A stretch of DNA of 64,000 nucleotides from Streptomyces luteolifulvus (lineage in GTDB: Bacteria; Actinomycetota; Actinomycetes; Streptomycetales; Streptomycetaceae): NCBI RefSeq assembly GCF_008806595.1, contig NZ_VZRB01000001.1, positions 62,001 through 126,000 on the forward strand, given 5' to 3'. The notes under the pieces are model-generated. The model saw only the letters and a list, made by a program, of their open reading frames with translations, had not been told where the DNA came from and did not search any database. The position numbers were made by a program, and so were the translations under genes. Below, piece after piece: positions 1-64,000 of this stretch (position 1 is the stretch's first letter; every line of letters begins with the position of its first letter).

Positions 1-2
1 TC

Positions 3-734
3 GACGCCGTGGACCGGCAGCTCGGCATCGAGTCGCTCGCCGGGCCCGGGACGGGGATCCTGACCGTCACCGAGCCGACCGAGACCGCGACGGCCGCGGC
101 TTTCGCGCACACCGCCCTCCTGGCCGGACGGCCGGGCAACGCCGAGCCGCTCGCCGAGGCCGGGCGTCTGTTCGGACGGCTCGCGCACCTGCTGGACGCC
201 GTGGAGGACCGGGAAGCCGACGCCGCGTCAGGTGCATGGAACCCGCTTACGGCGACCGGTACCCCGCTCACCGAGGCCCGGCGGCTCGCGGACGACGCGC
301 TGCACGGGATACGGCTCGCCCTGCGCGAGGTGGAGTTCACGGACGGCAGGCTGGCGCATCTGCTGCTCGCGCACGAGCTGCGGAACTCGGTGGACCGGGC
401 CTTCGGCACGAGCTCGTGCTCGCACCGCCCCGAGGCGTACGGGCCGCCGCCGGGCAACCCGTACGCCCCCTCGGGTCCCGGCGGCCCGCCGCTGCCCCCT
501 GAGCCGCCCCGCCGCGACCGGCGTGGTCTGCTCGCCGGGTGCCTCGTGTGGGCGGGGCTCGCCTGTACGTGCCAGATGTGCTGCGGCGAGTACGACGACC
601 CGTGGAGCCGGGAGCGCAGGGAGGGCCTTTGCCGGCAGTGCGACTGCGACTGCAGCGGGTGCGGTGACTGCTGCAACTGCTGCGATTGCTGCGGGAACTG
701 CTGCGACGGGTGTGATTGCGGCTGCGACTGCTGA
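3..734 (+). CDS. DUF5685 family protein, C-terminal part
   Basis: The reading frame is open at the left edge, so the true start lies outside the window; the ATG at 9 is internal. The visible 240 or so residues match what I remember of the DUF5685 family of Streptomyces (helical, with a TETATAAAFAHTA stretch), whose function is unknown to me. Residues after about 180 form a striking tail: roughly 22 cysteines in the last 66 residues, in CC, CDC and CGC patterns. A short hydrophobic piece (GCLVWAGLACTC) precedes it. Such a tail could bind metal or carry palmitoyl-like or disulfide chemistry, but that is inference. Stop is TGA at 732-734. Confidence 0.75.
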   Translation, partial: DAVDRQLGIESLAGPGTGILTVTEPTETATAAAFAHTALLAGRPGNAEPLAEAGRLFGRLAHLLDAVEDREADAASGAWNPLTATGTPLTEARRLADDALHGIRLALREVEFTDGRLAHLLLAHELRNSVDRAFGTSSCSHRPEAYGPPPGNPYAPSGPGGPPLPPEPPRRDRRGLLAGCLVWAGLACTCQMCCGEYDDPWSRERREGLCRQCDCDCSGCGDCCNCCDCCGNCCDGCDCGCDC

Positions 735-973
735 GCCGTCCGTCCCTTCGGCTCCGGCGGCGAGACCCGTCCGAAGTGGCCTTTTCGCGCAGTTCGTTCA
801 AAAGTTGACGGCCGAAAGGTGCCCTTGCGCCGACCGGCCGTCCGGCTGCATATTCCCCTCAGCGCTTGTCAGGGGCACGGCAAGTTCGGAATCCGGGCGA
901 CCGGTCTCTGGCTGCGCCTCACGGGCCCAACCCCACCAATGGGCCCCCGACTTCCCATGTGGAGGAACGAAAA

Positions 974-1876
974 GTGAGGATCAAGCGCACCACTCCCCAC
1001 AGCGGTATCACGAGACGGACCCGGCTGATCGCCGTATCCACCGGCCTCGTGGCCACCGCAGCGATCGCGGTCCCGAGCGCGAGCGCGTCCGACGTCACCA
1101 CGTTCAGCGCCACCCAGCTCAAGAGCGCAAGCAGCTCCGTGCTCAAGGCCGACATCGCGGGCACCGCGTGGGCCGTCGACAGCAAGACCGACCGGGTCGT
1201 CGTCACCGTCGACAGCACGGTCTCCAAGGCCGAGATCGCGAAGATCAAGGAGCAGGCCGGCGCCAACGCGGGCGCGCTCACGATCAAGCGGACCCCGGGC
1301 ACGTTCAACAAGCTGATCTCCGGCGGCGACGCCATCTATGCGAGTAGCTGGCGTTGCTCCCTGGGCTTCAACGTCCGCAGCGGCAGCACCTACTACTTCC
1401 TGACCGCGGGTCACTGCACCGACGGCGCGGGCACCTGGTGGTCGAACTCGGGGCGCACCACGACGCTCGGCACCACGGCGGGCTCCAGCTTCCCGACGAA
1501 CGACTACGGCATCGTCCGCTACACGAACTCCTCCGTGACCAAGTCCGGCACCGTCGGCAGCGTCGACATCACCAGCGCCGCCACCCCGAGCGTGGGCACC
1601 ACCGTCTACCGGCGAGGCTCCACCACCGGTACCCGCAGCGGCCGGGTCACCGCCCTGAACGCGACCGTCAACTACGGCGGCGGCGACATCGTCTACGGCA
1701 TGATCCAGACCACGGTCTGCGCCGAGCCCGGCGACTCCGGCGGTCCGCTGTACTCCAACAGCGGCATCGCCTACGGCCTGACCTCCGGCGGCAGCGGCAA
1801 CTGCACCTCCGGCGGCACGACCTTCTTCCAGCCCGTCGTGGAGGCACTGAACGCCTACGGCGTCAGCGTCTACTAG
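974..1876 (+). CDS. secreted streptogrisin (SGPB-like serine protease)
   Basis: 300-residue precursor of an S1 (alpha-lytic type) endopeptidase. Signal peptide about 1-39, short propeptide to about 114, and a mature enzyme starting ISGGDA at 115 (186 residues, the usual size). The catalytic triad is visible: His147 in TAGHC, Asp177 in NDYGIV, Ser255 in GDSGG; paired cysteines C128/C148 and C249/C277 match the family disulfides. The mature part closely resembles Streptomyces griseus protease B from memory. The GTG at 974 is chosen because a GGAGGA ribosome site sits at 961-966 and the signal peptide begins there; the frame is open further upstream. A strong terminator follows. Confidence 0.95.
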
Positions 1877-1902
1877 GACGGGACCCCGGCCCCATGAAGC
1901 GC

Positions 1903-1931
1903 GCCCCCGCACGCAACCGTCGTGCGGGGGC
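1903..1931. terminator. intrinsic terminator after the first streptogrisin
   Basis: A perfect 11-bp stem (1903-1913 with 1921-1931, GCCCCCGCACG arms) around a 7-base loop lies 26 bases after the protease stop. It separates the protease from the slipin gene. Confidence 0.8.
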
Positions 1932-2017
1932 TCGCCCTTGTCCAGGTGCCGGAGTTACCGTCTAAGGGCAGGCAGTACTCCCCTGCAATACGCCCACTTC
2001 GGACCCTGGGGGCCGGC

Positions 2018-2887
2018 ATGGTGGAGGAGCTGGTGGCGGCGGGAGTGACCCTCGCGACCGCCGCAGTGGTGTACGTCTCGGCGGCGGCGCGGGTCGTCAA
2101 GCAGTACGAACGCGGAGTGGTGTTCCGGCTCGGCAAGCTGCGGCCCACGGTGCGCGGGCCGGGGTTCACGATGATCGTTCCGGTGGTGGACAAGCTCCGC
2201 AAGGTCAACATGCAGATCGTCACGATGCCCGTGCCGGGGCAGGAGGGCATCACCCGGGACAACGTCACGGTGCGCGTGGACGCCGTCGTCTACTTCAAGG
2301 TGACCTCGCCCGCGGACGCGGTCGTCCAGGTCGAGGACTACCGCTTCGCGGTCTCGCAGATGGCGCAGACGTCCCTGCGGTCCATCATCGGCAAGAGCGA
2401 ACTGGACGACCTGCTGTCCAACCGCGAGAAGCTCAACCAGGGCCTGGAGCTGATGATCGACAGCCCGGCCGTGGAGTGGGGCGTCACCATCGACCGGGTC
2501 GAGATCAAGGACGTGTCCCTGCCGGAGACCATGAAGCGCTCCATGGCCCGGCAGGCGGAGGCCGACCGCGAACGGCGGGCCCGGGTCATCAACGCGGACG
2601 CCGAACTCCAGGCGTCGAAGAAGCTCGCCGAGGCCGCGCAGCAGATGGCGGACACCCCGGCCGCGCTGCAACTGCGGCTGCTGCAGACGGTGGTGGCGGT
2701 CGCGGCGGAGAAGAACTCGACGCTGGTGCTGCCGTTCCCGGTGGAGCTGCTGCGATTCCTGGAGAAGGCGCAGCAGCCCGCGCCGCCGATGCCGTCCGTG
2801 CCGCAGCAACCGGTGCACGAGCAACTTCCGGCCGCCGATCCTCATCCGAACTCCAGTACGCAAGAGGCGAATTCAAGACAGGAGTAG
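2018..2887 (+). CDS. slipin / SPFH (band 7) membrane protein
   Basis: 289 residues. One N-terminal membrane segment (about 5-22) is followed by the SPFH/prohibitin fold, with the typical YERGVVFRLGK opening and the GVTIDRVEIKDVSLPETMKRSMARQAEA region of slipins. A charged helical part and a Pro/Gln-rich tail from about 250 complete it. Slipins are membrane-domain scaffolds, often partnered by NfeD proteases; no nfeD gene is adjacent. ATG at 2018 is chosen because the transmembrane segment starts right after it; the frame is open further upstream (from 1922) across the terminator, which is unlikely to be coding. Confidence 0.88.
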   Translation: MVEELVAAGVTLATAAVVYVSAAARVVKQYERGVVFRLGKLRPTVRGPGFTMIVPVVDKLRKVNMQIVTMPVPGQEGITRDNVTVRVDAVVYFKVTSPADAVVQVEDYRFAVSQMAQTSLRSIIGKSELDDLLSNREKLNQGLELMIDSPAVEWGVTIDRVEIKDVSLPETMKRSMARQAEADRERRARVINADAELQASKKLAEAAQQMADTPAALQLRLLQTVVAVAAEKNSTLVLPFPVELLRFLEKAQQPAPPMPSVPQQPVHEQLPAADPHPNSSTQEANSRQE

Positions 2888-3122
2888 ACCTCACCCGCCG
2901 GTGACGGGTTACTCGCACGTAGTGTTTGCAGCGCGAATCCGCCTGGAACGACCGTGGCTGGTCAAACAGGAGGGGGAGTGCGGTCGCGTTCTACGCGCGT
3001 CCTGAAGTCAACCTTGTGCGCTCCCTGGGGAGTTCGGAAGAGTAGGTGCTCGTCAACCCTGCCTTCCGGTCCGTGAGGTCCCCACAATCCTCCCGGACCG
3101 ACCCCCCACAGGAGGACCCGAG

Positions 3123-4205
3123 TTGAAGCACCGACGCATACCCAAGCGGCGGGCCGCCGTCGCAGGTGCGGGAATCGCCGCACTGGTGGCCGCGGGAGTC
3201 ACTTTCCAGTCTGCGAACGCCAGCGAGCCCACGAAGACCGCGGCGCCCCAGACCCTTTCGGTCGCGGCGGCCGGAAAGCTCGCCTCTGCGCTCGGCGAGG
3301 ACCTCGGCGCCGACTCGGCGGGCACGTACTACGACGCAAAGACCCAGAACCTCGTGGTCAACGTGCTCGACGAGGCTGCCGCCGAGACGGTCGAGGCGGC
3401 CGGTGCCAAGGCCAGAGTCGTCGAGAACTCCCTCGCCGAGCTGAAGAGCGCCCGCAGCACCCTCAAGCAGGACGCCACCATCCCCGGCACCTCCTGGATG
3501 ACCGACCCGCAGACCAACAAGGTCGTCGTCACCGCCGACCGCACGGTCTCGAAGGCCGAGTGGGCCGAGCTGACCAAGGTTGTCGACGGACTCGGCCCGA
3601 TGGCCGAACTCCAGCGTACGAAGGGGGAGTTCAAGCCCTTCATCGCGGGCGGCGACGCCATCACCGACGGACAGGGCCGCTGCTCGCTCGGCTTCAACGT
3701 GGTCAAGGACGGCGCGCCGTACTTCATCACCGCCGGGCACTGCACCGAGTCCATCTCCACCTGGTCGGACTCCAGCGGCAAGGAGATCGGCAAGAACGAG
3801 CAGTCCAGCTTCCCGGACAACGACTACGGCCTGGTCAAGTACACCGCGGAGGTGGACCACCCGAGCGAGGTCAACCTCTACAACGGCTCCGCGCAGCAGA
3901 TCACCGGCGCGGCCGAGGCCACCGTCGGTATGCAGGTCACCCGCAGCGGCTCGACGACCCAGGTGCACGACGGCAAGGTCACCGGTCTGGACGCCACCGT
4001 GAACTACGGCAACGGCGACATCGTCAACGGCCTGATCCAGACCGACGTCTGCGCCGAGCCCGGTGACAGCGGCGGCTCGCTCTTCTCGGACAGCAACGCG
4101 ATCGGCCTCACCTCCGGCGGCAGCGGCGACTGCACCTCGGGCGGCGAGACCTTCTTCCAGCCGGTCACCGAGGCGCTTTCGGCCTTCGGCGCCCAGATCG
4201 GCTGA
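3123..4205 (+). CDS. secreted streptogrisin (SGPD-like serine protease)
   Basis: 360-residue prepro-enzyme. Signal peptide about 1-33, a long prodomain of the alpha-lytic type (about 40-173), and a mature protease starting IAGGDA at 174. Catalytic residues His206 (TAGHC), Asp234 (NDYGLV) and Ser316 (GDSGG) are present. The mature region resembles Streptomyces griseus protease D. The longer prodomain sets it apart from the protease at 974, yet mature domains are clearly paralogous, so the pair probably arose by duplication. The start is TTG at 3123, backed by an AGGAGG site about 9 bases upstream. A hairpin terminator follows. Confidence 0.94.
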
Positions 4206-4246
4206 CGGCCGCCCCGCACCACAGACCCCGGTCTCACGGCCCGGCG

Positions 4247-4278
4247 AAGTCCCGCCCCGCACGCCGGGGGCGGGACTT
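4247..4278. terminator. intrinsic terminator, convergent region
   Basis: A perfect 12-bp stem (4247-4258 with 4267-4278) with an 8-base loop, 42 bases after the streptogrisin stop. Confidence 0.8.
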
Positions 4279-4286
4279 TCGCGTCG

Positions 4287-4406
4287 TACGGTCCGGGTGT
4301 TCCGCGTCGCATGGTCCGGGTGTCCGCGTCGTACGGTCCGGTCGGGTCTCAGCCCGTCGGTCCGGTCGGGTCTCAGTCCGTCGGTCCGGACGGGTCTCAG
4401 TCCGTT
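4287..4406. repeat. short tandem repeats between convergent genes
   Basis: Two or three copies of a 22-23 base unit (CGCGTCGTACGGTCCGG core) run into about three copies of a 24-base unit containing GGTCCGGTCGGGTCTCAGTC. The array ends just at the stop of the membrane-protein gene on the minus strand. If the minus-strand gene lost its stop, the array would encode an 8-residue repeat. Confidence 0.7.
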
Positions 4407-5470
4407 GGTCGGGCCGGCGGTGCGGACGGGTCTCGGGCCGGCCGCTGTTTCCGCCGTAGCGCCGCCGCCAGCAGTGTGATCACGACGCCCGCGAGCGCCC
4501 AGGCCGAGAGCACCAGCAGCGAGACGGCGACGTCGTTGCCGTCGAAGTACGCGATCGAGCGCGCCGTCCAGGTGCCCGTGCCCGGCGGCAGTGCCGGGCC
4601 GATCGCCTGCCAGAACGGCGGCAGCAGCGGCAGCGGCAGGGCGCCGCCCGCGCTCGGGTTGCCCAGGATCACCACGAGCAGGATGGCCAGCCCGACACCG
4701 ATGGTCCCGAAGAGGCCCTGGAACGCGAGGGTGGCCGCGCCGACCGCGAAGACGATCAGTGCACCGAGCCCCCACAGGGCCGCCGTGCTGCCCGGCAGCG
4801 CGTCCAGGACCGGACCCGCGATGACCGCCCCGCCGAGCCCGCCGACGATCGCCACCAGCGCCATCACCGCCAGCCGGATCACCGCGCGCTGCGGGTCGGA
4901 AGGCTGCGCGCCCGCGCTCATCGCGAGCGCCGCCGCGCACAGATAGCCGCCCACGCACCAGCCGACGACCAGATAGAAGGACGAGAGCCCGCTGGGGTCC
5001 TTGGTGCCGGACGGCGCCACGTCGACGGTCCGCACCGCACGCCCCTGGGGCCTCTCCAGCGCGGTGGTGAGGGTGATCAGCGTGTTGGAGAGGGCCCGGC
5101 CGCCGCCGGAGGCGACCAGCAGGGTGTCCGTGGTGGCGGCCGGGTCGATGATCAGCGCGCCGTCGATGTCCCGGTCGGTGATCTGGTTCCGCGCCGTCGC
5201 CGCATCGGCCACCGTGCGCGGGTCCAGCGGATCGCCGGGCAGCCGTTCCAGCTGGTCCACCGCCTGCTCGGCCGCGGCCCGGGGCGCGACGACCCCGAAG
5301 GGCACGTCCCGGGGCTTCGGGTTGTGCAGCGCCCCCATGTAGGAGGCGATGAACAGCAGCTGGAGGGTGACCACCCCGGTCACGAGCAGCGTGGCCCGCA
5401 GGGTGACGGCGTCCTTCACCTCGGCGAGGAGGGAGTCGCGACGAGTGCCGTCGGCGGGGGGTTGTGTCAT
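4397..5470 (-). CDS. ABC-2 permease-like / DUF3533 membrane protein
   Basis: 357 residues. One membrane helix near 25-48, a roughly 130-residue extracytoplasmic part (NPKPRDVPFGVVAP onward), then a bundle of about five helices ending near 340 with a basic tail. This is the layout of YhgE/Pip-like and DUF3533 proteins related to ABC-2 permeases; substrate is unknown and no ATPase gene is adjacent. ATG at 5470 is chosen over an upstream in-frame ATG at 5533 because the shorter form starts directly before a hydrophilic head and helix. It is divergent from dnaE2 across a 150-bp promoter region. Confidence 0.75.
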   Translation of the reverse strand: MTQPPADGTRRDSLLAEVKDAVTLRATLLVTGVVTLQLLFIASYMGALHNPKPRDVPFGVVAPRAAAEQAVDQLERLPGDPLDPRTVADAATARNQITDRDIDGALIIDPAATTDTLLVASGGGRALSNTLITLTTALERPQGRAVRTVDVAPSGTKDPSGLSSFYLVVGWCVGGYLCAAALAMSAGAQPSDPQRAVIRLAVMALVAIVGGLGGAVIAGPVLDALPGSTAALWGLGALIVFAVGAATLAFQGLFGTIGVGLAILLVVILGNPSAGGALPLPLLPPFWQAIGPALPPGTGTWTARSIAYFDGNDVAVSLLVLSAWALAGVVITLLAAALRRKQRPARDPSAPPARPTD

Positions 5471-5575
5471 GTCCCCACCGTCCGGGTTGAGGTGTGTTTG
5501 CGCAGGTGGGACGGGCCCGAACGGATGTCGCACACGCTTTCGAAAATTGGTCTATGGTGGGGGTGAGGTAGCTGG

Positions 5576-5587
5576 GAACAAATGTTC
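5576..5587. promoter_or_regulatory. LexA (SOS) box upstream of dnaE2
   Basis: The sequence GAACAAATGTTC is a perfect inverted repeat matching the actinobacterial/Bacillus-type SOS box (GAAC-N4-GTTC), followed by GA as in longer consensus forms. It lies 36 bases before the GTG start of dnaE2, so LexA would block transcription of the mutasome genes until DNA damage. Confidence 0.85.
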
Positions 5588-5623
5588 GAGAGCTGGTCGG
5601 GCTCACGAGTGCGGGAGGTGCGT

Positions 5624-8600
5624 GTGCCGGGTTTCACGCATCTGCACACCGTCTCCGGGTTCTCCCTGCGCTACGGGGCCTCCCACCCGGAACGGCTGGC
5701 CGAGCGCGCCTCCGAACGGGGCATGGACGCCCTCGCCCTCACCGATCGCGACAACCTCGCAGGCACGGTCCGCTTCGCCAAGGCCTGTGCGAAGGCGGGC
5801 ATCCGCCCGCTGTTCGGCGCCGAGCTGGCGGTGGCGGAGTCCGGGACCGCACGAGGAGACGGGCCCGCGGGCGGGGAAAGGCGCCGTGTCCCCGTGCGCG
5901 GAGGTGCCTTCATCGACGAGTCGACACCCCGGGTCACCTTCCTCGCCCGGGACGGCGCCCGTGGCTGGGCCGACCTGTGCGGGATCGTCACCGCGGCCCA
6001 TGCGGGAGAGGGCACGCCCCTGCTGCCCCGGGCCGCCAACCGGGGAGACGGTCTGACCGTCCTGCTCGGCCCGGCCTCCGACGTGGGCCGCGCGCTCGCC
6101 GCGGGCCGCCCCGACCGCGCGGCCCGGCTCCTCGTCCCCTGGCGGGAGACCTACGGCGACGCCCTGCGCCTCGAAGCCGTCTGGCACGGCCGCAAGGGCA
6201 CCGGCCCCGGCTCCCTGCGCCTGGCCGCCCGTACCGTCGGCTTCGCCGCCGAGCAGCGCGTCCGGCCGGTGCTCAGCAACGCCGTCCGGTACGCCGACCC
6301 CGGCGCGGGCCCGGTCGCCGACGTCCTGGACGCCGCCCGCCGGCTCGTGCCCGTCGACACCGCCGGGGAACTGGACTCCGGCGAGGCCTGGCTCAAGGAC
6401 GCGGGCGCCATGCTCCAGGTGGCGGAGCGGGTCGTCGAGGCCGCGGGCTACCGGCGCGACACCGCCCACCGGCTGCTGGAACAGACCCGGGCGACGGCCG
6501 CCGAGTGCCTCGTCGACCCCGAGGACGACCTCGGCATCGGCACCGTCCACTTCCCCGAGCCGCATCTCGTCGGCGCCGGCCGCCGCACCGCCCAGCGGAC
6601 GCTCGCCTCCCGGGCGGCGGCGGGGATGGTGCTCCGCGGCTACGACACCCGGCGCGCCTACTGGGAGCGGATGCACCAGGAGCTGGACATCATCGCCCAC
6701 CACGGCTTCGCCTCCTACTTCCTGACGGTCGCTCAAGTGGTGGACGACGTACGGGACATGGGCATCCGTGTCGCCGCGCGCGGCTCCGGCGCGGGCTCGC
6801 TGGTCAACCACCTCCTCGGCATCGCCCACGCCGACCCCGTCGAGCACGGGCTGCTGATGGAGCGCTTCCTGTCCAAGCGCCGCCTGGTCCTGCCCGACAT
6901 CGACATCGACGTGGAGTCCGCGCGCCGGCTGGAGGTCTACCGCGCGATCATCGACCGGTTCGGCACCGAGCGGGTGGCGACGGTCTCGATGCCGGAGACG
7001 TACCGGGTCCGCCACGCGATCCGTGACGTGGGCGCGGCCCTGTCCATGGACCCGGCCGACATCGACCGCACCGCCAAGTCCTTCCCGCACATCCGCGCCC
7101 GCGACGCCCGCGCGGCGCTGGAGGAACTGCCCGAACTGCGCCGGCTGGCGGAGGAGTTCCAGCGGGAAGGGGAGCGGTACGGGACGTTCTGGGAGCTGGT
7201 CGAGGCCCTCGACGCCCTCCCGCGCGGGGTCGCCATGCACCCGTGCGGGGTCCTGCTCTCCGACGCCTCCCTCCTCGCCCGTACGCCGGTCGTGCCGACC
7301 AGCGGCGAGGGGTTCCCCATGTCGCAGTTCGACAAGGACGACGTCGAGGACCTCGGGCTGCTCAAGCTCGATGTGCTCGGGGTGCGGATGCAGTCGGCCA
7401 TGGCGCACGCGGTCGCGGAGACGGAGCGGGCGACGGGGGAGCGGATCGATCTGGACTCCCTCGCGCCGGGCGACCCGGCGACGTACGGGCTCATCCGTTC
7501 CGCCGAGACGCTGGGCTGCTTCCAGATCGAGTCGCCGGGCCAGCGGGACCTGGTGGGGCGGCTTCAGCCGGCCACCTTCCACGACCTCGTCGTCGACATC
7601 TCCCTCTTCCGGCCCGGGCCGGTCGCCGCCGACATGGTGCGGCCGTTCATCGAGGCCCGGCACGGGCGGGCGCCCATCAGGTACCCGCACCCGGATCTGG
7701 CGGAGCCGCTGAAGGAGACGTACGGAGTCGTCGTCTTCCACGAGCAGATCATCCACATCGTCGACATCATGACCGGCTGCGGGCGGGACGAGGCGGACCG
7801 GGTGCGGCGCGGGCTGTCCGACCCGGAGTCGCAGGGGCGGATCCGGGTGTGGTTCGCGCAGCACGCGGCGGCGAAGGGATACAACGCGGAAACGATTCAG
7901 CGGACCTGGGAGATCATCGAGGCCTTCGGCTCCTACGGCTTCTGCAAGGCGCACGCGGTCGCCTTCGCCGTACCGACGTACCAGTCGGCGTGGCTGAAAG
8001 CGCACCACCCGGCCGCCTTCTACGCGGGACTGCTCACGCACGACCCCGGGATGTACCCGAAGCGGCTGCTGCTGGCGGACGCGCGGCGGCGCGGGGTGCC
8101 GATCCTGCCGCTGGACGTGAACCGGTCGGCGGTCGGCCATCGTATCGAACTGGTGTCTGAATCTGGGGTGTGGGGACTGCGGTTGGCCCTCTCCGACGTG
8201 CACGGCATCAGCGAGGCCGAGGCGGCGCGGATCGCCGACGGGCAGCCGTACGCCTCGCTCCTCGACTTCTGGGAACGTGCCCGGCCGAGCCGGCCGCTGG
8301 CCGGGCGGCTCGCACAGGTGGGTGCGCTGGACGCCTTCGGCGCCAACCGCCGTGATCTGCAACTGCACCTGACCGAGCTGCACCGGGGCGCCCGGGGCGC
8401 GGGAGGCGGCCAGCTCCCGCTGGCGGGCGGCCGGAAGACCGCCCCGGCGGGACTGCCCGACCTCTCCTCCGCGGAGCGGCTCAGCGCCGAGCTGGGCGTG
8501 CTGTCCATGGACGCCTCACGCAATCTGATGGACGATCACCGCGCCTTCCTCGACGAGCTGGGCGTGGTGTCGGCGCGCCGGCTGCGCGAGGCCCGGCACG

Positions 8601-9064
8601 GGGAGACGGTCCTGGTCGCGGGCGCCAAGGCGGCCACCCAGACCCCGCCGATCCGGTCCGGCAAGCGGGTCATCTTCTCCACCCTGGACGACGGCACCGG
8701 CCTGGTCGACCTCGCCTTCTTCGACGACTCCCACGACGCCTGCGCCCACACCGTCTTCCACTCCTGGCTGCTGCTGGTGCGCGGGGTGGTGCAGCGCCGC
8801 GGCCCGCGCAGCCTCAGCGTGGTGGGCGCCGCCGCCTGGAACCTCGCCGAACTGGTCGAACTGCGGGACGAACACGGCCTCGACGCGGTGGCGGCGCGCC
8901 TTGCGGAACCCATGCCGGAAGGGACCGGCGACTCGACGGGAGGCCGGCGAATCCAGATGCCCACCGGATACGAACTGCATCCATGGGCCGATCTGCGCCC
9001 GGCGGGCGAAGAGCCCGCGAAGACACGGAAGTTGTGGCACCAGAGTCCGGGGAGTGCGGGATGA
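5624..9064 (+). CDS. dnaE2: error-prone DNA polymerase III alpha subunit DnaE2
   Basis: 1,146 residues. An N-terminal PHP domain begins with FTHLHTVSGFSLRYG; the C-family polymerase core shows GARGSGAGSL-like and PDIDID motifs (aspartates near residue 425), and an OB-type region lies near the C-terminus. DnaE2 performs damage-induced translesion synthesis with an ImuB partner. GTG at 5624 is chosen because GGGAGG at about 5613-5618 is well spaced and because the alternative ATG at 5582 lies inside the LexA box. The stop overlaps the start of the next gene (ATGA at 9061-9064), so the two are translationally coupled. Confidence 0.95.
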   Translation: MPGFTHLHTVSGFSLRYGASHPERLAERASERGMDALALTDRDNLAGTVRFAKACAKAGIRPLFGAELAVAESGTARGDGPAGGERRRVPVRGGAFIDESTPRVTFLARDGARGWADLCGIVTAAHAGEGTPLLPRAANRGDGLTVLLGPASDVGRALAAGRPDRAARLLVPWRETYGDALRLEAVWHGRKGTGPGSLRLAARTVGFAAEQRVRPVLSNAVRYADPGAGPVADVLDAARRLVPVDTAGELDSGEAWLKDAGAMLQVAERVVEAAGYRRDTAHRLLEQTRATAAECLVDPEDDLGIGTVHFPEPHLVGAGRRTAQRTLASRAAAGMVLRGYDTRRAYWERMHQELDIIAHHGFASYFLTVAQVVDDVRDMGIRVAARGSGAGSLVNHLLGIAHADPVEHGLLMERFLSKRRLVLPDIDIDVESARRLEVYRAIIDRFGTERVATVSMPETYRVRHAIRDVGAALSMDPADIDRTAKSFPHIRARDARAALEELPELRRLAEEFQREGERYGTFWELVEALDALPRGVAMHPCGVLLSDASLLARTPVVPTSGEGFPMSQFDKDDVEDLGLLKLDVLGVRMQSAMAHAVAETERATGERIDLDSLAPGDPATYGLIRSAETLGCFQIESPGQRDLVGRLQPATFHDLVVDISLFRPGPVAADMVRPFIEARHGRAPIRYPHPDLAEPLKETYGVVVFHEQIIHIVDIMTGCGRDEADRVRRGLSDPESQGRIRVWFAQHAAAKGYNAETIQRTWEIIEAFGSYGFCKAHAVAFAVPTYQSAWLKAHHPAAFYAGLLTHDPGMYPKRLLLADARRRGVPILPLDVNRSAVGHRIELVSESGVWGLRLALSDVHGISEAEAARIADGQPYASLLDFWERARPSRPLAGRLAQVGALDAFGANRRDLQLHLTELHRGARGAGGGQLPLAGGRKTAPAGLPDLSSAERLSAELGVLSMDASRNLMDDHRAFLDELGVVSARRLREARHGETVLVAGAKAATQTPPIRSGKRVIFSTLDDGTGLVDLAFFDDSHDACAHTVFHSWLLLVRGVVQRRGPRSLSVVGAAAWNLAELVELRDEHGLDAVAARLAEPMPEGTGDSTGGRRIQMPTGYELHPWADLRPAGEEPAKTRKLWHQSPGSAG

Positions 9065-10035
9065 CCATCCTCTGCGTACGTTTTCAGCTGCCTCCGACGT
9101 ACGAGGCGGCCCTGCCCGGGCTGCTCGGGCTGCTCGAGGAGTTCACGCCCGTCATCGAGGCGCTGCCGCCGGACCGGGCGCTGGCCGATCTGCGGGGCGC
9201 CGAACGGTACTTCGGGCGCAGCGCGGTCGAGCTGGCGTCCGTGATCCGGGTACGGGCGCTCGCGCTCCACGGGGTCGACTGTGTGATCGGCGCCGGGCCG
9301 GGCCCGATGCTGGCCCGTATGGCGCTGTGCGACGCCGAGCCCGGGGTGATCTGCGCGGTCCCCGAAGAGCCGGACGGCATCGTGGAGTTCCTCGCCGGCC
9401 GGCCCGTCGCCGCGCTCCCCGGCGTCGGCACCGCGACCGCCCGCACGCTGGGCGAGTACGGTCTCGACACCCTCGGCCGGGTCGCCGCCGCGCCCCTGTC
9501 CACGGTCCAGCGCCTGGTCGGCGCGAAGGCGGGCCGTGAGCTGCACGAGAAGGCGAACGGCATCGACCGCGGCCGGGTCGTACCGAATGCCACCTCCTGC
9601 TCCCTGGCCGCCGAACGCCCCTTCGACCGTGACGAACTGGACCGGGACCGGCACCGCCGCGCCCTTCTGTCCGCCGCCGGGGAACTGGGCGCCCGGCTGC
9701 GCGCCCTGGACAAGGTCTGCCGCACCCTGACCCTCACCGTGCGCTACGCCGACCGCTCCTCGACCACCCGCAGCCGCACCCTCAAGGAGCCGACCGCGCA
9801 CTCCGCGGCGCTGACGAGGGCCGCCTACGGCATGTACGAGGCGCTCGGCCTCCAGCGGGCCCGCGTCCGCGCGATCGTCCTGCGCGCCGAGGGTCTCGGC
9901 CCCGCCGAACAGGCCTCCCACCAGCTCACCTTCGACCCCGCCGACGAGAAAGTCCGCCGCATCGAGGAGGTCGCGGACCGCGCGCGAGCGAAGTTCGGGC
10001 CGCGGGCGGTGATGCCGGGGGCGCTGGCGGCGTGA
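9061..10035 (+). CDS. Y-family polymerase-like protein (ImuB-type, probably inactive)
   Basis: 324 residues with Y-family palm/finger traces, a helix-hairpin-helix (VAALPGVGTATARTLGEYG, about 115-135) and a little-finger domain. The catalytic acids of active Pol IV are not conserved. The N-terminal DxD strand is replaced by CVRFQLPP, and the Asp-Glu pair reads Asp38-Arg39. A clamp-binding-like QLTF motif lies near residue 288. This suits an ImuB role, bridging DnaE2 to the beta clamp, rather than synthesis. Proteins of this kind are often annotated DinP in Streptomyces. It is coupled by ATGA to dnaE2 and shares its LexA box; no imuA gene is adjacent. Confidence 0.85.
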   Translation: MTILCVRFQLPPTYEAALPGLLGLLEEFTPVIEALPPDRALADLRGAERYFGRSAVELASVIRVRALALHGVDCVIGAGPGPMLARMALCDAEPGVICAVPEEPDGIVEFLAGRPVAALPGVGTATARTLGEYGLDTLGRVAAAPLSTVQRLVGAKAGRELHEKANGIDRGRVVPNATSCSLAAERPFDRDELDRDRHRRALLSAAGELGARLRALDKVCRTLTLTVRYADRSSTTRSRTLKEPTAHSAALTRAAYGMYEALGLQRARVRAIVLRAEGLGPAEQASHQLTFDPADEKVRRIEEVADRARAKFGPRAVMPGALAA

Positions 10036-10038
10036 GTC

Positions 10039-10413
10039 TCAATTGGCCCACGGGGGAGTGATGCGGGTGCCGTCGGCCAGTTCCGCCTCCAGGCCGATGG
10101 ACGTGGTGACCCAGGAGAGCGCGACCTCGGCCGTCGGGTTCTCGACGGCGAGCGTGGCTCCCGGATTGACGATCACCGTGTCGCCGGCGATGACGCGATG
10201 GGTGCGGTCGTCGAGGGTGATCAGAAGTTCGCCGCTGAGCAGATGGAAGATCTCCTCCCGGTTGACGGTGTGGGCGGGGGCCTTCGTTCCCGCCGGGATC
10301 TCGCCCCGCCAGGCGCAGAGTTCCCTGCTGCCGGTGAGCGGGGTGGCGTACGAGACGAAGCGGGCGCCGTGAATCTCGTGGGTGACGGCCTCCGACGAGC
10401 GGATGACGGGCAT
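10039..10413 (-). CDS. cupin-domain protein
   Basis: 124 residues forming a single cupin barrel: the first motif includes PAHTVNREEIFHLLSGEL, the second GDTVIVNPGATLAVENP. The usual first-motif second His is not obvious, so metal binding is uncertain. The enzymatic role is unknown. ATG at 10413 is preceded by AGGAGG at a good distance. It is divergent from a MarR gene, with two palindromic operators between them, so it is very probably the MarR target. Its stop lies three bases from the polymerase gene stop (convergent). Confidence 0.8.
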   Translation of the reverse strand: MPVIRSSEAVTHEIHGARFVSYATPLTGSRELCAWRGEIPAGTKAPAHTVNREEIFHLLSGELLITLDDRTHRVIAGDTVIVNPGATLAVENPTAEVALSWVTTSIGLEAELADGTRITPPWAN

Positions 10414-10437
10414 GAGGGTGCCTCCTGCAGGCAAATG

Positions 10438-10493
10438 GTCAAGCTACTTGACTACTGTTTCCTATGGTCAAGCTGCTTGACCGGTTCGTCAAG
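10438..10493. promoter_or_regulatory. paired MarR operators between cupin and marR
   Basis: GTCAAGCTACTTGAC (10438-10452) and GGTCAAGCTGCTTGACC (10466-10482) are near-identical palindromes whose centres are 29 bases apart, followed by a GTCAAG half site (10488-10493). They occupy the shared promoter region and are the likely binding sites of the adjacent MarR. Confidence 0.85.
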
Positions 10494-10510
10494 GGTGTTT
10501 CAATGCAGGC

Positions 10511-10957
10511 GTGCAGAACTCCGAGGCCATGGGCCTGTCCGCCGCCCTGCTCGCCGTCGCGGGTGAGCTCACCCAGCGCATCAACGAGGGCGTGGTCGCC
10601 CGCGGCTTCGAGGGGCTGCGGCCCGCGCACGGCTTCGCGTTCGCCCGGCTCGCTCCGGACGGGGCGACCGTCACCGACCTCGCGGCCCATCTCGGGGTGA
10701 CCAAGCAGGCGGCGAGTCAGCTCGTCGACGAGATCGTGCGCAAGGGCTATGCCGAGCGCCGGCCGCATCCCCAAGACGCGCGGGCCCGGCTGGTCGTGCT
10801 GACCGAGCGGGGGTGGGCGTGCACCCGGGCGGCCGAGGAGGCGGCGGCGGATGCCGTGCGGGCATGGGTCGCACTGCTGGGTGAGCGTGAAGTGCGGGCG
10901 CTGCGCGACCAGTTGGTGCGCATCGCACCCTATGGTCCTCTCAAGCCCGCCTGGTGA
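10511..10957 (+). CDS. MarR-family transcriptional regulator
   Basis: 148 residues with a winged helix: DLAAHLGVTKQAASQLVDEIVRKGYAERRPHPQDARARLVVLTERG is the recognition helix and wing. The GTG at 10511 lies next to the paired palindromes, implying autorepression plus control of the divergent cupin gene. Ligand unknown. Confidence 0.88.
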   Translation: MQNSEAMGLSAALLAVAGELTQRINEGVVARGFEGLRPAHGFAFARLAPDGATVTDLAAHLGVTKQAASQLVDEIVRKGYAERRPHPQDARARLVVLTERGWACTRAAEEAAADAVRAWVALLGEREVRALRDQLVRIAPYGPLKPAW

Positions 10958-11152
10958 TGGTTCGTCAGTGAATGACCGCAGGTCACGGCCGCCTTTAGCT
11001 ATCACTGGAAGTTTTTACTGACGCGTAACTTCACGTCGGGGCTACTCACCCGTAACTTGACATGTGAACAGCATCCTCGTGATCCGGATCACAGGGCGTA
11101 AGGCCGTCGCACCTCCCTGGCAATTCCCCATGAGCCGCAAGGAGATCACACG

Positions 11153-12013
11153 ATGCTGCCCTGGAAGCGAGTGCTCAGACCACTCGCCGCACTGCTGCTG
11201 ACCGCAGCAGTCGCCACTGTTCCCGCCACGGCCGCCCAAGCGGCGGACGCCCCCACCAGCGGCTGGAACAACTACTCCTGCAAGCCCTCCGCCGCGCACC
11301 CCCGCCCCGTCGTCCTCGTGCACGGCACCCTCGCCAACTCCGTCGACAACTGGCTGGCCTTCGCACCCTACTTGAAGGACCGCGGCTACTGCGTCTTCTC
11401 GTTCGACTACGGCCAGCTGCCCGGCGTCCCGCTCTTCTACGGCCTCGGCCCGATCGACAAGTCGGCAGAGCAGCTCAAGACCTTCGTCGACAAGGTGCTC
11501 AGCGCCACCGGCGCCGCCGAGACCGACCTCGTCGGCCACTCGCAGGGCGGCATGATGCCCCGCTACTACCTCAAGTTCCTCGGCGGAGCCGCCAAGGTGA
11601 ACGCCCTCGTCGGTATCGCGCCCAGCAACCACGGCACCACGCTGAACGGCTTCACCAAGCTGCTGCCGTACTTCCCCGGCGCCGAGGACCTGCTCACCAC
11701 CGCCACCCCCGCCCTCGCCGACCAGGTCGCCGGCTCCGCCTTCCTCACCAAGCTCAACGAGGGCGGCGACACCGTGCCCGGCGTCCGCTACACCGTCCTC
11801 GCCACCAAGTACGACGAGGTGGTCACGCCGTACCGGAGCCAGTTCCTCGACGGGCCCGGTGTGCGCAACGTCGTGCTCCAGGACCTGTGCCCGATCGATC
11901 TCTCGGAGCACGCGGCGATCGGGCTGTTCGACCGGATCGCCTTCCACGAGGTGGTGAACGCCCTCGACCCGGCGCACGCCAAGGCCACCACCTGCGCGTC
12001 GGTCTTCGACTGA
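11153..12013 (+). CDS. secreted triacylglycerol lipase / esterase
   Basis: 286 residues. Signal peptide 1-30 (cleavage after AQA), then an alpha/beta hydrolase of the lipase class 2 type: oxyanion VLVHGT at 54-59, nucleophile Ser130 in GHSQGG, Asp221 in KYDEVVTP, His253 in SEHAAIG. Secreted Streptomyces lipases of this type hydrolyse triglycerides or esters extracellularly. The start has AAGGAG about 8 bases before the ATG. The 195-bp region upstream has two CGTAACTT-containing direct repeats (near 11020 and 11048) that could be regulatory. A very strong hairpin separates it from the convergent LPMO gene. Confidence 0.92.
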   Translation: MLPWKRVLRPLAALLLTAAVATVPATAAQAADAPTSGWNNYSCKPSAAHPRPVVLVHGTLANSVDNWLAFAPYLKDRGYCVFSFDYGQLPGVPLFYGLGPIDKSAEQLKTFVDKVLSATGAAETDLVGHSQGGMMPRYYLKFLGGAAKVNALVGIAPSNHGTTLNGFTKLLPYFPGAEDLLTTATPALADQVAGSAFLTKLNEGGDTVPGVRYTVLATKYDEVVTPYRSQFLDGPGVRNVVLQDLCPIDLSEHAAIGLFDRIAFHEVVNALDPAHAKATTCASVFD

Positions 12014-12057
12014 CGCATCGGCCGACGCATCGACTGGCAGCTGAACCGACATATCAA

Positions 12058-12094
12058 CGGGGCCTGTCCGGCCTGAGCCGCCGGACAGGCCCCG
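12058..12094. terminator. bidirectional terminator between lipase and LPMO genes
   Basis: A perfect 14-bp GC-rich stem (12058-12071 with 12081-12094) with a 9-base loop, between convergent genes. Confidence 0.85.
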
Positions 12095-12116
12095 GAGTCT
12101 GTTCAGCCGACCGGTG

Positions 12117-13139
12117 TCAGCGCCCGCGCCGTCCGGTGGCGGCCGCCCGTCGGCGGACCGAGGCGAACAGGGTCGCCGCACCCAGCGCGAGGGCGGCCGC
12201 GCCGCCCACTGCGATGTACGGCGTGCTGCTGTCGCCCCCGGTCTCGGCGAGGTTCTGCTCGGACTCCTCGGCGAGTTTCTCCGTGTTCCCCGCCGCCTTC
12301 GGCTCGTTGGCGGCGGCCGCCTCGGCGGTGGGCTTCGCCGACGTACTGGCGTCGTCGTCGCCGTGACCGCCGTGCTCGACGGTCGACTTGTCGGTACCGT
12401 CCTCGATCTGCTCCTCGGAGGGCGCGGAGGCGGTCGGAGCAGCCGAGGTGCCGCTTCCCGTGCCGCTCCCGCTGCCGCTTCCCGTGCCGGCGCTGCCGCC
12501 GAAGGTGACGTCCGAGCAGGAGTAGAACGCCTCCGGGCTGTCCGAGCGCTGCCATATCGCGTACAGCAGCTGCTTGCCGGAACGCTCGGGCAGGGTGCCG
12601 GAGAACGTGTAGAAGCCGCCCGCAGCGACGGGGTCCTTGGCCGTCGCCACCGGGTGCTTCAGATCCAGGTCGTCCCAGGCCAGCGGCTTTGCCGGGTCGT
12701 AGCCTGCCTTGGTGAGGTACACCTTGAAGGTGCCCTTGTGCGGCGCCGTCACACGGTACTTGAAGGTGTTCGAACCACTGCTCACACTCGTCGCCGGCCA
12801 GTCCGAGCGGGCCAGGTCGAGGCCCTTGAACTCCTCGTTGTTCGCGCTGCACAGCTTGCCGTCCGGGATCAGCTCCCGGTGCCGGCCGCCGGCGTCGCCG
12901 ATGCGGATGCCGTTCCAGTCGTACAGCGCCTGCGTACCGCCGGCCGCGACGGCCGCCTTGCAGGCATCGGACTTCGGGCTCTCGGGCCCTTCCGCGTAGC
13001 ACTGCGAGACCCGGCTCACCGGATCACCCGTCGAACCGTGCGCGAACGCGGGCGCGCCGACGAGCGCGGTGAGCGCGGTGAGCGCGAGCGGGGTCGCGCC
13101 GAGGGCGGCGATCGTGGCGACCTTGCGGCGTGAGGGCAT
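12117..13139 (-). CDS. AA10 lytic polysaccharide monooxygenase with LAXTG sortase signal
   Basis: 340 residues. Signal peptide 1-33 (cleavage AFA/H) leaves His34 as mature N-terminus; with His134 it makes the copper histidine brace of AA10 enzymes, and FYSCSD near 205-210 carries the axial aromatic. The catalytic domain ends near 215. A Gly/Ser/Thr and acidic linker (215-295) follows, then LAETG at 297-301, a hydrophobic segment and a basic tail: a class E sortase cell-wall signal. No carbohydrate-binding module is seen. The enzyme would oxidatively cleave chitin or cellulose while attached to the wall. ATG at 13139 has an AGGAG site. Confidence 0.93.
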   Translation of the reverse strand: MPSRRKVATIAALGATPLALTALTALVGAPAFAHGSTGDPVSRVSQCYAEGPESPKSDACKAAVAAGGTQALYDWNGIRIGDAGGRHRELIPDGKLCSANNEEFKGLDLARSDWPATSVSSGSNTFKYRVTAPHKGTFKVYLTKAGYDPAKPLAWDDLDLKHPVATAKDPVAAGGFYTFSGTLPERSGKQLLYAIWQRSDSPEAFYSCSDVTFGGSAGTGSGSGSGTGSGTSAAPTASAPSEEQIEDGTDKSTVEHGGHGDDDASTSAKPTAEAAAANEPKAAGNTEKLAEESEQNLAETGGDSSTPYIAVGGAAALALGAATLFASVRRRAAATGRRGR

Positions 13140-13399
13140 GGGGGAACTCCTCGAAACGGTCCTTGAAGCGGGGCTGAATCCCGTGGGGGTATCAGCAAGC
13201 TAGCCCCAAGAAACCGCGAAATCGCCTGCTGGAGGCGGGTGATGGAGATCCTTATGGTCGCGTTAAGGGAGGGCTAACTGGGGGCTCAGGAAGAGGAGGA
13301 GGAATCCCCTGGGGCCATCTGCGCCCGAGCAGAGTTACAGTCCGTGGCAGTCCGGGTTCGTCCGCGGCCGGACGCCTCGGTTGGCTCCCGGCGGCGCCT

Positions 13400-13777
13400 A
13401 TGTGTCCATGCAATTGGGAACTATCGCGGGCTTCTGCGGCGCCCTGGGTCCGCAGGTGCCGTGGCCGGGTCTTCCGCGAAGGAATCAAGCTCTGGTCCTA
13501 CCAGGTGTCCCATCGCCGCCTCGTGCTGCGGGCGCGCCCGAGAGGGGGACTTGATGGGACGGTGGAGATCGAGTTCCTGGACGTCCTGGGCCTGAAGCTG
13601 AAGTCCCAGTATCCCGAACTCCTGATCTCCCTCGCCCCCGACACGGCCACCGCCGGCATCGACGGATTCGTGGACATCCCGGACAGACATCGGTCCAGAT
13701 ACACCACGCTGCTCGTCTCGGACGGGTCGGATGACGGTTTTGTGGTCCGCGGCTCGCTCCGCGTCCACGAGAACTGA
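13400..13777 (+). CDS. conserved small protein of unknown function
   Basis: 125 residues as read from ATG 13400, but the first 25-30 residues look non-coding and the conserved-looking part begins near GIKLWSYQVSHRRLVLRA. From there third-position GC is high and the protein is a plausible compact beta-rich domain with no Cys pair, signal peptide or membrane helix. No good ribosome site precedes any start, so the 5-prime end is uncertain and may contain a sequencing or natural frameshift. Function not recognised. Confidence 0.5.
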   Translation: MCPCNWELSRASAAPWVRRCRGRVFREGIKLWSYQVSHRRLVLRARPRGGLDGTVEIEFLDVLGLKLKSQYPELLISLAPDTATAGIDGFVDIPDRHRSRYTTLLVSDGSDDGFVVRGSLRVHEN

Positions 13778-13950
13778 CACACCCGAACCCGCACCGCACC
13801 GACCGCTTTCCGCCCCGGCCGCACCTCCATCGGGCGCGGGCAGCGGTCGTCGTCTGCGGGCCCACCTGCGCCGAGGCGGGGCTGCATCGGTGGTGCTGCT
13901 GTCGTACGGATGATCTAAAGTTCGCTGTTCCCAGGGGGAGGTACACCAGC

Positions 13951-14664
13951 ATGGTGCGTCGGGGTCGGTGGGCAGTGCTGTGCGCGGTCGCAGTGCTATT
14001 GGTTGCAGGGTGCGGACAGCGGCCGGCGGACGCCAGGCCCAGGTTCGCGAGCGCAGAAAGGTTGCCGGAAGCGCTCGGTTCGGACGGCACCACCATCACG
14101 GTGGGAGATCCCGACGCGGAGACGAGGGTGCAACTCTCTGAAGATCCCCGTTGTCCAGTCTGTGAGGAGTTCGAGACCACCGGCGGCGGCCCGAGGCTCC
14201 AGGAGGCCATGCTCGATCATCGGGTGAGAACCGAGTACACCCTGGCGTCCTTCCTGGATGACCGGCTCGGCGGCAGCGGCTCGAAGAAGGCGGTCAACGC
14301 GCTGCGAGCCGCATTGGAGGAGGGCAAGTTCGTGGAGTATCACGAGGTGCTCTACGCCAACCAGCCTGAGGAGAGCTTCGACGGTTTCACAGATGCCCAT
14401 CTGCTGGAATTGGCTGCCAAGGTGGAGGGCTTGCGCGGTCGGGCGTTTGACGCGGCCGTGAGATCCATGAAGTACCGCGCCTTCGTGACTGCGTCCGAGA
14501 AAGCCTACGAGCGGGCCGGAGGCACGGGGACACCCACCGTCGTGATCAACGACAAGCGGATCCCGGACAAGTACAACGGCCTGCTCTTCTATGGCGATGC
14601 CTTCGCCGAACTCCTGCGGAAGATCCACGATGAGCCAGGGGAGTGGGAGGACACCACTCTGTAA
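13951..14664 (+). CDS. DsbA-like thioredoxin-fold lipoprotein
   Basis: 237 residues. Lipoprotein signal with a lipobox LVAGC (Cys21 lipidated). A thioredoxin-fold DsbA/DSBA-like domain carries CPVC (68-71) and a later cis-Pro loop GTPTVVIND. It should act outside the membrane as a thiol oxidoreductase, introducing or reshuffling disulfides. The ATG has a strong GGGGGAGG ribosome site. Stands alone; a GNAT gene follows after 25 bases and could be cotranscribed. Confidence 0.87.
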   Translation: MVRRGRWAVLCAVAVLLVAGCGQRPADARPRFASAERLPEALGSDGTTITVGDPDAETRVQLSEDPRCPVCEEFETTGGGPRLQEAMLDHRVRTEYTLASFLDDRLGGSGSKKAVNALRAALEEGKFVEYHEVLYANQPEESFDGFTDAHLLELAAKVEGLRGRAFDAAVRSMKYRAFVTASEKAYERAGGTGTPTVVINDKRIPDKYNGLLFYGDAFAELLRKIHDEPGEWEDTTL

Positions 14665-14689
14665 GCGATCAGGTAGGTACGGTCATGGC

Positions 14690-15151
14690 ATGACACAGGG
14701 AATGCCGGGCGGGGAGATTCGGCCGGCGGTTGACGCCGATGTGCCGGTCGTGAAAGCCGTGACCGATGCCGCCTACTGTCACTACATCGAGCGCATCGGG
14801 GTGGTGCCCAAGCCCATGGAGGCGGACCACGCGGCGAACGTGGCTGCGGGGCGGGTGTTCGTGATCGGGGAGCCGGTGATCGGGCTGGTCGTGATCGAGG
14901 CCCGCGCGGACCATCTGTTCCTCGACAGCATCGCCGTCCACCCCGACGTACACGGCCGGGGCGTGGGGCGGCGGCTGCTGCACTTCGTGGACGCACGCGC
15001 GCGTGCGCTGGGTCTGTGCGAGGTCAGGCTCTACACCAACGCGATGATGTGGGAGAACCAGAGGATCTACCCCAAGTACGGGTACGAGCTCGTGGAGGGT
15101 CGTGCGGACGGGCCCTACGACCGGCTCCACTACCGCAAGCGGCTGGGCTGA
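14690..15151 (+). CDS. GNAT-family N-acetyltransferase
   Basis: 153 residues of a single GNAT domain: acetyl-CoA binding motif A is visible as LDSIAVHPDVHGRGVGRRLL (Q/RxxGxG/A loop RGVGRR), followed by the usual NxxIYPKYGYE motif B. Substrate unknown. The start at 14690 is the most likely (an in-frame ATG lies at 14705); the ribosome site is weak, consistent with readthrough from the upstream lipoprotein gene. Confidence 0.85.
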   Translation: MTQGMPGGEIRPAVDADVPVVKAVTDAAYCHYIERIGVVPKPMEADHAANVAAGRVFVIGEPVIGLVVIEARADHLFLDSIAVHPDVHGRGVGRRLLHFVDARARALGLCEVRLYTNAMMWENQRIYPKYGYELVEGRADGPYDRLHYRKRLG

Positions 15152-15160
15152 ACCAGGAGG

Positions 15161-15295
15161 TCAGCCGTCCGGCCACCATGTCCGTGCGATGTCCTTGCGG
15201 ACCTCCGGCCGCCCGGCAGGACGCTCTTCGGCCTCCTCGCGGACCCGGCGGGCGTCCGTCTTCCTCAGGGGCCTCTGCACTGTCGTACGGCGCAT
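15161..15295 (-). CDS. small basic protein, 44 residues
   Basis: A short minus-strand frame with ATG at 15295 and a strong GAGGAGG site 6-7 bases before it. The product begins MRRTTVQRPLRKTDAR, is rich in Arg/Glu, and ends TWWPDG. No signal peptide or membrane segment. The ribosome site and the clean stop nine bases after the convergent GNAT gene support it as a real small gene; function unknown. Confidence 0.55.
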   Translation of the reverse strand: MRRTTVQRPLRKTDARRVREEAEERPAGRPEVRKDIARTWWPDG

Positions 15296-15377
15296 GGCTG
15301 CCTCCTCACAGGACTACCGGGTTCCGTGTTCTCACGGAGGTAGACCCTTTCGGCGAGAGTTCCTCATCGGTCCACGT

Positions 15378-15424
15378 CTGTCAGTGGCGGCTGTCACGAT
15401 TCGACTGTCAGTGGCGGGTGTCAC
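15378..15424. repeat. direct repeat upstream of the methyltransferase
   Basis: CTGTCAGTGGCGGCTGTCAC (15378-15397) recurs as a 19/20 match at 15405-15424, a 27-base period. The second copy ends 10 bases before the ATG at 15435. Could be a tandem operator or overlap the ribosome site region. Confidence 0.65.
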
Positions 15425-15434
15425 TCTGGGGCCC

Positions 15435-16064
15435 ATGACGAACGAAGAGACCGGACCGACCTGGGCGGACGAGGACTGGGACGCCCTCGCCGCCTCCTTC
15501 GACGACGAGCCGGACCACGGGCTGCGCGACCCCGAGGTACGCCGGGCCTGGGCCGCCCGGCTGCGCTCCTGGCTGCCCGGGCGCGCCGCGGACGTCCTCG
15601 ACCTCGGCTGCGGCACCGGCAGCCTCTCGCTCCTCGCGGCCGAGCAGGGGCACCGGGTCACCGGCGTGGACAGCTCGCCCTCCATGGTCGACCTCGCCCG
15701 GGCGAAGCTCGCCGGGCGTGACGCCGCGTTCCTGGTCGGTGACGCGGCGGCGCCTCCGGTGGGGGAGCAGCGCTTCGACGTCGTGCTGGTACGGCATGTG
15801 CTGTGGGCGCTGCCCGACCCCGGGCGTGTGCTACGGCACTGGCGGGAGCTGCTGCGGCCCGGAGGGCGGTTCGTGCTGGTCGAGGGCGTGTGGGGGACGC
15901 TCAGCCCGGTCGGCATACCGGCGGACCGGCTCACCGGCCTGCTCGCCCCGCTCGCCGGGGACGTGCGCGTGGACCGGCTGTCGGGCGACGCGCTGCTGTG
16001 GGGGAGGGACGTGCCGGACGAGCGGTACGCGGTCGTGGCGGTCACGGGCGCGGGCACGCCCTAG
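15435..16064 (+). CDS. class I SAM-dependent methyltransferase
   Basis: 209 residues. Rossmann-like methyltransferase with motif I VLDLGCGTGSLSLLAAEQG (about 49-67), acidic strand 2 end GVDSS, and motif post-II RHVLWALPDP. Belongs to the Methyltransf_11/25 type; substrate unknown. ATG at 15435 is chosen because the frame upstream is repeat-rich and lacks domain features. Convergent with the DUF402 gene (stops overlap by 4 bases). Confidence 0.85.
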   Translation: MTNEETGPTWADEDWDALAASFDDEPDHGLRDPEVRRAWAARLRSWLPGRAADVLDLGCGTGSLSLLAAEQGHRVTGVDSSPSMVDLARAKLAGRDAAFLVGDAAAPPVGEQRFDVVLVRHVLWALPDPGRVLRHWRELLRPGGRFVLVEGVWGTLSPVGIPADRLTGLLAPLAGDVRVDRLSGDALLWGRDVPDERYAVVAVTGAGTP

Positions 16065-16561
16065 GCGAGCAGCGTCTCGAAGCCGCTTCCGCGGGCCAGC
16101 GACTCCAGCTCGTCCAGGGCGGCCACCGCGGCGGCCGCGGCCTGCGGGTCCGTCTGCGCGAGGCCGCTCTCGGCGAACTCGTCCTCGTCCAGACGGCGTA
16201 CGTCCGTGCCGTCGGCGGAGCGCCACAGGTCCAGGTCGAGGTCCTCGGCGACGAGCTCGGCGCCGGTGCGCCTGGCGGGGCGGGTGATGTCGCAGTACCA
16301 GCCCTTGAGCCTGCCTGCGGCGTCCCGGACCTCCTTCACCGAGTACCAGCGGTCGCGCCAGTAGTACTCGGTGAAGACGTCGCCGGACTCGAAGCGCACG
16401 AAGCCGAAGTCCCGGACGCCGTCGCCCGCCCAGGGCGCACGGACGGCGATGCGGGTGCCGTCGTCCTCGAGCAGCTCGGCCGCGTAGCGGATCTTCGTAC
16501 GGCCCGCCTTGACGAGGACGACGTCCACGCGTGCCGTCGGCTCAGCCGAGTTCGCGGGCAT
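16061..16561 (-). CDS. DUF402 domain protein
   Basis: 166 residues. The central part (EYYWRDRWYSVKEVRDAAGRLKGWYCDI and LDLDLWRSADG) is the DUF402 fold, seen in nucleoside phosphate phosphatases (Ntdp-like) and related proteins; the acidic metal ligands DLDLDLW are present. Its biochemical role here is unproven. The start at 16561 overlaps the end of the upstream acetyltransferase gene by 20 bases, so they form one operon with coupled translation. Confidence 0.8.
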   Translation of the reverse strand: MPANSAEPTARVDVVLVKAGRTKIRYAAELLEDDGTRIAVRAPWAGDGVRDFGFVRFESGDVFTEYYWRDRWYSVKEVRDAAGRLKGWYCDITRPARRTGAELVAEDLDLDLWRSADGTDVRRLDEDEFAESGLAQTDPQAAAAAVAALDELESLARGSGFETLLA

Positions 16562-17471
16562 ACTGCACCTCCGTCGCACAGATCTCGTAGCCGAACCACT
16601 TGTTGATCGCGAGCATCGGGTCGTTTCCGGCGTCGTTGCCCGTGAACGCCTCCGTGAATCCGGCGGCCCGGGCGCGGTGCAGGGAGGCGTTCTTGGCGAG
16701 CTTCGCCAGGCCCCGGCCGCGGTGGTCGCGGGCGGTTCCGGTCATCACGGTGCCATAGCGCGCGGCGCCGTCCGTGCGGGCCGCGCTGAAGGCGGCGGGG
16801 CGGCCGTCGGCGACCACGACCGACGTCAGGTCGAGGCTGAGCAGCGGATGGCGCCAGGTCTCCTCCAGCCACGCCTCGTAATCGGTGAACTCGCGGTCGA
16901 TGTCGCTCGGTTCGTCCGCCAGGGTGTGAGCGTCGAGCTCGAACAACGGGCGCGGATCGTCCGCGAAGTCGGCGGCCGTGCGCAGCTCCACGCCCGGCGG
17001 GGGGTTCTGGAGCGGCGGGAGTGTGCCGTTCGCCAGGTCGAGGCGGAGGAAGTGCGCGGAGCGGCGGGCACGGTAGCCGTGCCGTTCGGCGAAGACCCGG
17101 TTTCCGGGCTCGTCCAGGACCCAGGTGAAGAGCCTGGTCGCGCCCAGCCCGGCCAGGTGCTCCTCGGCGGCCCGGGCCAGGAGCGCGCCGGCGCCGCGCC
17201 GCGTCCGCTCCGGGTGCACATACACATTGATGTAGCCCTGGCCGGGCTCCGGGCTGTCGTGGACCAGGCCGACCTGGGCGGTGCCGATCACCTCGCCGTC
17301 CTCCTCCGCGACGAGAGGGCGGTAGTGGGAGTCGGGGTGGGCGTGGGCGAGGTCGTAGGCGAGGGAGTCCGGGGTGAGCAGGAAGAACGGCAGGGCGAGG
17401 GTTCGGACGCGGGCGAAGGCCTCGGCATCGGCCGGGACTCCGGGACGCAGGTCGCGCACGATCACTGTCAT
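16542..17471 (-). CDS. tandem-GNAT acetyltransferase
   Basis: 309 residues made of two GNAT domains: the first (about 5-150) has YVHPERTRRGAGALL as its acetyl-CoA loop, the second (about 165-309) has DHRGRGLAKLAKNAS. Double-GNAT proteins in actinobacteria include mycothiol synthase-like and antibiotic acetyltransferases; the substrate here is not clear. It is the first gene of a two-gene operon with the DUF402 protein. Confidence 0.85.
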   Translation of the reverse strand: MTVIVRDLRPGVPADAEAFARVRTLALPFFLLTPDSLAYDLAHAHPDSHYRPLVAEEDGEVIGTAQVGLVHDSPEPGQGYINVYVHPERTRRGAGALLARAAEEHLAGLGATRLFTWVLDEPGNRVFAERHGYRARRSAHFLRLDLANGTLPPLQNPPPGVELRTAADFADDPRPLFELDAHTLADEPSDIDREFTDYEAWLEETWRHPLLSLDLTSVVVADGRPAAFSAARTDGAARYGTVMTGTARDHRGRGLAKLAKNASLHRARAAGFTEAFTGNDAGNDPMLAINKWFGYEICATEVQYARELG

Positions 17472-17542
17472 GTGGGCGCACGCTACGGGGGTGGCACACC
17501 GGGTTGCCTCTCATTTTCCGGCGGGTGCGGGACAATCACCCC

Positions 17543-17914
17543 GTGACCTTGAAGATCCACATCGATGACAGTGCCCCGCCGTTCGAGCAGGTGCGCGCGC
17601 AGATCTCCGAGCAGGCGCGGTCGGGGGTGCTGCCGGTGGGGTACCGGCTGCCGACGGTGCGCGGACTGGCCGAGTCGCTCGGGCTCGCCGCGAACACCGT
17701 CGCCAAGGCGTACCGGGCTCTGGAGACGGACGGGGTGATCGAGACGCGGGGGCGCAACGGAACGTTCGTCGCTGCGGCGGGGTCGGCGGCGGAGCGGGAG
17801 GCTGCCGCCGCCGCGCAGAGTTATGTGGAGCGGGTTCGGCGGCTCGGGCTTACTGAGGGGGATGCGCTCGCCGCCGTGCGGGATGCCCTGCGGGCGGCCT
17901 ACGGGGAGGATTGA
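17543..17914 (+). CDS. GntR-family regulator (YtrA type)
   Basis: 123 residues: winged helix (PFEQVRAQISEQARSGVLPVGYRLPTVRGLAESLGLAANTVAKAYR across about 9-55) with only a short C-terminal helix, the hallmark of the YtrA subfamily. Those usually control ABC transporters; none is adjacent. GTG at 17543 gives the usual length. Divergent from the acetyltransferase operon. Confidence 0.85.
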   Translation: MTLKIHIDDSAPPFEQVRAQISEQARSGVLPVGYRLPTVRGLAESLGLAANTVAKAYRALETDGVIETRGRNGTFVAAAGSAAEREAAAAAQSYVERVRRLGLTEGDALAAVRDALRAAYGED

Positions 17915-17964
17915 GGGGCCCGAGGAGGGTTCGGGAAAGTGACCGGCGGGGCACGCAGAATGCT

Positions 17965-18735
17965 TCAGCTGCGTGCCGTCAGCTCCGGAATGCGGGTCAC
18001 CGTCAGTTCCGCCCTCGCCGCCGCCCTTCCGAACGTCACCGCGTCCTTCACCGCCGCGCCGCCCGGGTCGTTGTTGAAGTACGCGTACACGTCCTCCGCG
18101 TCGGACCAGGTCGTGGCGATGCGGTCGATCCAGGTGTCCAGGGAGCGCCGGCCGTAGCGCGGCCATGGCTGGGCGCGGCCCTCGTGGAAGCGGACGTAGC
18201 CCCAGTCGGTGGTCCGCCACAGCGGGGCCACGGGCCGGGCCTGGACATCGGCCCAGCACAGGGCGGCCCGCCGGGACTCCAGTACCTTGCGGACCTCGGG
18301 CGTCCACCAGGAGTCGTGGCGGGGCTCGACGGCGACCCGTGTGCCGGAGGGGAAGCAGCCGAGGCAGGCGTCCAGCAGGCCAGGGTCGGCGCGCAGGGTC
18401 GGCGGGAGCTGGAGCAGGACCGGTCCCAGCCGGTCGTGGAGGCCCTCCGCGTGGGTCATCAGGCGGTGCACCGGCTCCTCGGGGTCCTTCAGGCGCTTGA
18501 TGTGGGTGAGGTACCGGCTGGCCTTGACCGCGACCACGAAGTCCGCGGGCACGCGGTCGCGCCAGGACTCGAAGTTCTCCTTCGTCGGCAGACGATAGAA
18601 CGCGTTGTTGATCTCCACGGTGGCGAAGAGCCGTGTGTACTCCTCCAGCCACAGCCGCGTCGGAACCCCGGCGGGGTACACCAGGTCCCGCCAGTCCTTG
18701 TACTGCCACCCCGAGGTTCCGACGAACAGGGTCAT
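17965..18735 (-). CDS. DUF72 family protein
   Basis: 256 residues, a complete DUF72 TIM-barrel-like protein: FVGTSGWQYKDW opening, EINNAFYRLP, VKASRYLTHIKRL, EPRHDSWW, and the closing YAYFNNDPGGAA. The reaction is unknown in the family. Stand-alone gene, the last of a minus-strand run downstream of the AAA ATPase. Confidence 0.9.
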   Translation of the reverse strand: MTLFVGTSGWQYKDWRDLVYPAGVPTRLWLEEYTRLFATVEINNAFYRLPTKENFESWRDRVPADFVVAVKASRYLTHIKRLKDPEEPVHRLMTHAEGLHDRLGPVLLQLPPTLRADPGLLDACLGCFPSGTRVAVEPRHDSWWTPEVRKVLESRRAALCWADVQARPVAPLWRTTDWGYVRFHEGRAQPWPRYGRRSLDTWIDRIATTWSDAEDVYAYFNNDPGGAAVKDAVTFGRAAARAELTVTRIPELTARS

Positions 18736-18750
18736 ACGTCCATCAAAGCA

Positions 18751-19845
18751 CTACAGATAAAGCCCCGCGTCCGCCCCGCCCCGCGGCTCCGGCAGCGATG
18801 TCGGTGAGGTGCCCCGGCGCAGCGCGTACAGCTCGGCCAGGGTCGCGCCCTCGCGGCCCACTCCCTCCTCCGTGCCCAGCCAAGTGACCGCCTCCCGACG
18901 GGTGAGCGGGCCCACCTCGATGCGGGCCAGGCAGCGGCCGGGGCGGACGACGGCGGGGTGGAGGCGCTCCAGGTCCTCGTTGGTGGTGACGCCGACGAGG
19001 ACGTTGCGGCCCTGGCCGAGCAGGCCGTCGGTCAGGTTCAGCAGCCGCGACAGGGCCTGCCCCGCCGTGTGCTTGGCCTCGCCGCGGATCAGTTCGTCGC
19101 AGTCCTCAAGGAGCAGCAGGCGCCAACGTCCTTTTCCCGCCGCGTCCTCCTCGCCGATCGCGATGTCCATCAGATAGCCGACGTCGGAGAACAGCCGCTC
19201 CGGGTCCAGCACGCAGTCCACCTGGCACCAGTCCCGCCAGGAACGGGCCAGTGTCCGCAGCGCCGAGGTCTTCCCGGTGCCCGGCGGGCCGTGCAGAAGC
19301 AGCAGCCGGCCGGCGATGTCCTGCGGGGTCGTCTTCATCAGACGGTCCATCGCATCCGCCACCGGCGCGGTGTAGTTGGGGCGGACCTCGTCCCACGTCC
19401 CGGCGGAGATCTGCCGGGTGGTGCGGTGCGGGCCGCGTCTCGGGGACACGTACCAGAAGCCCATCGTGACGTTCTCCGGCTGCGGTTCGGGCTCGTCCGC
19501 CGCGCCGTCCGTGGCCTGGTCGAGGATCTTCGCGGCCAGTTCGGCGCTGGTCGCCGTCACCGTGATGTCGGCGCCCCGGTTCCAGCGGGAGATCAGCAGG
19601 GTCCAGCCGTCGCCCTCGGCCAGCGTGGCGCTGCGGTCGTCGTCGCGGGCGATGCGCAACACGCGGGCGCCCGGGGGCATGAGGGTGGCCCCGGACCGTA
19701 CGCGGTCGATGTTGGCCGCGTGCGAGTACGGCTGCTCGCCCGTCGCGAAGCGGCCGAGGAACAGCGCGTCGACGACATCGGACGGCGAGTCGCTGTCGTC
19801 GACGTTGAGCCGGATCGGCAGAGCGTCGTGTGGGTTCGCAGACAT
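18751..19845 (-). CDS. AAA ATPase with DUF5925-like N-terminus
   Basis: 364 residues. A 130-residue N-terminal domain resembling DUF5925 precedes an AAA core with Walker A GPPGTGKT (186-193), Walker B LLLLEDCDE (243-251), a sensor-1 VGVTTNEDLERLHPAVVRPGR and arginine fingers. Family members are cytosolic remodelers of unknown substrate. ATG at 19845 is chosen as the first start giving a clean N-terminal domain; the longer frame would run into the tandem repeat. It lies 15 bases before the DUF72 gene and may be cotranscribed with it. Confidence 0.87.
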   Translation of the reverse strand: MSANPHDALPIRLNVDDSDSPSDVVDALFLGRFATGEQPYSHAANIDRVRSGATLMPPGARVLRIARDDDRSATLAEGDGWTLLISRWNRGADITVTATSAELAAKILDQATDGAADEPEPQPENVTMGFWYVSPRRGPHRTTRQISAGTWDEVRPNYTAPVADAMDRLMKTTPQDIAGRLLLLHGPPGTGKTSALRTLARSWRDWCQVDCVLDPERLFSDVGYLMDIAIGEEDAAGKGRWRLLLLEDCDELIRGEAKHTAGQALSRLLNLTDGLLGQGRNVLVGVTTNEDLERLHPAVVRPGRCLARIEVGPLTRREAVTWLGTEEGVGREGATLAELYALRRGTSPTSLPEPRGGADAGLYL

Positions 19846-19889
19846 GCCGCCATGATCCGGCACGGCGCCGCCCGGTGCACGCGGTTTCC

Positions 19890-20603
19890 GCGGCGTGCCC
19901 GCAGCGCCGCTCCGGCCCGGGACCGTGCCGCCCGCCATCGGGCGCGGGTGGCACGGGTCTGGGCCGTCGTCGTTCCGGTGGCCGTGGGCCGTGGTCAGGC
20001 GTGGACGAGGGAGCGGATGGCCGTTCGGCCGGCCTGGCGTGTTCTGCGTGCCACGGCATATCCCTTGGTGAGCGCACGGTCCTTGGCGAAGTTCGGGGCG
20101 ATCGCTCGCTCCTGGAGCAGTCGTTCGGCGGCGTGCCCGCAGCGCCGCTCCGGCCCGGGACCGTGCCGCCCGCCATCGGGCGCGGGTGGCACGGGTCTGG
20201 GCCGTCGTCGTTCCGGTGGCCGTGGGCCGTGGTCAGGCGTGGACGAGGGAGCGGATGGCCGTTCGGCCGGCCTGGCGTGTTCTGCGTGCCACGGCATATC
20301 CCTTGGTGAGCGCACGGTCCTTGGCGAAGTTCGGGGCGATCGCTCGCTCCTGGAGCAGTCGTTCGGCGGCGTGCCCGCAGCGCCGCTCCGGCCCGGGACC
20401 GTGCCGCCCGCCATCGGGCGCGGGTGGCACGGGTCTGGGCCGTCGTCGTTCCGGTGGCCGTGGGCCGTGGTCAGGCGTGGACGAGGGAGCGGATGGCCGT
20501 TCGGCCGGCCTGGCGTGTTCTGCGTGCCACGGCATATCCCTTGGTGAGCGCACGGTCCTTGGCGAAGGTCCGGGCGATCGCTCGCCCCTGGAGCAGTCGT
20601 TCG
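19890..20603. repeat. three tandem copies of a 238-bp unit
   Basis: Units at 19890-20127, 20128-20365 and 20366-20603 have an exact period of 238. Each contains the last 44 or so codons of the polysaccharide deacetylase gene plus about 104 bp of the following spacer, including a hairpin (CCGTGCC/GGCACGG outer, GCCCG/CGGGC inner arms). Unit 3 is the live gene end; units 1 and 2 are almost identical to each other but differ from unit 3 at a few positions near the left of the coding part (for example TTCGGGGCG versus GTCCGGGCG). So units 1 and 2 are truncated gene tails without start. Confidence 0.93.
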
Positions 20604-21277
20604 AACTCCGCGATGCCCGTGCTGCGGCGCACCGTGACGCGCCGCAGGGCGTACGGCCCCTGCCGGCGGCGGGCCAGGCCGTTGCCGACCGCGAGCGCCT
20701 GGGCGTACCCCACTTCGCGCACCGCTTCCCGCACCCGGCGGCTGGAGTAGCCGTAGGGGTAGGCGAACGAGGCCGGGACGGTGCCCAGTTCGTCCGAGAC
20801 GATCTCCTTGCAGAGGATCAGCTCGGAGCGCAGCCCGGTGTCGTCGAGCCGGTCGAGCTGCGGATGGGTGTGACTGTGGCCGCCGATCTCCACGTCCGCC
20901 GCGACGAGATCGCGGACCTGGTCCCAGTCCAGCATGGTGTCCAGGCCGCCGCCGGTGTCGTGCGGGCCGCGCAGCCAGCCCGTGGTGACGAACAGGGTGG
21001 CCGCGAAGCCGTGTTCGGCGAGCGCGGGGAGGGCGTGCCGGTGCACGCCCTCGTAGCCGTCGTCGAAGGTGATCAGGACCGGCCGCTCGGGCAGCGGACT
21101 TCCCGAGCGCCAGTGGGCGGCCAGCGCGGCGGTGCCGACCGGGGCGAAGCCCAGGTCCGCGATCAGCGACAGCTGCCGCGCGAAGGCCTCCGGGGCCACC
21201 GAGAGATCACGTGTGGCGTCGTTCGGACCGGCCGCGACCGAGTGGTACATGAGGATCGGCACCGGCGCTTCACTCAT
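20471..21277 (-). CDS. polysaccharide deacetylase (NodB family)
   Basis: 268 residues. NodB homology domain: TFDDGYEG (catalytic base and metal Asp), metal-binding GGHSHTHPQLD, and FAYPYGYSSRRVREAV. It should deacetylate an N-acetyl sugar polymer or act on peptidoglycan/exopolysaccharide; no signal peptide, so the substrate may be a lipid-linked intermediate. The start overlaps the stop of the upstream glycosyltransferase (ATGA), so it is the last gene of a three-gene operon with two glycosyltransferases. Its last 44 codons are part of the 238-bp tandem repeat. Confidence 0.9.
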   Translation of the reverse strand: MSEAPVPILMYHSVAAGPNDATRDLSVAPEAFARQLSLIADLGFAPVGTAALAAHWRSGSPLPERPVLITFDDGYEGVHRHALPALAEHGFAATLFVTTGWLRGPHDTGGGLDTMLDWDQVRDLVAADVEIGGHSHTHPQLDRLDDTGLRSELILCKEIVSDELGTVPASFAYPYGYSSRRVREAVREVGYAQALAVGNGLARRRQGPYALRRVTVRRSTGIAEFERLLQGRAIARTFAKDRALTKGYAVARRTRQAGRTAIRSLVHA

Positions 21278-22269
21278 GGGCCGGTCCTCTCGATCGGGGC
21301 CGACGAGAAGGCGACGCCGCCCCGGCGCGCCCGGACGCTGCCCACCACATAGCCGCCCGCCGCCGTGAGCACCCCGGCGACGATCGCGCCCGCCCGGCCC
21401 GCGCCGCCCGGCCGGGCCAGCAGGACGTCCCGCAACCCGCGCGCCACCCCGGCCGGCAGCACCCGGGTGGTGTAGCGGCGCTCCGACTCAAGTCCCTTGC
21501 CGGCGCCGACGCTCCGGGCCACCAGCGCCTTCGACAGGCCCTCGGCGTAGGCGCGGGTGCGGAAGTACCCGAAGTGCTCGCGCGCCGCGGGCACCCGGTG
21601 GTGGATCACCGCCCGGTCGTCGATCAGCAGGACCGCCTCGGGCCGGGCGCGGCTGAGGCGGATGCACAGCTCCGTCTCCTCGCAGCCCAGCGGGCGCTTG
21701 TCGCCGTCGCGTCCGATGCCGGTCGCGAAGCCGCCCGCCGCGTCGAACGCCGCACGGCGGAACGAGGCGTTGCCGCCGAGCACGTTGCGCACCCGGACCC
21801 GGCCCGCTGGCAGGCCCCGGTAGGTGCAGCCCACCACCCAGTCGAACTCCTCAGGAAACCAGGCGGGCCGGCGTCCGGACGCCCAGATCGGCACCGTACG
21901 CCCGCCGACGGCCACGACCTGCGGGTCCGCGAACCCGTCGGCGAAGTGGCGCAGCCAGTCGCGTTCGGCCACGGCGTCGTCGTCGAGGAAGGCGATCACC
22001 TCGCCGCGGGAGGCGGCGATCCCGGTGTTGCGGCCGGCGGACAGGCCGCGCGGGCCCGCGTTGGCGAGCGCCCGCACCTCGCCGGCTTCCTTGTACTCCT
22101 TGGCCAGCCGGTCCAGGAGCGCCGGGTTGTGGTCGACGACCAGCAGGATCTCCAGCGCGGGCCGGGACTGTGCGCGTACGGAGGAGACCGCCGCGAGGAT
22201 GTCCTGCCAGCGGTCTTCGGTGTAGGCGCAGATCACGACCGAGATGCCGAGCATGCCGGGCTCGCTCAA
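21274..22269 (-). CDS. family 2 glycosyltransferase
   Basis: 331 residues. GT-A fold: SVVICAYTEDRW opening, DDD at AFLDDDAVAERDW (metal-binding DxD), GGNASFRR and CEETELCIRL acceptor-site motifs. Two hydrophobic stretches near the C-terminus (around 300-315) may anchor it to the membrane. TTG at 22269 is preferred: it overlaps the previous stop (TTGA) and has a GGAGAGG site 4 bases upstream; ATG at 22254 is an alternative 5 codons later. Middle gene of the operon; sugar unknown. Confidence 0.88.
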   Translation of the reverse strand: MSEPGMLGISVVICAYTEDRWQDILAAVSSVRAQSRPALEILLVVDHNPALLDRLAKEYKEAGEVRALANAGPRGLSAGRNTGIAASRGEVIAFLDDDAVAERDWLRHFADGFADPQVVAVGGRTVPIWASGRRPAWFPEEFDWVVGCTYRGLPAGRVRVRNVLGGNASFRRAAFDAAGGFATGIGRDGDKRPLGCEETELCIRLSRARPEAVLLIDDRAVIHHRVPAAREHFGYFRTRAYAEGLSKALVARSVGAGKGLESERRYTTRVLPAGVARGLRDVLLARPGGAGRAGAIVAGVLTAAGGYVVGSVRARRGGVAFSSAPIERTGP

Positions 22270-23087
22270 GACGCCTCTCCCCGGACCGGGTCGAGCATCG
22301 GGGAGTGCTGCTCGCGGCGGCGCAGGGCGCGCCGGTTGGAGCGTTCCTTGAGGATCACCTTGAGCACTCTCAGCCCGTCCCGCACGGCACGCAGATTGCT
22401 GGTGCCGTGGATGCGGAGGTACTCGTGGCTGGGAATCTCCTGCACCTTGAGCCCCGCCTTGACGACGCGGATGTTCATCAGCGTCTCGACCTCGAAGCCG
22501 GTGCAGTCGAGGTCGATCTTGTCCAGGCAGTGCCGCCAGAACGCGTTGTAGCCGTAGCAGAGATCGGTGTAGCGGGCGCCGAACTTGCGGTTGACGGCCG
22601 TGCACAGTGCCCAGTTGCCGAGCTTGCGGATGGGCGTCATGTCGTCGGTGCCGCCGCCGTTGGCGAAGCGGGAGCCCTTGGCGAAGTCCGCGCCCGAGAC
22701 GAGGGCGGAGACGTACGACACGATCTCGTTGCCGTCGGCCGAGCCGTCCGCGTCGACCATCACGATGATGTCGCCGGTGCACTCCTCGAAACCGCTGGTC
22801 AGCGCATCCCCCTTGCCCTTGCCTCGCTGCTCGACCACCTTGACGTCGGGCCAGAGTTCGCGGGCGACCTCCACGGTCGCGTCGGTGGAGTTGCCGTCCA
22901 CGAGGACCACTTCATGGATCCAGCCCGGAAGGGTCTTGAAGACGTACGGAAGATTCTCCGCCTCGTTCATGGCGGGGATCACCACGCTCACCGGCGGCGC
23001 GATGGCCAGGTGAGAGGAGATCGGCCGGTACTTGGCGGCCATGGACGGACTGTGTCCGGTGGTCGCCGGATGCAGAACTGAGCTCAT
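22266..23087 (-). CDS. family 2 glycosyltransferase (dolichyl-phosphate mannosyltransferase-like)
   Basis: 273 residues. GT-A domain with SVVIPAMNEAENLPYV, VDGNSTDATVEVA, and DADGSADGNEI (DxD), as in polyprenyl-phosphate glycosyltransferases such as Ppm1/DPM. There is no C-terminal membrane domain. It is the first gene of the operon, followed by another GT2 and a polysaccharide deacetylase, suggesting assembly of a modified envelope glycan on a lipid carrier. Confidence 0.88.
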   Translation of the reverse strand: MSSVLHPATTGHSPSMAAKYRPISSHLAIAPPVSVVIPAMNEAENLPYVFKTLPGWIHEVVLVDGNSTDATVEVARELWPDVKVVEQRGKGKGDALTSGFEECTGDIIVMVDADGSADGNEIVSYVSALVSGADFAKGSRFANGGGTDDMTPIRKLGNWALCTAVNRKFGARYTDLCYGYNAFWRHCLDKIDLDCTGFEVETLMNIRVVKAGLKVQEIPSHEYLRIHGTSNLRAVRDGLRVLKVILKERSNRRALRRREQHSPMLDPVRGEAS

Positions 23088-23656
23088 GAGTCTGGTCCCT
23101 CTCGTCCGGTGGACCGCCCGCCCCTGGGCGGCCCGGTTCTGTGTCCCGGTTCGAAAGGGGGGTTCTCACCCAGGTCATGACGGAAGGGTTCTCCGTGCAC
23201 GTCGGGTGAGCTGGCAAAGCTGGCCGTCTGCCGGACAACGGCAGCCGGTCTCGCGGCACGACTCGGTCACCTGTGCGGTCACCGAGCACGGCACCCCCCT
23301 ACCGCGCCCCGCGCCGGGTTCCGTCGCGGTCCTTGAGCCCTCCCCTTGAGCCGCTTGCTGACGGACCGATGCGGGTGAGATGTACGACGGTATTGATGAT
23401 TGAGCACTTATGGCAAGACCTGGAACAAGGCCTCACGTTTTCGTTGATTTGACCGTTACAGCGTGGTGATTCTCCCCACCTTGACCGGATTTCCCCCATC
23501 CGTTTGACGGCACGGGCGAAGGCGCGTCCATGTCGCGCAGCCCCGTGCGGGCCGTCAAGTACCGAAAGAGCCGAAAAGTCTTGGCATGGACACTTCCCGT
23601 CAACACAGGTGATTGCTACGACGGTTGTGGCAGAGATCCTGCTAAAGGGAGGTTCC
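23088..23656. other. long divergent intergenic region
   Basis: About 570 bases separate the divergent glycosyltransferase operon and SGNH lipase gene. The stretch 23380-23480 is unusually AT-rich for this genome and contains TTGACC and TTGATT hexamers that could be promoter elements; a second candidate promoter region (CTTGGCATGGACAC, near 23580) lies closer to the lipase. No credible coding frame was found on either strand. Confidence 0.5.
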
Positions 23657-24463
23657 ATGAGACGTTCCCGACTTTTCGCATACGTCAGCTCACTCCTCCT
23701 TGCCGCCGGTGCCGTCCTCACCGGGACCACCGCGGCACAGGCGTCCCAACTCGCCGCAACCGGCGGGTACGTGGCCCTCGGCGACTCCTACTCCTCCGGA
23801 GTCGGCGCGGGCAGCTACATCGGCTCCAGCGGCGACTGCAAGCGCAGCACGAAGGCCTATCCCTACCTCTGGGCCGCCGCCCATTCACCCTCGTCGTTCG
23901 CCTTCACCGCCTGCTCGGGCGCTCGTACGGGTGATGTTCTGTCCGGTCAGCTGGGCCCGCTCAACTCCGCCACCGCCTTCGTCTCCATCTCCATCGGTGG
24001 CAACGACGCCGGCTTCTCCGACGTCATGACGACCTGCGTGCTCCAGTCCAACAGCTCCTGCCTGTCCCGGATCGCCACCGCGAAGGCGTACGTCGACTCG
24101 ACGCTCCCCGGCAAGCTCGACAGCGTCTACTCGGCGATCCGCGCCAAGGCACCGTCCGCCCGGGTCGTCGTACTCGGCTACCCCCGCTTCTACAAGCTCG
24201 GCACCACCTGCGTCGGCCTGTCCGAGACCAAGCGGAAGGCGATCAACGACGCGGCCGACTACCTCGACACCGCCATCGCCAAGCGGGCCGCGAACCACGG
24301 CTACGCCTACGGCGACGTCCGCACCACCTTCACCGGTCATGAGATCTGCTCCGGCAGCTCCTGGCTGCACAGCCTCAACTGGCTCAACATCGGCGAGTCG
24401 TACCACCCGACCGCGGGCGGCCAGTCCGGCGGCTATCTGCCCGTGCTGAGCAGCCTCGACTGA
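23657..24463 (+). CDS. secreted SGNH/GDSL lipase
   Basis: 268 residues. Signal peptide 1-29 (AQA region), then an SGNH hydrolase: Ser44 in GDSYSSG, Gly and Asn116 in GGND, His250 with Asp-type HPTAGGQ block V. Six cysteines (61, 86, 127, 135, 185, 231) suit the three disulfides of actinomycete lipases of this class; it resembles the structurally known Streptomyces SGNH lipase. AGGGAGG before the ATG at 23657 sets the start. It ends three bases from the convergent kinase gene. Confidence 0.93.
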   Translation: MRRSRLFAYVSSLLLAAGAVLTGTTAAQASQLAATGGYVALGDSYSSGVGAGSYIGSSGDCKRSTKAYPYLWAAAHSPSSFAFTACSGARTGDVLSGQLGPLNSATAFVSISIGGNDAGFSDVMTTCVLQSNSSCLSRIATAKAYVDSTLPGKLDSVYSAIRAKAPSARVVVLGYPRFYKLGTTCVGLSETKRKAINDAADYLDTAIAKRAANHGYAYGDVRTTFTGHEICSGSSWLHSLNWLNIGESYHPTAGGQSGGYLPVLSSLD

Positions 24464-24466
24464 GAC

Positions 24467-26074
24467 TCAGGAGGTCGGAGAAGCGGAACCAGAGGGGGAG
24501 GCCCCGCCCGTCGGGGTCTCCGCCACACAGGTCACCGAGAACGGGACCTCGTTGGAGGTCGTGCGCACCGGGTCCCGTACCTCGACACTGATCGCGTTCC
24601 GGAACGTCCCGGTCTCGTCGTACGTCGTCACGAACGCCTGATCCTGCTGGGTCCGCCCGCCGCCCGCCGGGAAGGACAACGTCTTCCAGCCCTGATCCAT
24701 GACCTGGCCGTCCCGCGACACCCACCGATAGCTCACCTGCGCCGGCAGCCGGCCCACCGTGATGGTCGCCGTGAACGCCGGTGCCTGACCGCTCGGCGGG
24801 GGGCAGGTGCCGGAGTAGTCCGTGTGCGCGCCGGTCACGCTGACCCCGACGGTCTGCGGCGGAGCGCTCGACGGGCCGGAGCTCTTGCTGGGGGAGGGGG
24901 CGGGGCCCCCGCCCTTCGGTGTGCTCTCCTCGGTCGCGGGGGTCGAACTCACCCCGGCGCTCCTGCTCTTGCTCGCAGTGCCGCCGTTCCCGCCGTCGTC
25001 GCGGTTCAGCAGGGCGTACGTCAGCCCGGCGATCGCCAGCGCCAGCGCGGCCAGGCCGGCGACCAGCACGACGGCCGCCCGGCGGTTGCGGTCCGGTCCG
25101 GCCGTCGTCGGAGTGGTCGTCGCGACGGGCGAGCGCTGCGTCCTCGCGGTCGGCAGCGGCATCGGGGGCGTCGGCGACGGCTGCTCCGGATGACCCGCGA
25201 ACGTCGGTGTGTACGGCGTCGTCCGCACCGTGTCGGCCCGGGGCGAGCCGCCCGCGCCGACGATCCGCAGATCCTGCTCGGCCCGGTCGGCCGGCAGCCG
25301 CTCGGCCGGGTCCTTGCGCAGCAGACCCTCGATCACCGGGGCGAGCGGACCCGCCCGGCGCGGTGGCGGCAGCTCCTCGTCGACGATCGCGCGCAGGGTG
25401 CTGAGCGGAGTGTTCTGGCGGAACGGGGAGTTGCCCTCGACCGCCGCGTACAGCAGCACACCGAGCGACCACAGGTCGGACTCGGGACCCGGCGTACGGC
25501 CCAGCGCCCGTTCCGGCGCGAGGAACTCGGGCGAGCCGATGACCTCGCCGGTCATGGTCAGCGCGGAACTGCCCTCGACCATGGCGATCCCGAAGTCGGT
25601 GAGCACCACCCGGCCGTCGTTCGACAACAGGACGTTGGCCGGCTTCACGTCCCGGTGCAGCACCCCTGCCGCGTGGGCGGCCCGCAACGCGGCGAGCACC
25701 TCGGCACCGATGTGCGCTGCGCGCCGGGGATCGAGCGGGCCCTCCGCGTCCAGCAGATCGGCCAGGGACAGGCCGGGGACCAGCTCCATCACGATCCAGG
25801 GGCGGCCGTCCTGGGTGGCCACGTCGTACACCGTCACCACATTGCGGTCGGCGACCCGGGCAGCCGCCCACGCCTCGCGCTCCAGCCGGGCGTACATCCG
25901 CTCGACATCACCGGCCGGCAGCCCGGCCGGGGCGCGCACCTCTTTGACGGCCACCTCGCGGTGCAGCACCTCGTCGCGGGCGCGCCACACGGTTCCCATG
26001 CCGCCCTCGCCGAGCGGGGCGAGAAGACGGTAGCGGCCGGCGATCAGACGTTCACTGCCCGGTTCTTCGGACAC
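24467..26074 (-). CDS. transmembrane Ser/Thr protein kinase
   Basis: 535 residues. PknB-type kinase domain 14-270 with GEGGMGTVW loop, Lys44, HRDVKPANVLL (Asp142) and DFG at 160-162, so it should be active. A Pro/Thr-rich juxtamembrane part, one membrane helix (333-356), a Ser/Pro linker, and an extracellular roughly 130-residue domain (VGVSVTGAHTDYSGTCP onward) follow; there are no PASTA repeats. The extracellular part resembles Ig-like domains. Start GTG at 26074. Confidence 0.92.
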   Translation of the reverse strand: MSEEPGSERLIAGRYRLLAPLGEGGMGTVWRARDEVLHREVAVKEVRAPAGLPAGDVERMYARLEREAWAAARVADRNVVTVYDVATQDGRPWIVMELVPGLSLADLLDAEGPLDPRRAAHIGAEVLAALRAAHAAGVLHRDVKPANVLLSNDGRVVLTDFGIAMVEGSSALTMTGEVIGSPEFLAPERALGRTPGPESDLWSLGVLLYAAVEGNSPFRQNTPLSTLRAIVDEELPPPRRAGPLAPVIEGLLRKDPAERLPADRAEQDLRIVGAGGSPRADTVRTTPYTPTFAGHPEQPSPTPPMPLPTARTQRSPVATTTPTTAGPDRNRRAAVVLVAGLAALALAIAGLTYALLNRDDGGNGGTASKSRSAGVSSTPATEESTPKGGGPAPSPSKSSGPSSAPPQTVGVSVTGAHTDYSGTCPPPSGQAPAFTATITVGRLPAQVSYRWVSRDGQVMDQGWKTLSFPAGGGRTQQDQAFVTTYDETGTFRNAISVEVRDPVRTTSNEVPFSVTCVAETPTGGASPSGSASPTS

Positions 26075-26176
26075 GAGCGCTCCCCCATTTCGCCTTCGGT
26101 GTTCTGCCTCCGGGATCCGCGTCCGAGTGAAATCTCCACTCCGCGTGCCTGTGCGTGTTTTCTCCCCAAACGTAGC

Positions 26177-27868
26177 TCAGCCGAGTGCGGATGCCGCCCC
26201 CTTGAGCACCAATCCGGCCCCGAGGGCCACCACGACCAGCGCCGACGCCAGGGGTGTGGTCCTGCGCAGCAGCACTGCCGCGCGGCCGGTGCTCCAGCGG
26301 GAACGCCGGTCCAGCATCCGGGTCATGCCCGTACCCAGCTTGACGACCGCGAAGCCGGCCGCGGTGAGGGTGAGGGCGAGCCCGACGCCGTACGCGATGA
26401 CGAGCAGCAGGCCGAACCACGCGTGGCCGAGGGCCGCGGCGCCGACGAGCACCACGACGGCGGACGGACTGGGCACGAGACCGCCGGCGAAGCCGAGGAG
26501 GATCGTGCCGCGGAGGGTGGGGGCGGTGGAGTGGGTGTGGGTGAAGCCGCCGTGGGTGTGTTCGACGGTGTGGTCGTGGTCGTGGTGGTGGTCGTGGCTT
26601 TGGCCGTGGTCGTGGTCGTGGTCCTGGCCGAGGGCGTGGGCGTGAGCGGGGGAGGGGGAGGTGGTGTGAGGCGTGTGGTCGGTGGACGCGGTGTGGCTGT
26701 GCGCGGCGACCAGGACCGGGGCGCGTTCGTGGGTGTGGTCGGCCTCGGGCGTGTGCGCGTGTTCGTGGGGATGCCCGTGCGGGTGGGAGTGCCCGCGGGA
26801 GTGCCCGTGGGAGTGACCGTGCCCGTGCGTGTGGGTCCGGTTGTGCCATGCCCGTCGTACGAGGGTGGCGCCCGCGAAGGTCACCAGGACGCCGCTCGCG
26901 ATGCCGAGCCAGGCGACGACCGAGGGCGCGGCGGCCGAACCGGCCGTGACCAGCAGGCCCAGGGCGACCACCCCCAGGGTGTGGGTGACCGTCACCGAGG
27001 CGGCCAGGGGCAGTACGTCCTTCAGCCGGGCCCGGCCGCCCCGCGCCGCCGCAGTCGCGGCCATGAGGGTCTTGCCGTGGCCCGGCGCGAGCGCGTGCAT
27101 CGCGCCCAGGGCCACGGCGATGAGCAGGGCCAGGGCGGCGAAGCCGACGGTGAGGTCGTGACGGGCGACCAGGGAGTCCAGGGCCCGGGTCCAGCGGTCG
27201 GCGCCGCGCGGCAGGACGGAGGCGGCGGGTGCGTCCTCCTGCTCCTCGGCCAGCGCCGGACCGCCGGGGCGCACGCGCACGGACGCGGTCGCGGTGTCGG
27301 CCGGGGAGGAGAGCAACTCCTCGGGGTAGCGGGTCAGTTCGCGGGACACCGACCTCTCGGGCACGTCCGACGCGGTGAGCGTCATACGGTCGCCGCGCGC
27401 GGTGATCTCCCGCCAGCCGGGGCCCGAGGAGGCGCCGGCGCTGTGGAATCCGAGGGTCACGCTGCCGGTGCTGGGCAGGGCGGCGGTCATACGGCATTCC
27501 ACCCGGAGGGTGTCGAGCCCGGCCTGCCCGGGCCGCACGCGCGCGTTGCTGCCCGTCACGGTGAGGGGCGTCGTACGCCCGTCGACGGTGACCTCGCTGT
27601 CCGCGGCGGCCTTCGCACAGCGCTGCCGGGCCCACTCGGCCGTGCCCAGCCGCTTCAGATCCGGCTTGGCCTGGGTCGCGGGGACCTCGGCGAGGTCCTC
27701 GACATGGTCCACGCGCAGCGTGCCGGGGGCGGCGACGAGACCGTCGTAGCGATTGACGGTGAAGTTGCCGAGGGGGTGGGCGCTCGCGGTCGCGGCGGGG
27801 AGAAGGGTGAGCGCGGCTGCGGCGGTGAGCACGGCCGCGCCGGAGGCGACCAGGCGTCGGGCCTTCAC
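26177..27868 (-). CDS. NicO-family nickel/cobalt transporter with periplasmic domain and His-rich loop
   Basis: 563 residues. Signal peptide 1-30 (cleavage ASA/H) leaves His31 (HPLGNFTVN) as mature N-terminus. A roughly 200-residue extracytoplasmic domain precedes six or so membrane helices beginning near 240. The NicO signature HALAPGHGK (258-266) is present. Between helices, residues 342-446 hold 35 histidines among 105. NicO proteins such as RcnA export nickel or cobalt; direction here is unproven. It overlaps the upstream TPR gene by ATGA (27865-27868), so they are one operon. The His-rich DNA is a low-complexity GTGGTCGTGG tract. Confidence 0.9.
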   Translation of the reverse strand: MKARRLVASGAAVLTAAAALTLLPAATASAHPLGNFTVNRYDGLVAAPGTLRVDHVEDLAEVPATQAKPDLKRLGTAEWARQRCAKAAADSEVTVDGRTTPLTVTGSNARVRPGQAGLDTLRVECRMTAALPSTGSVTLGFHSAGASSGPGWREITARGDRMTLTASDVPERSVSRELTRYPEELLSSPADTATASVRVRPGGPALAEEQEDAPAASVLPRGADRWTRALDSLVARHDLTVGFAALALLIAVALGAMHALAPGHGKTLMAATAAARGGRARLKDVLPLAASVTVTHTLGVVALGLLVTAGSAAAPSVVAWLGIASGVLVTFAGATLVRRAWHNRTHTHGHGHSHGHSRGHSHPHGHPHEHAHTPEADHTHERAPVLVAAHSHTASTDHTPHTTSPSPAHAHALGQDHDHDHGQSHDHHHDHDHTVEHTHGGFTHTHSTAPTLRGTILLGFAGGLVPSPSAVVVLVGAAALGHAWFGLLLVIAYGVGLALTLTAAGFAVVKLGTGMTRMLDRRSRWSTGRAAVLLRRTTPLASALVVVALGAGLVLKGAASALG

Positions 27869-29874
27869 TGGGCGGCCTCCAGTGCCTTACGGGCCTCGCG
27901 GGCGCCGAGCGGCGAGAAGCCGGGGTTCAGCTTCAGGGCGGATCGCAGCGAGGTGCGGGCTTCCTTGTCGTGGCCCGTGGCGCGTTCGATCACTCCGCGG
28001 TGGTAGAGGAAGGACGCGTTGCGGTAGCCGGTGGCCGTGGCCCGACGGGCGTAGGGCAGGGCTTCCGTGTCGCGGCCGTTGACGTGCAGCGCCCAGGCGA
28101 GGGCGTCCGCGGTGTGCACCGTGTGGCGGCGGGCCCACTCGGCGCGGGCCGCGCGCAGGGCGGCCCGCTTGTCGCCGTGGTCGGCGGCGGCGAGCGCGGT
28201 GTCGAGGTCGGCGTTGACGCCGTTGGCGCGGGCGAGGGCCGTCCACGCGTCGACGAGGGCGTACTGGGCCTCGGCCTTCTCCCGGTCGCCCGCCGCGCCG
28301 CGGTCCTCGTACAACTCGCCGAGTTCGACGAGCGGGCCGGGCAGCGGAGAGCGGGAGACGACGTCCTCCATGCCCTTGATCGCGGCGGCCCGGTCGCCGC
28401 TCGCGGACCGGGCGCGGGCACGGCCCTCCAGGGCGGGAAGGTAGTTCTCGTCGGCGGCGAGTGCGCGCGCGTAGTAATTCAAGGCGGTCCCGTAGTCGCC
28501 CTGGTTCCAGGCGAGCTGGCCGAGGGCGGTGGCCACGTAGGCGATGTCTCCGGGGGTGGCGGCGGTGGCGAGGGCGCGTTCCAGGACGCTGCGGGCGGTG
28601 CGGACGTCGCCGCGCAGTTCGTGCACGTACGCGTACCGCGTGAAGACCGGGACGCCCGGCCGCCGTGAGTCGGCGGTGACCGCGGCCTTCGACGCCTCGT
28701 CGTAGCGGCCGAGTTCGACGAGAGCGTCGATGCGGGAACACAGGGCGCGCTCGCTGTAGGGGTTCTGCTCGAGGGCCTGCTCGGCGTGGGCGAGGGCGTT
28801 GTTGAAGTCGTGCCGGGCCGCGGCGAGGGCGGCGCGGCCGGCGAGGGCCTGCTCGTTGTCCGGCTGCAGGGCGAGGGAGCGCTTGAGAGCCCGCTCGGCC
28901 TGCGGGTAACGGGCGGGGTCGCCCTTCGTACGGGCCTGCTCGACATAGGCGAGGCCGAGGGTGGCCCAGCTGCCGAAGTCCTTGGGCTGGGCACGGAGAT
29001 GCGTCTGCAGTGCGCTGATGCTCGCGTCGAGATCACCGCTGGACAGCAGCGCGGGGGACATGGCGTTGGGCGCCGCCGCGACAGCGGCCGTCCGGCCACC
29101 GTCCCGCACGGCCCCGACCGCGATGGAGCCGGCGGTGAGCGCGACGGCCAACAGCACGGCACACCCGGCAAGATGAGCCACCCGCCACCGCCGCCCGGCC
29201 GCCCCGACCCGCCGCACGGCGACAACACGCGGATCGATCTCCACGTCGCCGCCTGCGGCGGACGTCACCGGATGCTCGCCGTCGGCCACGGCGCCAGGCG
29301 TTTCGTCCTGCTCCCCGGTCGGCTCGGTGGCCGACTGGGCGCCGCCCTGCTCGGCTTGCGGCCTGCTGCCCGGCGTGTTGTTGCGCTTGCCTGTCGGCCC
29401 GGCGGGCGGTGGGTTGTTGGGGTTGTCCTCGGGGCCTGCGCCGGGTCGCCTGTCGTGGCTGCGGTCCGGGGCCGCGGTCGGTCGGTTGTGGTGCCCGCTG
29501 TCCGTCCGCGTGGCCGCGGCCGTGCCGCGTTCGTGCTGTATGGGTGTGGTCGACTGGGCGCCGTGCTCGGCCTGCGGCCCGGCGTCCGGGGTGTTGTCGT
29601 GCTCGCCCGTCGCTCCGGCGGATGGTGTCGTGTCGTGGTTGCCTGGCGTGCTTGCGTCCGATTGCTCGTCGCGCCTGCTCTCCAGGCCTCCGGTCGGTCC
29701 GTTGCTCTGTTCGCCTGTGCGTTCGGTACCGGGCGTCTTGTCGAGCCCGTTCTCCGGCCGTGTCGCCGAGCCCGTGCTGGTGCCGCCCACGCCTGCCGAG
29801 GTCGGGGCCGGGCCGCGTTTGCGCTGGGGGCCGGGCTTGCTCTCCGGGGCGCTGGGGGTCGTACGCGGGGCCAT
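27865..29874 (-). CDS. membrane-anchored TPR protein
   Basis: 669 residues. A very hydrophilic, low-complexity N-terminus (1-215) with loose repeats of GEHDNTP and PQAEHGAQ type, one membrane helix near 230-255, then a C-terminal array of about eight tetratricopeptide repeats (for example LQPDNEQALAGRAALAAARHD). With a cytoplasmic N-terminus the TPR part would be outside. It is coupled by ATGA to the NicO transporter and sits directly downstream of the DUF4331 gene, so it may scaffold that pair. The N-terminal linker could be variable between strains. Confidence 0.85.
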   Translation of the reverse strand: MAPRTTPSAPESKPGPQRKRGPAPTSAGVGGTSTGSATRPENGLDKTPGTERTGEQSNGPTGGLESRRDEQSDASTPGNHDTTPSAGATGEHDNTPDAGPQAEHGAQSTTPIQHERGTAAATRTDSGHHNRPTAAPDRSHDRRPGAGPEDNPNNPPPAGPTGKRNNTPGSRPQAEQGGAQSATEPTGEQDETPGAVADGEHPVTSAAGGDVEIDPRVVAVRRVGAAGRRWRVAHLAGCAVLLAVALTAGSIAVGAVRDGGRTAAVAAAPNAMSPALLSSGDLDASISALQTHLRAQPKDFGSWATLGLAYVEQARTKGDPARYPQAERALKRSLALQPDNEQALAGRAALAAARHDFNNALAHAEQALEQNPYSERALCSRIDALVELGRYDEASKAAVTADSRRPGVPVFTRYAYVHELRGDVRTARSVLERALATAATPGDIAYVATALGQLAWNQGDYGTALNYYARALAADENYLPALEGRARARSASGDRAAAIKGMEDVVSRSPLPGPLVELGELYEDRGAAGDREKAEAQYALVDAWTALARANGVNADLDTALAAADHGDKRAALRAARAEWARRHTVHTADALAWALHVNGRDTEALPYARRATATGYRNASFLYHRGVIERATGHDKEARTSLRSALKLNPGFSPLGAREARKALEAAQ

Positions 29875-29962
29875 GCCCTCTCCTCGGTCGGATCGTGTGC
29901 TCGGGCGGCGCGGCCCGCGCCGTGGGGGATGGGTAGGTGCGGGCCGCGCCAGTCGGTGGGGA

Positions 29963-29993
29963 CGGCGGGCGGCCGAACCGGGGCCGCCCGCCG
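29963..29993. terminator. hairpin between DUF4331 and TPR genes
   Basis: A perfect 12-bp stem (29963-29974 with 29982-29993, CGGCGGGCGGCC arm) with a 7-base loop, ten bases after the DUF4331 stop. It may terminate or attenuate transcription before the TPR-NicO pair. Confidence 0.7.
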
Positions 29994-30003
29994 CGTGCGG
30001 GCC

Positions 30004-31536
30004 TCAGTACGCCCGGCCCCGCATCCGGCGCCACCACATCAGGCCTCCGCCGATCAGGAGGATGCCGAGCGCGCCGGCGCCCGCCGAGGCGGCGATCAGG
30101 GTGGTGTCGTCCGAGGTGCCCGCGCCGGCCGGCTGGAGCGCGTCGCCCAGCTGGTTGCGGACGTCGTTGCCGCCGCTGACGCCCTTGGCGAGCGCGCCAC
30201 GCGAACCCGCCGTCGGGTTGGCCAGGTACGGGAAGGACTTGCCGAACTTCTTGTCGTTCTTGTCGACCGCGTCGCCCAGGTCGTTCTTGGAACCGACCAG
30301 TTCGCCCTCGACGACCTGGAGCGAGGCGTCGATCACGTCGTCACTGAGCCGACGGCCGTTCGGGAAGCCCGCGTTGTCACCGTCCAGGACACCCAGCCGC
30401 TTGGGGCTGGCGGCCGGCTTGATGGATGTGTTGAGGCGCAGCTCCTCCGCCGGACGGACCTTCGGCGGCTGGTTGAGGCCCTTCACGCCCTTCAGGAACA
30501 CGTCGACGAGGTCGTTGCGCGGTTCGGCGGGCGCCTTGATCTTGTAGATCGCCTCGATGAGCTTCGGCAGCTCGGGGTTGGTCACGTTCTTCAGGAACTG
30601 GGCGTCGTCCCACGGCGCGGACGCGTTGAACTTGTCCTTGTCCTTGAGGGGGTTGACGACCTCGTTGACCAGCGGGTTGCCCAGACGCGAGACCTGCGCG
30701 TAGTACCCCTGCGCGTTCTTGCGCTGGGTGGTCGACCAGATGCCGACGATCGGCTGGTCGGACGACTCGGTGATCATGTCCGTCGGGACCTGAAGGGCGA
30801 TCGAGTTGACGTTGTAGCCCTTGAGGGTGTCGCGGCCGACCTCCGACAGGTTCCCGCCGTACAGCAGGTCGAAGACGCGCAGGTCCAGGAAGAACGGGTC
30901 GTCGGCCTGCCCGGCGAACGTCTTCGCGCCGTTGGTGAGCTTGTGGATCGCCTGCTTGCGCAGCGTGCTGTAGTCCGGCATCGACGCCTTGCCGACGTTC
31001 GACGGTGCCACCGGCACATCGTCGGCGATCTTCGTCGAGTGCGTCACCTTCTGGTTGCGCAGCTTGATCAGGTCGATGTCGTACGTCTGCGTGATGTTCA
31101 GGTCCGGGTCGTCCAGGCTGGTGACCGGACCCGTGTTGTACAGGAACGTCTTGTTGTTCTTCGTGTGCGTCTTGAAGGTGTAGCGGAAGAGCAGCTCACC
31201 CTGCGCGTCACCGTTGTTGTCGATGTGGAGGTCGTACTGCGCGTCCTCGGCGAACGTGAAGAAGTTCGGGCCGCCGGCGGGCTCCTCGAACGGGATCCAG
31301 TTCGCGACGATCGTCGTCGTGTCCGGGTGGTCCGGGCTGACGAAGGCGTACACGTCCGTGTTGTCGTACTGCGGGGTCCCCGAGATCAGCGGGGCCTCCC
31401 GGTGGCTGGAGGCGGAGGCCGCCCCCGGTTCGAGCGTGGCCACGCCGGCGGCTGCAAGCCCCCCGGCGGCCAGCGCGCCACAGATGAGGGTCGCGAGGCC
31501 CTTGCGTCCTGTGCCGCTCCTGGAGATAGGTGTCAT
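30004..31536 (-). CDS. DUF4331 secreted, membrane-anchored protein
   Basis: 510 residues. Signal peptide about 1-41, mature part starting near SSHREAPLISGTPQYDNTDVYAFVSPD, the hallmark of DUF4331, which fills almost the whole protein. A C-terminal hydrophobic segment (about 482-502) with WWRRMRGRAY tail anchors it. The family function is unknown. ATG at 31536 is chosen because a signal peptide starts there; the frame remains open another 540 bases upstream but that part crosses the divergent sigma factor gene. Divergent from the SigK/RskA pair, which probably controls it. Confidence 0.88.
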   Translation of the reverse strand: MTPISRSGTGRKGLATLICGALAAGGLAAAGVATLEPGAASASSHREAPLISGTPQYDNTDVYAFVSPDHPDTTTIVANWIPFEEPAGGPNFFTFAEDAQYDLHIDNNGDAQGELLFRYTFKTHTKNNKTFLYNTGPVTSLDDPDLNITQTYDIDLIKLRNQKVTHSTKIADDVPVAPSNVGKASMPDYSTLRKQAIHKLTNGAKTFAGQADDPFFLDLRVFDLLYGGNLSEVGRDTLKGYNVNSIALQVPTDMITESSDQPIVGIWSTTQRKNAQGYYAQVSRLGNPLVNEVVNPLKDKDKFNASAPWDDAQFLKNVTNPELPKLIEAIYKIKAPAEPRNDLVDVFLKGVKGLNQPPKVRPAEELRLNTSIKPAASPKRLGVLDGDNAGFPNGRRLSDDVIDASLQVVEGELVGSKNDLGDAVDKNDKKFGKSFPYLANPTAGSRGALAKGVSGGNDVRNQLGDALQPAGAGTSDDTTLIAASAGAGALGILLIGGGLMWWRRMRGRAY

Positions 31537-31767
31537 GCCGTCCGTCCTCAACGTGCCAACTTGCCTGACGAACGCCATTCGGAGCGGCCGGCAGGGTGGA
31601 TTGGTCGAATCCCAAACGTTCTTACGTCGCGTCCCGAAACTTGTTTCATCGCCGGGCGACCCGCTTTTTCGGCAGGCTGATCCGTAACCCCATCCGGAGG
31701 CACACTCGTTGCGAATGCCTCGTGTGACGGGACGGGCCGTGTGCGGCCCACTGAGAGGGGGACCGAG
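31537..31767. promoter_or_regulatory. divergent promoter region of DUF4331 and sigma-factor genes
   Basis: This 230-base stretch separates the DUF4331 gene and the sigma gene. It is relatively AT-rich around 31605-31665 (CAAACGTTCTTACGTCGCG). Both transcripts must start here; a SigK autoregulated promoter is a reasonable guess, but I cannot point to a certain -35/-10 pair. Confidence 0.45.
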
Positions 31768-32310
31768 TTGGAGGCGGACGAGCTTCTGGTGCTCGTGGCA
31801 GGCGGCGACCAGAAGGCATTCGAGGAGTTGTACGGACTGGTGTCCGGGCCGGTGTTCGGGCTCGTACGGCGCGTGGTGCGCGACCCGGCACAGTCCGAGG
31901 AGGTGGCCCAGGAAGTGCTGCTCGAACTCTGGCGGTCCGCCGCGCGGTTCGACCCCGGCCGGGGCAGTGCCCTGTCCTGGGTCCTCACCCTCGCCCACCG
32001 CCGGGCCGTGGACCGGGTGCGCAGTGCCCGCGCGGCGGGCGAACGCGAGCAGCGGGAGGCCCGGCGGGCTCATCACCCTGCCTTCGACCAGGTCTCCGAG
32101 GAGGTCGAGGCCGGTCTCGAACGCGAGTGGGTCCGCCGCTGTCTGGACCGGCTCACCGCCCTCCAGAGACAGTCCGTGACCCTCGCCTACTACGACGGCT
32201 ACACATACCGTGAAGTGGCCGAGCGGCTCTCCCTGCCGCTGGGCACGGTAAAGACCCGGATGCGCGACGGACTCACCCAGCTGCGCAAGTGCCTGGGAGG
32301 TGTCGCATGA
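31768..32310 (+). CDS. sigK: ECF sigma factor, SigK type
   Basis: 180 residues from TTG at 31768 (GAGAGGGGG site about 6-14 bases upstream); GTG at 31741 is an in-frame alternative. Region 2 (DQKAFEELYGLVSGPVFGLVRRVVRDPAQSEEVAQEVLLELWRSAARFD) and region 4 (LTALQRQSVTLAYYDGYTYREVAERLSLPLGTVKTRMRDGL) are complete. SigK-type sigma factors are held by RskA anti-sigma proteins, which is exactly the next gene, coupled by ATGA. Confidence 0.93.
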   Translation: MEADELLVLVAGGDQKAFEELYGLVSGPVFGLVRRVVRDPAQSEEVAQEVLLELWRSAARFDPGRGSALSWVLTLAHRRAVDRVRSARAAGEREQREARRAHHPAFDQVSEEVEAGLEREWVRRCLDRLTALQRQSVTLAYYDGYTYREVAERLSLPLGTVKTRMRDGLTQLRKCLGGVA

Positions 32311-33122
32311 GTTTCCGTCTGTTCCGGCGCGAGGACATCCATTCCCTCGCCGCGCCCTACGCCCTCGACGCCCTCGAACCCGGCGAGCGCGCCCGCTTCG
32401 AGAAGCACCTCAGGGGCTGCGGGAGCTGTGCCGCCGAGGTGCGGGACCTGTCCGAGGACGCCGTCCGTCTCGCCTGGTCGACCGCGGAACCGGCGCCGGC
32501 CGCGATGCGGGAACGGGTGCTGGCCGCCGTACGCACGACTCCGCAGGAGCTCGCCCCGCGCGACCCGGCGCGGGCGCGCGCTCCCCAGTTGCCGCCGCAT
32601 GTCTGGGGCACGCAGCCGCCGCCGGGGCGCACCCGTGCGCCCCGGTCGCGTCCCCTGTTCGTGCCGTTCGCCACCGCGACGGCCGCCGCGGCGCTCGTGG
32701 TCGCCTCACTCTTCGCCGTCCAGGCCGAGCGGACGCAGGACCAGCTGGACGCCGAGCGGGCCCAGGCACGTGAGATCGCCCACGTTCTCGCGGCTCCCGA
32801 CGCGCGGGCGGCCACCGGCGAGGAGGCCGGGGGCCGAAGTATCGGAGTGATCGCCTCCGCATCGGAGGGGCGCGCGGTCGTCACCCTGAGCGGATACAAC
32901 GCTCCGCCGAGCGGCAAAGTGCGCCAGCTGTGGCTCATGCGCCCGGGCGCGCAACCACGCTCCCTCGGGCTCTTCGAGAGCGACACGCCCTTGGTGGCAT
33001 CCGGTCTCTCCAAGTCGTCCACATCACTGGCTGTCACGGTCGAGCCCGACGGGGGCTCAGCACAGCCCACCACCCAGCCCGTTGTTCAACTCGCCCTGAA
33101 ATCAGTCGGATTCGAAGAGTAA
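32307..33122 (+). CDS. RskA-type transmembrane anti-sigma factor
   Basis: 271 residues. Zinc-binding anti-sigma domain with His34, Cys38 and Cys41 (HLRGCGSC), a single membrane helix (about 120-140) and an extracytoplasmic RskA C-terminal domain (ASEGRAVVTLSGYNAPPSGKVRQLWLMRPGAQPRSLG region). It should hold the preceding sigma factor at the membrane and release it on proteolysis. Start ATG at 32307 overlaps the sigma gene stop. Confidence 0.92.
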   Translation: MSFRLFRREDIHSLAAPYALDALEPGERARFEKHLRGCGSCAAEVRDLSEDAVRLAWSTAEPAPAAMRERVLAAVRTTPQELAPRDPARARAPQLPPHVWGTQPPPGRTRAPRSRPLFVPFATATAAAALVVASLFAVQAERTQDQLDAERAQAREIAHVLAAPDARAATGEEAGGRSIGVIASASEGRAVVTLSGYNAPPSGKVRQLWLMRPGAQPRSLGLFESDTPLVASGLSKSSTSLAVTVEPDGGSAQPTTQPVVQLALKSVGFEE

Positions 33123-33237
33123 TCGTCAACACGCTTACGGGGAAGGTGAATCCTGTGACCGCGATACACGCATGCCCCAAGGGGGCGATAGGGTTACCCT
33201 GCCCGGGCCGGGTGGACTCGTACGGGTGGGGAGAGAC

Positions 33238-33507
33238 ATGGAACAGATAACAGTGCGCAGCAGGGCCAGGGTCCCTGCGATCACCTGCGGGAGCAGCGCG
33301 ACCAGTTCGCGCCTCGACCGCCATCTCTCGGTGCTGGGGGGCCCTGCCGTCCCGCAGCGGGAGGCGGCCGAGGCGACCTCGCTGATGCGTGAGCTGACCG
33401 CGCGTGACACCGCGCACGACCGCAGCGGCTGGGGCGCGCGAGTGAGCAGAGTCTCGCTCTTCGCACCACTGCGCCGACTGCGCCGTTCGCTGTTCGGCGG
33501 GCGCTGA
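33238..33507 (+). CDS. small conserved Streptomyces protein, 89 residues
   Basis: Starts MEQITVRSRARVPAITCG at ATG 33238, after a GGGGAGAG site. Basic, Ser/Arg-rich, no membrane segment. Two candidate Cys-free amphipathic helices near the end (SLFAPLRRLRRSLFGGR) could bind membrane or nucleic acid. Function unknown. The GATAGGGTTACCCT tract at 33187-33200 upstream includes a TAGGGT -10-like element. Confidence 0.7.
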   Translation: MEQITVRSRARVPAITCGSSATSSRLDRHLSVLGGPAVPQREAAEATSLMRELTARDTAHDRSGWGARVSRVSLFAPLRRLRRSLFGGR

Positions 33508-33717
33508 GCCCGGCGTTCCCCAAGGTCCGCGCTCGGGCCGCCATGCCGCTCCGGTCCATCGCTGCGATCCGACCGTCCGTCATCCCCACGGCGTGCAGCG
33601 TCGCACCGGTCGGCTTCCCGAGCGCGGACACGTTCCTCACCGCGTCTTCCCGTCACCTCGGCACGGTCCCACCCACCCGTGTTCAGAAGTTCGGCGTTGC
33701 CGCAGGCCCGGTCGCAT

Positions 33718-33766
33718 GCCTGCTCAGATCGATCGCCTGCTCAGATCGAATGCCTGCTCAGATCAG
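33718..33766. repeat. three 17-bp direct repeats
   Basis: GCCTGCTCAGATCGATC, GCCTGCTCAGATCGAAT and a third partial copy GCCTGCTCAGATCAG lie head to tail at 33718-33734, 33735-33751 and 33752-33766. The last nine bases overlap the 3-prime end of the next minus-strand gene. The only low-GC, GATC-rich tract in the neighbourhood. Confidence 0.7.
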
Positions 33767-34915
33767 TGCGAATTGCCCCTCGGGGCCTTCCTCGTGATGG
33801 TCGAGTACCGAGGCCGGTCTGCGGGCTGACTCCGGCACCGGAAGTACGCCCGCCGTGCGCAGCTCCCCCGTCGTGATCGGTGAAGTCACCGTCAGCTCCT
33901 CCTGTTGCGGGCGGAGCTCCGCCCGCAGCGCGAGGACGGTGATCAGTTCGAGCAGCTCCGACGTCCATGCCTGTGGCCAGGTCGCCGGGCGGATCGCTGT
34001 GAGGGTGCCCCGAGTGGGCTCCGTCGTGCGGGTGGTGAACCACTGTTCCAGAACCCGTGTTCCGGACGCCTCGTAGTCCCAGGCCTCCGGGGGGACCGGG
34101 GAGATGCGGCCCTCGTCGAGGTGCAGGGTTTCCTCGTCGCGGTCGTAGTGCAGGGTCAGGGGGCGCGGTGGCAGGGGAGCGCGGACGTAGGGGCGGCGGC
34201 CGCCGGGGAGTTTGGGGCGTTCGCCGTCGCGGCGCGACAGCCAGAGGATGCGGTGGCCCAGCTCGACGCCGTGTGCCCAGAGTTCGGTGTCGTCGGTGAG
34301 AGGGACGGACGGACCGGGGCGTACGGCCGCCAGGATCCAGGCCAGGACGTCCCGCGGGGCCGGCGCCCGGCCGAGGCGGCCGGTCAGGTGGTCCAGGAGG
34401 CCGGGCGCCAGGTTGGGTTCCTCACCGCCCGGGCGCCGGAACAGCGGGCGGATGCGGCCGGGGCGGAGCAGCGGAAGCAGCGAGGTCGCGAGGAGAAGCG
34501 GGCCGGAGGCGCCCGGCGTCTCGACGGTGAAGATCTGGTGCTCGTCCGCCACCCGCCACAGCTCGGGCCGGGCCGAGTCGATCAGCCGGTGGTCGGGGAT
34601 CAGCCACTGCTCGTCGAACGGGGCGTACAGGATCCGTACCGGCTCCGGGCAGGTGCCCGAGGCGCGGACCAGTTTCTCCGTGCCGCCGGCCCGCCCCGGC
34701 AGCTGACCCACCGCGGAGTACAGCCTGCGCGAACGCGTCGGCTCGAACAGCGCCTCCCGGTCGGGGCCCTCGGACTTCACGAAGGCGTCCCAGCGGGCCG
34801 TGAGGGATGCGGCGTCGGGGCCCGCCGGCCACCCCCGGCCGAGCCGCGGCGGTGCGACGGACCACGGCATGAGGTCCGCCAGCGGCGGAGCGTCGTCGTG
34901 CGTCACGCTGGGCAT
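33758..34915 (-). CDS. type ISP restriction/modification C-terminal-domain protein
   Basis: 385 residues. The sequence resembles the C-terminal specificity region of Type ISP enzymes such as LlaBIII (conserved YAPFDEQWLIPDHRLID and ELWRVADEHQIFTVET, then the FTVETPGASGPLLLATSLLP region). No helicase, methylase or nuclease domain is present, so it cannot restrict alone. Streptomyces carries such stand-alone proteins, but their function is unknown. ATG at 34915 is chosen as the first start of the conserved part. It lies between a GntR gene and the repeat. Confidence 0.75.
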   Translation of the reverse strand: MPSVTHDDAPPLADLMPWSVAPPRLGRGWPAGPDAASLTARWDAFVKSEGPDREALFEPTRSRRLYSAVGQLPGRAGGTEKLVRASGTCPEPVRILYAPFDEQWLIPDHRLIDSARPELWRVADEHQIFTVETPGASGPLLLATSLLPLLRPGRIRPLFRRPGGEEPNLAPGLLDHLTGRLGRAPAPRDVLAWILAAVRPGPSVPLTDDTELWAHGVELGHRILWLSRRDGERPKLPGGRRPYVRAPLPPRPLTLHYDRDEETLHLDEGRISPVPPEAWDYEASGTRVLEQWFTTRTTEPTRGTLTAIRPATWPQAWTSELLELITVLALRAELRPQQEELTVTSPITTGELRTAGVLPVPESARRPASVLDHHEEGPEGQFALI

Positions 34916-34941
34916 CGTACGTGGGTCCACGGACAACCGGG

Positions 34942-35691
34942 TCAGGTGGCGTCCAGGGTCACCGTGAAGGAGAAGCGGTCGCCCCGGTAGTGGATGACGG
35001 CCACGTCCAGCGGGCGGCCCTCGGTGTCGTAGGTGATGCCCGTGTAGTGCAGGATCGGGCTGAGCAGCGGGACTTGGAGCAGCCGGGCCGTCTCCGGGTC
35101 CGCGAGACGGGCCTCCACCGTGTCCGTGATGCGGCTGATGTCCGCCCCGACGATGTCCCGCAGCACCTTGGTCATCGGCCAGCGGACAAGGTCCTCCAGA
35201 TCGATGTGCCGGGCCAGTTCGGGGCGGAGCCAGTTGCGGGCGTGGTTGGTCGGCTCGCCCGTCTTCTCGTCGCTGCGCAGCCGGTGGTACGTCGCCGTCT
35301 CGGCCAGGTCCGGGAAGTACTCGGCGAGTTCGGCGGGCACGGGCGCGGTGCCGTGGTCCAGCAGTTCGGTGGTCATGCCGGACTGCTGGGCCACGATCGC
35401 GTCCACCGAGCCGAGCAGCCGCACCGGGGCGCCCCGCCGGGCGGCGGGCTCGATGAACGTGCCTCGCCTGCGATGGCGGGTGATCAGCCCTTCGTCCTCC
35501 AGCTCCTTCAGTGCCTGGCGCATGGTGAGCACACTCACTCCGTAGTGCCCGGCCAGCTGCTCCTCCGTGGGCAGGCGCAGCGGGTCCTGGGGCGAGCGGC
35601 CGAGTATCGAGGCGCGCAGCGACTGCGACACCTGGTACCAGAGCGGCAGCTTGCGGTTCAGGACGATCGAGTCCGGGGCGAAGGAGGTCAC
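34942..35691 (-). CDS. GntR/HutC-family regulator with UTRA domain
   Basis: 249 residues. Winged helix (LPTEEQLAGHYGVSVLTMRQALKELEDEGLITRHRRRGTFI, about 40-80) plus UTRA ligand domain (GEPTNHARNWLRPELARHIDLEDL to YRGDRFSFTVTLDAT). GTG at 35691 is chosen for the ribosome site. It lies just downstream of hmgA on the same strand, so it may regulate tyrosine/homogentisate catabolism; UTRA ligands are usually small organic acids or sugars. Confidence 0.85.
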   Translation of the reverse strand: MTSFAPDSIVLNRKLPLWYQVSQSLRASILGRSPQDPLRLPTEEQLAGHYGVSVLTMRQALKELEDEGLITRHRRRGTFIEPAARRGAPVRLLGSVDAIVAQQSGMTTELLDHGTAPVPAELAEYFPDLAETATYHRLRSDEKTGEPTNHARNWLRPELARHIDLEDLVRWPMTKVLRDIVGADISRITDTVEARLADPETARLLQVPLLSPILHYTGITYDTEGRPLDVAVIHYRGDRFSFTVTLDAT

Positions 35692-35717
35692 GGGCCATCC
35701 GTACCGGGTGGGAATGA

Positions 35718-37034
35718 TCAGTGCAAGGGGCGGAAGTGGCGCTCGAGCCCCTGCCAGACCTCGTCGTACCCCTGCTGAAGGTGCTCGGCGTGGGCCGCGG
35801 GGGGTGTCAGGGTGATCGGCCAGCGCGTCTCGAACATGAAGGCCAGTCCGTCGTCGATCTTCTGCGGCCTGAGCTCGGCGGCGCTTGCCCGGTCGAAGGT
35901 GTCCCGGTCCGGTCCGTGCGCCGACATCGTGTTGTGCAGCGAGCCGCCGCCCGGCACAAAGCCTTCCGCCTTCGCGTCGTACGCACCCTCGACCAGGCCC
36001 ATGTACTCGCTCATCACGTTCCGGTGGAAGTACGGCGGCCGGAAGGTGTCCTCGCCCACCAGCCAGCGTGGCGCGAAGACCACGAAGTCGACGCCGGCGA
36101 GGCCGGGGGTGTCGGACGGAGACGTCAGCACCGTGAAGATCGACGGGTCCGGGTGGTCGTAGCTGATGGTGCCGATCACATTGAAGCGGCGCAGATCGTA
36201 GGTGTACGGCACATGGTTGCCGTGCCAGGCGACCACGTCGAGCGGTGAGTGGTCGTAGGTGGCCGTCCACAGGTTGCCGCAGAACTTGTTCACCACCTCC
36301 ACCGGGCCCTCGACGTCCTCGTAGGCGGCGACGGGCGCGCGGAAGTCGCGGGCGTTGGCCAGCCCGTTGGCGCCGATCGGGCCGAGGTCGGGAAGCCGGA
36401 GGGCCGCCCCGTAGTTCTCGCACACATAGCCGCGGGCCGTGGCGTCCAGCAGCTCCACACGGAAGCGGACCCCACGCGGGATCAGCGCGATGTGTGAGGA
36501 CTCCACATGCAGCTGACCGAACTCGGTGTGCAGCAGCAGCCCGCCCTGCTCGGGGACGATCAGCAGCTCTCCGTCGGCGTCGCTGAAGACCCGGTCCATC
36601 GAGGAGGTGGCGTGGTACAGGTGCACGGCCATGCCGGCGCGCTGGGTCGCGTCGCCGTTGCCGCCCAGGGTCCACAGGCCCGCCAGGAAGTCCGTTCCCG
36701 CCGGGGGCTCGGGCAGGGGGTTCCACCGCAGCCGGTTCGGGTCGGGCACCGCCTCGTGGAAGGGAGCCGTGCGGAGCGCGCCGTTGTCGGTGCGGGTGAA
36801 CGCCGGGTGCGCGGCCGAGGGGCGGATGCGGTACAGCCACGAGCGGCGGTTGTGCGCCCTGGGCTCGGTGAACGCCGTCCCGCTGAGTTGCTCGGCGTAC
36901 AGCCCGAGGGGTGCCCGCTGCGGTGAGTTGCGGCCCTCGGGCAGTGCGCCCGGTACGGCCTCGGAGCTGTGCTCATTGCCGAAGCCGCTGAGGTATGCCA
37001 GGCCTTCCGCGGTCTTCCGCGCGTCCCCGCTCAT
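35718..37034 (-). CDS. hmgA: homogentisate 1,2-dioxygenase
   Basis: 438 residues, full length. Opens [26 protein letters not shown] and keeps iron ligands His and Glu in [11 protein letters not shown] and His in SAHGPD, as in the human enzyme. It opens the ring of homogentisate in tyrosine and phenylalanine breakdown, giving maleylacetoacetate. ATG at 37034. The next genes for the pathway (maleylacetoacetate isomerase, fumarylacetoacetase) are not beside it. A GntR gene follows 26 bases after its stop. Confidence 0.95.
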
Positions 37035-37185
37035 GATCGCTCCCTCGCATTTCGATTCCTATGTATCACCGTAGGATTGCGGTTTCGTATGTGCAAGGGG
37101 GTGGCGGAACCTCCTCACCAGGGAGGAGCCGAACCAGACTCCAGGGGGATTCGGGGTGTCGGACTCGTGTTCTAGTCTCCCGGGC

Positions 37186-37824
37186 ATGTCGTGGACGCGC
37201 GGACTGCTCGCCGCGCTCGCGGTCTGTGTCCTGCTGCTGGCCGGATCCGCGGGCTGCGGCACCGGCAACGAGCACGAGCAGCAGAACGGGAAGAACGGGA
37301 AGAGCGGGGTGTCGCCCTCACCGGTGGGCAAGATCCTGGAGGACAAGGACAACGAGGGGCGGCGCTACCGTGAAGTGGACGAGCAGGACGCACCCGAGGT
37401 CGGCATCGAGGTGGAACCCGATGCCCGGGCCGGCTGGGACGTCCGGCTGACCGTCCGGAACTTCCGCTTCTCGCCTGCCGGCACCAAGGCGAAGGCGGTG
37501 GCCGGCCGCGGCGTCGCCCTCCTGTTCGTGGACGGCCGTCCCGTCGCCGGTCTCCGCACGCCCGAGTACCACCTCTCGGCCGGCTTCGTCCCGCACGGCA
37601 CGCATCACGTCACCGCACGCCTGTACGCCGACGACCACACGGTGTGGGCCGTCGACGGTGAGCCGGTGGAGAGCACCGCGGACATCACGGCCTCCGAGTC
37701 GGAGCCCTCGGCCGACGGGACCGGCGCCGGCACCACGGCCACGTCCGGCGGGTCGAGCGTCCCGGGCGCTCGACCGCGTACCGAGGGCCGAGGTTCACCG
37801 GACCGCGGCGGAAAGGCATCATGA
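37186..37824 (+). CDS. putative secreted or lipid-anchored protein
   Basis: 212 residues. N-terminal hydrophobic helix (about 8-25, LLAALAVCVLLLAGSAGC) with a weak lipobox at Cys25 (GSAGC). After a charged stretch, a roughly 130-residue domain follows (GIEVEPDARAGWDVRLTVRNFRFSPAGTKAKAV), suggestive of a cupredoxin or FixH-like beta sandwich, with a His pair at HGTHHVTARLY (a copper site is possible). A Ser/Gly-rich tail closes it. ATGA coupling to the TetR gene links the two. Confidence 0.6.
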   Translation: MSWTRGLLAALAVCVLLLAGSAGCGTGNEHEQQNGKNGKSGVSPSPVGKILEDKDNEGRRYREVDEQDAPEVGIEVEPDARAGWDVRLTVRNFRFSPAGTKAKAVAGRGVALLFVDGRPVAGLRTPEYHLSAGFVPHGTHHVTARLYADDHTVWAVDGEPVESTADITASESEPSADGTGAGTTATSGGSSVPGARPRTEGRGSPDRGGKAS

Positions 37825-38438
37825 AGCCCGTGCCCCACACGACATCGCTCCGCCGCGCGCCCGTGCAGCGGCGCAGCGCCGAACGGCTGACCAGGATCCT
37901 CGACGCCTGCGCCGACCTCCTCGACGAGGTCGGCTACGACGCCCTGAGCACCCGCGCCGTCGCCCTGCGCGCCGGCGTGCCCATCGGCTCGGTCTACCGT
38001 TTCTTCGGCAACAAGCGGCAGATGGCCGACGCGCTCGCCCAGCGCAATCTGGAGCGGTACTCCGAGCGCGTCGTGCGGCGCCTGGAGGAGGCGCGGCGCG
38101 GCGACTGGCGGGCTGCCATGGACGCCGTACTCGACGAGTACTTGGCCATGAAGCGCACCGCGCCCGGTTTCTCCCTCGTCGACTTCGGCAACCAGATCCC
38201 GGTCGGCGCCCGCCACGGCGAGCCCAACCACCGCGTCGCCGACCGTCTCACCGACCTGCTCTCCGGGTATCTCGACCGCGAGCCGGACGACGATCTGCGG
38301 CGCATCTTCCTGATCGCCGTGGAGACCGCCGACACCCTGGTCCACCTGGCCTTCCGGGTGGCGCCTGAGGGGGACGAGAAGATCATCGAGGAGGCGCGGG
38401 AGCTGCTGCGGGCGTATCTGGCGCGCGTGCTGGACTGA
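37821..38438 (+). CDS. TetR-family regulator
   Basis: 205 residues. Standard N-terminal helix-turn-helix (ILDACADLLDEVGYDALSTRAVALRAGVPIGSVYRFFGNKRQMADALAQRN, about 28-78) with a ligand-binding helical domain. Its start overlaps the upstream lipoprotein stop by ATGA. A palindrome lies 73 bases after its stop, before the molybdopterin gene, and could be its operator. Confidence 0.87.
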   Translation: MKPVPHTTSLRRAPVQRRSAERLTRILDACADLLDEVGYDALSTRAVALRAGVPIGSVYRFFGNKRQMADALAQRNLERYSERVVRRLEEARRGDWRAAMDAVLDEYLAMKRTAPGFSLVDFGNQIPVGARHGEPNHRVADRLTDLLSGYLDREPDDDLRRIFLIAVETADTLVHLAFRVAPEGDEKIIEEARELLRAYLARVLD

Positions 38439-38511
38439 CGGGCGCGCATCCGCTGGACGCGGCCCGGTGCGATTTTCCGACCCTCGTTGAGGTAGGGGGC
38501 TCCCCTCCGTC

Positions 38512-38527
38512 CATACCGGTCGGTATG
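38512..38527. promoter_or_regulatory. TetR-type palindrome before molybdopterin oxidoreductase
   Basis: CATACCGGTCGGTATG is a perfect inverted repeat (7-bp arms, 2-bp spacer). The 13-mer ACCGGTCGGTATG it contains recurs at 56.2 and 62.2 kb (on the opposite strand at 56.2 kb). Confidence 0.75.
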
Positions 38528-38576
38528 CTCGGCTCAGTCCGCGTGTCACCGCTGCCGCCGTCCACCGGGAGGACCC

Positions 38577-40817
38577 GTGTCCCGCACCGCCCTGCGAATC
38601 TGCCCCCTGTGCGAGGCCACCTGCGGGCTGACCCTCACCATCGACGGCACCCGGGTCACCGGCGCCCGCGGGGACCGCGACGACGTCTTCAGTCGCGGGT
38701 TCATCTGCCCCAAGGGCGCCTCCTTCGGCGCCGTCGACGGCGACCCCGACCGGCTGCGCACCCCCCTCGTCCGCAAGGACGGCGAGCTGCGCGAGGCCAC
38801 CTGGGAGGAGGCGTTCGACGCGGTCGCGGCGGGCCTGCGTCCCGTCGTGGAGCGCCACGGCCAGAACGCCGTCGGTGTCGTCCTCGGCAACCCCAACGTG
38901 CACACCATGGCCGGCGCCCTCTACCCGGCGCTGCTGCTCGCGAGCCTCGGCACCCGCAGCATCTTCTCCGCGTCCACGGTCGACCAGATGCCCAAGCACG
39001 TCTCCAGCGGGCTCCTCTACGGCGACGCCAACGCGATCCCCGTGCCCGACCTCGACCACACCGACCATCTGCTCCTCATCGGCGCCAACCCCCTCGAATC
39101 CAACGGGAGTCTGTGCACCGCCCCCGACTTCCCCGGCAAGCTCAAGGCACTCAAGGCCCGGGGCGGCACCCTCACCGTCATCGACCCGCGCCGCACCCGC
39201 ACCGCGCGGCTCGCGAACCGGCACATCGCGATCCGCCCCGGCACCGACGCCCTGCTCCTCGCGGCGATGGCACACGTCCTGTTGGAGGAGGACCTCGCCG
39301 CTCCCGGTGAGCTCACCGAGCACCTCCAGGGACTCGACGAACTCCGCGAAGCCGTGAGGGACTTCACACCGGAGGCCGTCGCCGGGGCCTGCGACGTGGA
39401 CGCCACCTTGATCCGTACCCTCGCCCGTGAACTGGCCGCCGCCCCCACCGCCGCCGTGTACGGCCGCATCGGCAGCTGCACGGTCCCGCACGGCACCCTG
39501 GCCAGCTGGCTGGTCGACGTCCTCAACATCCTCACCGGCAACCTCGACCGCCCCGGCGGCGCCCTCTTCCCGCAGGCGGCCACCGACAAGACGCCCCGCC
39601 CCGCCGGACCGGGCCGGGGCTTCGCGCTCGGCCGCTGGCACTCGCGGGTGAGCCGGCACCCGGAGGCGAAGGGCGAGCTGCCGATCTCCGCGCTCGCCGA
39701 GGAGATCGACACCGCGACGGCGGAGGGCGAACCGGTCCGGGCCCTCGTCGCGATCGCCGCCAACCCCGTCCTGTCCGTCCCGGACGGCGACCGTCTCGAC
39801 AAGGCCCTGGATTCCCTGGACTTCATGGTCAGCGTCGACCCGTATCTGAACGAGACCTCGCGCCACGCCCACGTCGTGCTGCCCCCGCCGCCGCCCTCGC
39901 AGAGCGCGCACCACGACTTCGCCTTCAACACCCTCGCCGTACGCAACCAGGTCCGCTACAACCGCCCCGCCGTGCCCCTGGAGCCCGGCCGGATGCCGGA
40001 GACCGAGATCCTCGCCCGGCTGATCCTTGCCGCGACCGGCATGCACGGCGCCGACCCGGCGGCCGTCGACACGCTCGTGATCGACCAGACCCTCGGCAAG
40101 GCCGTCAAGGAACCGCACTCGCCCGTACACGGCCAGGACCCCCGCGACCTGGCCGCGCGGCTCACCGGCGAGACCGGCCCCGAGCGGCGGCTCGACATGA
40201 TGCTGCGCCTCGGCCCCTACGGCGAAGGCTTCGGCGTACGACCGGACGGGCTGAGCCTGGAGAAGCTGCTCGCCCACCCGCACGGCATCGACCTCGGCCC
40301 GCTCCGGCCCCGGCTGCCGCAGCCGCTGAAGACCCGCAGCGGCAAGGTCGAACTGCTGCCCGAGCCCATCGCGGACGATCTGCCGCGGCTGCGGGAAGCC
40401 CTGCGCGAACGCCCCGACGGTCTCGTCCTCGTCGGCCGGCGTCATCTGCGCTCCAACAACAGCTGGATGCACAACGTGCCCGCCCTCACCGGCGGTTCGA
40501 ACCGCTGCACGCTGCACATCCACCCCAAGGACGCCGAACGCCTCGGCGTGCGCGACGGGGAGCCGGTGAGGGTGAAGGGCGCCGGGGGAGAGGTGACCGC
40601 CCCGGCCGAGGTCACCGACGGGGTGCGCCGGGGGGTGGTGAGCCTGCCGCACGGCTGGGGCCACGACCGGCCCGGCACCCGGATGAGCCATGCGTCCGCC
40701 GACCCCGGCGTCAACGTCAACCAGCTCCTCGACGGCAGCCTGCTCGACCCGCTGTCGGGCAACGCGGTGCTCAACGGCGTGCCCGTCGAGGTCGCCGCGC
40801 TCGTGCCCGCGACCTGA
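38577..40817 (+). CDS. molybdopterin-dependent oxidoreductase (formate dehydrogenase/nitrate reductase-like)
   Basis: 746 residues. N-terminal [4Fe-4S] site C9-x2-C12-x3-C16-x27-C44, central Mo-bis-MGD domain, C-terminal molydopterin-binding domain (SNNSWMHNVPALTGGSNRC and MSHASADPGVNVNQLLDG). No signal peptide, so cytoplasmic. No electron-transfer subunit genes are adjacent; such single-subunit enzymes in actinobacteria are annotated as formate dehydrogenase alpha-like or assimilatory nitrate reductase-like. Substrate undetermined, and the metal-ligand residue is not clear to me. GTG 38577 with GGGAGGA site. Confidence 0.88.
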   Translation: MSRTALRICPLCEATCGLTLTIDGTRVTGARGDRDDVFSRGFICPKGASFGAVDGDPDRLRTPLVRKDGELREATWEEAFDAVAAGLRPVVERHGQNAVGVVLGNPNVHTMAGALYPALLLASLGTRSIFSASTVDQMPKHVSSGLLYGDANAIPVPDLDHTDHLLLIGANPLESNGSLCTAPDFPGKLKALKARGGTLTVIDPRRTRTARLANRHIAIRPGTDALLLAAMAHVLLEEDLAAPGELTEHLQGLDELREAVRDFTPEAVAGACDVDATLIRTLARELAAAPTAAVYGRIGSCTVPHGTLASWLVDVLNILTGNLDRPGGALFPQAATDKTPRPAGPGRGFALGRWHSRVSRHPEAKGELPISALAEEIDTATAEGEPVRALVAIAANPVLSVPDGDRLDKALDSLDFMVSVDPYLNETSRHAHVVLPPPPPSQSAHHDFAFNTLAVRNQVRYNRPAVPLEPGRMPETEILARLILAATGMHGADPAAVDTLVIDQTLGKAVKEPHSPVHGQDPRDLAARLTGETGPERRLDMMLRLGPYGEGFGVRPDGLSLEKLLAHPHGIDLGPLRPRLPQPLKTRSGKVELLPEPIADDLPRLREALRERPDGLVLVGRRHLRSNNSWMHNVPALTGGSNRCTLHIHPKDAERLGVRDGEPVRVKGAGGEVTAPAEVTDGVRRGVVSLPHGWGHDRPGTRMSHASADPGVNVNQLLDGSLLDPLSGNAVLNGVPVEVAALVPAT

Positions 40818-40863
40818 ACCAACCCCGCATTGCTCACGCCCCTGACCTGCGCAAAGCCATGAC

Positions 40864-40894
40864 CCAGGTCGCCGCGCCCGCCGCGGCGACCTGG
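40864..40894. terminator. intrinsic terminator after molybdopterin gene
   Basis: A perfect 13-bp stem (40864-40876 with 40882-40894, CCAGGTCGCCGCG arm) with a 5-base loop, 46 bases downstream of the stop. Confidence 0.85.
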
Positions 40895-41240
40895 TAGCGG
40901 GCGTCGCGGGCGTGGCCGCGCCGTTCGTGATGCTCGCGGCGCTGTTGCTGCTGTCGACGGGGGTCGCGCTGCGGTCACCGGCCCAGCGGGCGGAGGAGGG
41001 GCAGGGGGCGGCGGGCGGCCGTACGCAGTCTTCGTCCCGCGCTGAATCCGACCGTCCGTTTTCTCGCTCACCGGACCGTATTGCCCGCTTACCGGTGCGT
41101 AGCGTCCGATCCCGCCCGGTCTCTTCCCCGGACGGGCACAATCCGTTAACTTCCGTGACTCACACGCCCCGTACGACCCGCACGTGGCGTTCGACCGCGG
41201 AGCGTCAGCGCTCGCTCAGTGAGCCCCCGGGGGCACCGTC
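40895..41240. other. long spacer, possibly with a transporter remnant
   Basis: About 345 bases before the ABC ATPase gene. The first 110 bases of the plus strand read as a hydrophobic helix plus a polar tail (VAAPFVMLAALLLLSTGVAL then RSPAQRAEEGQG), like the C-terminal end of a multi-helix transporter, but with no start or upstream helices. The rest (41040-41200) is slightly AT-richer and may hold the ATPase promoter. Confidence 0.4.
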
Positions 41241-42578
41241 ATGACACGCGCCATCTCCCTGCACGACGTGAGCAAGGTCTACAGCAAAGGCGTCCGCGTG
41301 GTGGACCGGCTGTCGCTGGACATCGCGCCCGGCGAGTTCCTGGTGTTGCTCGGACCCTCCGGCTGCGGCAAGTCCACCATCCTGAGGATGATCGCCGGCC
41401 TGGAGGAGATCACCTCCGGCGAGCTGCGGCTCGACGGCGCATACGCCAACGGCCTGGTCCCGTCCCAGCGGAACATGGCCATGGTGTTCCAGAACTTCGC
41501 CCTCTACCCGAACATGACGGGCCGCGGCAACATCGGCTTCCCGCTGCGCGTCGAGAACCCCGGCGAGGACCCGCGCCCGCGGGTGGACGCCACGGCCCGC
41601 ATGCTGGGCATCGAGGACCTCCTGGACCGCTTTCCGAGTCAGCTCTCCGGAGGCGAACGCCAGCGCGTCGCCATGGGCCGGGCCATCGCCCGCCATCCCT
41701 CCGCCTTCCTGATGGACGAGCCGCTGTCCAATCTCGACGCCAAGCTCCGCAACCATCTGCGGGCCGAGATCACCCACCTCACCCGGGAGCTGGGCGTCAC
41801 CACGGTGTACGTCACCCACGACCAGGCCGAGGCCATGTCGCTCGGCGACCGGGTCGCCGTCCTGCGCGGCGGCGTGCTCCAGCAACTGGGCACCCCGCGC
41901 TCGGTGTACGCGCTGCCGCGCAACCTCTTCGTCGCGGCCTTCATCGGCATACCGCGCATCAACCTGCTGCGCGGTGTCGTCCGCGCCCCGCTCGACGGCG
42001 CGATGACCATCAGCCTCGGCAAGCAGTTCCTGCGGCTGCCCGAACCGCTGTCCCTGGACCACCAGTTGCTGCGCGTACAGCAGGGCAGGGAGATCTTCGT
42101 CGGCCTGCGTTCGGAGGCGGTGCGGATCGCGAAGCCGGCCTCCGCCCGCCCCGGCGAGGTGGCGATCACCGGGCTGGTGGAGCACGTGGAGTTCCAGGGG
42201 CACGAGATCTTCGTCCACTTCAACACCGGCTCCCGCCCCGCCGTCGTACCGGAGCTGGAGGCCCCGCGCCCCGCCCGGCCGGTCCGGCGCCGCCGTCGCG
42301 AGGGGTCGGTCCTGGAGCGGCTCAGGGAGCGAGCGGGCGCCCTGCGGGCCGGCCCGGTGGCCGTCCTGGAGCGCCCCGGGGACGGCTCCGGTGCCGATCC
42401 CGTGCCGCCCGAGGGCCGCCTCCCCGGCGACCTCGTCGTCCGCACCACCCCCGACATCGATCTGCGCCGGGGCATGCAGGTGCCCCTGCTCGTCGACCTC
42501 GCTCATCTCTTCGTCTTCGACCAGCACGGCGAACGCATCTGCCCGGCCCCGGCGCGGCTGCCGGATCTGGCGGAGTGA
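41241..42578 (+). CDS. MsiK/UgpC-type sugar ABC transporter ATP-binding protein
   Basis: 445 residues. Walker A GPSGCGKS (38-45), signature LSGGE (135-139), Walker B FLMDEP (156-161), H-loop in YVTHDQAEAMSLGDR. The C-terminal TOBE regulatory part is enlarged by about 80 residues (332-412) rich in Arg/Pro. MsiK-type ATPases energise several sugar importers; no permease or binding protein is adjacent, so partners must lie elsewhere. The start ATG at 41241 has only a weak ribosome site. Confidence 0.88.
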   Translation: MTRAISLHDVSKVYSKGVRVVDRLSLDIAPGEFLVLLGPSGCGKSTILRMIAGLEEITSGELRLDGAYANGLVPSQRNMAMVFQNFALYPNMTGRGNIGFPLRVENPGEDPRPRVDATARMLGIEDLLDRFPSQLSGGERQRVAMGRAIARHPSAFLMDEPLSNLDAKLRNHLRAEITHLTRELGVTTVYVTHDQAEAMSLGDRVAVLRGGVLQQLGTPRSVYALPRNLFVAAFIGIPRINLLRGVVRAPLDGAMTISLGKQFLRLPEPLSLDHQLLRVQQGREIFVGLRSEAVRIAKPASARPGEVAITGLVEHVEFQGHEIFVHFNTGSRPAVVPELEAPRPARPVRRRRREGSVLERLRERAGALRAGPVAVLERPGDGSGADPVPPEGRLPGDLVVRTTPDIDLRRGMQVPLLVDLAHLFVFDQHGERICPAPARLPDLAE

Positions 42579-42643
42579 CGCCGCACACCCAGTGCCCCGA
42601 ACGGCGTGTGCTTCTGATCTCATGGGGGGCGTCTGGCGGACTA

Positions 42644-42662
42644 AAACTAACAGCGCTAGTTT
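42644..42662. promoter_or_regulatory. predicted TetR operator upstream of aldehyde dehydrogenase
   Basis: AAACTAACAGCGCTAGTTT is an inverted repeat (AAACTA-N7-TAGTTT) and matches 16 of 19 bases of the site at 47690-47708 next to a TetR gene. Confidence 0.8.
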
Positions 42663-42701
42663 ATGACCCACGACGACCAAGCCCCGCCGGGAGGAAGCGC
42701 G

Positions 42702-44090
42702 ATGAAGGCACACGACGGCATGTACATCGACGGCGCGTGGCGCCCCGCCGCGGGCCGGGACGTGATCGAGGTCGTGAACCCGGCCGACGAGCAGATCATC
42801 GGGACGGTCCCCGCGGGCACCGCCGCTGACGTCGACGCCGCCGTACGGGCCGCCCGAGCCGCCCTCCCCGCCTGGGCCGCGACCGCGCCCGCCGAACGGG
42901 CCGCACGCCTGTCCGCTCTGCGGGACGTCCTCGTGGCCCGCAAGGACGAGATCGCCGAGACCGTCACCGCCGAACTCGGCGCGCCGCTCGCGTTCTCGCA
43001 GACGGTCCACGCCGGCGTCCCGATCGCGGTCGCCGCCTCGTACGCCGAACTGGCGGCGACGTACTCCTTCGAGGAGAAGGCCGGCAACTCGACCGTCCTT
43101 CTGGAGCCCGTGGGCGTGGTCGCCGCGATCACGCCCTGGAACTACCCCCTCCACCAGATCGTCGCCAAGGCCGCCCCGGCACTGGCGGCGGGCTGCACGG
43201 TGGTGCTCAAGCCCGCCGAGGACACCCCGCTGACCGCCCAGCTCTTCGCCGAGGCGGTCCATGAGGCCGGGATTCCGGCGGGCGTCTTCAACCTGGTCAC
43301 CGGCCTCGGCCCGGTGGCGGGCCAGGCCCTCGCCGAACACCCGGATGTCGATCTGGTCTCCTTCACCGGTTCCACCGCCGTGGGCAAGCGGATCGGCGCG
43401 ACCGCCGGGGGCGCGGTCAAGAAGGTGGCGCTGGAGCTGGGCGGCAAGTCCGCCAATGTCATCCTGCCGAGCGCCGACCTGGCCAAGGCGGTGAACGTCG
43501 GCGTCGCCAACGTGATGTCCAACTCCGGTCAGACGTGCAGTGCGTGGACCCGCATGCTGGTGCACCGGGACCAGTACGACGAGGCGGTAGGGCTCGCCGC
43601 GGCGGCCGCCGCCAAGTACGGCGACCGCATCGGCCCGGTGGTGAACGCCAAGCAGCGGGACCGGGTGCGCGGTTACATCGACAAGGGCGTGGCCGAGGGC
43701 GCCCGCCTGGTCGCGGGCGGCCCCGAATCCCCGCGCGAGCAGGGCTGCTTCGTCAGCCCCACCGTGTTCGCCGACGTCACCGAGGACATGACGATCGCCC
43801 AGGAGGAGATCTTCGGCCCGGTCCTGTCGATCCTGCGCTACGACGACGAGGACGACGCCCTGCGGATCGCCAACGGCACGGTCTACGGTCTCGCGGGAGC
43901 CGTCTGGGCCGGCGACGAGGCGGAGGCGGTGGCCTTCGCCCGACGGCTGGAGACCGGTCAGGTCGACATCAACGGCGGACGCTTCAACCCGCTCGCCCCC
44001 TTCGGCGGCTACAAGCAGTCCGGCGTGGGCCGCGAACTGGGCACCCACGGCCTGTCCGAGTACCTCCAGACCAAGTCCCTGCAGTTCTGA
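42702..44090 (+). CDS. NAD(P)-dependent aldehyde dehydrogenase
   Basis: 462 residues. Complete ALDH superfamily fold: Asn147 in PWNYPL, general base Glu245 in LELGGKS, nucleophile Cys279 in SGQTCSAW. Oxidises an aldehyde to the acid. ATG at 42702 is chosen over 42663 because GGGAGGAAG precedes it and the ALDH N-terminal YIDGAW begins there; the 42663 ATG abuts the operator. First gene of an operon with an alcohol dehydrogenase (11 bases apart). Confidence 0.93.
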   Translation: MKAHDGMYIDGAWRPAAGRDVIEVVNPADEQIIGTVPAGTAADVDAAVRAARAALPAWAATAPAERAARLSALRDVLVARKDEIAETVTAELGAPLAFSQTVHAGVPIAVAASYAELAATYSFEEKAGNSTVLLEPVGVVAAITPWNYPLHQIVAKAAPALAAGCTVVLKPAEDTPLTAQLFAEAVHEAGIPAGVFNLVTGLGPVAGQALAEHPDVDLVSFTGSTAVGKRIGATAGGAVKKVALELGGKSANVILPSADLAKAVNVGVANVMSNSGQTCSAWTRMLVHRDQYDEAVGLAAAAAAKYGDRIGPVVNAKQRDRVRGYIDKGVAEGARLVAGGPESPREQGCFVSPTVFADVTEDMTIAQEEIFGPVLSILRYDDEDDALRIANGTVYGLAGAVWAGDEAEAVAFARRLETGQVDINGGRFNPLAPFGGYKQSGVGRELGTHGLSEYLQTKSLQF

Positions 44091-44101
44091 GGAGCCTTCG
44101 C

Positions 44102-45181
44102 ATGGTCCGAGCCGCCGTTCTTCCCGCCGTGGGCGCCCCTGTGGAGATCACGGAGATCGACCTGCCCGACCCGGGCCCCGGCCAGGTCCGCGTCCGCCTC
44201 GCCGCCGCCGGGGTCTGCCACTCCGACCTGTCCCTGTCCAACGGCACCCTGCGGGTACCGGTCCCCGCGGTCCTCGGCCACGAGGGCGCGGGCACGGTCG
44301 TCGCCGTCGGCGAGGGGGTCACCCATGTCTCGCCAGGCGCCGGTGTGGTCCTCAACTGGGCCCCGTCCTGCGGAGGTTGCCACGCCTGCTCGCTCGGCGA
44401 GGTGTGGCTGTGCGCCAACGCGATGAACGGCGCCGCGGACGTCCACGCCCGGACCGCGGACGGCAGGGATCTCCACCCCGGCCTGAACGTCGCCGCGTTC
44501 GCCGAGGAGACGGTGGTGTCCGCGGCCTGCGTGCTCCCCGTCCCGGACGGTGTTCCGCTCACCGACGCGGCCCTCCTCGGCTGCGCGGTCCTCACCGGCT
44601 ACGGCGCCGTCCACCACTCGGCGCAGGTCGAGCCGGGGGAGACGGTGGCCGTGTTCGGCGCCGGCGGGGTGGGGCTCGCCACCCTCCAGGCGGCGCGGAT
44701 CGCCGGCGCCTCGAAGATCGTCGCGGTCGACGTCTCTCCCGAGAAGGAGGAGCTGGCGCGCGCGGCAGGAGCCACCGACTACGTCGTCGCCTCGGACGAC
44801 ACCGCCCGCGAGATCCGCGCCCTCACGGGCAAGCAGGGTGTCGACGTGGCCGTGGAGTGCGTGGGCCGGGCGACGACGATCCGCACGGCCTGGGACTCCA
44901 CCCGCCGCGGCGGCCGCACCACGGTGGTCGGCATCGGGGGCAAGGACCAGCAGGTCACGTTCAACGCACTGGAGATCTTCCACTGGGGCCGCACCCTCTC
45001 GGGCTGTGTGTACGGCAACTCGGACCCGGCGAAGGACCTGCCGGAGCTGGCCGAGCATGTACGGGCGGGCCGCCTGGACCTGGGCGCACTGGTGACGGAC
45101 CGGATCGCCCTGGAGGGCATCCCCGCGGCGTTCGAGAACATGCTGGCGGGCAAGGGCGGCCGGGCGCTGGTCACTTTCTGA
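44102..45181 (+). CDS. zinc-dependent alcohol dehydrogenase
   Basis: 359 residues. Medium-chain ADH with catalytic zinc ligands Cys39, His60 and Cys161, structural zinc cysteines 90, 93, 96 and 104, and GAGGVG (186-191) for NAD. Resembles class III-type ADH of actinobacteria. Follows the aldehyde dehydrogenase, so the pair would oxidise an alcohol to an acid. The stop overlaps the stop of the convergent EamA gene by 11 bases. Confidence 0.93.
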   Translation: MVRAAVLPAVGAPVEITEIDLPDPGPGQVRVRLAAAGVCHSDLSLSNGTLRVPVPAVLGHEGAGTVVAVGEGVTHVSPGAGVVLNWAPSCGGCHACSLGEVWLCANAMNGAADVHARTADGRDLHPGLNVAAFAEETVVSAACVLPVPDGVPLTDAALLGCAVLTGYGAVHHSAQVEPGETVAVFGAGGVGLATLQAARIAGASKIVAVDVSPEKEELARAAGATDYVVASDDTAREIRALTGKQGVDVAVECVGRATTIRTAWDSTRRGGRTTVVGIGGKDQQVTFNALEIFHWGRTLSGCVYGNSDPAKDLPELAEHVRAGRLDLGALVTDRIALEGIPAAFENMLAGKGGRALVTF

Positions 45182-46139
45182 CGGAGGTCTGTTCAGGCAG
45201 ATCGGGGGTCTGGGGGCGGAGCCCCCAGGTCCTCCGCTCGGCCCGCTGCAGCTGCCGCGACCGCGACACCGCCACGCCCGCCAGGCACAGCACCCCGCCC
45301 GCCAGCGTGAGCAGCCCCGGCACCTCGCCCAGCGCCAGCCACGACATCACCACGACCAGTGCGGGGACCGCGTACGTGGTCGCTCCCATGCGGCTTGCGG
45401 TCGTACGCGCCAGCGCGTACGCCCAGGTCGTGAAGGCCAGGGCGGTCGGGAACACGCCCAGGTAGAGCATGTTGAGGGTCGCGGAGACCGGCGCCTCGGC
45501 GGCGTCCCGGACCAGTTGACCGGCGAACGGCAGGCACACCACCGCGCCGACCAGGCACCCGAACGTCGTCACCTGCAGCGCGCTCGCCCGGCCCAGGGCC
45601 GGCTTCTGCGCCACGACACCGCCCGCGTAGCCGACCGCGGCGAGCAGGCACAGCACCACGCCGAGCACCGAGGACCCGCCGTCGCCCGACATCGACAGCC
45701 CCACGGTCACCGCTCCCGCGAAGGACACCGCCATCCCCGCGAGCAGCCGCGGCGGCATCGGGTCACCGAGCAGCCGCGACCCGAGCAGGGCGATGAGGAT
45801 CGGCCCGATGTTCACGACCAGGGCGGCCGTACCGGCGTCCACCTGCTGTTCGCCCCAGTTCAGGACCACCATGTAGAAGCCGAACCACAGCACACCCGAC
45901 AGCGCGATCCCGCGCCAGGCGGACCGCGGCGGCCACCCCTCCCGCCTCAGGAGACAGATCACCCCCAGCGCGAGCGCACCGGCCAGCAGCCGGCCGAGCG
46001 CCAGGGCACCCGGTGAGTACGCGGAGCCGGCACTGCGGATCGAGACGAAGGCGGAGGCCCACAGCACGACGCTGACAACGGCCGCGCCGGCGGCGAGCAG
46101 CTCGGTGCGGAGCACCGGCCGGGTCGGGGAGACGTTCAT
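45171..46139 (-). CDS. EamA/DMT-family membrane transporter
   Basis: 322 residues with ten predicted helices in two EamA halves (SVVLWASAFVSIRSAG opening the first, LGVVLCLLAAVGYAGGV the second). DMT-family permeases export metabolites or act as efflux pumps; substrate unknown. Candidate starts are two adjacent ATGs (46142, 46139); GGAG is four bases upstream of 46139. Confidence 0.85.
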   Translation of the reverse strand: MNVSPTRPVLRTELLAAGAAVVSVVLWASAFVSIRSAGSAYSPGALALGRLLAGALALGVICLLRREGWPPRSAWRGIALSGVLWFGFYMVVLNWGEQQVDAGTAALVVNIGPILIALLGSRLLGDPMPPRLLAGMAVSFAGAVTVGLSMSGDGGSSVLGVVLCLLAAVGYAGGVVAQKPALGRASALQVTTFGCLVGAVVCLPFAGQLVRDAAEAPVSATLNMLYLGVFPTALAFTTWAYALARTTASRMGATTYAVPALVVVMSWLALGEVPGLLTLAGGVLCLAGVAVSRSRQLQRAERRTWGLRPQTPDLPEQTSVRK

Positions 46140-46262
46140 CATGCTCCAGAGGCTAGAGAGGAAGCGGTCAGGAGTCTCGCGGATTTCGGACATGACGCCG
46201 GGTGTGCGCAGAGTCGCCTGGCGGTCTGCGGAGCTGAGCCGGGCACCGAACGTCGGCGGAGC

Positions 46263-46973
46263 TCAGCGCAGCGCCCCCGCCTCGATGCCGAGCAGCTCGG
46301 ACAGCGCGCCCTCGCCCGCCGCCGTCACCTTCACGGCCCGCTCCGAGCCGATGTGCACACACCACCCGGCATCGAGGGCATGCCGGCACAGGGCCGCGCC
46401 CGCGACGCCCGCGAGATGAGGGCGGCGCTCCGTCCAGTCGAGGCAGGCACGGGCCAGCGGGCGGCGGCCCGTACGGTCGAGCCGGATACCGGTGGCGTCG
46501 AACCAGCCGAGACCCGCGTCCGTGAGGGCGAAGCCGGTGTCCTGCCGCAACAGCCCCCGTGCCGTGAGCGCGTCGGTGAGCGCGATGCCGAGCCGTCCGG
46601 CCAGATGGTCGTAGCACGTGCGGCCGCGGGCCATCGCCGACCCGGCGCTCGACTCGCGCAGCGTGCGCGGACGTACGACGGCTTCCGGCGCGATCTGGGC
46701 CGCCAGGTCCTCCACCAGCTGGGCGACCCGGGGCCCGGCCAGCCGCACATACCGGTGCCGGCCCTGCCGCTCCTCGGTGAGCAGCCCGCCCGCGACCAGC
46801 TTGCCCAGATGCTCGCTGAGCGTCGACGCCGCGACGCCCGCGTGCCGAGCCAGCTCACCGGCGGTCCACGCCCGCCCGTTGAGCAGCGCAAGGAGAACCG
46901 CGGCCCGGGTCTCGTCGGCGATCAGCCGGGCGAGGCGTGCCAGCTCCGGTGCCCGAGGGTCCCTGGTGGTCAT
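46263..46973 (-). CDS. ArsR-family regulator with C-terminal extension
   Basis: 236 residues. N-terminal winged helix (ADETRAAVLLALLNGRAWTAGELARHAGVAASTLSEHLGKLVAGGLLTEERQGRHRYVRL) and a C-terminal domain of about 120 residues beyond the standard ArsR size, which may bind a ligand or metal; cysteines are present (C122 region, CRHALDAGWC). ATG at 46973 is chosen. Its relation to the flanking EamA gene (123 bases apart, same strand) suggests it regulates it. Confidence 0.83.
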   Translation of the reverse strand: MTTRDPRAPELARLARLIADETRAAVLLALLNGRAWTAGELARHAGVAASTLSEHLGKLVAGGLLTEERQGRHRYVRLAGPRVAQLVEDLAAQIAPEAVVRPRTLRESSAGSAMARGRTCYDHLAGRLGIALTDALTARGLLRQDTGFALTDAGLGWFDATGIRLDRTGRRPLARACLDWTERRPHLAGVAGAALCRHALDAGWCVHIGSERAVKVTAAGEGALSELLGIEAGALR

Positions 46974-47020
46974 GCCCTCCAGCATGGAGCACGGACACTT
47001 CGGTGCCCGCCGAAGCGTTC

Positions 47021-47662
47021 CTACGTGGTACGGCTGACCTGCTCGTACTGCCGAACGAGGCCGTCCAGCAGCGCCGTCAGGCCCGTCTCGAAGGCCCGCT
47101 CGTCGATCTTCTCCTGCTGTTCGGCGAGGAGGTGGGCCTGCCCGAGGCGGGGGTAGTCGGCGGGGTCGTACGCGCTCGCGTCGTCCACGAAGCCGCCGGC
47201 GAAGGAGCCCAGTGCGGAGCCCATGATGAAGTACCGCATCAGCGCGCCGATGGATGTGGCATGCGCAGGCGGCCAGCCCGCGTCGACCATCGCGCCGTAG
47301 ACAGCGTCCGCCAGGCGCAGTGCCGCGGGACGGCGGCCGGGGCCACGAGCGAGGACCGGGACGATGTTCGGGTGGTCGCGCAGGGCGGCGCGGTAGGAGA
47401 CCGCCCAGTCGTGCAGGGCGGTCCGCCAGTCCCGGCCGTCCTCGAACATCGACAGGTCGACCTGGGCGCTCACCGAGTCGGCGACCGCCTCCAGGATCTC
47501 GTCCTTCGTACGGAAGTGGTTGTAGAGGGAGGGCCCGCTGACCCCCAGTTCGGCGGCGAGCCGGCGGGTGGAGACGGCCGCGAGGCCCTCCGCGTCCACC
47601 AGCGTCCGTGCGGTCTCGATGATCCGGTCGGTACTGAGAAGGGGCTTGTGCGGTCGGGCCAT
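47021..47662 (-). CDS. TetR-family regulator (tetR_C_1-like)
   Basis: 213 residues. Helix-turn-helix in RIIETARTLVDAEGLAAVSTRRLAAELGVSGPSLYNHFRTKDEILEAVADSV (about 13-62) with a C-terminal ligand domain. ATG at 47662 is preferred (MARPHKP, the usual opening); 47671 is an alternative. It is divergent from the acyl-CoA dehydrogenase with the 19-bp operator between them, and a near-identical site lies at the aldehyde dehydrogenase operon 5 kb away. Confidence 0.88.
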   Translation of the reverse strand: MARPHKPLLSTDRIIETARTLVDAEGLAAVSTRRLAAELGVSGPSLYNHFRTKDEILEAVADSVSAQVDLSMFEDGRDWRTALHDWAVSYRAALRDHPNIVPVLARGPGRRPAALRLADAVYGAMVDAGWPPAHATSIGALMRYFIMGSALGSFAGGFVDDASAYDPADYPRLGQAHLLAEQQEKIDERAFETGLTALLDGLVRQYEQVSRTT

Positions 47663-47689
47663 GGCGCACATAGTAGGGCTGCACAAGAG

Positions 47690-47708
47690 AAACTAGCAGT
47701 GCTAATTT
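47690..47708. promoter_or_regulatory. predicted TetR operator between tetR and acyl-CoA dehydrogenase
   Basis: AAACTAGCAGTGCTAATTT, nearly identical to the site at 42644-42662. Confidence 0.8.
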
Positions 47709-47752
47709 AAATGTACGGTCTTCAAGATTCCTTCTCTGTGGGGTGACGCTGC

Positions 47753-48904
47753 ATGAACCTGGAGCTCAGCGAGGAGCAGCAGGCCGTACGGCGGCTCGCG
47801 CGGGACTTCGTGGAGCGGGAGATCGCGCCGCACGTCGTCGCCTGGGACCGCGCCGAGGACGTCGACCGGTCGATCGTGAAGAAGCTCGGCGAGGTCGGCT
47901 TCCTGGGCCTGACGATCGACGAGGAGTACGGCGGCTCGGGCGGCGACCACCTTGCGTACTGCCTGGTCACCGAGGAGCTCGGCCGCGGTGACTCCTCGGT
48001 GCGCGGCATCGTCTCGGTCTCCCTCGGCCTGGTCGCCAAGACCGTCGCCGCCTGGGGAAGCGAGGAACAGAAGCGGCGGTGGCTGCCGGGGCTCACCTCC
48101 GGGGAGTACGTCGGCTGCTTCGGCCTGACCGAGCCGGGCACCGGGTCCGACGCCGGCAGCCTCACCACGCGCGCCGTCCGCGACGGCGACGACTACGTCA
48201 TCAACGGCACCAAGATGTTCATCACCAACGGCACCTGGGCCGATGTGGTGCTGCTGTTCGCCCGCTCCACCGACGCCCCCGGCCACAAGGGCGTCTCCGC
48301 CTTCCTGGTGCCGGCCGACATCCCCGGCCTCACCCGCCGCACGCTCCACGGCAAGCTCGGTCTGCGCGGCCAGGCCACCGCCGAACTGGTGCTGGAGGAC
48401 GTCCGCGTCCCTGCCGCGGCGATGCTCGGCGAGGAGGGCAAGGGCTTCTCGGTCGCCATGTCCGCCCTCGCCAAAGGGCGGATGTCGGTGGCGGCGGGCT
48501 GTGTCGGCATAGCCCAGGCGGCCCTGGACGCGGCCGTCCGCCACGCCGGCGAGCGCGAGCAGTTCGGCAGGACCATCGCGCACCACCAACTGGTGCAGGA
48601 GCTGATCAGCGACATCGCCGTCGACGTGGACGCGGCCCGGCTGCTGACCTGGCGGGTCGCCGACCTGGTCGACCGCGGGCTGCCGTTCGCCACCGAGTCC
48701 TCCAAGGCCAAGCTCTTCGCCTCGGAGGCGGCCGTCCGGGCCGCCAACAGCGCCCTCCAGGTCTTCGGCGGCTACGGCTACATCGACGAGTACCCGGCCG
48801 GCAAGCTGCTGCGCGACGCCCGTGTGATGACCCTCTACGAGGGCACCAGCCAGATCCAGAAGCTGCTCATCGGGCGGGCGCTGACCGGGGTTTCGGCCTT
48901 CTGA
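47753..48904 (+). CDS. acyl-CoA dehydrogenase
   Basis: 383 residues, short-chain/isovaleryl-like type. FAD-linked fold with CFGLTEPGTGSDAGSL, the catalytic Glu363 in LYEGTSQIQ, and the IDEYPAGKLLRDARVM C-terminal helix. Oxidises an acyl-CoA to enoyl-CoA. Divergent from the TetR gene and under the 19-bp operator. ATG at 47753 has no strong ribosome site beyond GTGGGGTG. Confidence 0.93.
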   Translation: MNLELSEEQQAVRRLARDFVEREIAPHVVAWDRAEDVDRSIVKKLGEVGFLGLTIDEEYGGSGGDHLAYCLVTEELGRGDSSVRGIVSVSLGLVAKTVAAWGSEEQKRRWLPGLTSGEYVGCFGLTEPGTGSDAGSLTTRAVRDGDDYVINGTKMFITNGTWADVVLLFARSTDAPGHKGVSAFLVPADIPGLTRRTLHGKLGLRGQATAELVLEDVRVPAAAMLGEEGKGFSVAMSALAKGRMSVAAGCVGIAQAALDAAVRHAGEREQFGRTIAHHQLVQELISDIAVDVDAARLLTWRVADLVDRGLPFATESSKAKLFASEAAVRAANSALQVFGGYGYIDEYPAGKLLRDARVMTLYEGTSQIQKLLIGRALTGVSAF

Positions 48905-48980
48905 GAGCCCGAGCGTCTGAGTATCCGGCTGAGTACTTCGGCGGATGTGGCACGGGCCACTCCCGGCCATCCTTGTCCCC

Positions 48981-49229
48981 ATGAGTGACACACCCGGCAA
49001 GCAGCAGAACACGGCCGCCTTCTACGGCCAGGCCGTCGCCTCCTTCTCCGTCGCCATGGGCGCGACCGCCATCGGCATCTTCAAGCTGAACGCCGACGCC
49101 TGGGTGCGGGCCTTCCTCGGGATCGCCGTCCTGTACCTGGTCACCTCCGCCTTCACCCTCGCCAAGGTCATCCGGGACCGGCAGGACGCGACGGCGGCCC
49201 GTGCCTACAGCCCCTTCGAGAAGCTTTGA
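48981..49229 (+). CDS. YiaA/YiaB-family small membrane protein
   Basis: 82 residues with two predicted membrane helices (AFYGQAVASFSVAMGATAIGIF and WVRAFLGIAVLYLVTSAFTLAKVI). YiaAB domain; function unknown. ATG at 48981 defines the start, preceded by only a weak ribosome site. Independent of the flanking acyl-CoA genes as far as I can see. Confidence 0.85.
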   Translation: MSDTPGKQQNTAAFYGQAVASFSVAMGATAIGIFKLNADAWVRAFLGIAVLYLVTSAFTLAKVIRDRQDATAARAYSPFEKL

Positions 49230-49258
49230 GCCACCTTCCGCTGCACCGCACGTCCACG

Positions 49259-49274
49259 CTAAGCGCCCGCTCAC
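49259..49274. promoter_or_regulatory. candidate operator before tetR (CTAAGC type, degenerate)
   Basis: CTAAGCGCCCGCTCAC resembles the full palindrome CTAAGC-N4-GCTTAG upstream of the MaoC gene, with the first half exact. Confidence 0.45.
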
Positions 49275-49322
49275 CTTCGGCGGTATGGTGTTACCCCTGC
49301 CGGTGAAAGGGGCGAACGAGCG

Positions 49323-49949
49323 ATGAGTACGGCGCAGGAGACGGTCGGCGGCGAGCCGCAGCCGTGGGGCGAGGTGACGCCCGACGCGGCGCGGCGGCTG
49401 CTCGTCGCCGCGGTGGAGGCCTTCGCTGAGCGCGGCTACCACGCCACGACGACCCGCGACATCGCGGGCCGCGCGGGCATGAGCCCCGCGGCGCTCTACA
49501 TCCACTACAAGACCAAGGAAGAACTGCTCCACCGCATCAGCAGGATCGGCCATGAGAAGGCCCTGGAGATCCTCCGGACGGCGGCCCGTCGGGACGGCGG
49601 CGCGACCGAGCGGCTCGCCGACGCCGTGAGCTCCTTCGTCCGCTGGCACGCGGGCGGCCGTACCACCGCACGGGTCGTGCAGTACGAACTCGACTCGCTC
49701 GGCCCGGACGCCCGCGCCGAGATCCTCGCGCTGCGCCGCCAGGTCGACGCCGAGGTGCGCCACATCATCGAGGACGGCGTGGCGGCGGGCGAGTTCGAGG
49801 TGCGGGACGTCCACGGGACCACGCTCGCCGTGCTCTCCCTCTGCATCGACGTCGCCCGCTGGTTCAACGTCGACGGCCCCAGGACTCCCCAGGAGGTCGG
49901 CGAACTCTACGCCGACCTCGTGCTGCGGATGGTGGGGGCGGCGAAGTAG
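49323..49949 (+). CDS. TetR-family regulator
   Basis: 208 residues with helix-turn-helix RRLLVAAVEAFAERGYHATTTRDIAGRAGMSPAALYIHYKTKEELLHRIS (about 24-74) and a TetR_C ligand domain. The same family regulates acyl-CoA and lipid degradation in actinobacteria. Convergent to the MaoC gene whose promoter carries a CTAAGC palindrome. ATG at 49323. Confidence 0.9.
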   Translation: MSTAQETVGGEPQPWGEVTPDAARRLLVAAVEAFAERGYHATTTRDIAGRAGMSPAALYIHYKTKEELLHRISRIGHEKALEILRTAARRDGGATERLADAVSSFVRWHAGGRTTARVVQYELDSLGPDARAEILALRRQVDAEVRHIIEDGVAAGEFEVRDVHGTTLAVLSLCIDVARWFNVDGPRTPQEVGELYADLVLRMVGAAK

Positions 49950-49979
49950 CCCACCCCCGGTCCTGCCCGCACCCGGTGA

Positions 49980-50441
49980 CTAGACGTAGAAGCGGGCCAC
50001 GGACTCCGCGACGCACACCGGCTTGTCGCCGCCCTCGCGCTCCACGCTGTAGGCGACGCTCAGCTGGACGCCGCCCGGCACGTCCTCGACGGCGCTGATC
50101 TTCGCGGTGGCGCGCAGCCGGGAGTCGACCGGGACGGGGGCGGGGAAGCGGACCTTGTTCGTGCCGTAGTTGACGCCCATCTTCACGCCCTCGACCTGGA
50201 TCAGCTGCGGTCCGAAGAGGGGCAGCAGTGACAGCGTCAGATAGCCGTGCGCGATGGTCGTGCCGAACGGGCCCGCGGCCGCCTTCTCCGGATCCACATG
50301 GATCCACTGGTGATCGCCGGTCGCCTCGGCGAACAGGTCGATCCGCTTCTGGTCGATCTCCAGCCAGTCGGTGTACCCCAGCTGCTCGCCCACCGCTGCC
50401 TTCAGCTCGTCGACGGACGTGAAGATCCTCGGCTCTGCCAT
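49980..50441 (-). CDS. MaoC-like (R)-specific enoyl-CoA hydratase
   Basis: 153 residues, a single hot-dog MaoC domain: [20 protein letters not shown] and [15 protein letters not shown] with the catalytic Asp/His pair (ATGDHQWIH). It hydrates enoyl-CoA or dehydrates (R)-3-hydroxyacyl-CoA. ATG at 50441 is placed by GGGAGG in the reverse strand. A TetR gene lies beside it (convergent). Confidence 0.9.
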
Positions 50442-50495
50442 GTCCCTGGGCCTCCCGGGTCGCGTGTCGCGTGGCGCATGCTCGCGACGCAAAGT

Positions 50496-50511
50496 CTAAG
50501 CGACTGCTTAG
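50496..50511. promoter_or_regulatory. TetR-type palindrome upstream of MaoC gene
   Basis: CTAAGCGACTGCTTAG: perfect 6-bp arms with a 4-bp spacer, 54 bases before the MaoC ATG. Confidence 0.8.
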
Positions 50512-50576
50512 CATGGTCGGACGGGAGCTCCCTGTCAACGGACCGGTCCCACGACGCGGTGGGTAGGGTTCGAGAG

Positions 50577-51041
50577 GTGCCCCAGATTCCCGAGAAGATC
50601 CACGAGCTCACGGTCGGCCAGCTCGCCGCCCGCAGCGGCGCCGCGGTGTCCGCCCTGCACTTCTACGAGTCCAAGGGTCTGATCAGCAGCCGCCGCACCG
50701 CGGGCAACCAGCGCCGCTACTCCCGGGACACCCTGCGCCGGGTGGCCTTCGTGCGGGCGGCGCAACGCGTGGGCATCCCACTGGCGACGATCCGGGACGC
50801 GCTCGCCGAACTGCCCGAGGAGCGGACGCCGACCCGGGAGGACTGGGCCCGTCTCTCCGCGGCCTGGCGGTCCGAACTCGATGAACGCATCACCCAGCTG
50901 AACCGGCTGCGCGATCACCTCACCGACTGCATCGGCTGCGGTTGTCTGTCCCTCGACACATGTGTGCTGTCCAATCCGGACGATGCCTTCGGCGAACGCC
51001 GGTCGGGGTCGCGACTGCTGGTGGAGCATCCGCGGGGCTGA
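50577..51041 (+). CDS. soxR: SoxR, redox-sensing MerR-family regulator
   Basis: 154 residues. MerR winged helix ([37 protein letters not shown]), dimer helix, and [2Fe-2S] site C118-x2-C121-x-C123-x5-C129, which is the SoxR arrangement. In Streptomyces SoxR senses redox-active compounds. The GTG at 50577 lacks a proper ribosome site and has TAGGGT seven bases upstream, so the mRNA is probably leaderless. Confidence 0.93.
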
Positions 51042-51121
51042 CGGGCGCCGTCGCGGGGGCCGCCCCCAGACCCCCGCTTCGGCCCCGCACGGGCCTCGTC
51101 CTCAAACGCCGGACGGGCTGA
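51042..51121. repeat. dispersed Streptomyces intergenic repeat
   Basis: Hairpin-rich tract (GGGGGCCGCCCCCAGACCCC) ending in CCTCAAACGCCGGACGGGCT, a motif I know to recur in Streptomyces intergenic regions. Downstream of soxR; convergent with the RNA ligase gene, so may also terminate. Confidence 0.6.
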
Positions 51122-51127
51122 GTGTGC

Positions 51128-52195
51128 TCACTCGTACTCCGTTCCGCCCTTCCGGGTCAGATACGCCGGACTGACCGCCTTCGCGATCGCCCGCCCGCCG
51201 GTCACCGGGCTGTACCGCTCGACGAGCGGGCGGATGACCACGCCCTCCCGCAGATGCAGCCCGCGCCCCGACACGGTCTCCCGCCCCGTAGCGATCTCCA
51301 GCACCCGCTCGACGTCGTACGGCCCCACGAACAGCCGTGGCACCAGAGGAAGTTCGCCCTCCAGCAGCTCCGCCGCGTCCAGCCAGCGCACCGTCCCGTC
51401 GATCTCCGCCGAGACGTCGAACACGGCGTAGCCCAGCGTCTCGCGCCTCCCGTCGGCGCCGTACGTCAGGTCCTGCACCCCCGCGCCGTACACCTCGCCG
51501 AAGATCCCGATCCGGCGCGCCCGCAGCCGTTCCGCGAGCCGCGCGGCGACCTCGGCGACGCCGTGGCCGTGCACCGCCCGCCAGTACAGATTGCGCGGGT
51601 CCTCCTTCAGGGCCAGGGACTTGGCGCCGAAGCCCTTGGAGGAGACATGCACGCGGTCCTCGTCGGCGAGGCAGGTGAGCAGACAGGCCGAGCCGTGCAG
51701 CTTCTCGGTCAGGACCACATCCTCGCCCGGTGTGAAAACACCCGGGTACCGCTGGATGTTCTCGATGTCGACCCAGGGCAGCAGATCGGGCGCGGACTCG
51801 ACGTCGCCGTTCATGGTGGGCGGGATCGGGGGCACCCACTTGACGATCCCGAGCCGCTCCGCGAAGTCGGTTCCCTCAGCCGCGGCCCGCGCCAGGTCGA
51901 CGTCCGCCAGCGACTTCGGCCGGCACACGATGCCCTGGGACAGCTCGCCGCGCAGCCGCACCGCCTTGACGCGGTCGGAATTGCCGCCCGCCAGCCGCCC
52001 GGTCAGCCCCAGCTCCTCGATCAGCCCGGCCGGCAGCACGGACTGCTCGGGGATGTAGACGGCGGCCTCGCCGGTGCGGAACGCGCCCTTGGCGACGACG
52101 GCCCGGTACAGGCCCACCTGGGCCAGTTCGAGCGCGTCGGCGTTCGGATGCTCGTGAACGGTCAGCACTTCGGCGGTGACACGCAGCGTCGACAT
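51128..52195 (-). CDS. RNA ligase (DraRnl / Rnl5 family)
   Basis: 355 residues. N-terminal OB-like domain (about 1-115) and a nucleotidyltransferase core: Lys165 in TEKLHGS (motif I), IFGEVYG 231-237 (motif III), EGVVIRP 317-323 (motif IV) and AIAKAVS (motif V, Lys339). The N-terminal OB-fold followed by ligase core is the arrangement of the Deinococcus radiodurans RNA ligase. It would seal nicked 3-OH/5-PO4 RNA ends using ATP. AGGAG before the ATG at 52195. Not linked to an RNA-end-processing operon here. Confidence 0.87.
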   Translation of the reverse strand: MSTLRVTAEVLTVHEHPNADALELAQVGLYRAVVAKGAFRTGEAAVYIPEQSVLPAGLIEELGLTGRLAGGNSDRVKAVRLRGELSQGIVCRPKSLADVDLARAAAEGTDFAERLGIVKWVPPIPPTMNGDVESAPDLLPWVDIENIQRYPGVFTPGEDVVLTEKLHGSACLLTCLADEDRVHVSSKGFGAKSLALKEDPRNLYWRAVHGHGVAEVAARLAERLRARRIGIFGEVYGAGVQDLTYGADGRRETLGYAVFDVSAEIDGTVRWLDAAELLEGELPLVPRLFVGPYDVERVLEIATGRETVSGRGLHLREGVVIRPLVERYSPVTGGRAIAKAVSPAYLTRKGGTEYE

Positions 52196-52394
52196 GAGGA
52201 CTCCTCGGAGGCTTCAGGTGGCTTTCATCGCCTCCAACTGTCCTGATGGGAAAGGGCTGGAGCGACCGGTTTGGCGACTGCTACCGTGGCCGCCGCCCGA
52301 GGAGGCCGGCCCGCGTTCGATGGTGACATCCGTCACTGACAACGGCGGGACGACAGAAGGGGGGTGCGGCATCCCCGGCGCACCCCCGTCGTGC

Positions 52395-52997
52395 TCAGGC
52401 CGACATCAGCAGCCTTCCGCGCCTCGCGTCCGCCAGCGCCTCGGGCGTGAGCACGGGCCGCGGTACGAGAATCCCGCAGTCCGCGCAGACCGGACCCGTC
52501 GACGGTTCGTGGTCCAGCTCGTACTTCCAGACGAGGCGTTCCCCGCCGCACACCGGGCACTCCGCGCCCGGCTCCCGCTCCAGCGCGGAGATCAGACGGC
52601 GCAGCACCTCCGCGAGCGGTTCACGCGGGTGCACCCGGGGGTCGTCGCACCAGGCGACTCCGAAACCGCCCCAGGTCAGCCGGTGCCAGTCGTCCACGCT
52701 GCCCGGCCTGCGCAACCCGTCGTGCTTCTCCTTCCTGCGCCGCTCGGCGAACTCGACCTCATAGGCGAGCCAGACCGAACGCGCTTCCTCCAGCTCCTCC
52801 AGTGCGGCCACGAGCCGCGCCGGATCGGGGGACCGGTCCTCCGGGCCGAACCCGGCCCGGGAGCACAAATGGTCCCATGTCGCCCTGTGCCCGTAAGGAG
52901 CGAACCGCTCAAGGCACTTGCGCAGTGAGTAGCGCCGCAGCGCCAGGTCGCACCGCGGATCCCGCACCTGTCTCGCCAGACTCCGGAAACCGGCCAT
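52395..52997 (-). CDS. uncharacterised zinc-ribbon protein
   Basis: 200 residues. Helical, charged N-terminal part (LARQVRDPRCDLALRRYSLRKCLERFAPYG) and a C-terminal zinc ribbon with CPVC and CADC pairs (about 147-175). Conserved-looking but unfamiliar. ATG at 52997 has GGAGG 8 bases upstream. Stands alone, 199 bases upstream of the RNA ligase gene on the same strand. Confidence 0.75.
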   Translation of the reverse strand: MAGFRSLARQVRDPRCDLALRRYSLRKCLERFAPYGHRATWDHLCSRAGFGPEDRSPDPARLVAALEELEEARSVWLAYEVEFAERRRKEKHDGLRRPGSVDDWHRLTWGGFGVAWCDDPRVHPREPLAEVLRRLISALEREPGAECPVCGGERLVWKYELDHEPSTGPVCADCGILVPRPVLTPEALADARRGRLLMSA

Positions 52998-53430
52998 CGC
53001 CCTGCACCTCCGTCACAACTGCACCTGTACTTCGGTTACTTCGGCGTCTACGTACGGACGTCGCCGAATAGACGTATCGACAAGCGATTCGGCTCCATCC
53101 GTTTTCCGATGACCTCCATCAGCAGGCCGTACGGACTCGAAAAGGTGACGCATATTCATCTTCGATCCCGGGGACACCGGCCGGAGCGGCCGGCGTGCCC
53201 CGCCCACCTTGCTCGACAGACTGAGAACTCCCGGCGGAATCCCCGGGTTCCTGAAGACGGCATCCGTATGCGCCCTGATGGCCGGTCTTCTTCCCAAGCG
53301 GCGGCGGCCGCCGAGGTCACGGCGGCCAACGCCTGCATCGACGCCTCCGACAGCGGCCGATACTTCTCCGGTGATTACGTGCTGACCGGTCAGAAGGACT
53401 CAATCACCAACGCCGGCACCATTGCACACG
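52998..53430. other. gene-poor interval with a possible gene fragment
   Basis: The left part (53005-53150) is AT-richer and holds no credible gene. On the plus strand the frame from about 53300 reads VTAANACIDASDSGRYFSGDY and VLTGQKDSITNAGTIAHVNA, which looks protein-like but runs into the 3-prime end of the convergent hydrolase gene with no clean start. It may be a decayed gene end. Confidence 0.45.
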
Positions 53431-54777
53431 TCAACGCGGTGACGGGTCCGTGGCGGTGGGCCGGGCGATGCGGCCCGCCGCCACCACCACCTGCGCCAGC
53501 TCCCGGTGCACGATGTCGCTGTGCGCGCCCGTCGGCGGCCCGCCGCGCCTGACCACGGCGGCCGCGTCGATGTTCACGCACCCCGAGGCGGGCAGTTTCG
53601 TCCGCAGCGCGTCGGCGAGCTTGAACGCGCGCGTGCCCGGCACCGCCTGCACGCCGTCGTGCCCCATCGCGCCCCACTTGGCGCCCAGGAGCTTGCCGAG
53701 GCCGAACTCGGCGACTCCCTCCGCGTCGCCCGCCATGCGCGAGGCCAGCGGATAGATCGTCCCGAGGGCCGTGTCGAAGCGGGAGTAGCAGCACACCAGG
53801 GGCCCGTCGATGCGGTTCTGCCGGCCCTGCAGCACACCGCCCGCGCGCGGGTCGTGGGGCAGCCGGGCCGCGAACGCGTAGTGCGAGAAGGCCCCCTGGA
53901 GCAGCGTCACCGACTTCACCGTGTGCACGCCCCTGGGCAGTCCGCGCAGTGCGAACGACACCAGCCGCCCGCCGAAGCTGTGCCCGACGAGATGCACGCG
54001 TACATCCGGTGCCGCCGCCGCGAGCTGTCCGATCACCCGGCCGAGTCCCCGCTCCCCGACGGTTCCCGCGCGCCGCTTCATCGCGTAGTACGTGGCCTGG
54101 CGCAGCAGTTCATGGGCGCCGTCCCACGGGTTGGGCAGCGCGAACCCCTCCGCCCCGCCGGGATTCTCCAGAGCCGCCAGTGCCCGCGCGTACTCCTCGC
54201 AGGCCGCCGCCGTGGGCCCGGAGAACATCTCGGGCTCGCCCTGCGGCACACCCTCCGCCAGTGTGTCCGTGGCGAACAGCGCCTGGGGCCCCGACGGCAC
54301 CACGTCCACCAGCAGCCGCACGAGCCGCCCGAACTCCTCCAGCTCCGTCTCCTCGCGGGGCTGCTGGTCCAGCAGCCGGGCGAGCTGGTCGATCACGGTC
54401 GTCCGGCCGGGGAAGGTCTCCAGGAGCGCGCGCCGGGTGTCCTTGTCGAGGGCGGGCCGCCGGGTCGTCTCCGCGGCCATGGACCGCGGAAGGTCGGGAA
54501 TCGGCTCGTCCGAGAACCGCATGGACGGCCATACGACCCCCACATACCCGAGCCGGGCCCGCGGCGCCAGTTCCGGGAACGGCGCGAAGAAGCCGCTGTA
54601 GAGCCGGGTCGCGCCCGAGCGGTCGCTGTTCCAGCCGTGCGAGAAGACGACGAGATCACGGACCCCGCGCTCCTCGACCTGGGCGAGCAGACGGTCCCGT
54701 TTCCCTCGGTCCGGGTCGCCGTCCGCGTCGAAGGTCAGCTCCCAGTAAGGCGCCACGCTCATAGCCGGATCCACCAT
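53431..54777 (-). CDS. putative alpha/beta hydrolase (DUF900-like)
   Basis: 448 residues. Serine hydrolase core with nucleophile elbow LVGHSFGGRL (Ser about 267), preceded by a large insertion; opening LVVFSHGWNSDRSGATRLYS resembles DUF900/lipase-like proteins. Substrate unknown; no signal peptide. ATG at 54777 has GAGGGG eight bases upstream; a second ATG is at 54762. Confidence 0.72.
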   Translation of the reverse strand: MVDPAMSVAPYWELTFDADGDPDRGKRDRLLAQVEERGVRDLVVFSHGWNSDRSGATRLYSGFFAPFPELAPRARLGYVGVVWPSMRFSDEPIPDLPRSMAAETTRRPALDKDTRRALLETFPGRTTVIDQLARLLDQQPREETELEEFGRLVRLLVDVVPSGPQALFATDTLAEGVPQGEPEMFSGPTAAACEEYARALAALENPGGAEGFALPNPWDGAHELLRQATYYAMKRRAGTVGERGLGRVIGQLAAAAPDVRVHLVGHSFGGRLVSFALRGLPRGVHTVKSVTLLQGAFSHYAFAARLPHDPRAGGVLQGRQNRIDGPLVCCYSRFDTALGTIYPLASRMAGDAEGVAEFGLGKLLGAKWGAMGHDGVQAVPGTRAFKLADALRTKLPASGCVNIDAAAVVRRGGPPTGAHSDIVHRELAQVVVAAGRIARPTATDPSPR

Positions 54778-54872
54778 GACAAGTCCCCCTCGTCCCCCGA
54801 AGTGGTGCGATGTGGGCGCATCGTCCCGCTACCGGGCAAGGTTGGCCATACGTCATGACTCATCCGGGTGAT

Positions 54873-56120
54873 TCAGTGGTAAAGGAGGTACTCCCGGCGC
54901 ACTTTCCGGAACGCCCCGAGCTCCTCCCGCCAGCCCGCGGCCACTTCGTCGGCGTCCGCCCCCGCGTCGATCGCGGAACGCACCCAGGTGGACCCGGTCA
55001 GCTTGTCGATCCAGTTGTCGGAGCGCCAACCGAAGCCGCTCCACACCTTCTTGGCGGTCACCAGGAGCGCGATCCCCGTGCGTACGGGGTCGAAGGCGGC
55101 CCGGTCGTGCACATGGATCTGCACGCCGCCGATGGTCTTCCCCTGGAACTTGGAGAAGGTCGGCGCGAAGTACGCCTCCCTGAAGTGCACCCCGGGCAGC
55201 CCGAGTCCGTTCACCGCCGCCGCCCACCGCCCGTCGACACCTTCCGCGCCGAGCAGTTCGAAGGGCCGGGTGGTGCCGCGCCCCTCCGACAGGTTCGTGC
55301 CCTCGAAGAGGCAGGTCCCCGAGTACACCAGGGCCGTGTCCGGGGTGGGCATGTTGGGGCTCGGCGGCACCCAGGGCAGCCGACCGGCGTCGTAGAACTC
55401 CGATCGCCGCCAGCCCGTCATGAGTACGGTGTCCAGCTCCACCGGCGTGGTCAGGAACTCCCCGTTGAACAGCCGCGCCAGCTCGGCGACGGTCATCCCG
55501 TGCGCCTGCGCGATGGGCTGCCGCCCCACGAAACTCGCGAACTCCTTGTGCAGCACCGGGCCCAGGGCGGCCCGCCCGGTCACCGGGTTCGGCCGGTCCA
55601 GGACGACGAACCGCTTGCCCGCGAGCTGCGCCGCCTCCATGCAGTCGTACAGCGTCCAGATGTACGTGTAGAAGCGCGCGCCCACGTCCTGGATGTCGAA
55701 GACGACGGTGTCCACGCCGGACGCGGTGAAGATGTCCGCCAGTGGCTGTCCGCTCTTCAGGTAGGTGTCGTAGACGGGCAGTCCGGTCGCCGGGTCGTCG
55801 TAGCGGCCCTCGGAGCCGCCGGCCTGCGCGGTGCCGCGGAAACCGTGCTCGGGGCCGAAGACGGCGGTCAGGTTCACCCGGTTGTCGGCGTGCATGACGT
55901 CCACGATGTGGCGGACGTCGCGGGTGACGCCGGTGGGGTTGGTGACGACGCCGGTGCGCCGGCCGCCGAGCCGGGCGTAGCCGGTTGCCGCCATTCGTTC
56001 GAAGCCGGTGCGGAGGGGTTTGTGGCGTGGGCCTGCGGTGGCTGGGGGTGCGCTGGTCAGGGATGTTGCTGCCGTTGTCGCTGCGAGCAGGGCTCGTCTG
56101 GAAAGGCGCATGGTGTGCAC
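54873..56120 (-). CDS. namZ: exo-beta-N-acetylmuramidase NamZ (DUF1343)
   Basis: 415 residues. Twin-arginine type signal (SRRALLAATTA) with cleavage near 30, then the DUF1343 fold: GVVTNPTGVTRD, FGPEHGFRGTAQAGG, VFDIQDVGARFYTYIWT, RPNPVTG, and FEGTNLSEGRGTTRPFELLGAEG. NamZ removes terminal MurNAc from peptidoglycan fragments. GTG at 56120 is preferred (GGGAG eight bases upstream); ATG at 56111 is in frame three codons later. Confidence 0.9.
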   Translation of the reverse strand: MHTMRLSRRALLAATTAATSLTSAPPATAGPRHKPLRTGFERMAATGYARLGGRRTGVVTNPTGVTRDVRHIVDVMHADNRVNLTAVFGPEHGFRGTAQAGGSEGRYDDPATGLPVYDTYLKSGQPLADIFTASGVDTVVFDIQDVGARFYTYIWTLYDCMEAAQLAGKRFVVLDRPNPVTGRAALGPVLHKEFASFVGRQPIAQAHGMTVAELARLFNGEFLTTPVELDTVLMTGWRRSEFYDAGRLPWVPPSPNMPTPDTALVYSGTCLFEGTNLSEGRGTTRPFELLGAEGVDGRWAAAVNGLGLPGVHFREAYFAPTFSKFQGKTIGGVQIHVHDRAAFDPVRTGIALLVTAKKVWSGFGWRSDNWIDKLTGSTWVRSAIDAGADADEVAAGWREELGAFRKVRREYLLYH

Positions 56121-56246
56121 GGTAGGTGCTCCCGCGGGTTGTGGGGAGTGTGCGGGTGCGCTGTGGCTTGTCGCGCCCCGCGCCGTAGCCGCCCATCGAT
56201 GCTGCCCCGCGCCCCTGGCGGCATGGCAGTCGGCCTTTTCGTGTGA

Positions 56247-56262
56247 CATACCGACCGGTTAG
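56247..56262. promoter_or_regulatory. candidate TetR operator upstream of SDR gene
   Basis: CATACCGACCGGTTAG: its reverse complement contains ACCGGTCGGTATG exactly, the 13-mer also found at 38512 and 62178. It lies about 38 bases before the SDR start. Confidence 0.75.
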
Positions 56263-56299
56263 TCTGTGTGTTCAGCCGGGCCGCAGTCTAAGGAGACCG

Positions 56300-57073
56300 A
56301 TGGTGGAAGCCGTTCAGGGTGCTGGTGTGGTCGTCACCGGGGCCGGAGGAGGGATCGGGGCCGCCCTTGCCCGGCGGTTCGCCGCCGAGGGAGCCCGCGT
56401 CGTCGTCAATGACCTGGACGCGGGCAAGGCAGAAGCCGTCGCCGCCGAGGTCGGAGGGGTTGCGGTGGCCGGGGATGCCTCCGCGATCGTCGCCGAGGCG
56501 CGGGACGCGCTCGGTGGAGTGGTCGACGTCTACTGTGCCAACGCCGGTGTCGCCTTCGGGGGTGCGGAGGTGGCCGACCTCGCCGACGAGAGGGCCTGGG
56601 CGGTCTCCTGGGACGTCAATGTCATGGCGCATGTCCGTGCGGCCCACGCACTGCTCCCGGACTGGCTGGAGCGCGGCAGCGGTCGCTTCGTCTCCACCGT
56701 GTCGGCCGCCGGGCTGCTCACCATGCTCGGCGCCGCGCCCTACAGCGTCACCAAGCACGGCGCGTACGCCTTCGCCGAGTGGCTGTCACTGACGTACCGC
56801 CACCGTGGTCTCAAGGTCCACGCCGTCTGTCCGCAGGGCGTGCGCACCGACATGCTGGCCGCCACCGGCAGCGCCGGCGACCTGGTGCTGAAGCCGACCG
56901 CGATCGAGCCGGACGACGTGGCGGACGCCCTCTTCAAGGGCATCGAGGAGGACCGCTTCCTGATCCTGCCGCACCCCGAGGTCGCCGGGTTTTACCAGGC
57001 CAGGGCGGCCGAACCCGACCGCTGGCTCACCAACATGAACCACCTCCAGCAGAAGTGGGAGGCGAGCCTGTGA
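56300..57073 (+). CDS. short-chain dehydrogenase/reductase
   Basis: 257 residues. Classical SDR: TGAGGGIG (13-20) for NAD(P), NAG (81-83), Ser135, Tyr148 and Lys152 (YSVTK). Likely oxidises or reduces a hydroxyacyl or keto compound. ATG at 56300 has AAGGAG. It is followed, overlapping by GTGA, by the remnant of an acyl-CoA ligase and then TetR, so it was probably part of an acyl-CoA catabolic operon. Confidence 0.9.
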   Translation: MVEAVQGAGVVVTGAGGGIGAALARRFAAEGARVVVNDLDAGKAEAVAAEVGGVAVAGDASAIVAEARDALGGVVDVYCANAGVAFGGAEVADLADERAWAVSWDVNVMAHVRAAHALLPDWLERGSGRFVSTVSAAGLLTMLGAAPYSVTKHGAYAFAEWLSLTYRHRGLKVHAVCPQGVRTDMLAATGSAGDLVLKPTAIEPDDVADALFKGIEEDRFLILPHPEVAGFYQARAAEPDRWLTNMNHLQQKWEASL

Positions 57074-57240
57074 CCGAGCACGTCGACCTCCGTTCGGGCG
57101 CCGACCCGGACCCGGATGAACTCGCGATGTACGGCAGGGAGAGACTGGCCGCCTGCACGTACCCGCGGTAGGGGGAGATCCTGCCCGATTTGCCGAAAAC
57201 GGCGCATGGGAAGATCCTCCGTCGGGAACTTCGTTCCGCC
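57070..57240 (+). pseudogene. acyl-CoA ligase C-terminal remnant with in-frame stop
   Basis: The frame from GTG 57070 (overlapping the SDR stop) reads DELAMYGRERLAACTYPR, then a TAG stop at 57169-57171, then GEILPDLPKTAHGKILRREL. That is the C-terminal domain of an AMP-forming acyl-CoA synthetase, including the catalytic-loop Lys in the GK at about 57208-57213. The N-terminal 450 residues or so are absent, so most of the gene is deleted and the remainder is stopped. The remnant is in the right place for a lost operon gene. Confidence 0.85.
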
Positions 57241-57314
57241 CGCACGACGGGTGCGAAAACCGGTAAGAACACGTGGGAAAACAACAGAAAGCCCGGAAGG
57301 CAGGTGGCGGCACA

Positions 57315-57908
57315 GTGCCCAGGACGACCGACGGAGACGGTACGCCCGTCCCGCAGCGGCTGTTGGCCGCCGCCACGCGGCTCTTCGCCGAGCAGGGCTA
57401 CGACCGCACCTCCGTGCAGGAGATCGTCGAGGCGGCCGGCGTCACCAAGGGAGCGCTCTACCACTACTTCGGCTCCAAGGACGACCTTCTGCACGAGGTG
57501 TACGCGCGCGTGCTGCGCGTCCAGCAGGAGCGGCTCGACGCGCTGGCCGGCGCCGACGAGCCGGTCGAGAAGCGGCTGCGGGCCGCGGCGGCCGACGTCG
57601 TCGTCACCACGATCGAGAACCTCGACGACGCGATGATCTTCTTCCGCTCGATGCACCATCTGAGCCCCGAGAAGAACAAGCAGGTGCGCGCGGAGCGCCG
57701 GCGCTACCACGAACGCTTCCGTGCGCTCATCGAGGAGGGCCAGCAGTCGGGCGTCTTCTCCACGGCGACCCCGGCCGACCTCGTGGTCGACTACCACTTC
57801 GGCTCCGTGCACCATCTGTCCACGTGGTACCGCCCCGACGGCCCGCTCAGCCCGCAGCAGGTCGCCGACCATCTGGCCGACCTGCTGCTGCGGGCTCTCA
57901 GGCCCTAG
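57315..57908 (+). CDS. TetR-family regulator
   Basis: 197 residues. Helix-turn-helix LLAAATRLFAEQGYDRTSVQEIVEAAGVTKGALYHYFGSKDDLLHEVY (about 14-62); C-terminal ligand domain typical of acyl-CoA regulators. GTG 57315 is chosen by an AGGTGG site; GTG at 57273 would add 14 Lys-rich residues. Placed within an acyl-CoA operon, it may bind the 13-mer sites at 56.2 and 62.2 kb. Its TAG stop lies in a CTAG that abuts the MITE. Confidence 0.87.
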   Translation: MPRTTDGDGTPVPQRLLAAATRLFAEQGYDRTSVQEIVEAAGVTKGALYHYFGSKDDLLHEVYARVLRVQQERLDALAGADEPVEKRLRAAAADVVVTTIENLDDAMIFFRSMHHLSPEKNKQVRAERRRYHERFRALIEEGQQSGVFSTATPADLVVDYHFGSVHHLSTWYRPDGPLSPQQVADHLADLLLRALRP

Positions 57909-58091
57909 GGGGTGTCGTTTGGATCATGCGGGCGTCGCGGGGTGTGGCACGCACATCTGCCGCGTTGTCGTCACTCGCCGACGCTCCGCGTCGACTCCCT
58001 CCTCCGCCTTGCAGCTGCACGCACCACACCCCGCTCGACTTGGCTGCAAGGGCACCGCTTCTCACGGCCAGCCTGATCCAAACGACACCCC
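57909..58091. mobile_element. 183-bp MITE with 18-bp inverted repeats
   Basis: The ends GGGGTGTCGTTTGGATCA (57909-57926) and its exact reverse complement (58074-58091) bracket 147 bases without a gene. CTAG lies on each side (57905-57908 and 58092-58095), consistent with a 4-bp target duplication. Ends and target suit the IS427 group of the IS5 family (from memory). Confidence 0.85.
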
Positions 58092-58118
58092 CTAGAAGGC
58101 CGATGAAGATCTTGGTGT

Positions 58119-58150
58119 GGGGCTGTCCGGCCGTCAGGCCGGACAGCCCC
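58119..58150. terminator. hairpin at the left IS end
   Basis: Perfect 14-bp stem (58119-58132 with 58137-58150) with a 4-base loop, just after the transposase stop: a transposase terminator. Confidence 0.8.
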
Positions 58151-58155
58151 TGCGG

Positions 58156-59742
58156 TCATGGACCGGCCGGTGCAAGGTGCCAGGTGCCACTGGTGTGGGT
58201 GAGTCCGAGGTTGATCAGTCGGCGGAGGTTGAGGGCGGCGGCCCGGGTGTGGAGCCAGGTGTCGTTCTTGATGGTGCCGCGGTAGCGCAGACGCCTGTTG
58301 CCGTGGTGGACGAGCCAGGCGACGGCGCGTTCGACCGGGGGGCGCCAGCGGCGGTAGTCGGCCTGCCAGCCGGGGTCGGTGGCGGCCTGGTGGCGGGCGG
58401 CTGTCTGGAGGTCGTGGTGCGGGCGGATGGTCAGGATGCGTCCGGCCTTGGCTTTGGTGCACCGCTCGCGCAGGTGGCATCCGGTGCATAAGTCTCCGAA
58501 AGAGGCTTTGCGTTGGTGGTGCTGCCCGCCGGGGTCGGACAGGGCCACGGTGTGTCCGGCCGGGCAGGTCACGATGGCGGCTGTGGTGTCGATGGCGAAG
58601 TCGTCGAGGGTGAAGCCGCCGGCGACGGCGGGCCGCAGCGGTGCGGGTTTGAGGAACAGCCGGTGCCCCGCCTCGTGGAGGGTCTGGCGGGCGTCGCCGC
58701 TGGAGTAGGCGGTGTCACCGAAGACGTCCAGCGGGTTGTCCTCGTCGGCGAGCAGGTCCAGGCCGACGGCGGCCTCGTGGTGTTCGGCTCCGGCGCCGGG
58801 CCGCAGGGCGACGGCGGTGTAGAGGCCGGTCTCGGGCTCGATGGCCAGGTGGGCCTTGAAGCCGTCCTGCTGATGGTTGCGGGTCTTGTGGACGTGCCGT
58901 GCTTCGGGATCGACGGTGGAGACCATCCGGCTGGGGGCGGTGCCCCGGGTGATGCGCCAGCGTCCGTCGCGGCCGTCGGAGTCCTCGGCGGGCTCGACGT
59001 CCTGGCCGGCGACCAGGGCCAGGATGCCCACCGCGTTCGCGGCTTTGTCCCCGAGTTGCTGTTCGGGCAGGTGACCCAGCAGCCGCAGGGCATCTGTGAC
59101 CAGCGTGTCGACCAGCGCGGCGCGGGCCTGCTCGTCGTTCCAGGCGATGCGGGGCTTGCCCGGGTCGGTGTAGTCGTGCGCGGTGCACTGCGCAGCGGCG
59201 ACCGCGTCGGCGCCGGGGACCTCGCGGATCACCGCCCTCACGGCGGCGATGATCTGGGTGACGGTGTCCTGGGTGGCGACCGCGTCGTCCAGCACGGTGG
59301 AGTCCAGCGCCCGGCGGTGCTTGCCCTTGAGTACGCCGGTTGCCTTCACGACCTCGCGTACGGCCTCGAAGATGCGGTTCGGGCGGGTGGAACGGGCCAG
59401 TCGGCGGCGGAAGTAGGCCAGCAGCGACGGATCGAACGCCATGTCGTTGAGGCCCAGGCCGCATGCGGCCTTCCACCGCAGGTCGCACCGCAGTTCCTGG
59501 ACCGTCTCGAAGTCCGACAGCCCGTGCAGGGCCTGCAAGGTGATCGCGGCGGCCAGGATCTGCGGCGGCATGCTCGGCCGTCCGTTCGCCGACGGGTACA
59601 TGTCCACGAACATCTCAGCCGGGAACAGCTCGCCGCGACGCTCGGCCAGGAACGCGAACACACTCCTGGCCGGGATCAGTTCCCGGCAGGTCTCCCACAC
59701 GTCCGGCCCGACGGTCTCGCCGACCCACTCACCCATCGCCAC
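58156..59742 (-). CDS. IS1182-family transposase (DDE)
   Basis: 528 residues, intact. Helix-turn-helix/DUF772-like N-terminus (MFVDMYPSANGRPSMPPQILAAAITLQALHGLSDFETV), then a DDE core: Asp147 in RALDSTVLD, a second Asp in FGDTAYSSGD, Glu in VERAVAWLVHHGNRRLRYRG. A Cys-rich region (CTGCHLRERC) lies between. ATG at 59742. Likely still functional, since no stops or frame breaks are seen. Confidence 0.92.
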   Translation of the reverse strand: MAMGEWVGETVGPDVWETCRELIPARSVFAFLAERRGELFPAEMFVDMYPSANGRPSMPPQILAAAITLQALHGLSDFETVQELRCDLRWKAACGLGLNDMAFDPSLLAYFRRRLARSTRPNRIFEAVREVVKATGVLKGKHRRALDSTVLDDAVATQDTVTQIIAAVRAVIREVPGADAVAAAQCTAHDYTDPGKPRIAWNDEQARAALVDTLVTDALRLLGHLPEQQLGDKAANAVGILALVAGQDVEPAEDSDGRDGRWRITRGTAPSRMVSTVDPEARHVHKTRNHQQDGFKAHLAIEPETGLYTAVALRPGAGAEHHEAAVGLDLLADEDNPLDVFGDTAYSSGDARQTLHEAGHRLFLKPAPLRPAVAGGFTLDDFAIDTTAAIVTCPAGHTVALSDPGGQHHQRKASFGDLCTGCHLRERCTKAKAGRILTIRPHHDLQTAARHQAATDPGWQADYRRWRPPVERAVAWLVHHGNRRLRYRGTIKNDTWLHTRAAALNLRRLINLGLTHTSGTWHLAPAGP

Positions 59743-59821
59743 ATGACGAGTCTGGCCCTGCCACTCACGCGGCAGGGCCAGAACCCAAGATCTTCATAAG
59801 CCTTCTAGCCGCGGTTCCGAG

Positions 59822-59865
59822 CATGGGTGAGGGGCGGCCGCAACAGCGGCCGCCCCTCACCCATG
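59822..59865. terminator. strong bidirectional terminator
   Basis: Perfect 20-bp stem (59822-59841 with 59846-59865) with a 4-base loop AACA, between the IS right end and the acyl-CoA dehydrogenase stop. Confidence 0.88.
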
Positions 59866-59867
59866 GT

Positions 59868-61082
59868 TCACAGATACCGCTTCAGCTCCCGGCGCGCCAG
59901 CGACCGCTGGTGCACCTCGTCCGGGCCGTCGGCGATCATCAGCGTGCGGGCCGCCGCGTACAGCTCGGCCAGCGGGAAGTCCTGGCTGACGCCGCCCGCT
60001 CCGTGCAACTGGATCGCCCGGTCGATGATCTCGACGACCGCGCGCGGTGTGGCGATCTTGATGGCCTGGATCTCCGTGTGCGCGCCCCGGTTGCCGGCCG
60101 TGTCCATCAGCCAGGCGGTCTTCAGGACGAGGAGCCGCAGCTGTTCGACCTGCACCCGCGCGTCCGCGATCCAGTTGTGGACCACGCCCTGCTGGGCCAG
60201 CGCCTTGCCGAAGGCGGTACGGGACACCGCCCGCCTGCACATCAGCTCGATCGCCCGCTCGGCCATGCCGATCAGTCGCATGCAGTGGTGGATGCGGCCC
60301 GGACCGAGGCGGGCCTGGGCGATGGCGAAGCCGCCGCCCTCCTCGCCGATCAGGTTCGACACCGGCACACGCGCCTGGTCGAAGATCACTTCGGCGTGAC
60401 CGCCGTGGTAGTGGTCCTCGTAGCCGAAGACCTGCATGGCGCGCTTGACGGTGACCCCCGGGGTGTCCCGGGGGACCAGGATCATCGACTGCTGGCGGCG
60501 GATGTCCGCCCCGTCCGGGTCCGTCTTGCCCATCACGATGAAGATCTTGCAGTTCGGGTCCATCGCCCCGGAGATGTACCACTTGCGGCCGGTGATGACG
60601 TACTCGTCGCCGTCCCGCCTGATGTACGTCGTGATGTTCGTGGCGTCCGAGGAGGCCACCTCCGGCTCGGTCATCGCGAACGCCGAGCGGATCTCTCCCG
60701 CCAGCAGCGGCTCCAGCCACTGCTTCTTCTGCTGCTCGTCGCCGAACTGCGCCAGCACCTCCATGTTGCCGGTGTCGGGTGCCGCGCAGTTCGTCGCCGT
60801 GGGCGCGAGCTGCGGGGAACGGCCGGTGATCTCGGCGAGGGGCGCGTACTGGAGGTTGGTCAGCCCGGCGCCGTACTCGGCGTCGGGCAGGAAGAGGTTC
60901 CACAGGCCCTGCCGGCGGGCCTCGGCCTTCAGCTCCTCGACCACGGCCGGGGTGTCCCAGGGGGACGCCAGCGCGGCCCGCTGCTCCTCCGCCACCGCCT
61001 CGGCCGGGTAGACGTATGCGTCCATGAAGGCGCGGAGCTTGGCACGCAGCTCTTCCGTACGTGCGTCGAACGCGAAGTCCAT
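59868..61082 (-). CDS. acyl-CoA dehydrogenase (ACAD10/11-like)
   Basis: 404 residues. FAD-dependent acyl-CoA dehydrogenase of the type that pairs with an APH-like kinase: SAFAMTEPEVASSDATN for substrate loop, FGKALAQQGVVHNWIADARVQVEQLRLL and GAGGVSQDFPLA at the C-terminus. In mammals ACAD10/11 have kinase plus dehydrogenase domains and act on 4-hydroxyacyl-CoA; here both are separate genes. The upstream kinase gene stops six bases before its start. Confidence 0.92.
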   Translation of the reverse strand: MDFAFDARTEELRAKLRAFMDAYVYPAEAVAEEQRAALASPWDTPAVVEELKAEARRQGLWNLFLPDAEYGAGLTNLQYAPLAEITGRSPQLAPTATNCAAPDTGNMEVLAQFGDEQQKKQWLEPLLAGEIRSAFAMTEPEVASSDATNITTYIRRDGDEYVITGRKWYISGAMDPNCKIFIVMGKTDPDGADIRRQQSMILVPRDTPGVTVKRAMQVFGYEDHYHGGHAEVIFDQARVPVSNLIGEEGGGFAIAQARLGPGRIHHCMRLIGMAERAIELMCRRAVSRTAFGKALAQQGVVHNWIADARVQVEQLRLLVLKTAWLMDTAGNRGAHTEIQAIKIATPRAVVEIIDRAIQLHGAGGVSQDFPLAELYAAARTLMIADGPDEVHQRSLARRELKRYL

Positions 61083-61088
61083 GACGGA

Positions 61089-62123
61089 TCAGCCCTCCTG
61101 GAGGCCGTCGTGAAGAGTGGTCAGGCCGTGCTCGATGAAGACCGGGACCAGGTCGCCGATGCGGTCGAAGCCGCGCCCGACCGTCTGGCCCAGCGTGTAG
61201 CGGTAGTGGATGCCCTCCAGGATCACGGCGAGTTTGAACCAGGCGAACGCCGTGTACCAGGAGACCGCGGAGACATCGCGCCCCGAGCGTGCGGCGTACC
61301 GCTCGATCAGCTCGGCGGGACTCGGGTGCCCGGCCGCCTCGGCGGTGGTGGAGACGGGGGAGTGGGGCATCCCCAGCGGCATGCTGTACATCACCAGCAG
61401 GCCCAGGTCGGTGAGCGGATCGCCGAGCGTGGACATCTCCCAGTCGAGGATCGCCTTGATCGTGTCGTCGTCACCGATCAGGACGTTGTCGAGCCGGTAG
61501 TCGCCGTGCACGACGGCCGGCGCCGGGGAGCCGGGCAGCTGACGGCCGAGTGCCGCGTGCAGCTCGTCGATGCCGCCGAGTTCGCGGTTGCGGGAGGCGT
61601 CGAGCTGCTTGCCCCAGCGCCGCAACTGGCGGTCCAGGAAGCCCTCGGGGCGGCCGAAGCCGGCGAGTCCGACCTCGGCGGGGTCGACCGCGTGCAGCTC
61701 GACGAGGGTGTCGACGAGCGACAGCACCGCGTCGCGGGTGCGCTGCTCGCCGAGCGGGGCGAGCTGGTCCGCGGTGCGGTACGGGGTGCCCTCGACGAAC
61801 TCCATGACGTAGAAGGGCGCTCCCAGCACCTCCTCGTCCTCGCACAGCAGCACCGGGCGCGGCACGGGCACGTTCGTCGGGTGCAGTGCGCTGATCACCC
61901 GGTGCTCGCGCTTCATGTCGTGCGCGGTGGCCAGGACATGGCCGAGCGGGGGCCGCCGTACGACCCACTTCGACGTGCCGTCGGAGACGCTGTAGGTGAG
62001 GTTCGACCGTCCGCCCTCGATCAGCCGGCCGGTCAGGGGCCCGTGCACCAGGCCGGGCCGCTCGGTGTCGAGCAGGCCGCGCAGCCGGTCGAGATCGAGT
62101 CCGGGCGGATGGTCGGGGCTCAT
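61089..62123 (-). CDS. APH-family phosphotransferase (ACAD10-type kinase)
   Basis: 344 residues. Aminoglycoside-phosphotransferase fold with Lys in SKWVVRRPPLG, catalytic VVHGDYRLDNVLIG and metal-binding AILDWEMSTLGDP. In ACAD10/11-like systems this kinase phosphorylates 4-hydroxyacyl-CoA. ATG at 62123 follows the GGAG-like GAGAACC site. It is the first gene of the pair, with the ACCGGTCGGT-type palindrome about 40 bases upstream of it. Confidence 0.9.
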   Translation of the reverse strand: MSPDHPPGLDLDRLRGLLDTERPGLVHGPLTGRLIEGGRSNLTYSVSDGTSKWVVRRPPLGHVLATAHDMKREHRVISALHPTNVPVPRPVLLCEDEEVLGAPFYVMEFVEGTPYRTADQLAPLGEQRTRDAVLSLVDTLVELHAVDPAEVGLAGFGRPEGFLDRQLRRWGKQLDASRNRELGGIDELHAALGRQLPGSPAPAVVHGDYRLDNVLIGDDDTIKAILDWEMSTLGDPLTDLGLLVMYSMPLGMPHSPVSTTAEAAGHPSPAELIERYAARSGRDVSAVSWYTAFAWFKLAVILEGIHYRYTLGQTVGRGFDRIGDLVPVFIEHGLTTLHDGLQEG

Positions 62124-62173
62124 GGTTCTCCCTGCGTGTCTGCATACGAGTGAACGGGACTCGCCTAATGATG

Positions 62174-62190
62174 CCGACCGGTCGGTATGT
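62174..62190. promoter_or_regulatory. TetR-type palindrome upstream of APH gene
   Basis: CCGACCGGTCGG (62174-62185) is a perfect 12-bp palindrome and with the flank reads ACCGGTCGGTATG from 62178, as at 38.5 and 56.2 kb. Confidence 0.78.
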
Positions 62191-62263
62191 AGTCCAGAGG
62201 AGGGACTGAACGTGATCGGAGCCACGATAGGCGTGGGACGGACCCGCCGGTGGCCGCCAGGGG

Positions 62264-62557
62264 TCAGTGATCGTCCCAGTGGCCGTCGTGGGCGGCGTGC
62301 CGGTGGCCGTCGTGGAGGTAGTCGACATGGTCGCCGTGCAGAACGCTCTCGTGCCCGCAGCCCTCGCCGTGCCGGTGGTCGTGGCCCTCGTGCGGGACGT
62401 GCCCGCCGGGCTCGCACTCGTCCCAGTGGCCGCCGTGCTCGCGGTGCAGATGCCCGCCGTGCGCGTACTCGACGTGGTCGCCGTGCCGCACCTGGGTGTG
62501 GCCGCAGTCCGGGCCGTGGACGTGGGGGTGGGAGACGTGCTCCAGGTGGCTGGTCAT
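62264..62557 (-). CDS. histidine-rich small protein, 97 residues
   Basis: Starts MTSHLEHVSHPHVHGPDCGH. Contains 27 His and 3 Cys and two imperfect repeats of about 33 residues (about 15-47 and 64-97) of the pattern C-G-H-x4-H-G-D-H-V, then H-G-G-H or H-D-G-H. No signal peptide. Such proteins can sequester zinc, nickel or copper; no metal regulator site is seen nearby. ATG 62557 has GGTGAGAG upstream. The stop is clear, and the frame beyond the start overlaps the oxidoreductase gene on the other strand, so the short gene is the sensible reading. Confidence 0.75.
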   Translation of the reverse strand: MTSHLEHVSHPHVHGPDCGHTQVRHGDHVEYAHGGHLHREHGGHWDECEPGGHVPHEGHDHRHGEGCGHESVLHGDHVDYLHDGHRHAAHDGHWDDH

Positions 62558-62668
62558 GGTGCTCTCACCTTCGGGGTACGGGTCGACGTCCGACAGGCTG
62601 CCACGCGAACGGCCCCCATCGGGGCATCCGGCTTGCGTGGCGTCCGTGTACCCCGGAGGGTCGGTGAC

Positions 62669-63637
62669 ATGAAGGGCATCAGCTACAGCCGGTACGGCGG
62701 ACCCGAGGTGCTGGAGTACGGGGAGCTGCGCCTGCCGAAGGTCGGACCCGACTCGGTGCTGGTGAAGGTGCGGGCGGCGGCCGTCAACCCCGTCGACTGG
62801 AAGTGCCGCGAGGGGTATCTCGACGGAGCCCTCGAAGCCGTCTTCCCGGTCGTCCCCGGCTGGGACGTCTCGGGGGTCGTGGTGCGGCCCGGCCCGGCCG
62901 TCGCGGAGTTCGCCGTCGGGGACGAGGTCATCGGCTACATCCGCGAGGACTTCCTCTCCCGCGGCAGCTTCGCCGAGTACGTCGCCGCACCCGTGCGCAC
63001 CCTTGCCCGCAAGCCGCGCAATCTGTCCTTCGAGGAGGCGGCCGGTCTGCCGCTCGTGGGGCTCACCGCCTACCAGGTGCTCGTCAAGGTGCTCCAGGTC
63101 AGGCGCGGCGAGACCGTCCTCGTGCACGCGGCGGCCGGAGGGGTCGGCTCGATCGCCGTCCAGCTCGCCCATCATCTGGGCGCCCGGGTGATCGGTACGG
63201 CGAGCGAGACCAACCATGACTTCGTGCGGGGGCTGGGCGGTGAGCCGGTGACGTACGGCGCGGGGCTCGCCGAGCGGGTGCGCGGGCTGGCGCCCGAGGG
63301 CGTGGACGCGGCCTTCGACACGATCGGCGGGGAGACGCTGAGGATCTCGGCGAACCTGCTGGCCCCGGAGGGCCGCCTCGCGTCGATCGCCGACGGGGAC
63401 GTCGTGGAATACGGGGGCCGCTACTACTTCGTACGCCCCGACCCCGTGGACCTGCTGCGGCTGACCGAACTCGCGGAGGCGGGTGCGGTGTCGGTGCATG
63501 TGTCGGAGACGTTCCCGCTGGAACGGGCCGCCGAGGCCCACCGGCTGAACCAGGAGGGCCGGACCCGGGGAAAGATCGTGGTGACGGTGGAATGGGAGGA
63601 GGAGCCGGAGGAGGGCCGGGGAGCCACCGGGTATTAG
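62669..63637 (+). CDS. NADP-dependent quinone-type oxidoreductase
   Basis: 322 residues. MDR-superfamily, zinc-free (quinone oxidoreductase/zeta-crystallin-like): GISYSRYGGPEVLEYGELRLP opening, AAVNPVDWKCREGY, and nucleotide motif HAAAGGVGSIAVQLA with GxGxxG. Probably reduces quinones or enones. ATG at 62669, with GGAGGG upstream. Divergent from the His-rich gene. Confidence 0.9.
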   Translation: MKGISYSRYGGPEVLEYGELRLPKVGPDSVLVKVRAAAVNPVDWKCREGYLDGALEAVFPVVPGWDVSGVVVRPGPAVAEFAVGDEVIGYIREDFLSRGSFAEYVAAPVRTLARKPRNLSFEEAAGLPLVGLTAYQVLVKVLQVRRGETVLVHAAAGGVGSIAVQLAHHLGARVIGTASETNHDFVRGLGGEPVTYGAGLAERVRGLAPEGVDAAFDTIGGETLRISANLLAPEGRLASIADGDVVEYGGRYYFVRPDPVDLLRLTELAEAGAVSVHVSETFPLERAAEAHRLNQEGRTRGKIVVTVEWEEEPEEGRGATGY

Positions 63638-63698
63638 GTGTATTGAGCCGCAGCGTTACTTAGACAGCAGGTCGGGCTGAGTCCGCTACGGTTCGGCA

Positions 63699-63730
63699 GC
63701 GCCCTGAAGGGGCGCGGGGAACCGCGCGAC
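63699..63730. repeat. dispersed Streptomyces intergenic repeat
   Basis: GCGCCCTGAAGGGGCGC followed by GGGGAACCGCGCGAC is a short hairpin element that I recognise as a recurrent Streptomyces intergenic sequence. It lies after the oxidoreductase gene, so may terminate transcription. Confidence 0.6.
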
Positions 63731-63787
63731 CCGCGCGATGGCGCCGCAGACGGCCGACGACGTATCGCGGCACTTCCAGCGGAGTGC

Positions 63788-64000
63788 TCAGAGCACCAGA
63801 GCCACCCCGCACACCGCCAGGGCCACGGTGAGCAGGGCCGCCGCCGCGGCGTGCCGGGGGGTGAGCACCGGGGCCGGGGGGCCGGCCGCGGTGCCCAGGG
63901 TCCTGATCCGGCGGTGGGCGACCGCCAGGAACCCCAGCCACAGGAAGAAGCTGAGGGCGCAGACGGCGATCCCGGTCGCCGAGGCCCCGCCGCGCAGCGT
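63788..64000 (-). CDS. membrane protein, C-terminal part
   Basis: The frame is open at the right edge and ends at TGA 63788-63790. The last 70 residues read TLRGGASATGIAVCALSFFL, WLGFLAVAHRRIRTLGT, and a helix ending LAVCGVALVL, that is, two membrane helices with a basic loop between. Family not recognised. The start is outside the window. Confidence 0.6.
   Translation of the reverse strand, partial: TLRGGASATGIAVCALSFFLWLGFLAVAHRRIRTLGTAAGPPAPVLTPRHAAAAALLTVALAVCGVALVL

What the first reader, a model, noticed from the sequence alone, without database searches (positions are those of the whole stretch)
26177..33122. DUF4331, extracytoplasmic TPR and His-loop NicO transporter next to SigK/RskA: a candidate undescribed envelope metal system
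Three minus-strand genes encode a secreted DUF4331 anchor protein, a surface TPR scaffold and a metal transporter coupled by ATGA. The divergent gene pair is an ECF sigma and its anti-sigma. All parts lie outside or in the membrane and have unknown roles individually. Together they suggest a regulated metal-export or cofactor-assembly machine.
Basis: partly seen in the sequence, partly recalled or inferred. Interest (0 to 1): 0.7.

Follow-up and report, generated by a model that had tools for sequence, protein, structure and literature searches.

The report
Likely copper-or-nickel capture relay under SigK
A Streptomyces-like bacterium carries a three-gene set, also found in a cyanobacterium and in proteobacteria, whose proteins are predicted to expose bare metal-gripping ends outside the cell and so likely catch copper or nickel and pass it to a membrane pump; it matters because the central protein family has no known job and the set would give the SigK stress switch something to control.

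The parts
30004..31536 (-). D: DUF4331 protein, 510 aa, predicted exported with a C-terminal membrane anchor; only DUF4331 match in the genome
   Evidence: PF14224 E 1.3e-162; single match; ATG with GAGGACG upstream
31402..31410 (-). Codons Ser43-Ser44-His45, predicted mature residues 1-3 (ATCUN register)
   Evidence: AxA|SSH; SSH in 159 and ASH in 2 of 161 D loci; S44, H45 invariant in a 41-row alignment
30019..30105 (-). Predicted C-terminal transmembrane anchor of D (residues 478-506)
   Evidence: helix 478-506 in the AF2 model, part of it low confidence; hydrophobic stretch followed by RRMRGRAY
27865..29874 (-). T: TPR protein, 669 aa, one hydrophobic stretch before the TPR part
   Evidence: TPR_14 E 3.4e-17; start ATG with GAGGAG upstream, GTGA overlap with N
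26177..27868 (-). N: His-loop permease with anglerase-like ectodomain, 563 aa
   Evidence: PF13386 28.1 bits over cut-off 24.9; RcnA-type model NF007454 78.9 bits, under its cut-off of 195
27260..27778 (-). N ectodomain, residues 31-203, predicted to start at His31 (mature His1)
   Evidence: His-Pro motif in 121 of 123 N frames, Ala directly before it in 120; fold match of residues 35-203 to Cu-bound 9GCE
26534..26836 (-). His-rich loop of N, residues 345-445, 33 His
   Evidence: pLDDT under 50 at 350-436
31577..31603 (-). SigK-type promoter site facing D: CAATCC-N15-CCGAAT, 40 nt before the ATG
31690..31716 (+). SigK-type promoter site facing sigK: CCATCC-N15-GCGAAT, 24 nt before the GTG
31741..32310 (+). 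sigK: ECF sigma factor K, Cys134 and Cys184 kept
   Evidence: NF007228 294 bits, cut-off 226; only one over the cut-off in the genome; Cys positions
32307..33122 (+). rskA: membrane anti-sigma-K factor, ATGA overlap with sigK
   Evidence: PF10099 110.6 bits; only RskA_C match in the genome
24467..26074 (-). Ser/Thr kinase gene behind N; possible operon member in near relatives
   Evidence: PF00069 E 8.3e-45; next to N in 12 of the 14 loci L055-L068

Best explanation
The three minus-strand genes are a conserved module, found in Actinomycetota, a cyanobacterium and Pseudomonadota, that likely works as an extracytoplasmic Cu(II)/Ni(II) capture relay: a DUF4331 protein predicted to end in a bare Ser-Ser-His hook, a TPR protein that would act as its docking scaffold, and a permease whose ectodomain is predicted to start with a metal-gripping histidine, all likely transcribed by SigK from promoter-like sites placed back to back. 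Shown by sequence or model: the module and its usual order, the X-X-His and His1 registers, the fold match of the ectodomain to a copper-bound domain, the two conserved SigK-type sites. Inferred, step by step: signal peptidase cuts before SSH and before H1; the DUF4331 tail binds Cu(II) or Ni(II); it hands the ion to His1 of the permease while TPR holds the two together; the permease moves the ion inward, its His loop buffering it; RskA releases SigK when the envelope needs or meets the metal. Copper is slightly favoured over nickel because the studied anglerase domains bind copper more tightly.
Against: 15 of 47 D genomes in the sample show no strong N (one, G269, has an N fragment at a contig end beside D; two, G204 and G058, hold cytosolic M-SSH forms), and those 15 plus G017 have no HupE_UreJ_2: D can serve without this permease. 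16 of 116 D-T-N loci have another order or mixed strands. N fails the HupE/UreJ-2 feature of described anglerases. The link between N and HupE ectodomains is weak (hhalign probability 9.9%, E 0.0032) and no PDB sequence matches the ectodomain. Four Rhodobacterales D genes sit beside type II secretion genes without TPR or permease. DUF4331 has no PDB match that would show a metal site. Cleavage sites are by the AxA rule only; Adhaeribacter D lacks a clean one. The SigK patterns were written after seeing the sites; with the narrower -10 (CGAAT only) 44 of 65 loci have the D-facing site, and 31 of 65 one facing SigK. Direction and metal are untested.
Confidence: 0.5

Rival explanations
1. Export and metalation: the permease is an RcnA-type exporter that pushes Ni, Co or Cu out and passes it to DUF4331, which buffers it or uses it as an enzyme cofactor; SigK answers metal excess.
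For: Closest curated transporter model is the RcnA nickel/cobalt efflux family (78.9 bits, below cut-off); long His loop; conserved charged residues across DUF4331.
Against: An ectodomain with a predicted N-terminal metal ligand is what the proposed uptake anglerases carry (PMC12537917); X-X-His is kept in cytosolic DUF4331 without T or N nearby.
Confidence: 0.25
2. DUF4331 is an envelope enzyme or structural protein whose N-terminal Ser-x-His serves folding or catalysis (for example an N-terminal nucleophile), and the permease neighbour only supplies its cofactor or shares a regulator.
For: Many invariant residues far from the N-terminus, such as PNGRR and RLGNPLVNE; D without strong N in 15 of 47 genomes.
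Against: Residue 1 varies (Ser, Ala, Gly, Pro) while residue 3 stays His; the SSH stretch lies in a low-confidence, probably flexible tail of the model, pLDDT under 50 at 24-45.
Confidence: 0.17
3. Ordinary gene neighbourhood: unrelated envelope genes kept together in Streptomyces, SigK controlling them as a general stress response.
For: The kinase and GDSL lipase beside the module are also kept in 12 of the 14 loci L055-L068.
Against: D and N recur together in 12 sampled family labels, and in other phyla without that kinase and lipase beside them.
Confidence: 0.05

Closest known systems
Anglerases Ang-1 and Ang-2 on HupE/UreJ-2 permeases (PMC12537917; abstract, passages and the whole of section 8 read)
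   Same: Predicted mature His1, beta-sandwich ectodomain with a fold match to 9GCE, fused to a multi-span metal permease.
   Different: Permease part is PF13386/RcnA-like instead of PF13795; a long His loop; genetic partners DUF4331 and TPR, which section 8 does not name among the anglerase neighbours.
mpt83-sigK-rskA cassette (PMC7509140; abstract, passages and Discussion read)
   Same: SigK with the two conserved Cys, adjacent RskA, a SigK-type site upstream of an exported protein gene.
   Different: The exported target is DUF4331-TPR-permease; no fasciclin (MPT83-like) gene was found in the genome.
RcnA/NicO nickel-cobalt transporters
   Same: HAxxPGHGK motif, His loop, second-half GGLxPSPSA motif (motif comparison recalled).
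   Different: Ectodomain of about 170 residues; below the RcnA cut-off; no Pfam NicO hit for this copy.
PcoB N-terminal His/Met region of copper efflux, described as ATCUN-like (PMC12509749; two passages read)
   Same: X-X-His type copper ligands near the N-terminus of an exported protein.
   Different: Several ATCUN-like motifs in a disordered region of an outer-membrane channel, not one X-X-His at the mature end of a protein family.

Membership tests
DUF4331 (PF14224) | Match over the Pfam gathering score | tested here: met
   542 bits, cut-off 27
ATCUN Cu(II)/Ni(II) proteins | His at mature position 3 | tested here: met
   Sequence register only, cleavage by the AxA rule: 161 of 161 D loci SSH or ASH (82 of them from a scan whose patterns include SSHREAP, 79 from the PF14224 profile); 117 of 120 listed cytosolic relatives start M/V-S-H-H
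ATCUN Cu(II)/Ni(II) proteins | Free alpha-amine and measured Cu/Ni binding | not testable with these tools
   needs N-terminal sequencing and spectroscopy
Anglerase (Ang-1/Ang-2) | Mature N-terminal His on a non-cytoplasmic domain | tested here: met
   By sequence rule: HPLGN in 119 of 123 N frames plus HPMGN and HPINN, Ala directly before in 120; two frames (L113, L122) without the motif
Anglerase (Ang-1/Ang-2) | Ectodomain fold of 9GCE | tested here: met
Anglerase (Ang-1/Ang-2) | C-terminal HupE/UreJ-2 (PF13795) permease | tested here: not met
   window N hits PF13386, not PF13795; so 'anglerase-like', not filed as an anglerase
Anglerase (Ang-1/Ang-2) | Nanomolar Cu2+ binding | not testable with these tools
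   -
RcnA/NicO | Curated model over cut-off | tested here: not met
   NF007454 78.9 bits against 195; PF03824 absent for this copy, but its Nostoc counterpart hits PF03824 at 44.3 bits, cut-off 27.7
SigK/RskA | SigK model over cut-off, adjacent RskA_C, conserved Cys pair | tested here: met
   Cys positions compared with Cys133/183 in a passage of PMC7509140
SigK/RskA | SigK recognises the promoter sites | not testable with these tools
   sites found and conserved; the mycobacterial consensus CCATCC-N15/16-CCGAAT behind the patterns is recalled, and a search for it in papers found none held
mpt83-sigK-rskA cassette | Fasciclin (MPT83-like) gene with the pair | tested here: not met
   no PF02469 match at E 0.001 in the genome

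The most novel reading that the evidence does not exclude
DUF4331 is a very large, undescribed family of one-site ATCUN metal carriers, exported or cytosolic, and DUF4331-TPR-permease is a phylum-spanning Cu(II)/Ni(II) acquisition machine in which the carrier docks on TPR and hands metal to a His1 'angler' domain that evolution has mounted on two different permeases (NicO/RcnA-like and HupE-like); RskA/SigK is its metal-status switch, which would supply the missing signal of SigK.
Probability: 0.38. Interest if true: 0.88.

Novelty: new variant of a known kind. Interest (0 to 1): 0.72.

Why it matters
A mature-end His3 kept in exported and cytosolic forms, by two different ways of making the N-terminus, turns an anonymous family into one with a cheap decisive test: metal binding by a short end peptide. 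The module links it to the newly described anglerases and gives SigK, whose signal is stated to be unknown (PMC7509140, Discussion read), a defined and possibly sole regulon in this genome, where metal can be tried as the inducer.

Tried and rejected

HupE profile (four sequences) against the Actinomycetota loci gave no hits, and PF13795 gave none in the 15 D-without-strong-N genomes plus G017: the idea that HupE replaces N there was dropped.

N against HupE by hhalign was weak: homology of the two ectodomains is not claimed as shown.

Other SigK sites: the remaining 5 of 7 genome matches have no convincing gene start behind them by eye; not counted as targets. Reversed control pattern: 1 match. 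The patterns were written after reading the two sites, and that was widened ([AT] in the -10), so conservation, not the match count, carries the argument.

N-terminal nucleophile hydrolase: disfavoured because residue 1 varies while residue 3 does not. The first regex for SigK presence was crude and was replaced by phmmer labels. In one search my duplicate filter dropped L225; recounted with it. In one search twelve Streptomyces rows first matched a spurious upstream His; rechecked, 120 of 120. One of 24 rows (L209:1092-1913) is an unrelated frame and was dropped. In one search one second fragment of the G013 N gene (267 bits) was left out of the 39 N places.

PHROGs: nothing useful.

Full report
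WHAT IS THERE. The window lies in an unnamed 9.03-Mb genome (G000); its DUF4331 protein is 84-90% identical to the named Streptomyces ones among the 120 listed hits, so I call it Streptomyces-like. On the minus strand D (DUF4331), T (TPR) and N (permease) follow each other; T and N overlap by GTGA. On the plus strand sigK and rskA overlap by ATGA. This genome has one DUF4331 match, one RskA_C, one SigK over the curated cut-off and no fasciclin match.

IT IS A MODULE. D (over 370 bits) occurs in 47 and strong N (over 250 bits) in 35 of 296 genomes drawn evenly from the phylum; 32 have both (Fisher p 5e-28, shared ancestry ignored; 12 family labels). Of 39 N places, 30 have a D, full or partial, on the same contig, all within 2.9 kb; the other 9 do not. 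Among 161 fetched D loci, 140 have at least 4.5 kb downstream: 57 carry T, N and SigK, 59 T and N, 15 T, 2 N, 7 none. Of the 116 with T and N, 100 read D-T-N on one strand, 6 D-T-N on mixed strands, 10 another order. These loci lean to Streptomyces, because the 80 named ones are the best matches of one scan. Fifteen of the 47 D genomes have no strong N; one of them (G269) has an N fragment at a contig end beside D, two (G204, G058) hold cytosolic forms, and none of the 15, nor G017, has HupE_UreJ_2.

OTHER PHYLA. A tblastn of plasmids (34 records) led to 16 fetched stretches, 13 of them annotated. In Comamonadaceae, Marinobacter, Pseudoalteromonas (two records) and Lichenicola (two) the order is D, in four of the six a small or Ig-like gene, one or two TPR or hypothetical genes, then HupE/UreJ. 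TPR is over the Pfam cut-off in Marinobacter and Pseudoalteromonas L197, below it in the Comamonadaceae and Lichenicola L198. Two unannotated Burkholderiales stretches (L251, L256) show A|SSH and, further on, a frame with A|H like HupE; a third (L253) shows A|ASH and no such frame. In Pseudoalteromonas an ECF sigma factor and an RskA_C anti-sigma factor stand directly before D. In Nostoc it is D, TPR, NicO. Adhaeribacter (Bacteroidota) and Miltoncostaea (Actinomycetota) show D and TPR. In four Rhodobacterales (Paracoccus, Sulfitobacter, Marinovum, Jannaschia) D sits beside type II secretion genes without TPR or permease in the stretch.

TWO N-TERMINAL MOTIFS. In exported D the signal peptide ends in Ala and Ser-Ser-His follows: of 161 D loci 159 read SSH and 2 ASH, with Ala at -1 in 156, Met in 3, Gly and Ser in one each. 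Of these, 82 came from a scan whose patterns include SSHREAP and are biased; the 79 found by the PF14224 profile alone give 78 SSH and 1 ASH. Among database proteins 120 of 120 listed Streptomyces ones and 120 of 120 found with a proteobacterial profile read SSHR after Ala or Gly. The three Met cases are long relatives without a signal peptide that would start M-SSHREAP (L094, L107, L225); they also have no T or N nearby. Short cytosolic relatives start M-S-H-H: 117 of 120 listed annotated starts exactly so, 3 a few residues earlier; in fetched loci M-S-N-H, M-S-D-H and M-P-D-H occur as well. Other exported branches read A|GGH (L219, L220) and A|SDH (Nostoc). Adhaeribacter has SSH without a clean AxA before it. 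Removal of Met before Ser or Pro is the known rule of methionine aminopeptidase (recalled). So His at position 3 of the mature chain is the common feature, which is the definition of an ATCUN site. The stretch lies in a low-confidence, probably flexible part of the model (residues 24-45 under pLDDT 50) and yet S44 and H45 are invariant in 41 sequences. For N the predicted mature end is His-Pro: HPLGN in 119 of 123 frames, two variants, Ala directly before in 120; two frames lack it.

CONTROL BY SIGK. Using a consensus that I recalled for mycobacterial SigK (not verified in a held paper) and after reading the region, CCATCC-N15-GCGAAT was found facing sigK (expected 0.01 in the window) and CAATCC-N15-CCGAAT facing D. 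The pattern made to cover both has 7 matches in the whole genome, these 2 included, with 1 for the reversed control; the other 5 have no convincing gene start behind them. Over 161 upstream regions, with the pattern widened by one position after, 59 of 65 with SigK next door have a site facing D (44 with the narrower form), 31 one facing SigK, 6 of 96 without SigK have the D-facing site, and 1 of 3220 shuffles does. SigK is on the opposite strand and upstream of D in 59 of the 65. In the profile-found loci alone it is 10 of 11 against 1 of 68. SigK keeps Cys134 and Cys184, the pair described for SigK in PMC7509140 (passages and Discussion read); that paper states that the signal is unknown.

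MECHANISM. I commit to a capture relay: DUF4331 holds Cu(II) or Ni(II) at a free X-X-His end, TPR brings it to the permease, His1 of the ectodomain takes the ion, the permease carries it inward and the His loop buffers it, SigK setting expression. Only anatomy, registers, fold match and sites are shown. Metal, hand-over and direction are inferred; export is the main rival.

VERDICT.

Noticed in passing
window 24467-26074 and 23504-24463: A Ser/Thr kinase with an extracytoplasmic-looking tail and a GDSL lipase flank the module and are kept with it in 12 of the 14 loci L055-L068, one of them from another genus (L058); beyond these the same search found only one weaker kinase hit, in L084.
   Followed up: partly
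L199, L202, L252, L255: In Rhodobacterales DUF4331 stands alone beside type II secretion genes, as if it were a substrate of that system.
   Followed up: no
L203-L222, L236-L241: Short cytosolic DUF4331 relatives with M-S-H-H, M-S-N-H, M-S-D-H or M-P-D-H starts are common in actinomycetes; their role is unknown.
   Followed up: partly
L219 and L220: A separate exported DUF4331 branch would begin Gly-Gly-His, the classic ATCUN peptide.
   Followed up: no
window 35718-37034; L197 1667-2971; L254 1-595: A homogentisate dioxygenase gene lies about 4-5 kb from DUF4331 both in the window (recognised by eye) and in Pseudoalteromonas; perhaps coincidence.
   Followed up: no
L250 10006-10665: A PEP-CTERM protein gene follows the D-TPR-NicO genes on the Nostoc plasmid; no Pfam match.
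   Followed up: no
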